Shown: one piece after another, positions 1-42,640 of the stretch | Layout of the letters: each line of letters begins with the position of its first letter | Numbering within the stretch: position 1 is the stretch's first letter | Assembly: GCF_030547685.1 (NCBI RefSeq) | Contig: NZ_JAUOQM010000040.1 | Location: forward strand, 1 to 42,640 | Direction: 5' to 3' | Length of the DNA stretch: 42,640 bases | Source of the DNA: Gilvimarinus sp. 2_MG-2023 | GTDB lineage: Bacteria; Pseudomonadota; Gammaproteobacteria; Pseudomonadales; Cellvibrionaceae | Position numbers and translations under genes: made by a program | Notes under the pieces: model-generated | Seen by the model: only the letters and a program-made list of their open reading frames with translations | What the model was told of the DNA's origin: nothing | The model's database searches: none

Positions 1-197
1 TGGTTGGTTTGGCGCTTACGTTTATTTTTATGGGGAAGTAGGCTGATATAAATGTCATAATCGTGCCTGATAACATCGCCGCGTCGATAACTTTGGCTAT
101 TATTCCACTGTTGAATGTTATGAAAATCAGTGGCCTGTACTTTGATATTAAACAGTGGGTTTAGTAGTAGAATGCAAAAGATTGCGAGTCTGTACAT
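1..197 (-). CDS. Partial secreted protein, CBM5/12-like start (runs off left edge)
   Basis: An open frame of 65 codons reads leftward off the window from an ATG at 195-197. A strong GGAGG (complement of 203-207) lies four to five bases upstream, which supports the start. The first 22 residues form a signal peptide: a short basic start, a hydrophobic run, and a likely cut after KVQA. The mature part shows WNNSQSYRRGDVIRHDYDIY, which resembles the W...Y..GD.V...Y pattern of small chitin/cellulose-binding modules (CBM5/12). That family match is an inference from one motif; the catalytic part, if any, lies outside the window. Confidence 0.6.
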   Translation of the reverse strand, partial: MYRLAIFCILLLNPLFNIKVQATDFHNIQQWNNSQSYRRGDVIRHDYDIYISLLPHKNKRKRQTN

Positions 198-469
198 TGC
201 GTCCTCCATGACGTTATAAATTGAATGGTCTTCTCCCTTGCGATAGTCCCCTATAAAAGTGCAGATTGAATGATTGCAATAGCATCATGATTAGGGTGAG
301 CTAAATCTACTTTAGCTCTAGCGTAGATCTCGCTCCCTTGCCACTTAGCCAAAGGTCTGCTTGCCTAAGGTGTGATATGTTTCACGTTTTTAAAGTAAGA
401 GATCTGAGGTATAGCATTAGGTTAATATAAAACTCAGGTCGCTTAATAAATGGAAAATCTGAAGAGCCA

Positions 470-600
470 GAAACAGAGACAAGATTATTTTTTAGATCTA
501 CGATAATTGCAGCCCTTGCCCATTGTATCCAGCTGAACGAATGTTGTTTCAGTGGCTGAGAACTGTGCCTGCATTTTCTGCATGCGCGCTATTCTTGGCG
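470..600. repeat. Decayed copy of repeat element B
   Basis: The stretch starting GATTATTTTTTAGATC (485-500) and continuing through GTATCCAG and GAACGA matches 4914-4970 over about 60 bases. Beyond that, similarity fades (GTTTCAGTGGCTGAG against the GTGGTTGAGCGC of the right copy). The stems seen in the two good copies are not kept here, so this is likely an old, decaying copy. Confidence 0.5.
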
Positions 601-882
601 CTTAGAGTAGCTTGGCCTGTGAGACTTTCCGGCCGATCAAATGGAAGGGTGCCTTCCTAGGCTAATGATATCGTTTCAGGCTCCACTACCCTTATCAAAA
701 AATCCGGGACACCCACAAACCTGCCATTAATAAAATGCTGGTTTCAAGCTAAGCGCTAAAAGAAAAAAGAGGAAGATTTATTTATAATGTGAGGTTAGAC
801 TTTAATTTCTAAATAGGTAGCAAGGTCTTCGCTCGACTGTGGATCCTGGCTGTCGATCCCGAGACAGTATGGCTTTCTAACT

Positions 883-1003
883 CACATAGCGCGTAGGGTT
901 ATGGTAGATCACCCAACCTGCCAGAAGGCAGGCACCATAACCCCAGAAATAGCCAGTTAGGAAGGTGAGATAATAAAGGGCAAAGCCCAGGTGTTACGCA
1001 GCA
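883..1003. repeat. Repeat element C, copy 1
   Basis: This 121-base element is 94% identical (7 differences counted by eye) to 5493-5613. It folds into a long hairpin: outer arms GGGTTATGGT (896-905) and ACCATAACCC (934-943) pair perfectly, and an inner stem CCTGCC-AGAA-GGCAGG (917-932) sits inside. It contains no open frame of note. Both copies are followed within 80-140 bases by GACCTGACCC. Confidence 0.75.
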
Positions 1004-1122
1004 ACTTATTAGCCACCCCTCCTAACAGCCCAATCAAACGCAAAGCATATGGATAAGTCTTGATTGATAATAAGTCAAAGACCTGACCCTAGTTATTTCT
1101 TGTTCTTTACAGGCTAATATTA

Positions 1123-2805
1123 TTATCGCCAAAAAATATTCCAGGTGGCTGTCGAATATTCATAGACTATTTCCTCTTCTGGAGTTCCATCGGCGTCAGT
1201 ATCGATTTGCCTTAAAATTGTCGATAGATTTTCATTGCGAGAGTAGGTTTGAATATAATCAACAATGTTATCAGAATCCGAATCTCGTTCCGATTTTGTT
1301 AAATATCCATAAGAATCGTAGCTATACCAATAATGCTGGATGTTTAACCCATCACCATTGTTATCAACATCTTGCGTGATACGATTATTGTTGCCGTCAT
1401 AGGTGTTAACGATACGATAATCTACAGCCCCATCATTTTCATTATCTGTTTCGTCTAATAGTAAATTCCCATTAGCATCATAGCTTCGATATCGCGTATA
1501 TTCTGCGGTACCATCGGCATCGTCATCTCTTTCTATGGAGGTCCAATTTTTATTTTCATCCCACGTATAAGCAAGCGTCCAATATACTTCGCCCTCTGGG
1601 TCAATCCTTCTTTCTTCTAATATTTTATTATCATTGTCATCATATGTATAAGTCACCTGGCTAGTGACATCCCCACCGATGCTGAGTCTTGATTGCAAAA
1701 GTATTCTATTACCGCGATCGCTGTACTCATAAGTATGATAATAATTCAGAATTCCATCATTATCGGTATCCGCCTCTAAGGACGTTAGGTTGTCTAATGC
1801 ATCGTAATTGTTACGATAAACAGAATCAATAATACCGTCAGCATTATCATCTTCTTCACGAACAATCAGGTAACCACTGGCATTGTAGGTATAGAAGGTT
1901 ATTTCGTCTATTATACCATCGCCATTGGTTTCAACTTCATATCTAATTCGTTTGCCAAATTCGTTATAGGATATTATTGTTTTGGAGTCTTCAGTACCAT
2001 TGTTATCATTATCATGTACGTAGACCGTCGTATTATCGTCAGAATTGTAGGTTCTTATCTCCACACTGTCGGCGTCACCATCAATATCTGTATAACTCTT
2101 AAGATTGCTTATAATGTATATTTCAGGTGTTAAATTTAATGCCGAATACAAACTTTCTATTGCAATGCCTTGATGGATAATTCTTTTTACTCCACCCCAA
2201 ATTCCAGAGGATTTTCCTTCGGCTATCAATACTCGGAATTCATAAACGCCAGGAAAATCATAGGATGACTGATGAAAATCAATAGATTTACCAGCGGCTA
2301 TTGTATGGAGTTCTTCTGGTATTTGAATGCCATTACTTAGATCGTTGTCGGCGTCTAATGTTTGTAAGAATACTGTCATATTAACAACAACATCGAAATT
2401 GCCAGCATTTCCTAATTCAGACAGGGTTGCATTAATATCTGGCGCTAAAGTTGGTGCCGTTATTCCCGCAAGATCAAACGGAGATATTGTTTCGGCAACA
2501 CCAGCACTGCCAATTTCTATATCACCTACATAAAACGCTATTGTTTCTCCATCAACATACGTGAATTCACTGTCACTGTTGGTGTATCCTGATTGAGTTG
2601 CCGTTTCAAATCGTAAATTTTCAACTGAGCCACCAGTAAAGATTCCAGTCTTAACCGTTGGTGTAGATGAATTACTGCCACCACTACCTGTGCTTTGGCT
2701 ACTGCTTGAATTACCACTAGAGCTGCTACCTCCTCCGCCACACGCAGTAAGACTCAAAAACAACCAGGCCACGACCAGTGGCATTCCCACTTTTAACTTA
2801 AACAT
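1123..2805 (-). CDS. Lipoprotein with aspartate-rich YD-type repeats
   Basis: A 560-residue secreted lipoprotein. The lipobox is LTAC (Cys22), followed by a Gly/Ser-rich linker to about residue 50. A globular part of about 180 residues has no fold I recognise. From about residue 235 to the end, around a dozen units of roughly 28 residues combine an acidic D.D.DG loop (EF-hand or thrombospondin-3-like, probably calcium-binding) with a Y.YD..GN strand like RHS/YD repeats. GGAGAAAGGA upstream is the ribosome site. Surface location and calcium binding are inferences. It stands alone, with a 725-base AT-rich spacer upstream and repeats downstream. Its AT-rich codon use differs from the TetR/RidA pair. 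Confidence 0.75.
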   Translation of the reverse strand: MFKLKVGMPLVVAWLFLSLTACGGGGSSSSGNSSSSQSTGSGGSNSSTPTVKTGIFTGGSVENLRFETATQSGYTNSDSEFTYVDGETIAFYVGDIEIGSAGVAETISPFDLAGITAPTLAPDINATLSELGNAGNFDVVVNMTVFLQTLDADNDLSNGIQIPEELHTIAAGKSIDFHQSSYDFPGVYEFRVLIAEGKSSGIWGGVKRIIHQGIAIESLYSALNLTPEIYIISNLKSYTDIDGDADSVEIRTYNSDDNTTVYVHDNDNNGTEDSKTIISYNEFGKRIRYEVETNGDGIIDEITFYTYNASGYLIVREEDDNADGIIDSVYRNNYDALDNLTSLEADTDNDGILNYYHTYEYSDRGNRILLQSRLSIGGDVTSQVTYTYDDNDNKILEERRIDPEGEVYWTLAYTWDENKNWTSIERDDDADGTAEYTRYRSYDANGNLLLDETDNENDGAVDYRIVNTYDGNNNRITQDVDNNGDGLNIQHYWYSYDSYGYLTKSERDSDSDNIVDYIQTYSRNENLSTILRQIDTDADGTPEEEIVYEYSTATWNIFWR

Positions 2806-3531
2806 TCCTTTCTCCTGTAGATTTAAAATACCTAACTATATATGTTATTAAGACACGACAGCTTAATAACAAAAAATAATGTAAGTTGAGTAATGCGAGC
2901 ATTCTCGCTTGCCTTTATTACTTCGATATCTAGACCAAGCTATATATCGTGAATACATGATGGGAAAAACGTTTTATATAGGTATTAATAAAATATAGCA
3001 ATTGAGTTCGTTGCCAGACGATTGTCGCCGAAATCTACCAGACGGATTCAATGTGTCGCCTTAATTCTCTTTTTAAAAATATCCATTAAGTTACGTTTAT
3101 TGTCGGGGATAAAGCTAAGTTTAAGGAGAAGGTAATAATTTACTATATGTCACTTACAATTCAGTATCTTAAAAAATCGTGTTAATACAGGGTGAAATCA
3201 TCCTTTATTAAAATAACATGGCAGGAAAATTCAACAGAAAACCGTTTGTTAATTTCGGATTAAACTTTAGAGATTCGGATTACAAAATACAAATAGCATC
3301 AATTTGATTATGGTTCCCAATACTGCAGAACGATAAACCCATTAATTATTCAAGCTGACAATAACGACAAAAGGCCTTATTTGTCGACGAGAGGCTAGGA
3401 GGGTGTTCAAAAATCTGTGTCAGCTAAAGGCGGGGCGTACTTACCAGTTAGCAGTCTAATGTAAACAAAGAGCAATTCGTGAATACCCACAAATCCGATT
3501 ACTCAAGGGATCAGAACGGTTTGATTCACAG
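2806..3531. other. AT-rich intergenic region
   Basis: No open frame with a plausible start and ribosome site was found. It must contain the promoter for the leftward lipoprotein gene, but no clear -35/-10 pair could be chosen. Near its right end lies a possible insertion-sequence end (3399-3425). Confidence 0.5.
3399..3425. mobile_element. Possible IS end remnant
   Basis: GAGGGTGTTCAAAAATCTGT and the bases after it resemble the terminal inverted repeats of IS256-family elements as I remember them. No transposase frame and no matching opposite end are visible, so at most a solo end or relic is present. Confidence 0.25.
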
Positions 3532-3936
3532 TTAAAGATCTGACGTCGTTTGCTTTATTCTCGCAACCACTTTGATTTCAAAATCAAAGCCTGCCAGCCA
3601 ATTTACGCCCACTGCTGTCCAGTTTGGGTAAGGTTTGGTGCTGAACTCTTGCGACTTTACTTCCATAATCTCCCCAAACTGATTCTCCGGGTCGGTATGA
3701 AAAGTTGTCACGTCGATAATATCGGCTAGGGTGCAGCCGGCGGCGGCCAGCACGGCTTTTAAATTTTCAAAGGCTAGCTCTACTTGCCGCTTAAAGTTTG
3801 GCTCGGCGGTGCCATCTTCGCGACTGCCTACCTGGCCCGAAACAAACAACAAGTCGCCAGACTTTATGGCGGCGGAATAGCCGTGGGCCTCGTATAAGGC
3901 GTGTCGGTTGGCTGGGAATACTGCTTCATTTTGCAT
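3532..3936 (-). CDS. RidA/YjgF-family protein
   Basis: This 134-residue protein has the family's usual length, the SGQVG strand motif near residue 34 and the closing FEIKVVARI strand. Classic RidA enzymes hydrolyse reactive imines and enamines in the cytoplasm and use an arginine in a P.R...V motif. Here the matching segment reads PNWTAVGV, with tryptophan where that arginine would sit, so this is probably a non-RidA subgroup with another ligand or reaction. AAGGT precedes the ATG by six bases. It is divergent from the TetR gene and shares its operator region, so it is a likely target of that regulator. Confidence 0.85.
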   Translation of the reverse strand: MQNEAVFPANRHALYEAHGYSAAIKSGDLLFVSGQVGSREDGTAEPNFKRQVELAFENLKAVLAAAGCTLADIIDVTTFHTDPENQFGEIMEVKSQEFSTKPYPNWTAVGVNWLAGFDFEIKVVARIKQTTSDL

Positions 3937-4021
3937 GTGTGTACCTTTTGAGATGGGTATATCGCGGCGGGTTTCGCCGTCTGGGTCCGGAATGTGTTTT
4001 GATTTTGGTGCGAGGGTGGTC

Positions 4022-4069
4022 TTAACATACGCCGCGTATGTTAAATTGCTTCACATACAGGACGTATGT
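4022..4069. promoter_or_regulatory. Two matching palindromic operators for the TetR-family regulator
   Basis: TTAACATACGC-C-GCGTATGTTAA (4022-4044) is a perfect 23-base palindrome. A second site, ACATAC-N5-GTATGT (4053-4069), repeats its core with identical spacing, 28 bases further on. Both lie in the gap between the divergent RidA and TetR genes. They are the natural binding sites for the TetR protein, suggesting autoregulation and control of the RidA gene. Confidence 0.8.
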
Positions 4070-4095
4070 CAACTGTTTTGTGGGATAATGCCGCA

Positions 4096-4677
4096 ATGAA
4101 TAAACGTGATGAAAGCGCCCGCCAAAACAGAGCCAAGTTAACTGCCGCAGCCCGCCAGGCATTTGCCCAGCATGGCTACGCGGCAGCGTCTATGGATGAT
4201 CTAACCGCCGCGGCGGGCCTTACCCGGGGGGCGCTGTACCACAGCTTTGGCAGCAAACGCGGCTTGTTCGCGGCGGTGGTAGAACAGCTGGATTCGGAAA
4301 TGGCCCAATACGCGCAATCGGTGGGCAATAGCGCCTCGGGCGATTGGGAAGGCTTGCTGGCCGAGGGAACCGCCTACATCGAAAAAGCGCTAGACCCCGA
4401 AGTGCAGCGCATTGTGCTACTGGATGGCCCCGCTGTACTAGGCGACCCCTCGCAATGGCCCAGCCAGAGCAGTTGCTTGCAGGCCACTATCTCTATTGTG
4501 GAAAAGCTGATTCAGGAACAAACCTTAAAGCCCGTAGACATTGAGGCGGCCGCCAGGCTGCTAAACGGCACGGCGCTAAATGCAGCGCTCTGGGTCGCCG
4601 CCAGCGAATCCCCCAAAGACGTACTGCCAAAAGCCATAGAAGCCTTCCGCGCCCTAGCGACAGGCTTATTAAAATAA
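4096..4677 (+). CDS. TetR/AcrR-family transcriptional repressor
   Basis: A 193-residue regulator when started at the ATG at 4096. An in-frame ATG at 4066 overlaps the second operator and is less likely. The N-terminal helix-turn-helix is classic TetR (MDDLTAAAGLTRGALYHSFG, then the SKRGLF helix). The C-terminal half is an effector-binding domain with RIVLLDGPAVLGDPSQW, common in this family. The ligand is unknown. A divergent RidA-family gene and two operators point to local control of an imine/enamine-type detoxification gene. The high-GC codon use matches the bulk genome rather than the flanking AT-rich repeats. Confidence 0.9.
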   Translation: MNKRDESARQNRAKLTAAARQAFAQHGYAAASMDDLTAAAGLTRGALYHSFGSKRGLFAAVVEQLDSEMAQYAQSVGNSASGDWEGLLAEGTAYIEKALDPEVQRIVLLDGPAVLGDPSQWPSQSSCLQATISIVEKLIQEQTLKPVDIEAAARLLNGTALNAALWVAASESPKDVLPKAIEAFRALATGLLK

Positions 4678-4720
4678 CCGGTAGGTTAGTGCTTTAGTGC
4701 AGCGCTGTTATCTCAGACAC

Positions 4721-4756
4721 AGCCGGTTCGGTAATCCCCCGCCCCTCCGACCGGCT
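4721..4756. terminator. Hairpin after TetR gene, possible terminator
   Basis: AGCCGGT (4721-4727) and ACCGGCT (4750-4756) form a 7-base stem around a 22-base loop, 44 bases after the stop. No T-tract follows, so factor-independent termination is uncertain. Confidence 0.35.
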
Positions 4757-4899
4757 TAATCATCTATTATGAGTATCAACCGGAGGCTAGTGGTTTCAGG
4801 AAAGGTGTTTATTGCGCCATAAGTTTCATCTGACCCTATTTATTTAGGGGGCAGAAAGATATCGGGGTCTTACATTTCACACTGAAAATTTATTTTAAG

Positions 4900-4913
4900 A
4901 ATTCCGGGGACAG
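4900..4913 (+). repeat. REP-like motif (left copy)
   Basis: AATTCCGGGGACAG is identical to 10092-10105 and in the same orientation. It sits just before the left copy of element B. The motif resembles repeats often seen close to REP-associated (RAYT) transposases, from memory. Confidence 0.55.
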
Positions 4914-4949
4914 ATTATTTTTTAGATGTATGAGGATGGCACCCCTTCC

Positions 4950-5205
4950 CCATCGTATCCAGTCGAACGTAGGCCTATTTTTCGGGTAATCGCGCATGGA
5001 CGCGCGATTAAGGAAAAGCGCGAGGACAGCGATTTTTTCCGACCCGCAAAATAAGCCGTAGTGAGGGAACCCGTAAGGGCTGAGATACGCGGGCGTGTTT
5101 GACGTGAAGGGATTCACTAATGCCGTGGGCGCAGGACGCGCAGGAACGGCCTGATACCTTCTTTTCACGTCAAAAGAAGGTATTCGCCCCGCCCGGCGAT
5201 AGAGG
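4950..5205. repeat. Structured repeat element B, left copy
   Basis: This matches 10790-11008. From CATCGTATCCAG through GTAGGCCTATTT, GTAGTGAGGG, CCCGTAAGGGCTGAGATACG and the perfect 12-base hairpin ATACCTTCTTTT-cacgtc-AAAAGAAGGTAT (5154-5183), the sequence is nearly the same. Between these blocks the bases differ, but they fold into the same three-way junction, with paired changes (see findings). The left copy carries about 50 extra bases (5101-5150) that the right one lacks. Leftward reading gives a 108-residue open frame, which I treat as incidental. Confidence 0.8.
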
Positions 5206-5332
5206 GCGATTGTCAAAAAAGAAATATAAAATTTTCGCTTTAATGCAGAGCTCGCTTAGTGTTACAAAACCCCACCGCCGAAAGGCGAACCCCAAGCGTC
5301 AAAGACGCCACCCCCGCACCGACAGGTGCAAA

Positions 5333-5415
5333 TCAAACCGGATTCCCAATCCCCCCATCTACAATCGGATTCATCGCCGTCATGCGATCCATCAAGGTCG
5401 CCGTCCCCAATCCAT
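5333..5415 (-). pseudogene. Fragment of DUF1501 gene, last 27 codons
   Basis: Read leftward, this encodes GLGTATLMDRMTAMNPIVDG then GIGNPV and a stop. It differs at only a few residues from the C-terminus of the intact DUF1501 protein at 11131-12720. Homology stops abruptly upstream of the GLG motif. The bases after its stop (5272-5332, with CGCC-GAAA-GGCG and GCGTC-AAA-GACGC hairpins) also match those after the intact gene (11074-11130). It is therefore a duplicated 3' end with its original downstream flank, not a gene. Confidence 0.85.
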
Positions 5416-5492
5416 CATGGCGCAATAAGTACCAACCGACACCGCTTATTCTCAACCAGTTGCCAAACCCGCCCCGCCATGGCACAGTAAGC

Positions 5493-5613
5493 CACATAGC
5501 GCGTAGGGTTATGGTTGGTCACCCAACCTGCCAGAAGGCAGGCACCACAACCCCAGATTTAGCCAGTTAGGAAGGTGAAATAATAAAGGGCAAAGCCCAG
5601 ATGTTACGCAGCA
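5493..5613. repeat. Repeat element C, copy 2
   Basis: This is the 121-base partner of 883-1003. The same double hairpin is present. The one change in the outer arm (ACCACAACCC for ACCATAACCC) breaks an A-T pair on the plus strand, but gives a G-U wobble in an RNA made from the minus strand. It lies between the DUF1501 fragment and the CBASS operon. Confidence 0.75.
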
Positions 5614-5721
5614 GCTCTTCCCCTACCTTTCCAGCTAGCTAATACAACGCAAAATATTAATGAGCGAACCATCGTGTTTGTGGTTTTTGCATTGTGTGGA
5701 TTAAAAAACCTAACCCTTATG

Positions 5722-5765
5722 GTACGGGTTGGGCGTAATGAATTCACAATTCAAGACCTGACCCC
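5722..5765 (+). repeat. REP-like motif before the CBASS operon
   Basis: TACGGGTTGGGCGTAATGAA followed by AATTCAAGACCTGACCCC resembles a repeat I know from neighbourhoods of REP-associated transposases. No transposase gene is present here. The end of this motif is duplicated in the adjacent 17-base tandem repeat. Confidence 0.5.
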
Positions 5766-5793
5766 GATGGTTCTTTGACCCCGATGGTTCTTA
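5760..5793 (+). repeat. 17-base tandem duplication upstream of CD-NTase
   Basis: GACCCCGATGGTTCTTT (5760-5776) is followed directly by GACCCCGATGGTTCTTA (5777-5793), with one mismatch. It ends nine bases before the ribosome site of the first CBASS gene, so it lies in the leader or promoter of the operon. Confidence 0.85.
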
Positions 5794-5813
5794 ACTCGGA
5801 AAGGGAGATATCA

Positions 5814-6851
5814 ATGGGACTGCAGGCACAATTTATCCAGTTCAATAATAAGATTTATCTAAAAAAAACTGATTCTCGTCTTGAAGAAGTCAGAGGCAAG
5901 CGAGATCGAATCAATTCGGTGGTGAAGGCGAGATTCAAAGAAAATGGCTGGGGAGATGTCTCAATTTTTTTACAGGGCTCATATGCTACTGACCTTTCTA
6001 TCGTTCCTTTAGATGGTGATTACGATATTGATGTGGCCGTCGTCATCCCGTATGACACGGCACCTGATTCCCCGATAACTCTTAAAAAAGAGATGTTATC
6101 GATACTTCAGGATCGAGGTCTGTCTGACGCAACTATTAAGCGCCCCTGTGTGACAGCTCAATATTTGTCAGACGGGAAACCAAAATTTCATATTGATTAT
6201 CCCATTTACCGTTGCACTGGAAATCATTATGAGTTGGCATGGGGTAAGCCGACTTCTGCTGAGAAGGACAAAAAGTGGTCTAGCGGAGACCCTAGAGGGC
6301 TGGTTGATTGGACCGATTATTCGACTTTAGATGTTGACGAAAAAAGGCAATATAAACGGATGGTGCGTTTCTTAAAGCGTTGGCGGGATCTTCGCTATGT
6401 GTCAACGGAGGTGAAACCCTATTCGGTGGGCCTCACTATCTTAATTAGACAGAATTTCGTAGATTCTTTTTCAGATGATGGAGAGGCGGATGATCTTAGT
6501 GCCCTCATTAGCACAATCGACAGGATTATGGGGTGCAGTGCATTTGTATCTTTGGGTGACAATAAATATGACCTTGTAGTTTCCTTGCCTACTTCTCCCT
6601 ATGTTGATGTGTTTAAGGATCACGGGAACGGTATGGGGACTAAATTGTACAACCGGCTTGGTCAATTGAAAAATCGACTGCTGGCGGCTCAATCTAAATC
6701 TACAGTTGTCGCTGCCAGTAAAATTCTTTCTGAAGGCAATGTGTTTGGTAGTGATTTTCCTGTTCCTGATGGCGGGCATGACGGTAATAGTTCGAGTAAC
6801 CGTTCGGCGACAAAGACTGCTGGTGCAGTAGGATCGCCACAGGGTGCGTGA
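5814..6851 (+). CDS. CBASS CD-NTase (cyclic oligonucleotide synthase)
   Basis: A 345-residue enzyme predicted to make a cyclic di- or trinucleotide signal after phage infection. Its nucleotidyltransferase core has the GS motif at residues 55-56 (QGSYATDLS), the metal-binding Asp71 and Asp73 (DYDIDVAVV) and a third Asp128 (KFHIDYPIY). The ATG at 5814 is preferred, because AGGGAG lies six to seven bases upstream; a TTG at 5775 would add 13 residues encoded by the tandem repeat. The C-terminus is a flexible Gly/Ser/Asn tail ending in GSPQGA. Such a tail fits the substrate that Cap2 joins to target molecules in type II CBASS. The next gene starts eight bases before its stop. The SAVED partner suggests a trinucleotide product and a clade C or D enzyme, which is an inference. 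Confidence 0.93.
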   Translation: MGLQAQFIQFNNKIYLKKTDSRLEEVRGKRDRINSVVKARFKENGWGDVSIFLQGSYATDLSIVPLDGDYDIDVAVVIPYDTAPDSPITLKKEMLSILQDRGLSDATIKRPCVTAQYLSDGKPKFHIDYPIYRCTGNHYELAWGKPTSAEKDKKWSSGDPRGLVDWTDYSTLDVDEKRQYKRMVRFLKRWRDLRYVSTEVKPYSVGLTILIRQNFVDSFSDDGEADDLSALISTIDRIMGCSAFVSLGDNKYDLVVSLPTSPYVDVFKDHGNGMGTKLYNRLGQLKNRLLAAQSKSTVVAASKILSEGNVFGSDFPVPDGGHDGNSSSNRSATKTAGAVGSPQGA

Positions 6852-8619
6852 CTTATTTCGTACAGAATCTATTGCGAATTACTTGCGAAGTAAGGGCTTT
6901 GAGACGCTGGATGTCACCGAAGAGCATATAACTATTCAGTACAATATAGACGATGTAAAGGTTGGAATAAAAGGTGTTTTCAGTACACGCTTTCCATTTG
7001 AGCTACCAAGCTTTTATTTGATAAACCGCTTGGGTTATGGGCAACTGGCCCATGTCAGTTGGACCAGAAATCCAGAACTAGCAGAGGATGATGTTGGATC
7101 TATTTGTGAAGGAGTGACAATCTCTCGAAGTGTTAATTACGAGTTTCCAGAATTGGTATTTGAGTACGCGCTTGAGTCTGCCATTCGTACATTAACCCGT
7201 GTGTTATCCTCTGACGATATTAATCGTGCTGAAGTCAAATCTGAGTTCGCGGGGCATTGGCGGTTCCATTGCTCCACAAATACTGTTCGCCATATTGCAT
7301 CGATGGGCGCTGGAGAAAAACCTCTCAAGTTATCGGTTTATAAATTACGATCAAACGTCTTTAGCTATACCACTAGCGATCCTATTGTCAACGAAGGTTA
7401 CGGCTTGCAGCCTGGCAAGAAAGATAAGCCTGATCACAAAGGATTGTACATTCCGATAAAGACACCGATATTACCCCCTGCACCACAGCAATGCATTCTG
7501 GCTTGGTGGCATGATACGGTATTGCCTGTCCTGTCAGATGATGTTCGATTGTTTCTGGCTGATGTGTGCAAAAAGCATACAAGCAAATATCAGATTTTTA
7601 GCGTTATATTGAGTGTCACTATTGGCAAAGGCCGTCTGGCGTGGGTAGGTTTTAACTTAACCTATAAGTCAAGGATGTCTTATAACCGTAAAAACCAACC
7701 TCCACTGTTCTCTGGTGCATCTCTTTCTGGTTGGTCGGTCAAGCCTTTCCCCGTCCAAGTGCACAACCAGGACTATTTACTACCTCGTGGTGGTGTTTCA
7801 GGTGAGCTTTCAACCGAAAAAATACTAGTGGTGGGTTGTGGATCTTTAGGGGGGGAGATTGCAAGGCAGCTTGGTTATTCCGGTGTTGGCCAGTTGGATC
7901 TTGTAGATTTTGATTCATTCGAGGCGGACAATATATATCGGCACGTACTCCCATCGACCTACATTGGGATAGACAAGTGTTTTGCGTTAAAAAGACATCT
8001 GGAAAACCAGTTTCCGTATTTAGTTGTAGAGACGCTAAATCAATTCAAAGATCTGAGGGAGATTTCGAGAGTCGAGAAATTAGAGACTTTTTTGAGTCAA
8101 TATGATGGGGTAATTGTTGCTACTGGTGACGTGACGCAGGAACGATATTTCAATGAAGTGGTTAGTCAACTGAAAAATAAGCCTTGGGTAATATATGCTT
8201 GGCTGGAGGGGTATGGCGTAGGTGGACACTCGGTATTCGTTAATCCTGAAGGTAGAGGGTGCCTTGCTTGTTTGTTTAGGGATTCTGAATCCGGTGAACA
8301 GTCACTTTCCAATATCCAAAACTTTCTGTCGATAAATCAAGACTTTGCAGTCGATCTCTCTGGATGTGGAACACACTTTCTCCCCTATGGATATACTGAT
8401 GTTATAGAGACAGCCACGCTTACCACCAGAATTGTAGAAGGTATATACAATGGTTCGATTGGCACTTCGGTCAGAGTTTCTTGGAAAGGAAATGGGCGGG
8501 AGGCCAAGGAGGCTGGATTGAAAATGACGGGTCGCTGGAAAAGGTTTAAACAAGATAGGTATCCCATTCCTCTGGTATGGAGCGAGTGTGTAACTTGTGG
8601 GAGCTCAGATGATCTATGA
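6844..8619 (+). CDS. cap2: Cap2: E2-E1 ubiquitin-transfer-like fusion of type II CBASS
   Basis: A 591-residue cytoplasmic enzyme with a GTG start inside the end of the CD-NTase gene. Residues 1-150 are an E2-like domain with likely catalytic Cys88 (GSICEG). From about residue 320 there is an E1/ThiF adenylation domain: VVGCGSLGGEIARQL nucleotide loop (329-343), then LVDFDSFEADNIYRH. Cys508 in SGCGTHFLPYG is my candidate E1 cysteine. Two CxxC pairs (Cys473/476 and Cys582/585) probably hold zinc. In known systems Cap2 attaches the CD-NTase C-terminus to other molecules and so primes signal synthesis. All expected landmarks are present, so the gene looks intact. Confidence 0.93.
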   Translation: MRDLFRTESIANYLRSKGFETLDVTEEHITIQYNIDDVKVGIKGVFSTRFPFELPSFYLINRLGYGQLAHVSWTRNPELAEDDVGSICEGVTISRSVNYEFPELVFEYALESAIRTLTRVLSSDDINRAEVKSEFAGHWRFHCSTNTVRHIASMGAGEKPLKLSVYKLRSNVFSYTTSDPIVNEGYGLQPGKKDKPDHKGLYIPIKTPILPPAPQQCILAWWHDTVLPVLSDDVRLFLADVCKKHTSKYQIFSVILSVTIGKGRLAWVGFNLTYKSRMSYNRKNQPPLFSGASLSGWSVKPFPVQVHNQDYLLPRGGVSGELSTEKILVVGCGSLGGEIARQLGYSGVGQLDLVDFDSFEADNIYRHVLPSTYIGIDKCFALKRHLENQFPYLVVETLNQFKDLREISRVEKLETFLSQYDGVIVATGDVTQERYFNEVVSQLKNKPWVIYAWLEGYGVGGHSVFVNPEGRGCLACLFRDSESGEQSLSNIQNFLSINQDFAVDLSGCGTHFLPYGYTDVIETATLTTRIVEGIYNGSIGTSVRVSWKGNGREAKEAGLKMTGRWKRFKQDRYPIPLVWSECVTCGSSDDL

Positions 8620-9088
8620 GTCTCCACGTTCTGTAATTACTATTTCCGCTGACGTTTGTCGAGACTTTCTGAAGTATCGGCAGGGATCGGTTGGAAAAAC
8701 TGAAGCGTGTGGAGTTCTTATTGGTGAGGGGGATATAGATAAAGGCATATATAATCTTAATAAAATCACTACACCGATGTTGAGGGATATTCGTAGGCGA
8801 ACATATTTCAAAATAAGGGATAAAGGGCACCAAAAAACTGTAGATAATGAATGGAAACGTTCTTCTGGTGCTCGGTTCTACTTGGGTTTTTGGCATACTC
8901 ATCCTGAGTTATTTCCCTGCCCTTCACGGTTAGATATAGAGAGTTGGAAGGAAAACTTTAATCTTAATAGAAGTAATGTTTCGTCGCTCTTTTACCCAAT
9001 CGTTGGGATGAAAGAAATTGCGATTTGGGAGTGTGGGGATTTTGGAGTGACTAAAATGAACTGTGTGAGTGATTTGAAAGATGGATAA
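8609..9088 (+). CDS. cap3: Cap3: JAMM/JAB deconjugating metalloprotease
   Basis: A 159-residue zinc protease that in type II CBASS cuts the CD-NTase away from its conjugates, reversing Cap2. The JAMM signature is complete: Glu32 (TEACGVLIG), His96 and His98 (FWHTHPE), Ser106 and Asp109 (HxHx7SxxD). The ATG at 8609, with GGGAG six bases upstream, is chosen over the GTG at 8597. The gene starts inside the end of cap2 and overlaps the next gene by eight bases, so the four genes form one translationally coupled operon. Confidence 0.93.
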   Translation: MIYESPRSVITISADVCRDFLKYRQGSVGKTEACGVLIGEGDIDKGIYNLNKITTPMLRDIRRRTYFKIRDKGHQKTVDNEWKRSSGARFYLGFWHTHPELFPCPSRLDIESWKENFNLNRSNVSSLFYPIVGMKEIAIWECGDFGVTKMNCVSDLKDG

Positions 9089-10124
9089 TCTCCTTACATT
9101 TTTTGAGCGTTGGATACAGCTAAAATCAACTAATCAATGTATCAAAGCCGGGCAAATATTGTGTTTTTTAGGTTTTGGTGGGAGCGGAGCTTTGGCTATA
9201 GTTTCTGCTGTGAAAGGGGTTCCCCTGGCTGTGGAGTGGTCGGCGGGTAATAGCGTAGTTTTGTCGTTAGTGGCTGGTGTTATAGGTGTTATTTTACTGG
9301 TAATTGGCGCTTTTATTCCGCCGCAGTCAGCTAAGTCTACCCTTGTCACCCTCATGGGGATTCCTGGAGTTTCTACCAATGTACCAGACAAGGCAGTCGG
9401 TAAGCCATATAGCCTTTATAACCCTAGGCACTATAACTTTTCATTGAATAAGCTTGACCCAGTCGCGATGGTTGGTAAATTGAATAACTATTGTCGTCAC
9501 CTTGTCGATGACCAGATTATCAACGATTCGAAAAATGGAAAAGTCTTTTTTGCTGGTTTAGCCAGAGTTCCTTGTTTGTTTGCAATAGGAACGATGTTCA
9601 GGAGTTCGGCTGTTGATGTGGAGCCTCTTGAGCGATTCAGAAATCCTGATAAATGGGCAAGGCTAAAATTATTTAAGGGGGCTGAGAATAAATATGCATG
9701 TGATGGGAGCCCCCAGGAATTGGTGTCTAGTTGTGGTCAAATTGGTATCGCTATTTCGTTGACCGATGAAATCTCTACTGGTCAGTTGCCTGATGATATC
9801 CGAGATCATTGCATGTCTATTAAATTGACGCCAATGTGCAAGAGAGAAGCTATATCTACTCTTCATAATTTGCATGATTTTTCAAAAAAATTCCAAAAAT
9901 TATTGGATGAATGTAGTAGGGTGGCAAATACCATTCATTTGTTTGTTTGTGCCCAATCTTCTGCGGTTTTTGAAATGGGTCGGGTATATCAAGAGGGTAT
10001 GCATTGCAGAGTATTGATTCACAATTTTACTCCCGGTGAGGGTTATACCTGGGCAATTGAAATTGATAAGGGAAGCCTCAGATACATTGGAAATTCCGGG
10101 GACAGTTTACTTAATTCAAGCTAG
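9081..10124 (+). CDS. Transmembrane SAVED effector of CBASS (Cap14-like)
   Basis: A 347-residue inner-membrane effector. Two hydrophobic helices (about 22-44 and 57-79) are followed by a SAVED ligand-binding domain. Typical SAVED strands are seen at about residues 150-170 (KVFFAGLARVPCLFAIGTMF) and 290-335 (IHLFVCAQSSAVFEMGRVYQ onward). In this class, binding of the cyclic nucleotide assembles the SAVED domains and the helices disrupt the inner membrane, killing the infected cell. The last ten residues (NSGDSLLNSS) and the stop are encoded by a REP-like repeat starting at 10092. The tail of this protein has therefore probably been replaced or extended. Confidence 0.88.
   Translation: MDNLLTFFERWIQLKSTNQCIKAGQILCFLGFGGSGALAIVSAVKGVPLAVEWSAGNSVVLSLVAGVIGVILLVIGAFIPPQSAKSTLVTLMGIPGVSTNVPDKAVGKPYSLYNPRHYNFSLNKLDPVAMVGKLNNYCRHLVDDQIINDSKNGKVFFAGLARVPCLFAIGTMFRSSAVDVEPLERFRNPDKWARLKLFKGAENKYACDGSPQELVSSCGQIGIAISLTDEISTGQLPDDIRDHCMSIKLTPMCKREAISTLHNLHDFSKKFQKLLDECSRVANTIHLFVCAQSSAVFEMGRVYQEGMHCRVLIHNFTPGEGYTWAIEIDKGSLRYIGNSGDSLLNSS
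10092..10105 (+). repeat. REP-like motif at the 3' end of the SAVED gene
   Basis: AATTCCGGGGACAG is identical to 4900-4913. It continues as TTTACTTAATT, which also looks like a known repeat, and lies inside the reading frame of the SAVED effector, where it provides its last codons and stop. Confidence 0.6.
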
Positions 10125-10276
10125 GTTTTTTGCGCTACGAAGCACTGCTCTCAACTCCCCTTAGATCAAGCCGAGCGGAAGTCTATTTTAGGGGGTAAGC
10201 AAACAGTAAATATTGAGACCAGGCCTTACAATTTACACAACCGAATAGCCTCGAATGTAAGTTTTTAGGTTTCCTT

Positions 10277-10672
10277 ATGGCTAAGAACGTAACAGATAGA
10301 TATTTACTTCTATCAATTTATAACACCTATTATGATTCATTTTGTAGCTTCAGAGAGGGTAAAAAGGATCGTAAACATGTGAATTACGTGCCTATCGATT
10401 GTAAACTTATTGGCAAGAAAACAGGTCTTCATAAAGATCTTGTTTTCGGTCGTCTTTACTATCATTTAAATCGGGTTCATGGTTACAAAAAAGAGGACGG
10501 GTCGCTTGTTCCATTTTTTTATCCCAAACTTGGCGAGGACAAGCATGTTATTAACTTTCCGTTACTTGCTTCTATTTTGGCGGACATGAATAGCAATTAT
10601 TATAAGTTTGTTATTCCTTTAGCTCTTTCAATGACGGCTTTAGTGATTTCAGCTATGAGCATCTTCATCTAA
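10277..10672 (+). CDS. Small tail-anchored protein of unknown function, winged-helix-like
   Basis: I do not recognise this 131-residue protein. Residues 20-105 look like a compact alpha/beta domain, possibly a winged helix, with IDCKLIGKKTGLHKDLVFGR and LYYHLNR, then a basic loop and INFPLLASILADM. Residues 109-131 form a single hydrophobic helix at the very C-terminus, so the protein is probably anchored in the membrane with its soluble part in the cytoplasm. The ribosome site is weak (AGGT). It shares the low GC of the CBASS genes, lies 152 bases after them and is inside the same flanking repeats. It may be a CBASS accessory protein or an independent cargo gene. Confidence 0.75.
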   Translation: MAKNVTDRYLLLSIYNTYYDSFCSFREGKKDRKHVNYVPIDCKLIGKKTGLHKDLVFGRLYYHLNRVHGYKKEDGSLVPFFYPKLGEDKHVINFPLLASILADMNSNYYKFVIPLALSMTALVISAMSIFI

Positions 10673-10789
10673 AAATGTAGATTATCGAGATCAGACATTG
10701 ATTAATGGGACCAGAGAGATTGATGTGACTGGAAGGGCGAATGTGCGATATAACGAGACAGGTGATTCTTGATTGGCTTGGGGTTAGCA

Positions 10790-11008
10790 CTCAGTCCCCA
10801 TCGTATCCAGCCGAACGTAGGCCTATTTGAGTGGTTGAGCGCACATGGACGTGCGCGAAAGGAAAAGCCTCGGGGACACGAGATCTTTTCCGACCGCTCA
10901 AATAGACCGTAGTGAGGGCACCCGTAAGGGCTGAGATACGCGGGCGTGTTTCTTGATACCTTCTTTTCACGTCAAAAGAAGGTATTCGCCCCGCCCGGCG
11001 ACAGAGGG
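10790..11008. repeat. Structured repeat element B, right copy
   Basis: This is the partner of 4950-5205 in the same orientation. It has the same three-way-junction fold (outer arms GGCCTATTTGAGTGGT and ACCGCTCAAATAGACC, a hairpin with loop ATGGAC, a hairpin with GGAAAA/TTTTCC arms) and the 12-base hairpin at 10956-10985. It lies just before the 3' end of the intact DUF1501 gene. Confidence 0.8.
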
Positions 11009-11130
11009 CAAAACCAAAAAAGTACTAAACCTTAAAAGGCTCGCTAAACACCCAGTTTAAAATTCAAAACCCTACCGCCGAAAGGCGAATCCCAAGCGTC
11101 AAAGACGCCAAGCCGCCGCAGGCAAAAAAC

Positions 11131-12720
11131 CTAAACCGGATTCCCAATCCCCCCATCCACAATCGGATTCATCGCCGTCAACCGATCCATCAAAGTGGAC
11201 GTCCCCAACCCATGCTGGGGAAACAGCGTGGGGAATAAATGCTGCTCGTTATGCAGCGCCATATAATTCAGCACCAAAGTTTCCACCAGCAAATTCACAT
11301 TGTTGGCCGCCGGGCTGGAGGCGGTTTCTACGTCGCCGCTTTGGCGCATGTAGCCCAGTTGTTGGTGGATGGCCTGCTCTTCCAGCGAGCCGCCAACGAT
11401 ACCGGGCCGGCCGTTGGGGTTGTACACCAAAAAATAGCTGGCGGCGGTTTGCTGATTGTCGCCGGTCCATACGCCCTTGCCGCGCCCCTCTGCGGATTCG
11501 TCCAACATACCGTTGGAGAACACCGAGCCGTCGGAGAATACATAAATCATAACCGGCACGCCGATGCGGGCGGCGTACTCTAAACAGGCGCCGATGCAGC
11601 GCCCGGCGCGCAGGTCGCGAATTTCGCCGGTGGCGCGGTCGCCGGTGTGGTAGTCGTAGCCGCCCATGGTAATGGTGCCCGCTCCGGCGTAGCCGTTCAT
11701 CACCAGTTTCATGACCGAGGCGGCCTTGCGAAATTCGCCGTCGGAGTCGAACTCGTCAAAGGTAAAAATACCGGCGGGGCCGACAATGTCCGGGTCGGCC
11801 ACAGGGTCAATGGCGGACGGGTCGCCGAAGCGGTCGGCCAGGTCCGCACTTTTGACATAGCCGCAGCGCATTAAGTCTTTTAACATCGTATCGCGCACGC
11901 TGCCGGTATTGACCGCACCCAGCTTGGCGTTGCTGATACGGGCCATGGATTCCATCACCGCGACGGTGTCGGATTGCTCGAGCAGGCCGACTAAATCACC
12001 CACGTCCACCAGGCCAGACACATCGCTGGGGCGGTCCACTTTGGTGGGGCGTGCCTCGGGGTTAATCAGTGCTTCCGGGGCCATTGAGTTGCCACCTGAG
12101 TCGCTGGAGCGCGAGCCAATAAGTGACAGCAGCGAGCCACCGGCCCCGGCGCGATTAATACCGTACATGGGGTTGTGGGGATTGTTACCGGTGTCGTTTT
12201 CGGAGCGAGCGGGAATGACTGCACCGTTAATATTGGCGGCGCGGTCGGCGCCTATGCGCTCTAAAATGCCGCGCAGCATTTGGCTGTCGGAGTGAAAGGC
12301 GAGGCCTAAATCCTGATTAATAAAGTTGCCCTGGCCGCTCTGGGGCGTCATATCGCCGGGCAGGCCCTGCTTGCTGTAACCGGCCGTGGAGAGAAAATCC
12401 ATTTGCCCGCCGGCACCGCCCACCAGTACGTTGGAGCCGGCAATATTGGCGCCGCCGGCCAAATCGAAACAGATAAACGGAATTTTGCCCGCGCCCTGCG
12501 TGCTGATACCGCAGGCGTCGCGCATGGCGGCCAAATCGGACGACAGCGCCGCCTCGGCCTGACGCGGGTTGGCAAACAAGCTAAACGCGGAGCCACCCAC
12601 CACTGTGGCGGCGCCGGTGTAAAAACCCTGGCAGATCATATCGCGCCGGGTAATGGGGCGGCCGTGGTCGTTGAGCTTTAGCGGCGCGTCCGGATGCAGG
12701 GGGTGTTTGGTTTTACGCAT
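11131..12720 (-). CDS. DUF1501 family exported protein
   Basis: A 529-residue exported protein of the DUF1501 family, which is related to alkaline-phosphatase/sulfatase folds but has no settled function. The N-terminus has a twin-arginine-like motif (TRRDMI) followed by a hydrophobic stretch and a cut near RQAEA, suggesting Tat export in folded form. AGGAG lies nine bases before the ATG. DUF1501 genes are commonly paired with genes for CxxCH-containing proteins of DUF1549/DUF1592 type. Here the two upstream genes on the same strand encode CxxCH proteins, but a 506-base repeat-filled gap separates them. Its 3' end is duplicated as a fragment at 5333-5415. Confidence 0.9.
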   Translation of the reverse strand: MRKTKHPLHPDAPLKLNDHGRPITRRDMICQGFYTGAATVVGGSAFSLFANPRQAEAALSSDLAAMRDACGISTQGAGKIPFICFDLAGGANIAGSNVLVGGAGGQMDFLSTAGYSKQGLPGDMTPQSGQGNFINQDLGLAFHSDSQMLRGILERIGADRAANINGAVIPARSENDTGNNPHNPMYGINRAGAGGSLLSLIGSRSSDSGGNSMAPEALINPEARPTKVDRPSDVSGLVDVGDLVGLLEQSDTVAVMESMARISNAKLGAVNTGSVRDTMLKDLMRCGYVKSADLADRFGDPSAIDPVADPDIVGPAGIFTFDEFDSDGEFRKAASVMKLVMNGYAGAGTITMGGYDYHTGDRATGEIRDLRAGRCIGACLEYAARIGVPVMIYVFSDGSVFSNGMLDESAEGRGKGVWTGDNQQTAASYFLVYNPNGRPGIVGGSLEEQAIHQQLGYMRQSGDVETASSPAANNVNLLVETLVLNYMALHNEQHLFPTLFPQHGLGTSTLMDRLTAMNPIVDGGIGNPV

Positions 12721-13226
12721 AGCGTGGCTCCTGAGCCTGCCTTTGTTTATATATGCCCGTGTCGCCGAGCGTTGCGAGTTACTTACTATCCCTGATTATT
12801 TACGCCTTAATTGGCGTGTTACTTTTTACGCAAAAAGTAACTGCGTCGCTCCTGCGCACAGCCCAGGCTGCCTTCTCTGCCTTCGGCATTCACCTTGTCC
12901 GTGCGCTCGCGACATTAGTGAATCCCTTCACGTCAAAACTGTGCCCAACAACTGGCCCCTTCGGGGGTGTCCTCCCTCCGGCAAATTTTCGAGGGCCGCA
13001 TAGACGCGCCGTGCCCCAGGGCACCTTCTCTGCTGCTTCACAGCATTCACCTTGTCCGTGGCCTGGCTATGCTTGCGCAAACGCAGCCCAGGCTGCCTTC
13101 TCTGCCTTTGGCATTCACCTTGTCCCTGTTAGCTTACCTACTAAAATAAGCCTCCGCTCGGCTCAGTTGTAAACGGGCGATAAACCCAAGCAGTTCCGCG
13201 TTCTCCACGTCGAAGTCAAAACATTT
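12721..13226. repeat. Repeat-filled spacer inside the DUF1501 cluster
   Basis: This holds a 40-base unit beginning GCCCAGGCTGCCTTCTCTGC at 12861-12900 and again at 13086-13125 (39/40 identical). A diverged version lies between them (13015-13057). ATTAGTGAATCCCTTCACGT (12914-12933) is the inverse of a piece of the left element B (about 5101-5121). No gene is supported. The spacer separates two genes that would otherwise be adjacent in an operon. Confidence 0.75.
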
Positions 13227-15803
13227 TTAATGCACCAACATAATCGCGCTGCCGAGTGCGGCGGCGCAGGTGGCTTTTACGGTGGTGGCGGTGCGGGCGT
13301 TGTCGCAGCTGCCGCCGCAGGCGGTCATGGTGTCGATTAGGCCGTTTAGCTCGGCGCGTATGGTGTCCGGGTCGGGCTGGTTGGCGAGTGTGCTGCCGGT
13401 GATTTCGCCCGCGACCAGTGCGCCCAGTAAGGGCTCTATCACTTGGTTGCGGCCGCTGCTGTCAAAGGCGCTGGCGGCTTGGGCGCTGAAGTTAAAGCCC
13501 GGGAAAAATGCGGCGCGCAGGCTGGTGTCGTCCACCAGTGCGCTGCAGTAAGACACGGCCAATTGGGTAATCCCCATTTGCTGGGCGGCGAGAAAGCCGT
13601 CCAGTTGGCTGGCCACGGGCAGTTGCTGCTCGACCTTTTGATAGGTGGCCAATACCGCTTCGGTGTTGTGGCTGACGCCGGTCATGGCCGAGAGCGACTG
13701 GTTGATGGCGGCAAAGGTTTTGATGCCAATACTGGGCTGGTCGGCGATATCGGCCGGGGGTTGCGCCGCCGGCGGTTCGGCCTCTACCCGCACGGATTCG
13801 TGCTCGCCCAGGCGGTCGAAGGTTAAGAAGAAGGTGTCCAGCTCGGCGCCCTGCTCCAGGCCGATCACCGCACCCTGGCGGGATAAATCCTGCTTGCCAT
13901 CCACATACGCGGCGGCGGTTATTTCGGTATCCAGCGCGGCGAATACCTGGCCGACGATGGCCTCGCGGCCGTTAATCCCAATGCGAATGCCCTCCAGCGC
14001 CACGGTGGGGATGGTTTCGTCCCCCAGACTGGCGAAGAAAGGGTCGCTAAACAGGTAGCTGTAGTCGTCAAACTGCTGCACTTGAAATACCACATAGGCC
14101 TGGCTGAGGCCCACCTGTTCGCTGACGTTAAACAGCAAAAAGTACTTTTGGCCCACACCCACGGCGTAGTTGGCGGCGACGGCCTCGGGGCTGAGGGCGC
14201 GGTTGTGAATGGCTAAAAAGCGCAAGCTGCCCAGCCACTGCCGGTCGGAGGAGACCTCATTGCCCACCACCAGCGCGTAGCTTGAGTCCCACTCGTTGAG
14301 GTTGCCGGGCTCGGTTGCATCCACATCGCCGGTAAACTCGCCGTTTACATAAATGCGGCGGCCGTTTACCGGGTCAAAGGTGATCACTGCGTGCTGCAGG
14401 CTAGCTTGTAAGCGCTCGTCCGCATCCGCCGTGGAGTGGGCGGGCATGCCGTTGCCATCGGTGGTGGAGCTGCGGTGGAAGAAGTCATAGTTGTACAGGG
14501 TTTGGCCCAGGGTAAAGTTGCGCACCTGTGTGCTGCCGGAGTAGCTGACGATGTGCGCCTCTTCCTGCGTGACATTGTCGGGAATCACCCAGGTCTCAAT
14601 GCTGTATTCGCCCGTGGCGGTGATTAAATCGAACAGTTTGCGGCTGGTGGCGGTGGCGGCCTGGGCTTTGCCGTCGGTCAGGCGCAGCCCCCAGCTGGAC
14701 ATCCACTCCACGTCGCCCGATAGGGTTAAATCCGCCGCCGGCTCTACGCCGCTGGTGTCGTAGGCGATGCTGCCATCGCCCGCTTTAAATTCGTATTTGG
14801 CGATCAGGTCGCTCTCTACCCGGCCGCCGGAGCTGGCGATAATGCCGTCGCCCAGTTGCAGCGCTTTGCTGATGACTAGGTTGGGGTCTACCTCAGTGAC
14901 CGGTAAGGTGGCGATAAAGTCGGTGATGGCCTGCGACATGGCGTTGGCGTCACTGGTGCAGTTGCCGCTCCAGCAGTTGTGGCTCTCCAGCGCTAGGCGC
15001 TGCACCAGGCGCGAGTCGGCCGGGCTGTCGAGGCGGATACGGCTGCGCGCGGCCTCATAGGCGACCTGAATATCGGCACTGCCTAAATAGGGTTGCTGTT
15101 GCAGTGGGGCGTTCTCGGCGTGGCAAGCGCTGCAATATTGGCTCAGCAGTGGGTAGACGGTGGTGCTAAACGCGCCGGGGTCACTGGTAAAGTTTTTACT
15201 GTCGGCCACCTCGCGCTCCTCGGGCGGGAGCAGAACAATTTCGTTGGTCAGGGTGCCGACGCTACTGGCCCAGCTGGTGATATAGCCTTCGATAATATCG
15301 GCGCAGGCGGTGGCGCTGTCCAGCCAGCAGTTGTGGCCGCCGCCGACTTTGCTCACCAGAGTCGAGAGTTGCGGTGTGCCCAGGTCTATCAGGGGCTCGG
15401 CAATGCGGTAGGCTTCGTTGATATCGTCGTTGCGCACAAAGCTCGGTTGCTGGCCGCCGGCGCCGTGGCACTCACCGCAGCGCTCGGGCGCGGCCAGATT
15501 GTCCCACACGTTGAGTTTAAACAGTTGTATATCGTCGGTTTGTGGCGGCGGGCCGTCGTACTCAATGCCTGTGTTGCCGCCGCTGCCGGTGTCCGGGTTG
15601 ACGTTGGGGGTGGTGGGTGCGCCACTGTCTGAGCCACAGCCGGCTAGCAAGGCTGCGCCTACCAACAGAGCGGTTACTTTCAGTGGTGTGCAGCGCTTTT
15701 CGCGCTTTATGGCATTGTGGGGCGAGCGGTAACCGGCGCCGCTATCCGCCCAGTGAGAGAGGTAATTCGCTATTGTGTTCAGGTGTGATTTGATCGCCGC
15801 CAT
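13227..15803 (-). CDS. LamG-domain lipoprotein with two CxxCH motifs
   Basis: An 858-residue lipoprotein when started at the ATG at 15803, which has AAGG eight to nine bases upstream; a GTG three codons earlier is possible. A lipobox LLAGC lies near residue 56. Two CxxCH sites, CGECH and CSACH (about residues 110 and 225), may bind heme c. A concanavalin/LamG-like domain spans about 330-560, with YSIETWVIPD and RRIYVNGEFTGDVD. The C-terminal 250 residues are unrecognised. The start lies one base after the stop of the upstream gene, so the two are co-translated. Probable role: a surface redox or carbohydrate-binding component. Confidence 0.75.
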   Translation of the reverse strand: MAAIKSHLNTIANYLSHWADSGAGYRSPHNAIKREKRCTPLKVTALLVGAALLAGCGSDSGAPTTPNVNPDTGSGGNTGIEYDGPPPQTDDIQLFKLNVWDNLAAPERCGECHGAGGQQPSFVRNDDINEAYRIAEPLIDLGTPQLSTLVSKVGGGHNCWLDSATACADIIEGYITSWASSVGTLTNEIVLLPPEEREVADSKNFTSDPGAFSTTVYPLLSQYCSACHAENAPLQQQPYLGSADIQVAYEAARSRIRLDSPADSRLVQRLALESHNCWSGNCTSDANAMSQAITDFIATLPVTEVDPNLVISKALQLGDGIIASSGGRVESDLIAKYEFKAGDGSIAYDTSGVEPAADLTLSGDVEWMSSWGLRLTDGKAQAATATSRKLFDLITATGEYSIETWVIPDNVTQEEAHIVSYSGSTQVRNFTLGQTLYNYDFFHRSSTTDGNGMPAHSTADADERLQASLQHAVITFDPVNGRRIYVNGEFTGDVDATEPGNLNEWDSSYALVVGNEVSSDRQWLGSLRFLAIHNRALSPEAVAANYAVGVGQKYFLLFNVSEQVGLSQAYVVFQVQQFDDYSYLFSDPFFASLGDETIPTVALEGIRIGINGREAIVGQVFAALDTEITAAAYVDGKQDLSRQGAVIGLEQGAELDTFFLTFDRLGEHESVRVEAEPPAAQPPADIADQPSIGIKTFAAINQSLSAMTGVSHNTEAVLATYQKVEQQLPVASQLDGFLAAQQMGITQLAVSYCSALVDDTSLRAAFFPGFNFSAQAASAFDSSGRNQVIEPLLGALVAGEITGSTLANQPDPDTIRAELNGLIDTMTACGGSCDNARTATTVKATCAAALGSAIMLVH

Positions 15804-15804
15804 A

Positions 15805-17016
15805 TTATTCACCCTTGCAGTAATCGGCGGTGTCGATAAACACCTGCTTTAAGTTGTACCCACTGGCCGCGAAATTGGCGGTGGCATTGGTTACCAGGGC
15901 GCGGTCGGCACTGTTGCCGGGCTGGCGCAGGCACACCTGATTGAATACCTTTTCTACCTGGCAGCTGGCAAAAGCACCGGAGTGGGCCAGCTCTTGCCCC
16001 AGGCTTTTTGCGCCTGTCCCCTCACCTGCCAGCGTTGGGTCCCAGGCCAAAATAGCGTTGGGGCCGCGGCGCCAATAATTGTCCCACTCATCGTTGGGTG
16101 TGACGTAGCCCGGGGCGAATGTGCCGGCGTTGATATGGTATTTGGCCTCTACCCGGGTGCCGGTGGCGGGGTCGGTTTCGCCCTCAAGGTTGTAGTGGAT
16201 AGCGCCAAACTCGGCGTCCGGGTCTGTGTTCGGGTCGTATTCGTAGTCGTAATAGGCAAAAGCTTGCGCCATGGGGTCCATGCCGGTGTGGCAACCTATG
16301 CAGTTGTTGAGGAACACCCGGCTGTCGCCGCCGGGGCTGCGGCTGACATCTTGGCGGATGCGGTCGGGTATGCCTGTGGTGTCGTGCACTTGTTCCAGGT
16401 CGCGGCACAGGTGGTTGAGCAGCGTAAAGCGGAACATCGCGCGGTTGGTGCCGGCAACAAAAAAGGCCTTGGCGGCGGCGCGGCTGGTTATGACCCCGGC
16501 GGTGGCTTCGCTGGGCAGCGCGGTTAAGCTGGATTGGGTTTTCGCGCTCAGAGCGTCTACCAAGGCGACATCGGCGGTTTCCAACGCTTGGTAGTGTTCG
16601 TTATTGGCGCTGCTGTAGGGTGGCAGGCCGAGGTTGTCCGCGCCGGTGTACAGGACATCGTCGTACAACAGCGTGCGGAAGTCGCGCTCGTCGCGCACCA
16701 GCCCCATAACGGTGGCGGTGTAGTCGTTAAGAGGTGCAAACGGAGTAAGGTCGCGGTTAGTCCAGGGCGTGGCCATGGCTTTTAAGGTAGCGCGGTAGAA
16801 GCCGTCGTTGTCCATCGCCAGGCGCACCGCGGCGGCCACATCGTTATTGTCGATATGGTTGGTCATCTCCAGCAGTACGGCTTCGGTCGGCGGCACCCCG
16901 GCTACCCGGGAGTGTATTTGCAGGGCTTGTTCGCGCGCACCGGCCACTGCCTGCAGGCAGCACAGTGCCAGGCTCAGACACAGCGCCCGCTGTAAAAATC
17001 GTTGGGTGAGGGACAT
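15805..17016 (-). CDS. Exported CxxCH protein, DUF1592/1588/1585-like
   Basis: A 403-residue protein with a signal peptide (cut near AVAGA). It carries one CIGCH motif (239-243) in the context NCIGCHTGMDPMAQAFAYYD, closely resembling the C..CH..MDP...AF...D signature of DUF1588. A later AHSGAFASCQVEKVFNQVC resembles the DUF1585 end domain. It therefore looks like a distant, shortened member of the planctomycete-type cytochrome group that usually accompanies DUF1501. GGAG precedes the ATG by seven bases. It is first in the leftward operon, just left of a MITE-like insertion. Confidence 0.7.
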   Translation of the reverse strand: MSLTQRFLQRALCLSLALCCLQAVAGAREQALQIHSRVAGVPPTEAVLLEMTNHIDNNDVAAAVRLAMDNDGFYRATLKAMATPWTNRDLTPFAPLNDYTATVMGLVRDERDFRTLLYDDVLYTGADNLGLPPYSSANNEHYQALETADVALVDALSAKTQSSLTALPSEATAGVITSRAAAKAFFVAGTNRAMFRFTLLNHLCRDLEQVHDTTGIPDRIRQDVSRSPGGDSRVFLNNCIGCHTGMDPMAQAFAYYDYEYDPNTDPDAEFGAIHYNLEGETDPATGTRVEAKYHINAGTFAPGYVTPNDEWDNYWRRGPNAILAWDPTLAGEGTGAKSLGQELAHSGAFASCQVEKVFNQVCLRQPGNSADRALVTNATANFAASGYNLKQVFIDTADYCKGE

Positions 17017-17049
17017 TCCCCGGCTCCACGGTGTATAGAATAGGTATTA

Positions 17050-17212
17050 GGGCACCTCTGAATAATAGAGTAATGCCTCTGCGAGACCTCAAGCCTAACC
17101 CGCACTCGTCGTTGCTACTTTTCGGAAGGTCTAGACATTCCCTCAAAGTAGCGCCTAGATTGCGAGTTGCGCTGTAAGCCAGAGGTACCACACTATTGTT
17201 CAGAGGTGCCCC
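17050..17212. mobile_element. MITE-like element with 5-base target duplication
   Basis: The ends are imperfect inverted repeats of about 32 bases: GGGCACCTCTGAATAATAG at the left, and the complement of CTATTGTTCAGAGGTGCCC at the right. TATTA flanks both sides (17045-17049 and 17213-17217). At 163 bases it has no coding capacity. It sits between the divergent CxxCH gene and HzsA-like gene, where the promoters must lie. Confidence 0.8.
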
Positions 17213-17368
17213 TATTATAGGCGGATGCAGCGGGGAAACCTGAGTGTTCAAACCTGCTGCGGGTGTCTACCCATTCACAAATCCGCCAAATAGCCGCAGT
17301 TGTTGGCTCCGGTGGCGCTAGAATAGCGAACGTTTGATAACTTTACGCCGCCAGGAGAAGGCTCACCC

Positions 17369-20074
17369 ATGACGAGGCTCCCACTGTATCGCCCCCGCGC
17401 TCGTCGCCTGCCGGATCGAGCCGCGCCTATTTTTGCCTCGGTATTGGCGGCGCTGACCATAACCGCTTGTGGCGGCGGAGGCGGGGGTGGCGTGTCCGGC
17501 GGCGGGCAGGCACCCGACCCGGTCGTGGTGGACTTGCCCATCGCCTACATCGAGCGCCCGCTACCGCGCGATGACGCCGGTGAGTTGCTGCCGCCCGACC
17601 CCTTTCGACGCGATGAGTTTAACCCCGGGGCGCAGCTGTTTATTAAAGAGCGGGCCACCGACGATGCGCTCACCACCAATATCAGTGCGCGCGCGTTTGC
17701 CGAGGGTGAGGTGGATGTCAAAGATCTGAGCGCCCACCCCGACGGCGATCGTCTGCTGTTTGCCATGCGCGCGCCGGAGGTTGAAGACCTCGATGAGGAC
17801 GAACAGCCCAAGTGGAATATCTGGGAGTACAACCTGGAGCTGGATACACTGCGCCGGGTGATAGATTCCGACATCGTCGCCGAGCAAGCCGACGATATAA
17901 ACCCGCGCTACCTGCCCGATGGGCGTATCGTTTTTGCCTCTACCCGCCAGGTGCGCAGCCGCGCTATTTTACTGGATGACGACAAAGCCCAATACGCCGC
18001 CGAGAGCGAGAGCGGCGATGGCCCGGCTTTTGTGCTGCACTCTATGAATGACGACGGTTCGGACATTCGCCAGCTGTCATACAACCAAAGTCACGAGTGG
18101 GACCCGCTGCTGCTGAACAGTGGCCGCCTGCTGTTTACCCGCGCCGACAACTACAACAATAACCGCGTCAGCTACTACACCGCCCGCCCCGACGGCACCG
18201 ATCTGCGCTTGCACTACGGTTATAACACCCGCCTGGAGGATGAAACGCCCTGGCTATTTAACCCAGAACTCATGCCTGATGGCCGGTTGGTGGGTATTTA
18301 CAAACCGCGCGAGAATTTGCTCGGTGGTGATATGCTCGCCATTAACCACAGCGACTATGTCGAAGACAACCGCTCGGTGGACTCACTCAATGAAGAGGAT
18401 ACCGAGGCCGATACCGCCGCGCTGGATATCTTAACGGTCTTGCCGGTAATGATTGACGGCAGTGTTTCGCGCCACGGTGAGTTTTCCGCGCTGGCGCCTC
18501 TGAACGATGGCACCAATCGCCTGTTGGTGAGCTGGAGCCAGTGCCGGTTAACCGAGCCCGCCGACCCGCAAGAAGCCGGTAGCACCGAGCGCTACCTGCC
18601 TTGTACGGAGGAGAATTTAGCCGTGGAGCCGGCCCTTGAGCCCGCGCCGCCGGTTTATGGACTTTGGTTGTACAACCTGGACGACAACCTGCAACAGCCG
18701 GTCATTGTGCCCCGCGAAGATGTCTACTACACCGATTTGATCACCCTGGAGCCGCGCGCCCCGGCGCCATATCTGGCGTCCGAGGTGGATGCCGATTTGG
18801 CCGAAGAGGGCCTGGGGGTGCTGCATATACGCAGTGTGTATGACATCGATGGTGAAGACAGCAGTGCTCAGGGCTTGAGTGCGCTGCGCGACCCGGCGCA
18901 AACCACTGCCGCCGAGCGCCCGGCGCGTTTTTTGCGCCTGGTCAAAGCGGTGTCTCTGCCGCCGGATGACATTCTCAACTTTCCCGGCAGCGCCTTTGGA
19001 TTTAGCGGGGCGCAGCGGTTTAAAGAAATTTTAGGCTACGTCCCCATTGAGCCGGACGGTTCGGTCAAAACGCTGGTGCCGGCCGATGTTGCCTTTACCG
19101 TGTCGGTGGTGGATGCCAGCGGCCAGCGTATCTCCGATCGGCACGAGCACTGGTTGCAGGTGCGCCCGGGCGAAACTTTCCAGTGTAAAGGGTGCCATGA
19201 AGATGGCTCGCCCGTGCCACACGGCCGCGCTAATGCCGGGCCCGCGTCCATCAATACCGGGGCCGAAACCACCGGCCAGCCCTTCCCCAATACCGAGCCC
19301 GCCCTGTTTGCCGATATGGGTGAAACCATGGCCGAAGTCTACGCCCGCATTGCCGGTGTTCGCACGCCCAGTGTGGATATCGAGTTTACCGATGACTGGA
19401 CCGACCCCTCCGTGCGCGCCAAAGACCCTGATATAAGCTATCGCTATGCGGATATCTACGCTGCGCCGGACCCCGCCAAGCTGCCCGCCACCGAGCTGTG
19501 CCAGCAACGCTGGAGTGCCGCCTGCCGCACAGTGATTCACTATCCGCAACATATTCAGCCCCTGTGGGATGAGCCGCGACTGGAACTGGCCGAGGATGGC
19601 AGCCTGTTGGCCGATAACACCTGTACCAGTTGTCACAATACCGTCGATACCGATGGCCTTGTACAGATTCCGGCGGGCCAGTTAGACTTAACCGCCAGCG
19701 AGAACAACACCCCGCATATCACCTCGTATCGCAAGTTGTTGGCAACGCACTTTGAGCAAGAGGTGGTCGAAGGGGTATTGCAGGACGTGCTGATCGAAAG
19801 CGGAGAGTTTGAGCGCGACGAAGAAGACGAGCTGATTCTCGACGCCGAGGGCAACCCAATTCCTATTTTGGTGCGTGTGCCTGTAAGCCGCTTAATGTCA
19901 TCGGCCGGGGCGCGCTTTAGCGGCGGCTTTTTTAACCGCATGAACCGCTTTGATCAAGAAGACGCGACCTTTGACCATCGCGGCCTGCTCAATGCACACG
20001 AACAAAAACTGATTGCCGAGTGGTTGGATATCGGTGCTCAATACTATAACGATCCATTTGACGTGCCCGATTAA
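17369..20074 (+). CDS. Large lipoprotein resembling the hydrazine synthase alpha family, two CxxCH motifs
   Basis: A 901-residue lipoprotein (lipobox ITAC, Cys34, then a Gly-rich linker). The first half has TolB/PD40-like beta-propeller repeats (SAHPDGDRLLFA, NPRYLPDGRIVFAS, NPELMPDGRLVG). Residues about 535-610 (FPGSAFGF...LGYVPIEPDGSVK...VPAD...W...RPGETFQCKGCHE) resemble the middle domain of hydrazine synthase alpha and its many relatives outside anammox bacteria. CKGCH (606-610) and CTSCH (752-756) may bind heme. Hydrazine synthesis is not implied. The next gene starts within its stop (TAATG), so it heads the rightward operon. Confidence 0.75.
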   Translation: MTRLPLYRPRARRLPDRAAPIFASVLAALTITACGGGGGGGVSGGGQAPDPVVVDLPIAYIERPLPRDDAGELLPPDPFRRDEFNPGAQLFIKERATDDALTTNISARAFAEGEVDVKDLSAHPDGDRLLFAMRAPEVEDLDEDEQPKWNIWEYNLELDTLRRVIDSDIVAEQADDINPRYLPDGRIVFASTRQVRSRAILLDDDKAQYAAESESGDGPAFVLHSMNDDGSDIRQLSYNQSHEWDPLLLNSGRLLFTRADNYNNNRVSYYTARPDGTDLRLHYGYNTRLEDETPWLFNPELMPDGRLVGIYKPRENLLGGDMLAINHSDYVEDNRSVDSLNEEDTEADTAALDILTVLPVMIDGSVSRHGEFSALAPLNDGTNRLLVSWSQCRLTEPADPQEAGSTERYLPCTEENLAVEPALEPAPPVYGLWLYNLDDNLQQPVIVPREDVYYTDLITLEPRAPAPYLASEVDADLAEEGLGVLHIRSVYDIDGEDSSAQGLSALRDPAQTTAAERPARFLRLVKAVSLPPDDILNFPGSAFGFSGAQRFKEILGYVPIEPDGSVKTLVPADVAFTVSVVDASGQRISDRHEHWLQVRPGETFQCKGCHEDGSPVPHGRANAGPASINTGAETTGQPFPNTEPALFADMGETMAEVYARIAGVRTPSVDIEFTDDWTDPSVRAKDPDISYRYADIYAAPDPAKLPATELCQQRWSAACRTVIHYPQHIQPLWDEPRLELAEDGSLLADNTCTSCHNTVDTDGLVQIPAGQLDLTASENNTPHITSYRKLLATHFEQEVVEGVLQDVLIESGEFERDEEDELILDAEGNPIPILVRVPVSRLMSSAGARFSGGFFNRMNRFDQEDATFDHRGLLNAHEQKLIAEWLDIGAQYYNDPFDVPD

Positions 20075-20838
20075 TGCAAACAACTGGCAACACAATAACA
20101 GCCCTGGTGCTGGCCCTCGGCGCCTGTTTAGCGATGCCGGTGCAGGCGGGTTGGTTTGACCAGGCCGCGCCTTTAGTGGTGACCGTCGACAGAGCTTATA
20201 TCGACGTTTACTCCGGCCCGGGGCGCGGTTATCCCATTTTTCATGCGCTGGAAAAAGGCGAGCAAATCACACTGCTTAAAAGCCGCACCCAGTGGATTAA
20301 AGTGCAAACTGAAAACGGCACCGAGGGTTGGGTAAAACGCGAAGCGATGCTGGCGACCTTAGACGCTACCGGCCAGACTCCCGATTTTTCCGACGCTTCG
20401 CGCGCCGACTCTGTGGCGGGCAGCTTTGAAGTGGGGGCGGGCTTTGGCGATTTTGGCGGCGCCGATTCCACAACCTTAACGCTCGGCTACCGCTTTACTC
20501 AGCACTTAACCATTGAGGCGCGTTATGCCCAGCAGGCGGGCAAGTTTTCCGACAGCGAAATTATCGCCGGCGGGCTGACCCATCAACCGTTTCCGGACTG
20601 GCGGGTATCGCCTTATATTGGTCTGGGTGCCGGGCGTATAAAAATTCACCCCAGCGCCACTTTGGTGGACACCGTCGATAGGGAAGACTCCGTACTGCAA
20701 GCGAGCCTGGGTACTTATGTGTATTTGTCGCGCCGTTTTTTTATGCGCCTGGATTACACCAACCACTACCTGCTCACCACCCGTGAGAACAACGATGAGG
20801 TAAACGAATGGCGAGTTGGATTCAACGTTTTCTTTTAG
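20074..20838 (+). CDS. SH3-domain plus outer-membrane beta-barrel protein
   Basis: A 254-residue exported protein. A signal peptide (cut near VQAG) is followed by a bacterial SH3 domain at about 30-90 (YIDVYSGPGRGYPIFHALEK), a type that often binds peptidoglycan. An OmpA/OmpW-like eight-stranded barrel runs from about 115 to the C-terminal Phe (EWRVGFNVFF), the usual barrel-insertion signal. The ATG overlaps the stop of the HzsA-like gene, and the next gene begins 31 bases before this one ends. It probably anchors or ports the surface complex at the outer membrane. Confidence 0.85.
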   Translation: MQTTGNTITALVLALGACLAMPVQAGWFDQAAPLVVTVDRAYIDVYSGPGRGYPIFHALEKGEQITLLKSRTQWIKVQTENGTEGWVKREAMLATLDATGQTPDFSDASRADSVAGSFEVGAGFGDFGGADSTTLTLGYRFTQHLTIEARYAQQAGKFSDSEIIAGGLTHQPFPDWRVSPYIGLGAGRIKIHPSATLVDTVDREDSVLQASLGTYVYLSRRFFMRLDYTNHYLLTTRENNDEVNEWRVGFNVFF

Positions 20839-21446
20839 CCGGTTGCTGCCTGGCACCACTGGCAGCGAGCGGGCAAAGTGACGACCCGCTGGAGCCGATT
20901 GTGGGGGCGGATATCGAACGCCGCGCCATCAGTGAGGATATGCTCGATACCGAGAATTTTGAAATCGGCGTATACGGTGGCGTGTTGGGCATTGAAGATT
21001 TTGGCAGCAGCGCCGTGACCGGTGCCAATATCGCTTATCACATTACCGAAGATTTTTTTGTCGAGGCGATTTACGGCAGTAGCGACGCCAATAAAACCAG
21101 CTACGAATTATTGAGCGGTGCGGTGGAGTTATTGAGCGATGAGGAGCGCGAACTCACCTATTACGCTCTATCGCTGGGTTATAAAATGTTTCCGGGCCAA
21201 ATATACCTGGGTGCGAATACGGCGTTTAATACGCACTTTTATATTACCGCCGGGGGCGGCAATACCGAGTTTGCCGGCAACCGTTACGCCAGCTACACCC
21301 TGGGGGCGGGTTACAAACTCTATTTAACCGATTGGTTCGCGCTGGATGTGGGTATGCGCGATCATATGTTTAGCCACGAGTTATTTGGCGAGTCGCGCAA
21401 CACGAATAATTTTGAAGGCCGCTTGGGCCTGTCCGTGTATTTTTAG
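20808..21446 (+). CDS. Outer-membrane beta-barrel protein
   Basis: A 212-residue protein with a signal peptide (cut near AASGQ) and alternating strand pattern (IGVYGGVLGIEDFG, ITEDFFVEAIYG, YTLGAGYKLYLTDWFALDVG), ending in LSVYF, a typical barrel C-terminus. It overlaps the preceding barrel gene, and TlpA follows after nine bases. It belongs to the small OmpW-like barrels regularly found with SH3-barrel, TlpA, DUF4266 and DUF3570 genes in marine gammaproteobacteria. Confidence 0.85.
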   Translation: MASWIQRFLLAGCCLAPLAASGQSDDPLEPIVGADIERRAISEDMLDTENFEIGVYGGVLGIEDFGSSAVTGANIAYHITEDFFVEAIYGSSDANKTSYELLSGAVELLSDEERELTYYALSLGYKMFPGQIYLGANTAFNTHFYITAGGGNTEFAGNRYASYTLGAGYKLYLTDWFALDVGMRDHMFSHELFGESRNTNNFEGRLGLSVYF

Positions 21447-21455
21447 GAGTACGGA

Positions 21456-21941
21456 ATGATTAAAACATTACGATCTTTAGCGTTTATTTGCAGTGTGTTT
21501 TGCACCGCACAGGTGGCGGCGAATGATGTCGCCCCCGACTTTACTTTAAAAAGTAACGGTGGTGAAAACCTGCGCTTGGAAGAGCAGCGAGGCAATGTGG
21601 TTATGCTCAACTTTTGGGCCACCTGGTGCGCACCCTGTCGCAAAGAGATGCCCGTGCTGGAGCAAATACATCAGCGCTACAGCGCCGCGGGGTTTGTACT
21701 CTGGGGGGTAAATGTGGAGCAAGACAGCGCCGCGGCCGCCGCCATGGCTAAAGATTTGGGGGTGAGCTTCCCCATTGTGTTTGACCCGGAAAGTAAAGCC
21801 AGCCAGGCCTACGGGATTGATGCGATGCCAACCACTATTTTGATCGACCGCGATGGCAATATTCGCTACAAACACCGCGGCCTGCCCAAAGGGTACGAAG
21901 AAAAATATCGCACCCAAGTGCGCGAGCTGTTGGCTGAATGA
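21456..21941 (+). CDS. TlpA/ResA-like periplasmic thioredoxin
   Basis: A 161-residue redoxin with a signal peptide (cut near VAAND) and active site WCAPC (Cys58, Cys61) in the motif NFWATWCAPCRKEMP. This family reduces disulfides in the periplasm, for example in apocytochromes before heme attachment or in copper-binding proteins. The cis-proline loop is visible (IDAMPTTILID). AGGAG lies before the ATG. It overlaps the DUF4266 gene by four bases. The adjacent Cys-rich DUF4266 protein and the CxxCH proteins upstream are plausible substrates. Confidence 0.92.
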   Translation: MIKTLRSLAFICSVFCTAQVAANDVAPDFTLKSNGGENLRLEEQRGNVVMLNFWATWCAPCRKEMPVLEQIHQRYSAAGFVLWGVNVEQDSAAAAAMAKDLGVSFPIVFDPESKASQAYGIDAMPTTILIDRDGNIRYKHRGLPKGYEEKYRTQVRELLAE

Positions 21942-22159
21942 TGCGTTGGGGTCGCGTTGGGCTGTTGGTGGCGCTAACGGTTTTCGTTGGCGCCTGCACG
22001 CCTTGGGTGAAACCCTATGAGCGCGCACACCTGGCCGATGAGATTATGAGCTTCGATCGCGACCCCATTGCCAATGGCTATTTGCACCATGTGTACGAGG
22101 CCCGCGAAGCGGCGCGCGGCGCCGATGGTGCCAGTGGAGGTGGCTGTGGCTGTAATTAA
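21938..22159 (+). CDS. DUF4266 small lipoprotein with GGGCGCN tail
   Basis: A 73-residue lipoprotein: hydrophobic start, lipobox VGAC (Cys19 or nearby), then the conserved DUF4266 segment WVKPYERAHLADEIMSFDRD. The C-terminus is GGGCGCN, with two cysteines in a glycine run. The ATGA overlap with tlpA indicates coupled translation. The function is unknown. The tail could bind a metal, be reduced by the neighbouring TlpA, or be a modified peptide; none of these is shown. It is almost always beside DUF3570, as here. Confidence 0.88.
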   Translation: MMRWGRVGLLVALTVFVGACTPWVKPYERAHLADEIMSFDRDPIANGYLHHVYEAREAARGADGASGGGCGCN

Positions 22160-22172
22160 TAGGTGGGGCGGA

Positions 22173-23324
22173 ATGCAGAACGCGGAACGCAGAACGCTGG
22201 CCGCTCTAGTTGCAGCGCTACTATTGCTGACTTGCAGCTGGGTTAAAGCCGAGGTGTTGGCCCCCGATCGTTTGGATGTGATGTACCACAGTTACGACGG
22301 CGGCGGTGCCACCATTGATGGGCCGTCGGTTCTGGTGCGCAAAAATATCGGCAACAGTTTTGCCGTGTCAGCCAACTACTATGTGGATATGGTTTCCAGC
22401 GCCTCGATCGATGTGTTGGCTACGGCCAGTGAATACACCGAAGAGCGCACCGAATATTCGGTAGGCGCTGAGTATCTAAACGATCGCACGACTATTCGCG
22501 CCGGTTACACCAGCAGTGAAGAAAACGACTACAGTGCGCAAACCGGTAGCATTAATATCAGCCAAAGTTTTTTTGGTGACCTGACCACATTAACCCTGGG
22601 CGCGAGCTATGGTGAGGATGTGGTCGGCCAAAACGGCAACGACACCTTCGAAGAAGATGTGGCCCGTCGCCGCTACCAACTGAACTTAACGCAAATTCTA
22701 ACCAAGTCGTTAATCGCTGCAATCAATGTTGAGTCCGCCGTGGATGAAGGGTTTTTAAATAATCCCTATCGCCAGGTGCGCTATCTCGATACCACAGCGG
22801 CTCAGGGCTTTAGTTACCAAAAAGAGCTCTACCCCGAAACACGAAATTCCGATGCCGCCGCCCTGCGCGCTATTTACTACTTGCCCTATCGCGCCAGTTT
22901 GCGCGCCGACTATCGCTGGTACCAGGACAGTTGGGGCATTGACGCCAGCAACTGGGCGCTGCGCTACACCCACCCGGTGGGTGAGCGCTGGTTGTTTGAA
23001 TTAAAATACCGCAGCTATGAGCAAACCCAAGCGGATTTCTACGCGGACTTATTCCCCTATCGCGATGCACAAAACTTCCTCGCCCGCGATAAAGAGCTGA
23101 GCGAATACACCTCCGACACCATCGGTCTGGGTGTCACTTGGAATGTGCCGCAAAAGTGGCTCTGGGTTTTTGATAAGAGCACAGTGAATCTGTATTGGGA
23201 TCACTTCCAGTTCGACTATCAAAACTTTCGCAATGTATTAACGGAACAGGCCAGTGTGGGCGAAGAGCCCATGTATAACTTCGACGCCAATGTTATTCGG
23301 TTGTATTTTTCGTTTTGGTATTAA
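22173..23324 (+). CDS. DUF3570 outer-membrane beta-barrel protein
   Basis: A 383-residue barrel protein started at the ATG at 22173, 13 bases after the DUF4266 stop and preceded by GGGGCGGA. An earlier in-frame start at 22068 would lie inside DUF4266. The signal peptide ends near VKAE, followed by many amphipathic strands and a C-terminal aromatic residue (RLYFSFWY). The first codons (MQNAERRT) are formed by three heptamer units GCAGAAC/GCGGAAC/GCAGAAC. DUF3570 proteins are large barrels of unknown cargo that travel with DUF4266 and TlpA. Confidence 0.88.
   Translation: MQNAERRTLAALVAALLLLTCSWVKAEVLAPDRLDVMYHSYDGGGATIDGPSVLVRKNIGNSFAVSANYYVDMVSSASIDVLATASEYTEERTEYSVGAEYLNDRTTIRAGYTSSEENDYSAQTGSINISQSFFGDLTTLTLGASYGEDVVGQNGNDTFEEDVARRRYQLNLTQILTKSLIAAINVESAVDEGFLNNPYRQVRYLDTTAAQGFSYQKELYPETRNSDAAALRAIYYLPYRASLRADYRWYQDSWGIDASNWALRYTHPVGERWLFELKYRSYEQTQADFYADLFPYRDAQNFLARDKELSEYTSDTIGLGVTWNVPQKWLWVFDKSTVNLYWDHFQFDYQNFRNVLTEQASVGEEPMYNFDANVIRLYFSFWY
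22175..22195 (+). repeat. Heptamer repeat in DUF3570 start region
   Basis: Three units (GCAGAAC, GCGGAAC, GCAGAAC) overlap and follow the start codon. The same heptamer is repeated at the right edge of the window (42623-42640). Seven is not a multiple of three, so a change in unit number would shift the frame. Confidence 0.7.
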
Positions 23325-23351
23325 GCCAATGCGTTCGGATTGAGTGTCGCC

Positions 23352-23951
23352 ATGGATAAGTTGGCCCTGTGTTGTGGTTTTTTCCTGATTGCACCGCTGG
23401 CCGGTGCCGATACATTTGACCGGCAATTGGCGAGTGCGGCTGAAGAGCGCACACAACACGAGATTACCTACGATGGCTCTTACCGCGCGATTGGATACCC
23501 CAATGGCGATGTGCCAGAGCATATCGGTGTCTGTACCGATGTTGTGATTCGCGCTTACCGCACTCTGGGGGTGGATTTACAACAATTAGTGCACGAGGAT
23601 ATGCTTGCGCACTTTGACCTTTACCCGTCGCAGCGAATGTGGGGGCTGAGCAAAACCGATACGAATATTGACCATCGCCGGGTACCCAATCTGCAAACTT
23701 TTTTTGCCCGCCACGGCACCGAGCTTGCGCAAAGCAATACCGCAGCCGACTACCAAGCCGGTGATATTGTCAGTTGGATGTTGCCGGGCAACTTGCCCCA
23801 TATTGGTATTGTTACCAATCAAATGTCCGCGCAGACAAATCGCCCGCTCATTGTGCATAATATCGGTGCCGGGCCGCGCCTTGAGGATGTGTTGTTTGCC
23901 TACCCTATAACCGGCCACTATCGTTACCGCCCCGATGTGCACATCGATTAA
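23352..23951 (+). CDS. DUF1287 exported protein
   Basis: About 199 residues, with a signal peptide (cut near LAGAD). The DUF1287 core is clear: VCTDVVIRAYRTLGVDLQQL, MWGLSKTDTNIDHRRVPNLQ, AGDIVSWMLPGNLPHIGIV and IVHNIGAGP. The Cys/His/Asn-type pattern resembles NlpC/P60-like cysteine peptidases, so a cell-wall hydrolase role is possible but unproven. A TTG four codons upstream is an alternative start. It is the last gene of the rightward cluster, 27 bases after DUF3570, followed by a hairpin with a T-tract. Confidence 0.85.
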   Translation: MDKLALCCGFFLIAPLAGADTFDRQLASAAEERTQHEITYDGSYRAIGYPNGDVPEHIGVCTDVVIRAYRTLGVDLQQLVHEDMLAHFDLYPSQRMWGLSKTDTNIDHRRVPNLQTFFARHGTELAQSNTAADYQAGDIVSWMLPGNLPHIGIVTNQMSAQTNRPLIVHNIGAGPRLEDVLFAYPITGHYRYRPDVHID

Positions 23952-23963
23952 TTGTCTTACTCG

Positions 23964-23984
23964 CCTTTGCATTAAAGGTTTTTT
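23964..23984 (+). terminator. Probable intrinsic terminator after DUF1287
   Basis: CCTTT-gcatt-AAAGG followed by six T residues, 12 bases after the stop. The stem is short (5 bases), but position and T-tract fit a terminator for the rightward operon. Confidence 0.55.
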
Positions 23985-24003
23985 CATTAAAGCTGATTAT
24001 TGT

Positions 24004-24064
24004 CCTCAGACCTCAGACCTCAGACCTCAGACCTCAGACCTCAGACCTCAGACCTTAGACCTTA
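24004..24064 (+). repeat. CCTCAGA heptamer tandem array
   Basis: Seven perfect CCTCAGA units (24004-24052), one CCTTAGA (24053-24059) and a partial CCTTA. The end of the array contains the stop codon of the leftward gene at 24062-24598. Confidence 0.95.
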
Positions 24065-24598
24065 CTGCCGTATTCGCGAGTGCTGCCCTGGAATATGGAT
24101 AAACTCGCCGGAGCGTTTACCGGTTTGGGTGTTTATATAGTGGCGGCTGTGACGAATGAGGGAAAAGTGCTCCCCCATAGGGGAAAATAGCACCAGTATT
24201 TCGTAGCAGGGGTCGAGCCGGGCGTAGCGGCATTGATGGCGATACTCTACGTAAAAACCGGGCTCTAGGGCGTTCGGTGGATCGAAATGCCAGCTGGCGC
24301 GGGGGTTAAAAAATCCCACTAGAGTGCCCGCCGCGCGCGCAAAACGCTCTTCGCCGGCCCGCCATTCGGTCAAGCTTTGGGCTTTTTTTAGGCGAGCGTG
24401 CAGCTGTTGGTAGGCGCGCTCGTAGTCGGCGTCGCGCATGGCGGTGCTAAAGGCTCGGTAGGCTTGATCGGCCCGGGCTTGCTCAGCTGCGCTAGGTTGA
24501 TAGGTTGCGGCTTGTACACAGGCGCCGACAAGTAAGGTCAGCAGACCAATACCGGCTTTAAAAGCGCTGAACTGGGTGGGAGTGGGGAGAGTAAACAA
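24062..24598 (-). CDS. DUF4019-like exported protein
   Basis: A 178-residue protein with a signal peptide (hydrophobic run 15-28, cut near CVQAA; the VGAC could be a lipobox). The body matches the DUF4019 pattern: AYRAFSTAMRDADYERAYQQ, LTEWRAGEERFARAAGTL and PGFYVEYRHQ. This is a periplasmic fold of unknown role. The stop codon lies in the last, degenerate unit of the CCTCAGA array, so expansion of that array could alter the end of the message but not the protein. It stands alone. Confidence 0.7.
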   Translation of the reverse strand: MFTLPTPTQFSAFKAGIGLLTLLVGACVQAATYQPSAAEQARADQAYRAFSTAMRDADYERAYQQLHARLKKAQSLTEWRAGEERFARAAGTLVGFFNPRASWHFDPPNALEPGFYVEYRHQCRYARLDPCYEILVLFSPMGEHFSLIRHSRHYINTQTGKRSGEFIHIPGQHSRIRQ

Positions 24599-24763
24599 GG
24601 TTGATATCCGACAGATAAAAGCGAGCCGATATGGTGAATAAAGACGCGGTTCGTGGCAAGGTCGCGTTTGGCAATTTATAGCCTTGGCAGAAAAAATTGC
24701 ATTTTTTCACGTAAAAGCTGGTATTTATTTGCCAAATTGGCTATTTTTTAAACCCTGTCGACC

Positions 24764-25306
24764 GTGAAAAACTCGGGTATTTGTGTGATTCAGTCCGCCT
24801 CTTCTTACAATCTGTATGCGTTGCAAGGCGCAACGCTGCGCCCGACCGAGGCAGTGTCTGAGCCCGGGCGGGTCAATCCGGCCGAGCGCTCGAGCCGGCC
24901 GGTCAATCAGGTCGAATCGCCCCGGCGTGACAACAACGACAATCGGCGCTCGGTCGAGCGGCTGGATGAAGGCACTCAAACCGGGGAAGTCAGCCAGCTC
25001 GACCCTTTAATTGAGCTGTTTATTGAGCGCGCCGACCAAAACGGCCAAAACCGTGAACAGGCATCGCGTGATAACCAAGCCGGTGATTTTATTGCCGCCG
25101 CCGAACCGACAACTGTGGGCGCAGGGCCAAGTGGTTCTGGCGGTGCTTCAACTTTGGGTTTTAGCGATTTGCGTTCGGCGCTCAGTTTCTGGGAGTCGCT
25201 CAACCCTGAGCGCGAAGATACATCCAGCTTGCCCGCTCCCATTGCCGCGTATCGCGAGGTGCAATCGGGTCCCGCCCCCCGTTTAGGTTTATCTGCTTAC
25301 GCTTAA
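24764..25306 (+). CDS. Hypothetical protein, mostly disordered
   Basis: A 180-residue protein with a GTG start that I do not recognise. Residues 25-150 are rich in Arg, Glu, Asn, Gln, Pro and Ser and look disordered (NQVESPRRDNNDNRRSVERL). A short amphipathic stretch (SQLDPLIELFIERADQNGQN) might be a helix. No signal peptide or membrane helix is present. No clear ribosome site is seen before the GTG. The stop is shared (TTAA) with the convergent efflux gene, which argues for a real, tightly packed gene, but the start is uncertain. Confidence 0.5.
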   Translation: MKNSGICVIQSASSYNLYALQGATLRPTEAVSEPGRVNPAERSSRPVNQVESPRRDNNDNRRSVERLDEGTQTGEVSQLDPLIELFIERADQNGQNREQASRDNQAGDFIAAAEPTTVGAGPSGSGGASTLGFSDLRSALSFWESLNPEREDTSSLPAPIAAYREVQSGPAPRLGLSAYA

Positions 25307-26667
25307 ACTTCTGTGTTGTCAGCCAGTGCCGGGGTCGATCCCATAGCCTCGTACACGCTGACCAGTGCCTGTAGGTAATTCAATTTGCTCGCGACTAACT
25401 CTTCTTTGGCGCTAAACCAGCTTTGTTGGGCGAGGAGCAAGTTTAAAAAATCCGTATCGCCAGCGTCAAAGCGGGCCTTGGCAATATCATACAGACTTTG
25501 ATTGTTAGCGAATTTATCCTGCGCAATGTCTAATTGCTGTGATCTTAACCGCTGGGTTTCAAGCTGGTCGATGGTGTCGCGATAGGCGTCGGCTACGGTG
25601 TATTGGTAGCTGGCGTAATCGATATCGGCGTCTAGCTCGGCGATGCGTATTTGGGCACGGGTTTGTCCGCCGTCAAACAACAGTAGCGAAGCGGCTTCGC
25701 GAATACTGCCCGCCCATTCGCTGGCCCCATTCAGAATATCGTCAATACCCCAATTGAGACTCAAGCTAAGATCCGGCCAGCGCGCCGTTTTAGCCTGGTG
25801 AATCAAAGCCTCGTTTTCGGCCAGCGCTAAGGTGGCAATTTGAATATCGGGACGCTGTTGCAGCAGTTGTGCGCTTTGCACGGCGGCCACTTGAGGCAGA
25901 GTGAGTTCATCGAAGTCGGTGTTAAGTTCAGGTGTTTGCAAGTCTAAGCGCCCCAACATAATCGCCAGAGCGCGCCGGTTAATATTTAGCTCGCTCTCTA
26001 GGCCGACTAATTTAGTGCGCGCATTCAACACCAGATTTTTTTGTTGGCGCAACTCCAGGCCCGAGGTGCCGCCGGCGTTGTAGGTGAGTTCAAACAGCGC
26101 CAATAGCTTTTCACTGGCGGTCAGATTTTGCTGGGCAACTTGGCGCAGTGACTGAGTGCTGAGTGTGTCGAAGTAAGTGCGAATAAACTGCGCTTGCAGA
26201 GCAATTAAGCTGGCGCGGGCTTCCCAATTTGCCACTTGCAGTTGAGCCTCGCGCAGCTTGATGCCCGCGGCGCGCTCGCCCCAAAGATCCAGGGTGTAAC
26301 TGGCGCTGATGTCAAAACTGTTGCTGCTGCCGGTGCGGCCGCTGTTATCAAAATTGTCGCTGTTGCTTAACCCGGCACTTGCGCTGGGCCAGTTGTCGGC
26401 CCGGCTGGCGCTGAGCACTTGTCGGGCCCGCTCTATGCGCAACTCGGCCATGTGTAAATCCAGGTTGTCCGTTTGCAATTGCTGCAAATAATGTTGCAGC
26501 TCGGCCGGTAAAAAGTCTTGCCAGGTGCTTTCGGTAAGCGGCGCGATCTCGGTACCAGTCAGTGCATTTTGATAGGCGGTGTGCGCTTGTGTCGTACTTT
26601 GCTGTGGCTCGGGGTTGAAGGCACAGGCGGTTAATATAAAACTGATAAGCCAAATTCGATACTGCAT
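25303..26667 (-). CDS. TolC-like outer-membrane efflux lipoprotein (NodT type)
   Basis: A 454-residue outer-membrane channel with lipobox ILTAC (Cys15) and the two repeated coiled-coil/beta segments of the TolC superfamily (LHMAELRIERARQVLSASRA; RPDIQIATLALAENEALIHQ; FDAGDTDFLNLLLAQQSWF). It lies two bases after macB on the same strand and is the third component of a MacA-MacB-OMF tripartite pump. Confidence 0.92.
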   Translation of the reverse strand: MQYRIWLISFILTACAFNPEPQQSTTQAHTAYQNALTGTEIAPLTESTWQDFLPAELQHYLQQLQTDNLDLHMAELRIERARQVLSASRADNWPSASAGLSNSDNFDNSGRTGSSNSFDISASYTLDLWGERAAGIKLREAQLQVANWEARASLIALQAQFIRTYFDTLSTQSLRQVAQQNLTASEKLLALFELTYNAGGTSGLELRQQKNLVLNARTKLVGLESELNINRRALAIMLGRLDLQTPELNTDFDELTLPQVAAVQSAQLLQQRPDIQIATLALAENEALIHQAKTARWPDLSLSLNWGIDDILNGASEWAGSIREAASLLLFDGGQTRAQIRIAELDADIDYASYQYTVADAYRDTIDQLETQRLRSQQLDIAQDKFANNQSLYDIAKARFDAGDTDFLNLLLAQQSWFSAKEELVASKLNYLQALVSVYEAMGSTPALADNTEV

Positions 26668-26669
26668 TT

Positions 26670-28604
26670 TTATTCCTCGGCCAGTGCGGTAATGGGGTTT
26701 AAGCGAGCCGCCTTGCGTGCGGGAATAAAACCAAACACCAAGCCTACGGCGATGGATGTGGCAAAGGCCAGTGCCGCCGGCAATAGGGTAAAGGTAATGG
26801 CGACGTCAAAACTGCGCACCACCAATGCGCCAGCAAAGCCGATGATAATACCCAGTACGCCTCCAAAAAAACACACTACTAACGCTTCAATATTAAACTG
26901 GCGCAAAATATCGGAAGGTTTGGCACCGGTGGCTATACGCAGGCCAATCTCGCGGCGGCGCTCCGAAACATTGACTAGCATAATATTCATGACCCCTATC
27001 CCACCGACAAACAAAGAGATGGCGGCAATGGAGCCGAGTAAAAGCGTTAATGTATCTTGCGCGGCGGTGACAGCTTGCACCAATGATTCGGTGGAACGCA
27101 CCTGAACATCTTCGGCTTGATGGCGCTCTACCAATAATGTTTCGATGTCGGTTTCCAGCCGGGCGGCGGATTGGGTATCCGTGGCCTGAATGGTAATGCT
27201 GCTAAGGTGAGCGCGACCAAACATTTTTAATCGGGCCGTGGTCAATGGAATTAAAACTTCATCATCCATATCCTGCCCGGATGGGTCGGACCCTTTGGCT
27301 TTTAACAAGCCGATAATTTGATAGGGCGCGCTGTTGACCAGAACAAAACGTCCGATTGGGTTTTCGCCTGTATCAAACAAACTTTCCGCCACCGTAGCGC
27401 CCACCACCATCACTGAGGCGTAGTTGTCGATATCGTCTTGTTCGAAAAACACCCCCTGCGATAACTCCCAATCGCGCACGGTAAAGTAGCTTGGTGTGGT
27501 GCCGCGAATACGACCGGAGTAATCTTTATTGCCGTAGCGCAAAGTCGAGCGCGAGTTGCGCTCGGGGGCAACGGCTTTCACCCCGGGCAGCGCTTCAATG
27601 GCCTCGGCATCTTCGACGGTTAGAGTGGCAATGTTGCCGCTGTCGCGGCGCAGATTGCTGCCGCCGGGGCGCACGGAAATTAGATTAGTACCAATGGATT
27701 CGATGCGCTCGAGCACTTCGGCTTTACCGCCTTCGCCAATGGCAATCATCAGTACCACGCTGGCAACGCCGATTATAATACCCAGTAGGGTCAGGAGCGT
27801 GCGAAATAAATTTACCCGCAAAGAACCGAGCGCAATTCGCGCCGATTCAAACAGACTAATGCTGGGAAATACGCGCACTTTTTTGGGCGCAGCTGGCACC
27901 TCAGCGGATTGCGCGCTAGCACCGGTGTCATCGATCAGTTGCCCGTCTTTAAACGACACAACGCGCTCGGCGTGCTCGGCAATATGACGGTCGTGGGTAA
28001 TCAGAATAATGGTCACGCCTTCGCGGTTAAGCGTTTGCAGTAAATCCAGTACCTGCTCGCCACTTTGGCTGTCGAGTGCGCCGGTGGGCTCATCGGCCAG
28101 AATAACCTCGGCACCGTTAATCAGTGCCCGGGCGATAGACACGCGTTGCTGTTGCCCGCCGGAAAGTTCGCTCGGTTTGTGATGGGCGCGCTCACCCATG
28201 CCGAGTTTTTGCAAAAGTTGTCCGGCGCGTTCGCGGCGGCTCGCACGGTCTTGGCCTTTGTAAATGCCCGGCATAGCAACGTTATCGAGGGCAGTGATAT
28301 TGGCCAACAATTGATAGCGTTGGAAAACAAAACCAAAAGTGTTTAAACGCAGTGCCGAGAGTTCATCGGCATTGAGTTCGGCCACATTGATGCCGTCTAC
28401 CTCGTAAGTGCCGCTTGAGGGTTGATCCAGACAGCCGAGAATATTCATCAGCGTCGATTTACCCGAGCCGGACTGGCCCATAATGGCGACAAACTCACCG
28501 CGCTCGATGGTGAGCGATACATCTTTTAGAGCGTCTACCCGGGTTTCACCCAATTGATAATAGCGGCCAATACCCGACAACTTGATCAGTGCATTAGAAG
28601 CCAC
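26670..28604 (-). CDS. macB: MacB ABC transporter, ATPase plus permease
   Basis: The preferred start is the GTG at 28602-28604, which has GGAGG about eight bases upstream inside the macA end. It gives 644 residues, close to E. coli MacB (648). Walker A GQSGSGKST is at 43-51, followed by LSGGQQQR and Walker B VILADEPTGAL. After the ATPase come one membrane helix (about 270-295), a large periplasmic domain and three C-terminal helices (IAAISLFVGGIGVMNIMLVN onward). MacB powers mechanotransmission-type export of macrolides, peptides or lipoprotein-like cargo to the outer membrane. Longer open reading upstream overlaps macA and is not translated, in my view. Confidence 0.95.
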   Translation of the reverse strand: MASNALIKLSGIGRYYQLGETRVDALKDVSLTIERGEFVAIMGQSGSGKSTLMNILGCLDQPSSGTYEVDGINVAELNADELSALRLNTFGFVFQRYQLLANITALDNVAMPGIYKGQDRASRRERAGQLLQKLGMGERAHHKPSELSGGQQQRVSIARALINGAEVILADEPTGALDSQSGEQVLDLLQTLNREGVTIILITHDRHIAEHAERVVSFKDGQLIDDTGASAQSAEVPAAPKKVRVFPSISLFESARIALGSLRVNLFRTLLTLLGIIIGVASVVLMIAIGEGGKAEVLERIESIGTNLISVRPGGSNLRRDSGNIATLTVEDAEAIEALPGVKAVAPERNSRSTLRYGNKDYSGRIRGTTPSYFTVRDWELSQGVFFEQDDIDNYASVMVVGATVAESLFDTGENPIGRFVLVNSAPYQIIGLLKAKGSDPSGQDMDDEVLIPLTTARLKMFGRAHLSSITIQATDTQSAARLETDIETLLVERHQAEDVQVRSTESLVQAVTAAQDTLTLLLGSIAAISLFVGGIGVMNIMLVNVSERRREIGLRIATGAKPSDILRQFNIEALVVCFFGGVLGIIIGFAGALVVRSFDVAITFTLLPAALAFATSIAVGLVFGFIPARKAARLNPITALAEE

Positions 28605-29802
28605 CGCGACGACCTCCACCACCACCGCCACCACCGGGCGGTGGTCCACCCATGGTGTTACCGGCGCGACGGTCAATGTTTGACGTTGCGCTTGAGTCGG
28701 GGTTGCGAATACCGGCCACCACTTTGTCGCCCTCACTGAGCCCGGAGGTTACGGCGACTTGGGTGCGTGTGCGCATGCCCAGTTTAACGGCCACCCGTTC
28801 GCTGCCCTCGGCGGTTTGTTTGATCACACTCGGTCCCTTGGGGCCGCGGCGCAGTGCGCCGGTGGGAATGGTCAGTACATCCTCGGCTTGCGCTTCAATA
28901 AAGAATACCTGCGCGGTCATGGAATCCATTAAACGCGAACCTTTGTTTTCGATATCGATTAACACTTGGTAGAGCACGACATCGTTAACCACTTCCGGCG
29001 TGGGCAATACCTGGCGCACGGTGGAGTACCAGCGTTTATCGGGTGCGCCCAGGGTGGAAAAATAAACGGGCATGCCCGCATAAATTTGAGTGACATCGGC
29101 TTCAGACACTTCAGTGCGCAGTGTGAGTACCGACAAGTCGGCAATTTTCATGATCAGTGGTGCGCTTTGATTAGCGTTGAGTGTTTGCCCTTCACGCACG
29201 GCAATAGAGACAACAGTGCCGTCCATGGGGGCGTAAATTTTGGCGTAGTTAAGCGTGGCTTTGTCGCCATCAAGCGATGCGCTATCGGCTTTAATTTGTG
29301 CCTGCATAGCGCGAATATCTGCCGTTAATCCTTTTACGTCGGTTTCGCTAGCGGTTAAGGTATCTTGGCTAATAGCGTTTTGGGCAAACAGGTTGCGGTT
29401 GCGCTCTAAGCGCTCTTCGGCCAAGTGTTGTTCGGCGTAGAGTTTTTCTAACTGCGCGCGTTTATTTTCCAGGCTGGCTTCGGCGCTCATGACATTAGTT
29501 TCAAAGACTGTGGCGTCAATCTCGGCCAGCAGTTGGCCACGCTTAACCACATCGCCCACATCCACCGCCAAACTCTCGAGCTGGCCTGACACCTGCGCGC
29601 CGACTTCAACATAGTCTTTTGGCTCCAATGAGCCGCTGGCGGCGATAACGTTTTCGATTGAACCGCGCTCGACCGTGTGCCAAATATATTCTGGGTTGTC
29701 GCTGTTACGGGTAAAGTAGTGAACAAGTAACAGTGTCAATAATGCGATAACGACGACGACTGATACCTGCACTAATGTGCGTTTATTTCTGAATAATTTC
29801 AT
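28594..29802 (-). CDS. macA: MacA-type periplasmic adaptor
   Basis: A 402-residue membrane-fusion protein: N-terminal anchor helix (10-28), lipoyl half-motifs (AQVSGQLESLAVDVGDVVKR and APMDGTVVSIAVREGQTL), a coiled-coil hairpin (about 105-170) and beta-barrel/MP domains. The C-terminus ends in an unusual Gly/Pro/Arg tail (GGPPPGGGGGGGGRRGGF). This tail is encoded where the macB ribosome site and start overlap, so part of the bias may be forced by that overlap. It is first in a macA-macB-OMF operon. Confidence 0.93.
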   Translation of the reverse strand: MKLFRNKRTLVQVSVVVVIALLTLLLVHYFTRNSDNPEYIWHTVERGSIENVIAASGSLEPKDYVEVGAQVSGQLESLAVDVGDVVKRGQLLAEIDATVFETNVMSAEASLENKRAQLEKLYAEQHLAEERLERNRNLFAQNAISQDTLTASETDVKGLTADIRAMQAQIKADSASLDGDKATLNYAKIYAPMDGTVVSIAVREGQTLNANQSAPLIMKIADLSVLTLRTEVSEADVTQIYAGMPVYFSTLGAPDKRWYSTVRQVLPTPEVVNDVVLYQVLIDIENKGSRLMDSMTAQVFFIEAQAEDVLTIPTGALRRGPKGPSVIKQTAEGSERVAVKLGMRTRTQVAVTSGLSEGDKVVAGIRNPDSSATSNIDRRAGNTMGGPPPGGGGGGGGRRGGF

Positions 29803-29927
29803 TTGTCGTTTAACCTGAGTAAGACTGCGCGTATTGTAAGGACAAACCGCCGGTTATGTGCGCCTGAGAGGGCATTTATACATTATTTTACTTCCCGCTT
29901 AAGTAGTGTAAGAGCCGGCAATAAGGG

Positions 29928-29942
29928 TTTACCTTAGTTTAC
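29928..29942 (-). promoter_or_regulatory. CpxR-like box upstream of macA
   Basis: On the minus strand the sequence reads GTAAA-CTAAG-GTAAA, a perfect match to the CpxR consensus GTAAA-N5-GTAAA. It lies 126 bases before the macA start and 64 bases before the divergent lipoprotein start. Whether this organism has CpxR is not visible here. Confidence 0.5.
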
Positions 29943-30005
29943 GTAGCGCAACTTCAGGCAACATAACGCAACTTACAATAGGGTTTTCTTTTTTGAGGTT
30001 GGGCT

Positions 30006-30521
30006 ATGTGGATTAAGCGGATATTAGCGGCGGCTGTGGGTGCGGCTTTGTTGAGTGCAGCAGGTTGCTCCAGTGGTCCCGAGCGCAAAGCGCCGGTGTT
30101 AGAGCAGCGGCTTCACACCAGTATTACCGAGAACGGCTCAAAGATGTTTATGTTCCAAATGGTGCGCGCCTCGGGTGGTGATTCGAGCCGTGCCGGTGGC
30201 CGCCCCTCGGGCGGTCGGTCTGGTGGGCCGCCGGGTGGCGGCGGTGGGCGCGGCGGCGACCGGGGCGATAAACGCGGTGATAAGGGCGCCGAGGAGTCGG
30301 GCAAAATGCTGGCCGAGGCACACGAGGCTCTGCTGGTTCAGCTTGAGCAGACAGGTTTTTGTCGCGAGGGCTACATGACCTTGGAAGAGTCCGCCAAGCG
30401 AGGCCAGCTGGCCATTCGGGGCGAGTGTAATGAAGCGGCGACCGAGGCCGATCGCGAGACTTTTATGCAAGCACCCGAGCCACAGTTTAAGGATTTACTG
30501 CAGCCGGCACCCACTCAGTAA
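30006..30521 (+). CDS. Glycine-rich lipoprotein
   Basis: A 171-residue lipoprotein I do not recognise as a family. Signal peptide and lipobox SAAGC (Cys21). A Gly/Arg/Pro-rich middle (about 57-95, RPSGGRSGGPPGGGGGRGGD) is followed by a helical C-terminal part with two cysteines (GFCREGYM, RGECNE) that could form a disulfide. It is divergent from macA across a 200-base gap with a CpxR-like box, and its Gly-rich segment resembles the tail of MacA. It may be a partner or cargo of the pump; this is speculative. It overlaps guaD convergently by seven bases. Confidence 0.75.
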   Translation: MWIKRILAAAVGAALLSAAGCSSGPERKAPVLEQRLHTSITENGSKMFMFQMVRASGGDSSRAGGRPSGGRSGGPPGGGGGRGGDRGDKRGDKGAEESGKMLAEAHEALLVQLEQTGFCREGYMTLEESAKRGQLAIRGECNEAATEADRETFMQAPEPQFKDLLQPAPTQ

Positions 30522-30988
30522 TCGGTTCGCTGGCTATTTTGTTGCCAGCGGGAAAAAGGCCGCTCGGATTGACTGAGATCCACGTGGTGAAAAGGGATGG
30601 TGCGATCGGCGCCGTCCTTTTTTATTTGCCGGTAAATAAACGAATCGTCAAACCCGGCCGCCGCCGCTTGTTTGTGATCGGCGGCAAAGTAAACCGCAGT
30701 TGGGCGCGCCCAGTAGATGGCACCCAGGCACATGGGGCAGGGCTCACAGCTGGAGTAAATAATGCAGTCGGTCAGTTGGTGGCTCTGCAAAGTTTGGCAG
30801 GCGGCGCGAATGGCGTTGACCTCGGCGTGGGCGGTTGGGTCTAGGCCTGTGGTCACTGTATTGCAAGCGCGGGCAATGACGGTATTGTTTTTGACTACCA
30901 GCGCTGCAAAGGGGCCACCGCCGCTGGCGGCGGAGTCACTGGCAAGCTGTAGACATTCTTGCAAAAACTGGGTGTGGGGGCAGTTCAT
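30515..30988 (-). CDS. guaD: Guanine deaminase, cytidine-deaminase-like fold
   Basis: A 157-residue zinc enzyme, very close to B. subtilis GuaD along its whole length. Zinc ligands are His54 (HAEVNAI, with catalytic Glu56), Cys84 and Cys87 (CEPCPMC). The C-terminal FDDSFIYRQI and the final Tyr are family features that form the swapped active site. It converts guanine to xanthine in purine salvage. It lies just downstream of the receiver/PilZ-like gene on the same strand, with a 12-base gap, although no functional link is evident. Confidence 0.92.
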   Translation of the reverse strand: MNCPHTQFLQECLQLASDSAASGGGPFAALVVKNNTVIARACNTVTTGLDPTAHAEVNAIRAACQTLQSHQLTDCIIYSSCEPCPMCLGAIYWARPTAVYFAADHKQAAAAGFDDSFIYRQIKKDGADRTIPFHHVDLSQSERPFSRWQQNSQRTDY

Positions 30989-31000
30989 AGTGCTTTTACA

Positions 31001-31807
31001 TTAGCCGATAAGGCGTGACAGTTGTTCGGATTTGGCCGCATCGTTATCAATAAAGCGCAGTACAGCTTTGACCACCCGGCTGGTGGGGATGGACTCGGCA
31101 GCTTGCAGGCTGTGCACATAAGCGTTGAGCTGCACGTGTTCGGCCACCCCTTCTTGCCCGATGTCGACCACAACTTGATCAAATAAGTTGGGCAGGCCGT
31201 TATCGCGGGCGAGGGCGGCACTGAGAGTTTGCAGGTTTAAATCGCGAATCACGCAGGCGACCGCTGGCTTGTTATTATCGAAGCGAATCTGCGCTTTGAA
31301 TTTTTTGCGTGGGCTGGCTTTTTCGGGTGTTTCACTTGCCCCGCCGCCGGTGAGTACATCCACCGAGCCGAAGGCGTGCCCTTGGTTGCCCTGCACCTGG
31401 CCGCCTTTACCGGGTAACTTGGGTAGTTTGCCGATTTTTTTCAGCTGTTTAAAAACTTTGCGGATAAGCTCATCGGGGGTAAACGGCTTGGAAATATAGT
31501 CGTTGACTCCGGCCTCAACGGCCTTGACCACGTGGGCGCGGTCACCGCGGCTGGAGATCATAATAAACGGGGTGGCTTGATAGCGCTCGTCGTTGCGCAG
31601 GCTGCGCAGTAGCTCTTCACCGCTGAGGTTGGGCATCTCCCAGTCAGACAGTATCAGGTCCATGGTTTGACCCTTGGCCGCAGCCAGGGCGCGGCTGCCG
31701 TCGGCGGCCTCAAAAATTTCTACGCCGGGTATGCGTTCGCGCAGGTTTTTTTTCACCATGTCGCGGATGAAGCCGGCGTCATCCGCCACAAGAATGCGTA
31801 AAGCCAT
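31001..31807 (-). CDS. Response regulator with CheY receiver and PilZ-like C-terminal domain
   Basis: A 268-residue protein. Residues 1-120 are a CheY-type receiver with phospho-acceptor Asp55 (LILSDWEMPN) and the conserved Lys in YISKPFTPDEL. After a linker, residues 165-268 look like a PilZ domain (KFKAQIRFDNN, CVIRDLNLQTLSAAL). The usual RxxxR and D.S..G c-di-GMP ligands are only partly present, so nucleotide binding is doubtful. It probably couples a phosphorylation signal to motility or surface behaviour. No kinase gene is adjacent. Confidence 0.8.
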   Translation of the reverse strand: MALRILVADDAGFIRDMVKKNLRERIPGVEIFEAADGSRALAAAKGQTMDLILSDWEMPNLSGEELLRSLRNDERYQATPFIMISSRGDRAHVVKAVEAGVNDYISKPFTPDELIRKVFKQLKKIGKLPKLPGKGGQVQGNQGHAFGSVDVLTGGGASETPEKASPRKKFKAQIRFDNNKPAVACVIRDLNLQTLSAALARDNGLPNLFDQVVVDIGQEGVAEHVQLNAYVHSLQAAESIPTSRVVKAVLRFIDNDAAKSEQLSRLIG

Positions 31808-31872
31808 GCCTGGCCCTCTGTAAGTAACGACTACCTTCTAGGATAGCCGATTTTGGCGCCCAAGGTGGGGGT

Positions 31873-32646
31873 TTAGTCCTGGCGGCGAGTAAATACCCAG
31901 TCGCGCTGGGAGGACAGCTCGGGGTCAAAGGCGTAACCATCCATATCAAAGGCTTTTATTTGCTCGGCATCCTTAATGCGGTTGGCGATGATATAAGCGC
32001 TCATCATGCCGCGGGCTTTTTTGGCAAAAAAGCTAATGATTTTGTACTGACCGTTTTTCCAGTCTTTGAATACCGGGGTAATAATGTCGGCGTCCAGCTG
32101 TTTGGGCTTAACGGCCTTAAAGTACTCGTTGGAGGCCAGATTAATCAAGGTGTGGCTGTTTTGCTCTGCCAACTGTTGATTGAGGGCCTGGGTGAGCGAC
32201 TCGCCCCAAAATTGGTATAAGTTGTCACCGCGCGCATTGCGAAACTTGGTGCCCATTTCCAGCCGGTAGGGTTGGATTAAATCGAGCGGGCGCAACAGTC
32301 CGTACAGGCCACTCAAGATGCGCAGGTGCTTTTGGGCAAAATCGAAATCGCGCGCCTTAAACGCCTCGGCATTGAGGCCGGTGTAGACGTCGCCCTGAAA
32401 AGCCAAAACGGCTTGTTTGGCGTTTTTCGCGGTAAACGGTGTCTTAAAGGCCTGAAAACGGTCGAAGTTGAGCAGGCCGAGCTTGTCGCTGATGCTCATC
32501 AGACCGGAAATATCGGCCGGTGATAATTCGCGCAGCTCCTTGATTAGGGCGCGCGAGTCTTTCAGAAAGTCCGGGGTGGAGGACTTATCGGTGACCGCAG
32601 GGGTCTCAAAATCCAGCGTTTTGGCTGGGGAAATGACCATTAACAC
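31873..32646 (-). CDS. yaaA: YaaA peroxide-stress protein (UPF0246)
   Basis: A 257-residue protein starting [13 protein letters not shown], as in E. coli YaaA, with the family landmarks [32 protein letters not shown] and the final DW.F.R. YaaA limits intracellular iron and damage during peroxide stress and binds DNA. A GTG start at 32646 fits the family N-terminus and is placed nine bases after a GGAG that spans the end of the upstream gene. It is coupled to the DUF4265 gene, only six bases apart. Confidence 0.93.
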
Positions 32647-32652
32647 GTGTAG

Positions 32653-33129
32653 TTACTCCGGTTGTAAGATTGCCTGCCACCAGTTCAGCGGTGTTACGCC
32701 ATCGGCGGGGTCGTAGACATTGCCGTATTGCCACATGGCGTCATCGCCGGAAATCGGGTTGAAGACTTCCTCGATGTTATTGAAACCACAGCTAACGTGT
32801 ATGCTGTATATCAACATGCGCGGGGTTTCAAAATCCAATTCGCCCCCCAATTTGGCTACCGGGCCGTTGAGGCGGTCGGCCAGGGTGCTGGCATCGTTTT
32901 TTGTGAACACGCGTACACTTAGATTGCCACTGTGTTTTACAATTTCAAATTCGCGCTTGCCGGTGTCGGCTTTGATGACATCGCCGCTGGCCAAACCCTT
33001 GACGAAAGCCGGTGAGCGCACCAACTGTAGGGTATTATCGGGCAACGCTTTGACGGGCAGGCGCTCTACCATGGGCTGGCCGTCGGGTTTAAGACCGGCG
33101 AAGAGCTCAATTGCTTGCAGTGATTCCAT
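32653..33129 (-). CDS. DUF4265-like protein
   Basis: A 158-residue cytoplasmic protein started at the ATG at 33129, preceded by AGAGGT; an earlier in-frame start would run into the divergent gene's leader. The core PDNTLQLVRSPAFVKGLASG then DVIKAD resembles DUF4265, a small domain of unknown function. The C-terminal half (RMLIYSIHVSCGFNNIEEVF) suggests a ferredoxin-like fold. It is co-transcribed with yaaA and divergent from the M48 protease. Confidence 0.75.
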   Translation of the reverse strand: MESLQAIELFAGLKPDGQPMVERLPVKALPDNTLQLVRSPAFVKGLASGDVIKADTGKREFEIVKHSGNLSVRVFTKNDASTLADRLNGPVAKLGGELDFETPRMLIYSIHVSCGFNNIEEVFNPISGDDAMWQYGNVYDPADGVTPLNWWQAILQPE

Positions 33130-33210
33130 GTAACCTCTGTATCGGTAAAATACGGCATTATAAAGACTTTGCGCCTCAGGCACAGGTTATACCAACCAAA
33201 GGAGAGAGTT

Positions 33211-34491
33211 GTGAAATTGGTTCGATCAATAGTATCCATAGTATTACTGGCCGGGCTGGCCACTGCGTGCAGTGTGAACCCGGTGACGGGTGAGCAAGAA
33301 CTGTCACTGATGTCGCCTGCGCAAGAGGTGGCCATTGGCGCGCAGCAATATGGCCCGAGCCAGCAGTCGCAAGGTGGACGCTATGTGGTGGACCCCGACC
33401 TGAACGTGTATATCAACCGGGTCGGCCAAAAATTGGCCGCGGTCAGTGATCGCCCCGACCTGCCCTACGAATTTGTGGTGCTCAACAATGGTGTGCCCAA
33501 TGCCTGGGCGCTGCCCGGCGGCAAAATAGCGATTAACCGCGGATTGCTGGTACTGCTTGAAGATGAGGCGCAACTGGCGGCTGTGCTGGGCCACGAGATC
33601 GTCCACGCGGCGGCCCGCCACAGTGCTCAGCAACAAACCCGCGGCACCTTGCTCAATGTCGGCCTGGTGGCGGCCGGGGCCGCTCTGTCATCCCAGGGGG
33701 AGCAAACTGCAGGTTTGGCTATGGGCGCATTGGGTGTTGGCGCGCAGGCCTGGCAGGCGCAGTACGGCCAGGGCCAGGAGTTAGAGTCGGATAAGTACGG
33801 TATTAAATATATGGTAGCGGCCGGTTATGACCCCCAGGGAGCCGTGGAGCTGCAACAAGCCTTTGTTAAATTAAGCGAAGGGCGCCAGTCCGGCTGGTTG
33901 GAGAGTTTCTTTGCCAGCCACCCGCCCTCCCAAACCCGGGTGGACCGCAACCGTGAAATGGTCGCTCAATACACCGGTGGGGACCGCAATCGCGCCGCCT
34001 ACCAGCGCGCGATTGCTCAGCTTAAAGAAGATGCCGGGGCTTATGATAATTATCAGCAGGCACTGCAAGCTGCCGGAGATGATCGAGCCCGGGCGTATCA
34101 GTTGCTGGATAAGGCCGTTAAGCAGCAACCGAATGAGACGCTGTTTTGGGAGCTTAAGGGGCGATTACACGCCGCCGATGAGGACTTTAGTCAGTCAGCC
34201 GCCGCACTCGATCGGGCGGTTGCAGCCAACCCGGAGTTTTTCCGCCCTTATATTTACCGCGCCCTAGCCTTTGATCAGCTGAAAAAGACCGACAATGCCG
34301 CCCGCGACCTAGAAAAGAGTATGGCGCTGCTGCCCACCCAAATAGCGGCTTACTATTTGGGTGAGTATGCCCTCGCGGATGGACAACAACAGCAAGCGTT
34401 AGAGTATTTTCAAATGGCGGCCCAGGGCGGTGGTGAATTGGGGCAAAAAGCCCAATCGCGACTGCAACAAATGCAGCAAGCTACTCAGTAG
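33211..34491 (+). CDS. M48-family metalloprotease lipoprotein with TPR domain (BepA/LoiP-like)
   Basis: A 426-residue lipoprotein from a GTG start with GGAGAGAG just upstream. Lipobox LATAC (Cys20), zinc-protease motif HEIVH (128-132) and the third-ligand region ELESDKYG (Glu192). The C-terminal 150 residues form TPR-like helices (YQLLDKAVKQQPNETLFWEL, RPYIYRALAFDQL). The architecture matches BepA-type periplasmic proteases, which maintain outer-membrane protein and LPS assembly. The final helices are Gln-rich. A strong hairpin follows. Confidence 0.9.
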   Translation: MKLVRSIVSIVLLAGLATACSVNPVTGEQELSLMSPAQEVAIGAQQYGPSQQSQGGRYVVDPDLNVYINRVGQKLAAVSDRPDLPYEFVVLNNGVPNAWALPGGKIAINRGLLVLLEDEAQLAAVLGHEIVHAAARHSAQQQTRGTLLNVGLVAAGAALSSQGEQTAGLAMGALGVGAQAWQAQYGQGQELESDKYGIKYMVAAGYDPQGAVELQQAFVKLSEGRQSGWLESFFASHPPSQTRVDRNREMVAQYTGGDRNRAAYQRAIAQLKEDAGAYDNYQQALQAAGDDRARAYQLLDKAVKQQPNETLFWELKGRLHAADEDFSQSAAALDRAVAANPEFFRPYIYRALAFDQLKKTDNAARDLEKSMALLPTQIAAYYLGEYALADGQQQQALEYFQMAAQGGGELGQKAQSRLQQMQQATQ

Positions 34492-34499
34492 ATACTCAC

Positions 34500-34527
34500 T
34501 AAGGCGCCCGCTATACTGGGCGCCTTA
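34500..34527. terminator. Hairpin terminator after the M48 gene
   Basis: TAAGGCGCCC-gctatact-GGGCGCCTTA is a perfect 10-base stem, nine bases past the stop. It is followed by CAATAAC rather than a T-tract. It separates the protease from the TRAP operon. Confidence 0.65.
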
Positions 34528-34547
34528 CAATAACAAATTGGCAACTC

Positions 34548-35093
34548 ATGGCGTCTTCTTCTCCGGCAGAAAAACCTGCCCTTATACCCGTTTATTTGCG
34601 ATGGCTCGATCAGTTTACGGAGTGGACCGGGCGCGGCGTTGCCTGGCTCACCTTAGTGATGGTGGTGGTGACCTGTCTGGTGGTGATTGTCCGCCGATTT
34701 TTGGGGTTGGGCTCGGCCGGGCTACAGGAGTCGGTGGTTTATATGCACGCCGCGGTGTTTTTGTTGGGTGCCGGCTTTGCCCTAAAGCACGCCGAGCAGG
34801 TCAGGGTCGATATCTTCTACCGCAAAATGAGTGCGCGCGGCCGAGCCTGGGTGGATGCCCTGGGTAGCTTGGTGTTTTCAATGCCCCTTTGTGTGTTTGT
34901 CGCCGCCATCAGTTGGCGCTATGTGCGCAGCTCGTGGTTGATTGCTGAGGTGTCCACTGATGCCGGCGGCTTGCCCTTGGTCTATGGCCTGAAAAGTTTA
35001 ATTGTACTGTTCGCGGTCAGCTTGTTCCTGGCCGTCTTGGCTGAGCTTATTCGCGCCGTTTTGGTACTGCTACAGGCGCATACCCATGATTGA
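34548..35093 (+). CDS. TRAP transporter small membrane subunit DctQ
   Basis: A 181-residue protein with four predicted membrane helices (about 22-42, 60-80, 100-120, 143-168) and the family motif HAAVFLLGAGFALKHAEQVR then VDIFYRKMS. It forms the membrane part of a sodium-driven TRAP carrier with DctM. It overlaps the dctM start by eight bases. No solute-binding gene is adjacent; one lies about 6 kb away on the other strand (41431-42579). Confidence 0.92.
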   Translation: MASSSPAEKPALIPVYLRWLDQFTEWTGRGVAWLTLVMVVVTCLVVIVRRFLGLGSAGLQESVVYMHAAVFLLGAGFALKHAEQVRVDIFYRKMSARGRAWVDALGSLVFSMPLCVFVAAISWRYVRSSWLIAEVSTDAGGLPLVYGLKSLIVLFAVSLFLAVLAELIRAVLVLLQAHTHD

Positions 35094-36444
35094 GTATTTA
35101 CCGCTGGTTATGTTTTTAGTGGTTTGTCTGGCGCTAATGCTGGGCTACCCGGTAGCGTTTACCTTAGCCGGTGTTGCCCTGTTATTTGCCGGCAGCGGTA
35201 TTATTGCCGGCGTGTTTGACCCGGCGCTACTGCTGACCTTTCCCGGCCGCCTGTTCGGCATTATGAGTAATTACACGCTTGTGGCGGTGCCGCTGTTTGT
35301 ATTTATGGGCGTGATGCTGGAAAAATCGCGCTTAGCGCAGGAGCTGCTCAGCAATATGGCCAAGGTGTGCGGCGGATTGCCCGGCGGTCTTGGCTTGTCG
35401 GTGATTGTGGTCGGTGCCCTATTGGCGGCCAGTACCGGCATTGTGGGGGCAACGGTGGTCACCATGGGCCTGATGTCGCTGCCCACCATGTTAAAGCATG
35501 GTTATCAGCCGGCACTGGCAACCGGGACTATCTGCGCAACCGGCACTCTGGGGCAGATAATCCCGCCCTCCATTGCGCTGGTACTCTTGGGCGATGTGCT
35601 GTCCAGTGCCTATCAACAGGCCCAGCTGAAATTGGGGGTGATAAATTTACAGACGGTCTCGGTGGGGGATTTGTTTGTGGGTGCCATCGTGCCGGGCCTG
35701 CTGCTGGTGATCATGTATATGGTCTATTTGTTGATTGTGGCAAAAGTAAGGCCCGCTAGCGCACCCTCGGTGCGCGAACCGGAAGGCGCCGAAAACATTA
35801 GCCGCGGGCGGCTGTTATTGTCGTTGGTGCCAGTGTTGGTACTTATTACCCTGGTGCTGGGCTCGATTATTCTCGGTATTGCCACCCCGACGGAGGCTGC
35901 CGGTGTCGGGGCGCTGGGGGCTTTAATACTGGCGGCGGTCAAGCGTCAGCTGGACTTACCGCGTCTGCGCGAGGTGATGCGTGCCACCACCCGCGTCAGC
36001 GCCATGATTTTTACTATCCTGATTGGCGCCTCCTTGTTTTCGCTGGTGTTTCGCGGCTTTGGCGGGGAGGAGTTGGTTCACCATCTCTTCGAACAATTAC
36101 CCGGAGGGGTATTTGGCGCGATGGTGGTGGTGATGCTGGTGATTTTTTTACTGGGCTTTATCCTCGATTTTATTGAAATTACTTTTGTCGTTGTGCCCAT
36201 TGTGGGGCCGGTTCTTTTGGCAATGGGGGTGGATCCGGTCTGGCTTGGCATTATGATTGCCATCAATTTGCAGACATCGTTCCTGACACCGCCATTTGGC
36301 TTTGCGCTGTTCTATTTGCGGGGGGTTACGCCCGATTCGGTGCCAACCTCTGCCATTTATCGGGGCGTTGCGCCCTATATTGGTTTGCAATTGCTGCTGT
36401 TGCTTGTTTTAGCGCTGTGGCCGCAACTGGTCACATGGGCTTAA
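35086..36444 (+). CDS. TRAP transporter large membrane subunit DctM
   Basis: A 452-residue protein started at the ATG at 35086, inside the end of dctQ; the longer reading upstream lies in dctQ. It has a dozen hydrophobic helices and DctM landmarks (VPLFVFMGVMLEKSRLAQEL, TGTICATGTLGQIIPPSIAL, ATPTEAAGVGALGALILA, NLQTSFLTPPFGFALFYLRG). It is the transport core. The sequence type resembles the mannitol/chloroaromatic or 2-oxoacid TRAP group, so an organic acid is a likely substrate, by inference. Confidence 0.93.
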   Translation: MIEYLPLVMFLVVCLALMLGYPVAFTLAGVALLFAGSGIIAGVFDPALLLTFPGRLFGIMSNYTLVAVPLFVFMGVMLEKSRLAQELLSNMAKVCGGLPGGLGLSVIVVGALLAASTGIVGATVVTMGLMSLPTMLKHGYQPALATGTICATGTLGQIIPPSIALVLLGDVLSSAYQQAQLKLGVINLQTVSVGDLFVGAIVPGLLLVIMYMVYLLIVAKVRPASAPSVREPEGAENISRGRLLLSLVPVLVLITLVLGSIILGIATPTEAAGVGALGALILAAVKRQLDLPRLREVMRATTRVSAMIFTILIGASLFSLVFRGFGGEELVHHLFEQLPGGVFGAMVVVMLVIFLLGFILDFIEITFVVVPIVGPVLLAMGVDPVWLGIMIAINLQTSFLTPPFGFALFYLRGVTPDSVPTSAIYRGVAPYIGLQLLLLLVLALWPQLVTWA

Positions 36445-36551
36445 ACAATTAAATGTACTCTTGGCACACTGACAATTTGTCCGGAGAGATGTCCAATCAA
36501 TGTAAACTGCCTCGGTAAGGTTCGGGGCCAAAACTTAATAAGGTAAAGCTC

Positions 36552-36953
36552 ATGTCTATGCACGGTAGTCTGGATGAAGACCCGACGCCACGCGGAGTGC
36601 TGACTCTGCAAACCCTCTCAATGCCGGCTGACACCAACCCTTATGGGGATATTTTCGGTGGTTGGTTGATGTCACAAATGGACATTGGCGGTGCAATACT
36701 CGCGCAAAATATTGCCCGGGGCCGTGTGACCACCGTGGCGGTGGGCAGCATGGTGTTTTTGCGCCCGGTGCCGGTGGGCGCCACTGTCAGTGTTTACGCC
36801 GAAGAGGTCGAGGTGGGTCGCTCCTCGATTCGTATTATGATCGAGGTGTGGATTAAAGATCATCGCAACGGTGAGGTGGCGAAGGTCACGGAAGGTGAAT
36901 ATGTCTATGTGGCGATCGATGATAACGGGCGCACCCGGTCGGTAGAGCCTTAA
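36552..36953 (+). CDS. yciA: YciA-type acyl-CoA thioesterase
   Basis: A 133-residue hot-dog-fold thioesterase. The motif NPYGDIFGGWLMSQMD contains the family's catalytic aspartate, and VAVGSMVFLRPVPVGATVSV is the following strand pair. It hydrolyses acyl-CoAs to free acid and CoA, balancing fatty-acid flux. AAGG precedes the ATG by about eight bases. It is monocistronic, with a hairpin after the stop. Confidence 0.93.
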   Translation: MSMHGSLDEDPTPRGVLTLQTLSMPADTNPYGDIFGGWLMSQMDIGGAILAQNIARGRVTTVAVGSMVFLRPVPVGATVSVYAEEVEVGRSSIRIMIEVWIKDHRNGEVAKVTEGEYVYVAIDDNGRTRSVEP

Positions 36954-36966
36954 GTGGTTACTCGCT

Positions 36967-36989
36967 AGCGCCCTCTCAGCTTGGGCGCT
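36967..36989. terminator. Hairpin terminator after yciA
   Basis: AGCGCCC and GGGCGCT form a perfect 7-base stem with a 9-base loop, 13 bases after the yciA stop. No strong T-tract follows. Confidence 0.5.
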
Positions 36990-37185
36990 CTCGCCTACTG
37001 ACATTTTAGGTCAATTCGTTAGACTCACCTCACAATTCTTAACCCGTCTTTTGTATTTTAGTTTGTTAACTTAACCATTATGGTAGAACTGAATCGAGTA
37101 AGGGCCGTCTAAGTAACAGCACATGCCCGATGTAAGGATAGGTTTGTAGAGTGACTTTTGGCTTTACGGCAACAGGAAGATAGCA

Positions 37186-37740
37186 ATGATAAAAGACCAG
37201 CCCCAAGGATATGGTTTAGTAACCATTGTGTTGCACTGGGTTAGCGCCGGCAGCATTATTTTTTTGTTCGCACTGGGGTTGTACATGACAAGCTTGGGTT
37301 ACTACGACGAGTGGTATCACAAGGGGCCTGATGTACACGTCAGTGTCGGTTTAATTTTGTTTGTGTTGATGTCGGTGCGACTATTGTGGCGATTACTGAG
37401 TCGCTCACCTAACCCATTACCAGAGCATACTCGCCTGATACGGCTCGCTTCGAGCGCGGTTAAAGTGGTTTTGTATGCCTTGGTGTTTACTGTTATGGCG
37501 ACGGGTTATTTAATTACCACGGCTGAAGGTTCAGCCCCCGAGATCTTTGGCTGGGTGAGTTTTCCTGTGTTGCTGGAGTTAGAGCCTGGTAATGTGGATT
37601 TGGCCGGCACTGTCCACTGGCTTTTAGCTTGGGCGATTATTGTCTTTGCCAGCTTACATGCACTGGCCGCATTGGGGCATCATTTTGTTTTAAAGGACGA
37701 TACTTTAAAGCGTATTGTCCGACCGGTAAAAAATCAATGA
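37186..37740 (+). CDS. Cytochrome b561 family protein
   Basis: A 184-residue protein with four membrane helices and the histidines expected to hold two b hemes: His in TIVLHWVSAG, His in GPDVHVSVGLILF, and His in TVHWLLAW and FASLHALAALGHHF. This family moves electrons from quinol or superoxide across the inner membrane. YceI follows 16 bases downstream, a common pairing, so they form an operon. Confidence 0.93.
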   Translation: MIKDQPQGYGLVTIVLHWVSAGSIIFLFALGLYMTSLGYYDEWYHKGPDVHVSVGLILFVLMSVRLLWRLLSRSPNPLPEHTRLIRLASSAVKVVLYALVFTVMATGYLITTAEGSAPEIFGWVSFPVLLELEPGNVDLAGTVHWLLAWAIIVFASLHALAALGHHFVLKDDTLKRIVRPVKNQ

Positions 37741-37756
37741 ATCAAAGGAGAGGATA

Positions 37757-38350
37757 ATGAAATCACTCAATACTGTATTAAAAGGATCAGCGGCCGGAGT
37801 TGCACTTGCCACCGCCTTGCTGTCGACACAGGCGTTTGCCGCCGATTATGTAATTGACACCAAAGGTGCCCACGCCTCGATCAATTTTAAAATTCCTCAT
37901 TTGGGTTACAGCTTACTGCTGGGCCGCTTTAACGATTTTAGTGGTGATTTTACTTACGATGCTGAAGATGTGGCGGCGAGTAAAATCTCGGTCACTATCG
38001 ATACCACCAGTATCGACAGTAATCATGCGGAGCGCGATAAGCACTTGCGCAGCAATGATTTTCTGGCGGTGGAAGAGTTTCCCGAGGCGACTTTTGTCAG
38101 CACTAAAGTGGTGGATGTTGACGATGAAGAGTTCGATTTGGTGGGCGACTTAACCCTGCGCGGTGTCACCAAAGAAATCACCATTGAGGTGGAAAAGGTC
38201 GGCGAAGGTAAAGACCCCTGGGGTGGCTATCGGGTCGGCTTTGAAGGTGAAACTGAAATTCGCCTGCAAGATTTTGGCATTGAAAAAGACCTGGGGCCAG
38301 CCTCACAGGTAGTCGAGCTTGAGCTGCATATTGAAGGTATTCGAAAGTAG
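37757..38350 (+). CDS. YceI-family periplasmic lipid-binding protein
   Basis: A 197-residue protein with a signal peptide (cut near AFAAD) and the YceI lipocalin-like fold: YVIDTKGAHASINFKIPHLG, DSNHAERDKHLRSNDFLAVE, DLTLRGVTKEITIEV. It binds polyisoprenoids such as quinones in the periplasm. With the upstream b561 it may handle quinone redox or stress. AGGAGAGG lies before the ATG, and an intrinsic terminator follows the stop. Confidence 0.95.
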   Translation: MKSLNTVLKGSAAGVALATALLSTQAFAADYVIDTKGAHASINFKIPHLGYSLLLGRFNDFSGDFTYDAEDVAASKISVTIDTTSIDSNHAERDKHLRSNDFLAVEEFPEATFVSTKVVDVDDEEFDLVGDLTLRGVTKEITIEVEKVGEGKDPWGGYRVGFEGETEIRLQDFGIEKDLGPASQVVELELHIEGIRK

Positions 38351-38370
38351 TCGTTTTTACGGCTGATAAC

Positions 38371-38402
38371 TAAAAAGCCGGCGTTTTAGCCGGTTTTTTT
38401 TT
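38371..38402. terminator. Intrinsic terminator between YceI and the convergent regulator
   Basis: An A-tract plus CCGGC pairs with GCCGG plus a T-tract around a short loop (GTTTTA), with one bulged G. It can serve both convergent genes. Confidence 0.75.
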
Positions 38403-39003
38403 AGAGCCAGCCTTTTTGTTTGGCAATACGTGCCGCGTCGATACGGTTAGTGGCATTTAATTTTGCAATAGCTTCGGACAGATAGTTGCGCACAGTGCCC
38501 TCAGATAAAAAAAGTGCAGTGGCTATGTCGGCAGTTGATTTACCTTTGGCTGCCAGCTGTAGGGCCTTTCTTTCTTTATTGGATAATGGATCATTATCCC
38601 CGAGTGCGGCAATCGCAAGCTCCGGGTCTATCACTTTTTTACCCTTCATAACGGCTCGAATAGCCGCGGCCAATTCTTCGGACGGGGAATCTTTCAGTAA
38701 AAATCCTTCGACACCGGCCGCTAAGGCACGTTTTATATAGCCGGAACGGCCAAAGGTCGTGACGATGACAGTTTTTAGACTCGGGTGAAGCTGTCGACAC
38801 TGCTCAATAAGTTCAATGCCGCTCATTTGCGGCATTTCAATATCGGTTAGTAGCAGGTCTACGCTGTGCTTATGTAATTGCGCGAGCGCCTCTTTGCCAT
38901 TGCTGGCTTCAGAGACTACCCGTATATCACCTTCCATTTGCAGCAAGGCGCGTAGCGCACCGCGTACCAGAGTCTGATCTTCCGCTAATACAATGTTAAT
39001 CAT
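38401..39003 (-). CDS. NarL/DesR-family response regulator
   Basis: A 200-residue regulator: receiver domain 1-120 with Asp54 (LLLTDIEMPQ) and Lys in FLLKDSPSEE, then a LuxR-type helix-turn-helix (LSNKERKALQLAAKGKSTAD, LFLSEGTVRNYLSEAIAKLN). It overlaps the kinase gene by eight bases, so the two are a pair. The sequence is close to DesR, which controls membrane-lipid fluidity in Bacillus, but in gammaproteobacteria such pairs often control nearby transporters or are uncharacterised. Confidence 0.92.
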   Translation of the reverse strand: MINIVLAEDQTLVRGALRALLQMEGDIRVVSEASNGKEALAQLHKHSVDLLLTDIEMPQMSGIELIEQCRQLHPSLKTVIVTTFGRSGYIKRALAAGVEGFLLKDSPSEELAAAIRAVMKGKKVIDPELAIAALGDNDPLSNKERKALQLAAKGKSTADIATALFLSEGTVRNYLSEAIAKLNATNRIDAARIAKQKGWL

Positions 39004-40096
39004 GGGGCGACACCGGTAGGTTAGTGTGGATAGTAAAGCCGTCGGTAGTGATAATTTTCATTGTACCTCCTAACGCCTGTACTCGCTCTGACATGCCGGT
39101 AAGTCCATAACCTTTTTGGATGGAGCCTTGAGGTTGCCCGTTATCTTGTACCACTACAGAGAGTGATTTTTTAGTACTCGTCAGTGATATGTTAACTTTA
39201 TTTCCGGAGCTGTGGCGAACAATATTAGTAACACACTCTGTTATCATCAATATAACGGCGGCCTCAATCTTGGTGTCTGTGCTTGCAGCTTTATTGGCTA
39301 TGTTGACATCAAAGCCTGCAGCGATTAGCTTTTCTTGTAGATTGTCGAGTTGATAGGGCAGGCCTTTTGTTCGGTAGCCGGTGATCACCTGACGAACCTC
39401 GCTTAATGCTTCGCTAGCAATGTTAGCCACCTGATCAATTTCGTTGAGTGCTTGGTTAAGTTGTCCTTTATCGCCCAGCTTTTTCGCAAGCTGAGATTTT
39501 AGCGCAATGCTTGATAAGGTGTGACCCAAGGTATCGTGTAAGTCCCGTGCAATGCGTTCGCGCTCGGCTATTTGTATTAATTGCTGCTTTTCGGCTGTAT
39601 TTTTCGCTTCGCGGTATTCTTGTTGATTAATGGATTGTACATAAAGCCCCAAAAAGCTTAGAGAAATGCTGGGAATCAAGCTTGGGAAAATATAATAGGC
39701 TACCCATAGGTCGTAAATATAAGCAGAGAAGAAAAGTCCGGCACATACTAATAAAAGCGCTACTATTGCTTTTGCCCGGGACAGATAAAAACCCGCGAAA
39801 AAAGTTGTGTAGCCAAAAATTACGCCAGCCGATGGGTTAACGCCGGAGGCCATAATGCCGAGTGCCAGCATACACACAAGCATTATCAGAACCTGATTCT
39901 TAGGGCAGCGGGTTAAACGAATATATGCGCCGGTAAAACAGCCGTAAAATAAAAGAGACGCTAACACAAACTGTGTGGTTAACGGTATGCTAAAAAAAGA
40001 GAAAAAATAAAACGCACTGAACATATACGATATCCAGCTCCAGGGGCTTGATATCGTATAAACAGATTTGAAATCATCTTGTTGTGAGTGGTTCAT
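38996..40096 (-). CDS. DesK-type sensor histidine kinase
   Basis: A 366-residue membrane kinase. About five helices span residues 20-155, followed by a HisKA_3 dimerisation domain with phospho-acceptor His187 (ARDLHDTLGHTLSSIALKSQ) and an ATPase domain with N and G boxes (MITECVTNIVRHS, DNGQPQGS, GYGLTGMSERVQALGG). No separate periplasmic sensor domain is present, so it likely senses the membrane itself. Its partner is the downstream regulator. Confidence 0.92.
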   Translation of the reverse strand: MNHSQQDDFKSVYTISSPWSWISYMFSAFYFFSFFSIPLTTQFVLASLLFYGCFTGAYIRLTRCPKNQVLIMLVCMLALGIMASGVNPSAGVIFGYTTFFAGFYLSRAKAIVALLLVCAGLFFSAYIYDLWVAYYIFPSLIPSISLSFLGLYVQSINQQEYREAKNTAEKQQLIQIAERERIARDLHDTLGHTLSSIALKSQLAKKLGDKGQLNQALNEIDQVANIASEALSEVRQVITGYRTKGLPYQLDNLQEKLIAAGFDVNIANKAASTDTKIEAAVILMITECVTNIVRHSSGNKVNISLTSTKKSLSVVVQDNGQPQGSIQKGYGLTGMSERVQALGGTMKIITTDGFTIHTNLPVSPHD

Positions 40097-40146
40097 AGGT
40101 ATCCTTAGCGGAGCTCCCGCTGGTGCTGGGAGCGAAGCCGGTGGCT

Positions 40147-40851
40147 TTAAAAGTTGATGTTTACTAGGTATTTTGCCCAGCCATTTTCGGGGTTCAGTGC
40201 CAGCGCCGACTGAAAGTGCTCAAGAGCGTGCCGCTGATTACCTAAGTCAAGATACGTTAGGCCCAGCCATATATGGGCTTCGCCGTGGCCCCAATAAACA
40301 CCAGAGTTAACATCATGGTTATAATTTTCCAGAGCGTCTTGTAGGAATTTTTTTGCCGCTTCTTTACTGCCGCCATAAGCGGTGGGGGTATGGTATTGCA
40401 GTATACCTTGAACAAGATGTACGCGTGGGTTGTCAGGGGCCAGGCTCGCAGCCTTTGTCAACGCAGCGTAAGATTGTTGAGCGTAGGCGGCCGCGTCGAC
40501 CGTTTGGTCCAATGAAATCGTATAACTGTATGCATAGGCCAGTAAGGTCAGTGCTTCATCGTCGTCGGGCTGTTTTTTCGTATGGGCTTCCAACTTGGTA
40601 ATCAACCCCTGAACTATCTCTAAGGCCTTATCGGCCTGTTGGTGAGTACTATAAGCTACGCTTAATCGGAATTGCGCCAGAAACTGTTCATAATCTTGAT
40701 GGTGATTGGCCAGTGCTGTCAGCTTTTGTGTCTGACCGTTCATATACGCGCGCTCGATGGCATCAATATCACTTTGTGCTGACTGACATACGCCGCTGCT
40801 GAGGGCACAGGCTGTCACAAGAGCTAGGGTGACTTTTCTGAATGAGTGCAT
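40147..40851 (-). CDS. Exported TPR protein
   Basis: A 234-residue protein from the ATG at 40851 with AAGGAG upstream. Signal peptide (cut near CQSAQ), then TPR-like helices (YSTHQQADKALEIVQGLITK; ALTKAASLAPDNPRVHLVQG; HALEHFQSALALNPENGWAK). It is on the same strand and just upstream of the DesK/DesR-type pair, so it may be co-transcribed and act as a periplasmic partner of the sensor. Confidence 0.8.
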   Translation of the reverse strand: MHSFRKVTLALVTACALSSGVCQSAQSDIDAIERAYMNGQTQKLTALANHHQDYEQFLAQFRLSVAYSTHQQADKALEIVQGLITKLEAHTKKQPDDDEALTLLAYAYSYTISLDQTVDAAAYAQQSYAALTKAASLAPDNPRVHLVQGILQYHTPTAYGGSKEAAKKFLQDALENYNHDVNSGVYWGHGEAHIWLGLTYLDLGNQRHALEHFQSALALNPENGWAKYLVNINF

Positions 40852-41151
40852 AGGTGTCTCCTTAATTGAGCTGACCATTGCGAGATTGCTTTGGCCTCTG
40901 CACGTCATCAGTATCTCTAACGGCGCGCCTCAGTGTAATTGAGGCTTGTCATAAGATGCAGTGACAATTGTCAGGGTGTTACCCTTAAGTTTTAGGTGTT
41001 TAGGTGGGAGTAGTGATGAAGAGTGTAAGCTGAGGTATTCTCTACTGACGAGCTGGCCGCTTATACTGACGGTAACGTTTATTTATTCATCCGGCCAGAG
41101 CCCGCTGTCGGGGGCGCCTAGCGCAGGCCGATATTCGAGTGTGTGATCAAA

Positions 41152-41424
41152 ATGAAAAGTGACTTTAAAGAGGCTCTATTGCCAGGAGTTGTCCATGCCT
41201 TGCCTGACGATGTATGTCGTGCATTAAAGCAGTCTTTGATTTGTGTCGAGCAGTGGCAAAGTCTGACGCCGCTCGGGCGCAATGAGTGGATATGCTGGGT
41301 CGAAGACGCTAAAAAATCGGTGACGCGCGAGAAGCGAATCGCCCGCTTATTGAGTGATTTAGCGGCGGGTAAACGCCGGCCCTGTTGTTGGCCGGGGTGT
41401 TCACACCGGCCTAAAAATAAATAA
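41152..41424 (+). CDS. YdeI/OmpD-associated-like small protein
   Basis: About 90 residues. The pattern LPDDVCRALKQS...WQSLTPLGRNEWICWVEDAKK then TREKRIARLLSDLAAGKRRP matches the C-terminal helical domain of YdeI/OmpD-associated proteins. Here it stands alone as a short protein, ending in a Cys-containing basic tail (CCWPGCSHRP). An in-frame GTG at 41143 is another possible start; neither has a strong ribosome site. The function is unknown. Confidence 0.75.
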   Translation: MKSDFKEALLPGVVHALPDDVCRALKQSLICVEQWQSLTPLGRNEWICWVEDAKKSVTREKRIARLLSDLAAGKRRPCCWPGCSHRPKNK

Positions 41425-41430
41425 TGCCCG

Positions 41431-42579
41431 TTACTCGGGGGCAGTATTGCGCCGCACTTGATAAAACGTTTCTTCCGAGACTTTATGCCACTGCCCCGCC
41501 TTAGTTAAAAAGTCTTGGTAGGATTGATAAACCTTGGCAAACATAGGGTCGGCGGCGGCCTGTTCCTGAAAGACCTCTTCGGTCATTTGTCGCAACTCTT
41601 GTAACACCTCATCGGGGAAGCGTTTTAACTCTATGCCGTGATTGTTAATTAAGCTTTGCAAGGCGGCGTTGTTGGTGGCGGTGTAATGATCGAGCATGTC
41701 GGCGCTGGCGGCGCGAATGGCGTTGGCGACGATAGCCTGTAAATCTGCAGGCAGAGAATTGTAGGCGTCTTTATTGATGATTAGCTCCATCATCGACCCC
41801 GGCTCGTGCCAGCCGGGGTAATAGTAATACTGTGCAATTTCGTGAAAACCAAACGCCATGTCGTTGGCCGGGCCGACCCATTCGGCGGCGTCGATAACAC
41901 CGGTTTGCAGAGCGGTGTAAAGTTCGCCACCGGGAATATTGACACTGGTACCCCCAGCGCGGTTAAACACCTCACCGGCGAGCCCGGGAATGCGCATTTT
42001 TAACCCGCTTAAATCGTCAAGGGTATTGATTTCTTTGTTGAACCAGCCACCCATTTGAATGCCTGTGCTGCCGGCGGGAAAGGGGATTAAGTTAAAGGGT
42101 GCATACACTTCGCGCCATAGCTCCATCCCGCCTCCGTGGTAGAGCCAGGCGTTCATCTCTTGCGCGTTCATACCAAAGGGCACGGTGGTAAAGAATTGCG
42201 TGGCGGGGGATTTACCGCGCCAATAATAGGCACCGGAGTGGCCCATCTCGACACTGCCCGATGACACCGCATCGAACACGCCCATGGCGGGTACAATTTC
42301 ACCCGCGCCGTGAACGTGGATCGTCAAGCGGCCGTTACTCATTTCATTGACTAAGCGGGCAAAGGTTTCAGCACCTGTGCCTAAGCCTGGAAAGTTTTTG
42401 GGCCAAGTTGTGACCATACGCCAGCGGTAGCTTGATTGGTGTTGGCTTTGCTCTTGAGTGTTGGTGCCCACCGTCGAGCCTGACTTGCTCATGACCAGTG
42501 CGGCGAACAGCAGTACCGATAGGGCGACTAAGCCGAGAATAATAAGAGGTGTGTAATTAAATGTGCGCGATTGAGTCAT
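41431..42579 (-). CDS. TRAP transporter solute-binding protein, DctP/TakP-like
   Basis: A 382-residue periplasmic binding protein with an uncleaved N-terminal membrane helix (about 12-32), so probably tethered to the inner membrane. Family landmarks: WRMVTTWPKNFPGLGTGAET, DAVSSGSVEMGHSGAYYW, LSGLKMRIPGLAGEVFNRAG, ELYTALQTGVIDAAEWVGPA and a long C-terminal helix. These resemble TakP (2-oxoacid binding) and mannitol/chloroaromatic TRAP binders. The membrane subunits may be DctQM at 34548-36444, which lack their own binding protein. No strong ribosome site is seen. Confidence 0.9.
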   Translation of the reverse strand: MTQSRTFNYTPLIILGLVALSVLLFAALVMSKSGSTVGTNTQEQSQHQSSYRWRMVTTWPKNFPGLGTGAETFARLVNEMSNGRLTIHVHGAGEIVPAMGVFDAVSSGSVEMGHSGAYYWRGKSPATQFFTTVPFGMNAQEMNAWLYHGGGMELWREVYAPFNLIPFPAGSTGIQMGGWFNKEINTLDDLSGLKMRIPGLAGEVFNRAGGTSVNIPGGELYTALQTGVIDAAEWVGPANDMAFGFHEIAQYYYYPGWHEPGSMMELIINKDAYNSLPADLQAIVANAIRAASADMLDHYTATNNAALQSLINNHGIELKRFPDEVLQELRQMTEEVFQEQAAADPMFAKVYQSYQDFLTKAGQWHKVSEETFYQVRRNTAPE

Positions 42580-42622
42580 GTTTTATTGTTCTGGGTGGCT
42601 ATTTAGGCAATGTTAGCATGAT

Positions 42623-42640
42623 GAACGCAGAACGCAGAAC
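42623..42640 (+). repeat. GAACGCA heptamer repeat at the window edge
   Basis: GAACGCA GAACGCA GAAC runs into the right edge, so the array length is unknown. The same heptamer forms the start of the DUF3570 gene at 22175-22195. Confidence 0.85.

Follow-up and report, generated by a model that had tools for sequence, protein, structure and literature searches.

What kind of molecule does a repeated, folded sequence represent when two of its copies flank a defence operon, and what might it be conserved for? This question is raised by a 42,640-nucleotide stretch of DNA from Gilvimarinus sp. 2_MG-2023 (contig NZ_JAUOQM010000040.1, assembly GCF_030547685.1), studied herein at its full length and referred to as the window; the genome that carries it comprises 3.76 Mb. 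A preliminary description, made from the window alone, proposed a new structured element in two copies, selected for its fold, and left open whether it acts as RNA or DNA. The comparative analysis presented here indicates that the folded element is real and is conserved as an RNA shape, as part of a repeat dispersed in marine Gilvimarinus genomes.

Architecture of the element in the window

The outer stem around two hairpins that had been described for both copies is present in the sequence of each, with its arms, loops and changes (Table 1). The paired U-A to G-C and C-G to G-C swaps in this stem, here termed P2, are real, and hairpin H1 has the loop AUGGAC in both copies on a stem that changes between them. 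P2 contains mispairs in both copies, C·A plus U·C in copy 1 and one C·A in copy 2, so the two copies alone are not decisive. The two outermost H1 pairs of copy 1 have no counterpart in copy 2. The copies share 70% identity and are not fully independent, because both lie inside a longer direct repeat that includes the 3′ end of a neighbouring gene.

The MFE folds of both regions include the junction. For copy 1 (positions 4944-5215) z is −3.17, with 1 of 200 shuffles reaching that stability, and for copy 2 (10790-11008) z is −5.77, with 0 of 200. In the copy 1 fold, the 5′ part of the optional module M2 pairs instead with the P4 region, so that P4 and the first M2 hairpin are absent from it. 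P4 is present in the predicted fold of copy 2, which has no M2.

The three-way junction exists as described, but the description was incomplete, as further stems belong to the dispersed repeat of which the junction is the inner portion. This whole unit spans about 210-260 nt. Its outermost stem P0 encloses a third hairpin, H3, and the long stem P2, which opens into the three-way junction with H1 and H2, and the hairpins P4 and P5 follow 3′ of P0.

Table 1. Positions of the element's copies, their substructures and associated gene features in the window
Feature	Position	Strand	Basis or remark
Copy 1, full element from P0 to P5, B-type core	4949-5208	+	
Copy 1 P0, 5′ strand	4949-4962	+	partner 5080-5093; 93.3% of cells paired, 3 of 12 pairs with two-sided change
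Copy 1 GA-step/2-bp helix below P2, 5′ side	4962-4971	+	partner 5058-5067; read from sequence
Copy 1 P2, 5′ arm (outer arm of the preliminary description)	4972-4987	+	covariation, sequence
Copy 1 H1, loop AUGGAC	4988-5009	+	covariation, loop count, sequence
Copy 1 H2, loop with GGA	5012-5040	+	covariation, loop count, sequence
Copy 1 P2, 3′ arm	5042-5057	+	covariation, sequence
Copy 1 H3, without GGA	5070-5079	+	covariation, loop count, sequence
Copy 1 P0, 3′ strand	5080-5093	+	covariation, sequence
Copy 1 M2, optional module, two GGA hairpins	5099-5150	+	absent from copy 2
Copy 1 P4 hairpin	5154-5183	+	P4 in 82 of 95 copies; Watson-Crick 921, G·U 16, A·C 2, other 47
Copy 1 P5, 3′ terminal hairpin	5190-5208	+	read from sequence
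Copy 2, B-type, without M2	10797-11009	+	
Copy 2 P2 with H1 (10839-10856) and H2 (10861-10891)	10820-10908	+	arms 10820-10835 and 10893-10908; covariation, sequence
Copy 3, A-type, three loop extensions	12748-13165	-	
A-type 5′ fragment, stops at H1 loop	10155-10206	+	
Weak degenerate copy	475-635	+	nhmmer 28.6 bits; missed by models R1 and R2
Gene for a 529-aa protein beside copy 2	11131-12720	-	orthologues in 8 of 8 genomes
Fragment beside copy 1, last 29 residues of the 529-aa protein	5336-5422	-	83% identity

Conservation of the fold across copies

Fifty copies without loop extensions were compared from eight Gilvimarinus genomes. They belong to two main core types, A (35 rows), in which H2 resembles CAUCG...CGAUG, and B (15 rows), in which H2 is of the form GGAAAA...UUUUCC and to which copies 1 and 2 belong. 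These further copies strengthen the pairing: 96.7% of 1399 pair cells are standard in the A-type set and 95.8% of 757 in the B-type set, with 26 of 40 and 17 of 51 pairs, respectively, changed on both sides. No shuffle out of 500 matched either set in pairing percentage, two-sided counts or covariation score, and the covariation first proposed from two copies is thereby borne out in both types. Sliding the partner by 1-3 columns reduces pairing to 33-47% across both sets (35-47% in the B set), while further pair types in the B set do not rise above shuffles (316 of 500). A covariance model built from A-type rows only, none of them from the window, recovers copy 2 at 88.9 bits, copy 1 at 79.5 bits and copy 3, at 12953-13163 on the minus strand, at 72.0 bits. 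The claim that selection acts on the fold and not on a protein agrees with the reading frames, none of which is open in more than 19 of the 50 copies.

Stem P0, which the preliminary description lacked, covaries in the B-type rows (93.3% paired). A-type P0 exhibits several sub-types; its inner pairs hold poorly when one register is forced on all rows, and 27 of 35 rows are good when the sub-types are given their own registers. With one row's register applied to set A2, the inner segment P0b shows 46 Watson-Crick, 4 G·U, 13 A·C and 42 other cells, and P0c shows 59, 1, 18 and 2. Since this register fits only one sub-type, the A2 structure excludes P0b and P0c. In sub-type registers, class IIb (16 rows) shows 98 Watson-Crick, 3 G·U, 0 A·C and 11 other cells, and class I (11 rows) 32 Watson-Crick and 1 A·C; 8 of the 35 A-type rows were left unassigned. 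The 2-bp step between the GA steps below P2 alternates among GC, AU and GU in A-type rows and is 94.3% paired, with 7 of 35 rows unpaired at one pair.

Set A2 holds 35 of 44 A-type rows. Excluded were four mis-anchored rows, a copy whose H2 differs (two rows) and three rows in which the H3 region is longer. The 15-row B set omits two rows with a longer H3 region and includes two others. H3 was judged from A1 and A2, because its columns are misaligned in A3 (76.2% paired).

The folding molecule and its strand

A DNA hairpin should tolerate G·T and A·C mismatches about equally, whereas an RNA hairpin admits G·U solely on the strand that folds. The element exhibits a marked asymmetry between the two. 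A-type rows contain 99 G·U against 5 A·C, or 64 against 5 once a single invariant column contributing 35 G·U is removed, and B-type rows contain 34 against 8; the rows share ancestry, and small probabilities derived from these counts serve as a guide only. When each mismatch type is counted once per pair column, 38 G·U face 13 A·C. The ratio of G·U to A·C is 19.8 (A-type) and 4.25 (B-type) in register, and 0.37-2.53 when partners are slid by 1-6 columns. The P4 hairpin adds 16 G·U against 2 A·C alongside 47 other mismatches, and 28 matches outside the genus show 61 against 10, with 908 Watson-Crick and 88 other cells, in an alignment fitted to the model. Inner P0, when forced into one register on the 35 A-type rows, shows 31 A·C against 5 G·U, which counts against an RNA reading; the sub-type registers (27 rows) yield 1 A·C against 3 G·U.

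Predicted folding adds that the sense strand (165 bases) is more stable than the antisense strand in 45 of 50 rows. Together, the mismatch asymmetry and the sense-strand stability point to plus-strand RNA as the folding molecule, and thus favour one side of the RNA-or-DNA alternative that the preliminary description had left open. A promoter scan of positions 4650-5800 returned two sites, both on the minus strand and without excess over shuffles.

Relationship to TwoAYGGAY

TwoAYGGAY (RF01731) was introduced in 2010 as a probable RNA whose function was unknown (PMC2864571). The element shares with it the outer stem, the three-way junction and two hairpins with GGA loops. Tandem-GA steps are described for the TwoAYGGAY stem (PMC4333381), and GA steps are seen in sequence to flank the covarying 2-bp step in the element's stem. 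Unlike what the family name implies, AYGGAY does not occur in both loops: H1 has AUGGAC, while H2, by the pairing used for the loop count, has AGGAC and GGGGACA in the window copies, whose H2 stem of the GGAAAA...UUUUCC type is a further departure from the family. H3, M2, P4, P5 and the loop extensions all lie outside the TwoAYGGAY match.

Against RF01731, copy 1 reaches 29.3 bits where the cut-off is 43, and nothing in the window matches at the gathering threshold, so that the window copies formally fall outside the family. Sister copies do exceed the cut-off, in 60 of the 93 matches listed and in all eight genomes. Scoring of up to seven candidates per genome across the order gives RF01731 matches in 56 of 390 genomes, 33 of which have one above the cut-off. 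The core is therefore a divergent branch of TwoAYGGAY and not a wholly new RNA; the novelty first claimed for it does not hold, since copies in the same genome pass that family's cut-off. In the window and 23 further loci, the only matches to pass their family's cut-off are to TwoAYGGAY, tRNA and rRNA. A TPP riboswitch, suggested by a CTGAGA string, was rejected, as no such family matches in the window.

In one genus, TwoAYGGAY is the core of a larger dispersed repeat that is selected as a one-strand RNA. The TwoAYGGAY literature, in the excerpts available, mentions neither dispersal nor strand evidence.

GGA loops and a candidate role in CsrA/RsmA binding

Sites for CsrA/RsmA present GGA in paired hairpin loops, and the sequestering small RNAs CsrB and RsmX/Y/Z carry several such loops in pairs. 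The element resembles these RNAs. GGA occurs in the apical loop of H1 in all 50 copies and of H2 in all 50, both stable hairpins, and in the H3 loop of only one. In predicted folds, 106 of 157 sense-strand hairpin loops contain GGA, compared with 0 of 145 on the antisense strand, and shuffled sequences average 0.34 GGA hairpin loops each. Among the M2 loops that could be parsed, GGA is found in 39 of 41 for the first hairpin and in 31 of 33 for the second. A csrA gene is found in the genome.

These features lead us to lean, with reserve, towards a dispersed structured RNA module that presents paired GGA hairpins to CsrA/RsmA when it is transcribed. Transcription may start from the element's own promoter or reach it by read-through. 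The GGA loops of H1 and H2 would then be displayed together and bound by a single CsrA/RsmA dimer, with M2, where present, offering a second pair of GGA hairpins. Scattered copies could in this way turn host transcripts into CsrA targets, or could titrate CsrA. In contrast to CsrB and RsmX/Y/Z, the putative CsrA binder occurs as tens of dispersed copies with a rigid junction. CsrA sites have been predicted in TwoAYGGAY itself, where GGA motifs are said to occur in pairs because CsrA is a homodimer (PMC4333381). The GGA loops can have causes other than CsrA, and the patchy copy number in relatives, detailed below, fits a selfish repeat equally well as a regulator.

In a Pseudomonas putida pull-down, RNA from regions beside ISPpu8 was bound by RsmA, RsmE and RsmI, and one such region is termed a long palindromic region (PMC7937890). 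These regions may or may not be the same element; a plasmid search with a copy pair from a genome outside the genus gave one short hit. Apart from this lead, the literature, as far as the retrieved excerpts extend, does not tie CsrA sites to dispersed repeats.

Each genome offers many natural variants of the element, and its sequence occupies an orthologous site in eight species. A formerly loose prediction of CsrA binding thus becomes directly testable with many natural mutants. If CsrA does bind, a mobile repeat would be a source of sites for a global regulator.

In another genus, tandem M2-like units about 52 bases apart carry GGA hairpins (L035, G015:C4:226547-226786); judged by its sequence, this array may be likened to a multi-site CsrA decoy.

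Dispersal and possible modes of spread

A blastn search with copy 1 finds 22 places in its own genome and matches, many of them pieces, in 15 of 38 genomes including its own. An nhmmer search of the fetched stretches yields 95 merged copies. With 150 candidates scored per genome, model R1 reports 197 matches in the eight genomes, distributed as 27, 22, 13, 22, 29, 12, 41 and 31. In the wider family, with 35 candidates scored per genome and stricter filters, R1 matches 30 of 100 genomes (the eight included) and 11 of 32 genera. The distribution there is patchy: G425 has 14 matches and its five listed congeners none; G435 has 12, with 8 and 1 in two congeners and 0 in nine; and G417 has 28, with no congener among those listed. 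Judged by eye, comparable 3′ hairpins follow copies outside the genus such as L134-L137, L140-L143 and L150-L152, and are not clearly present in L138 and L144-L146.

Several arrangements of copies were observed. Three near-identical A-type cores lie in tandem, 408 and 315 bases apart, at L147:765-1613 in the window's own genome, which is a recent tandem amplification. Outside the genus, L134-L140 contain head-to-head copy pairs with 102-251 bases between core matches. Truncated copies retain the 5′ part only and stop at the H1 GGA loop (L003, about 1660-1898, minus strand; window 10155-10206).

Dispersal at 12-41 matches per genome, patchy bursts in relatives, the existence of truncated, tandem and head-to-head copies and the presence of at least one Y1 transposase in 7 of 8 genomes would all suit a mobile hairpin of the REP or MITE sort, which folds as DNA during replication and is moved by a transposase such as Y1/RAYT, its RNA being irrelevant. 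We consider this unlikely. The G·U over A·C asymmetry and the better folding of the sense strand argue against it, as do GGA hairpin loops confined to one strand. REP/RAYT copies accompany a Y1 (RAYT) transposase in the genome, whereas G007 holds 22 copies and 0 Y1 matches, and G006 has three transposases and 12 matches. As transposase number does not track copy number, RAYT transposition was rejected as the sole driver. A transposase near divergent copies was also sought: of ten proteins at three loci, none matches a transposase family and six match nothing. The element does resemble REP/REPIN sequences and the R178 and R200 repeats of Pseudomonas fluorescens in being a dispersed intergenic hairpin repeat with a bias towards gene ends. 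R200 has a similar size (320 bp; PMC2718517). Unlike these repeats, the element exhibits an RNA-level G·U signature, GGA loops and no link to Y1 transposase number.

The bias towards gene ends suggests a second alternative, in which the element is a 3′-end device, either a transcription barrier or an mRNA-end protector, acting between genes and without a dedicated protein partner. In 57 of 77 copies the gene 3′ of the element is convergent, and grouping by downstream gene gives 35 clusters against 15, with 2 mixed; these 77 remain from 93 spans (95 minus two merged) after 16 without a gene on one side are set aside, and the genes are long open frames from crude calling. A tail-repeat-tail bias is described for the P. 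fluorescens repeats (PMC2718517). Such a device would, however, require neither invariant GGA loops nor an elaborate junction, and the convergent gene would transcribe the antisense, less stable strand. Moreover, the only terminator-like site in positions 4650-5800 lies outside copy 1 on the minus strand (5289-5271), and shuffles give as many. This alternative likewise appears improbable. The same orientation counts against the CsrA/RsmA reading: for most copies (57 of 77) the facing gene lies on the opposite strand with its 3′ end towards the element, and read-through from it would yield antisense RNA.

The element can also carry a short extension module. In the eight genomes this module is counted 73 times, its reversed pattern 0 times, and of 44 distinct cases in the stretches examined 43 have it directly behind GGA; within the window it is present three times, all in copy 3. 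The element raises the question of how genomes come to be populated by a repeat whose RNA must fold. The position of the extension module right behind GGA suggests insertion of small hairpin modules into the GGA loops of other hairpins, and a selfish, SINE-like bacterial RNA repeat might grow in this manner, needing to fold in order to spread and using CsrA-docking hairpins as a handle on its host; we regard this as a speculative and rather doubtful reading.

M2 also occurs alone. In L050, L051 and L052 (G002), one or two solitary copies lie beside sequence resembling the 3′ end of 5S rRNA. A location inside 5S rRNA was rejected, as the 5S gene is intact in these rRNA operons and M2 lies downstream.

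Genomic sites and neighbouring genes

A type II CBASS operon, with CD-NTase, E1-E2, JAB and SAVED/2TM effector genes, occupies positions 5775-10124, all on the plus strand. Copies 1 and 2 flank it as direct repeats, and the fragment of the 529-aa gene beside copy 1 places the operon between direct repeats of the element together with the gene end. This arrangement, like the junction of copy 1 with part of the gene that adjoins copy 2, would suit a site at which the CBASS operon recombines or attaches. Such a role is nevertheless very improbable, given 197 matches in eight genomes, many of them in other gene contexts in the stretches examined, and only 70% identity between the copies. A CBASS-specific element was rejected on the number of copies elsewhere, and the arrangement probably reflects one capture event at a variable site and not the element's function.

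The site itself is shared across the genus. The 529-aa gene has a full-length orthologue in all eight genomes, and element sequence lies just past its 3′ end on the opposite strand in each of them, G006 retaining the 3′ modules only. Between this gene and the preceding one, another copy is present in five genomes and absent from three, which looks like insertion or loss at one place. The core at the 3′ site differs among species, being either A-type or B-type, and cores therefore seem to have been exchanged in place.
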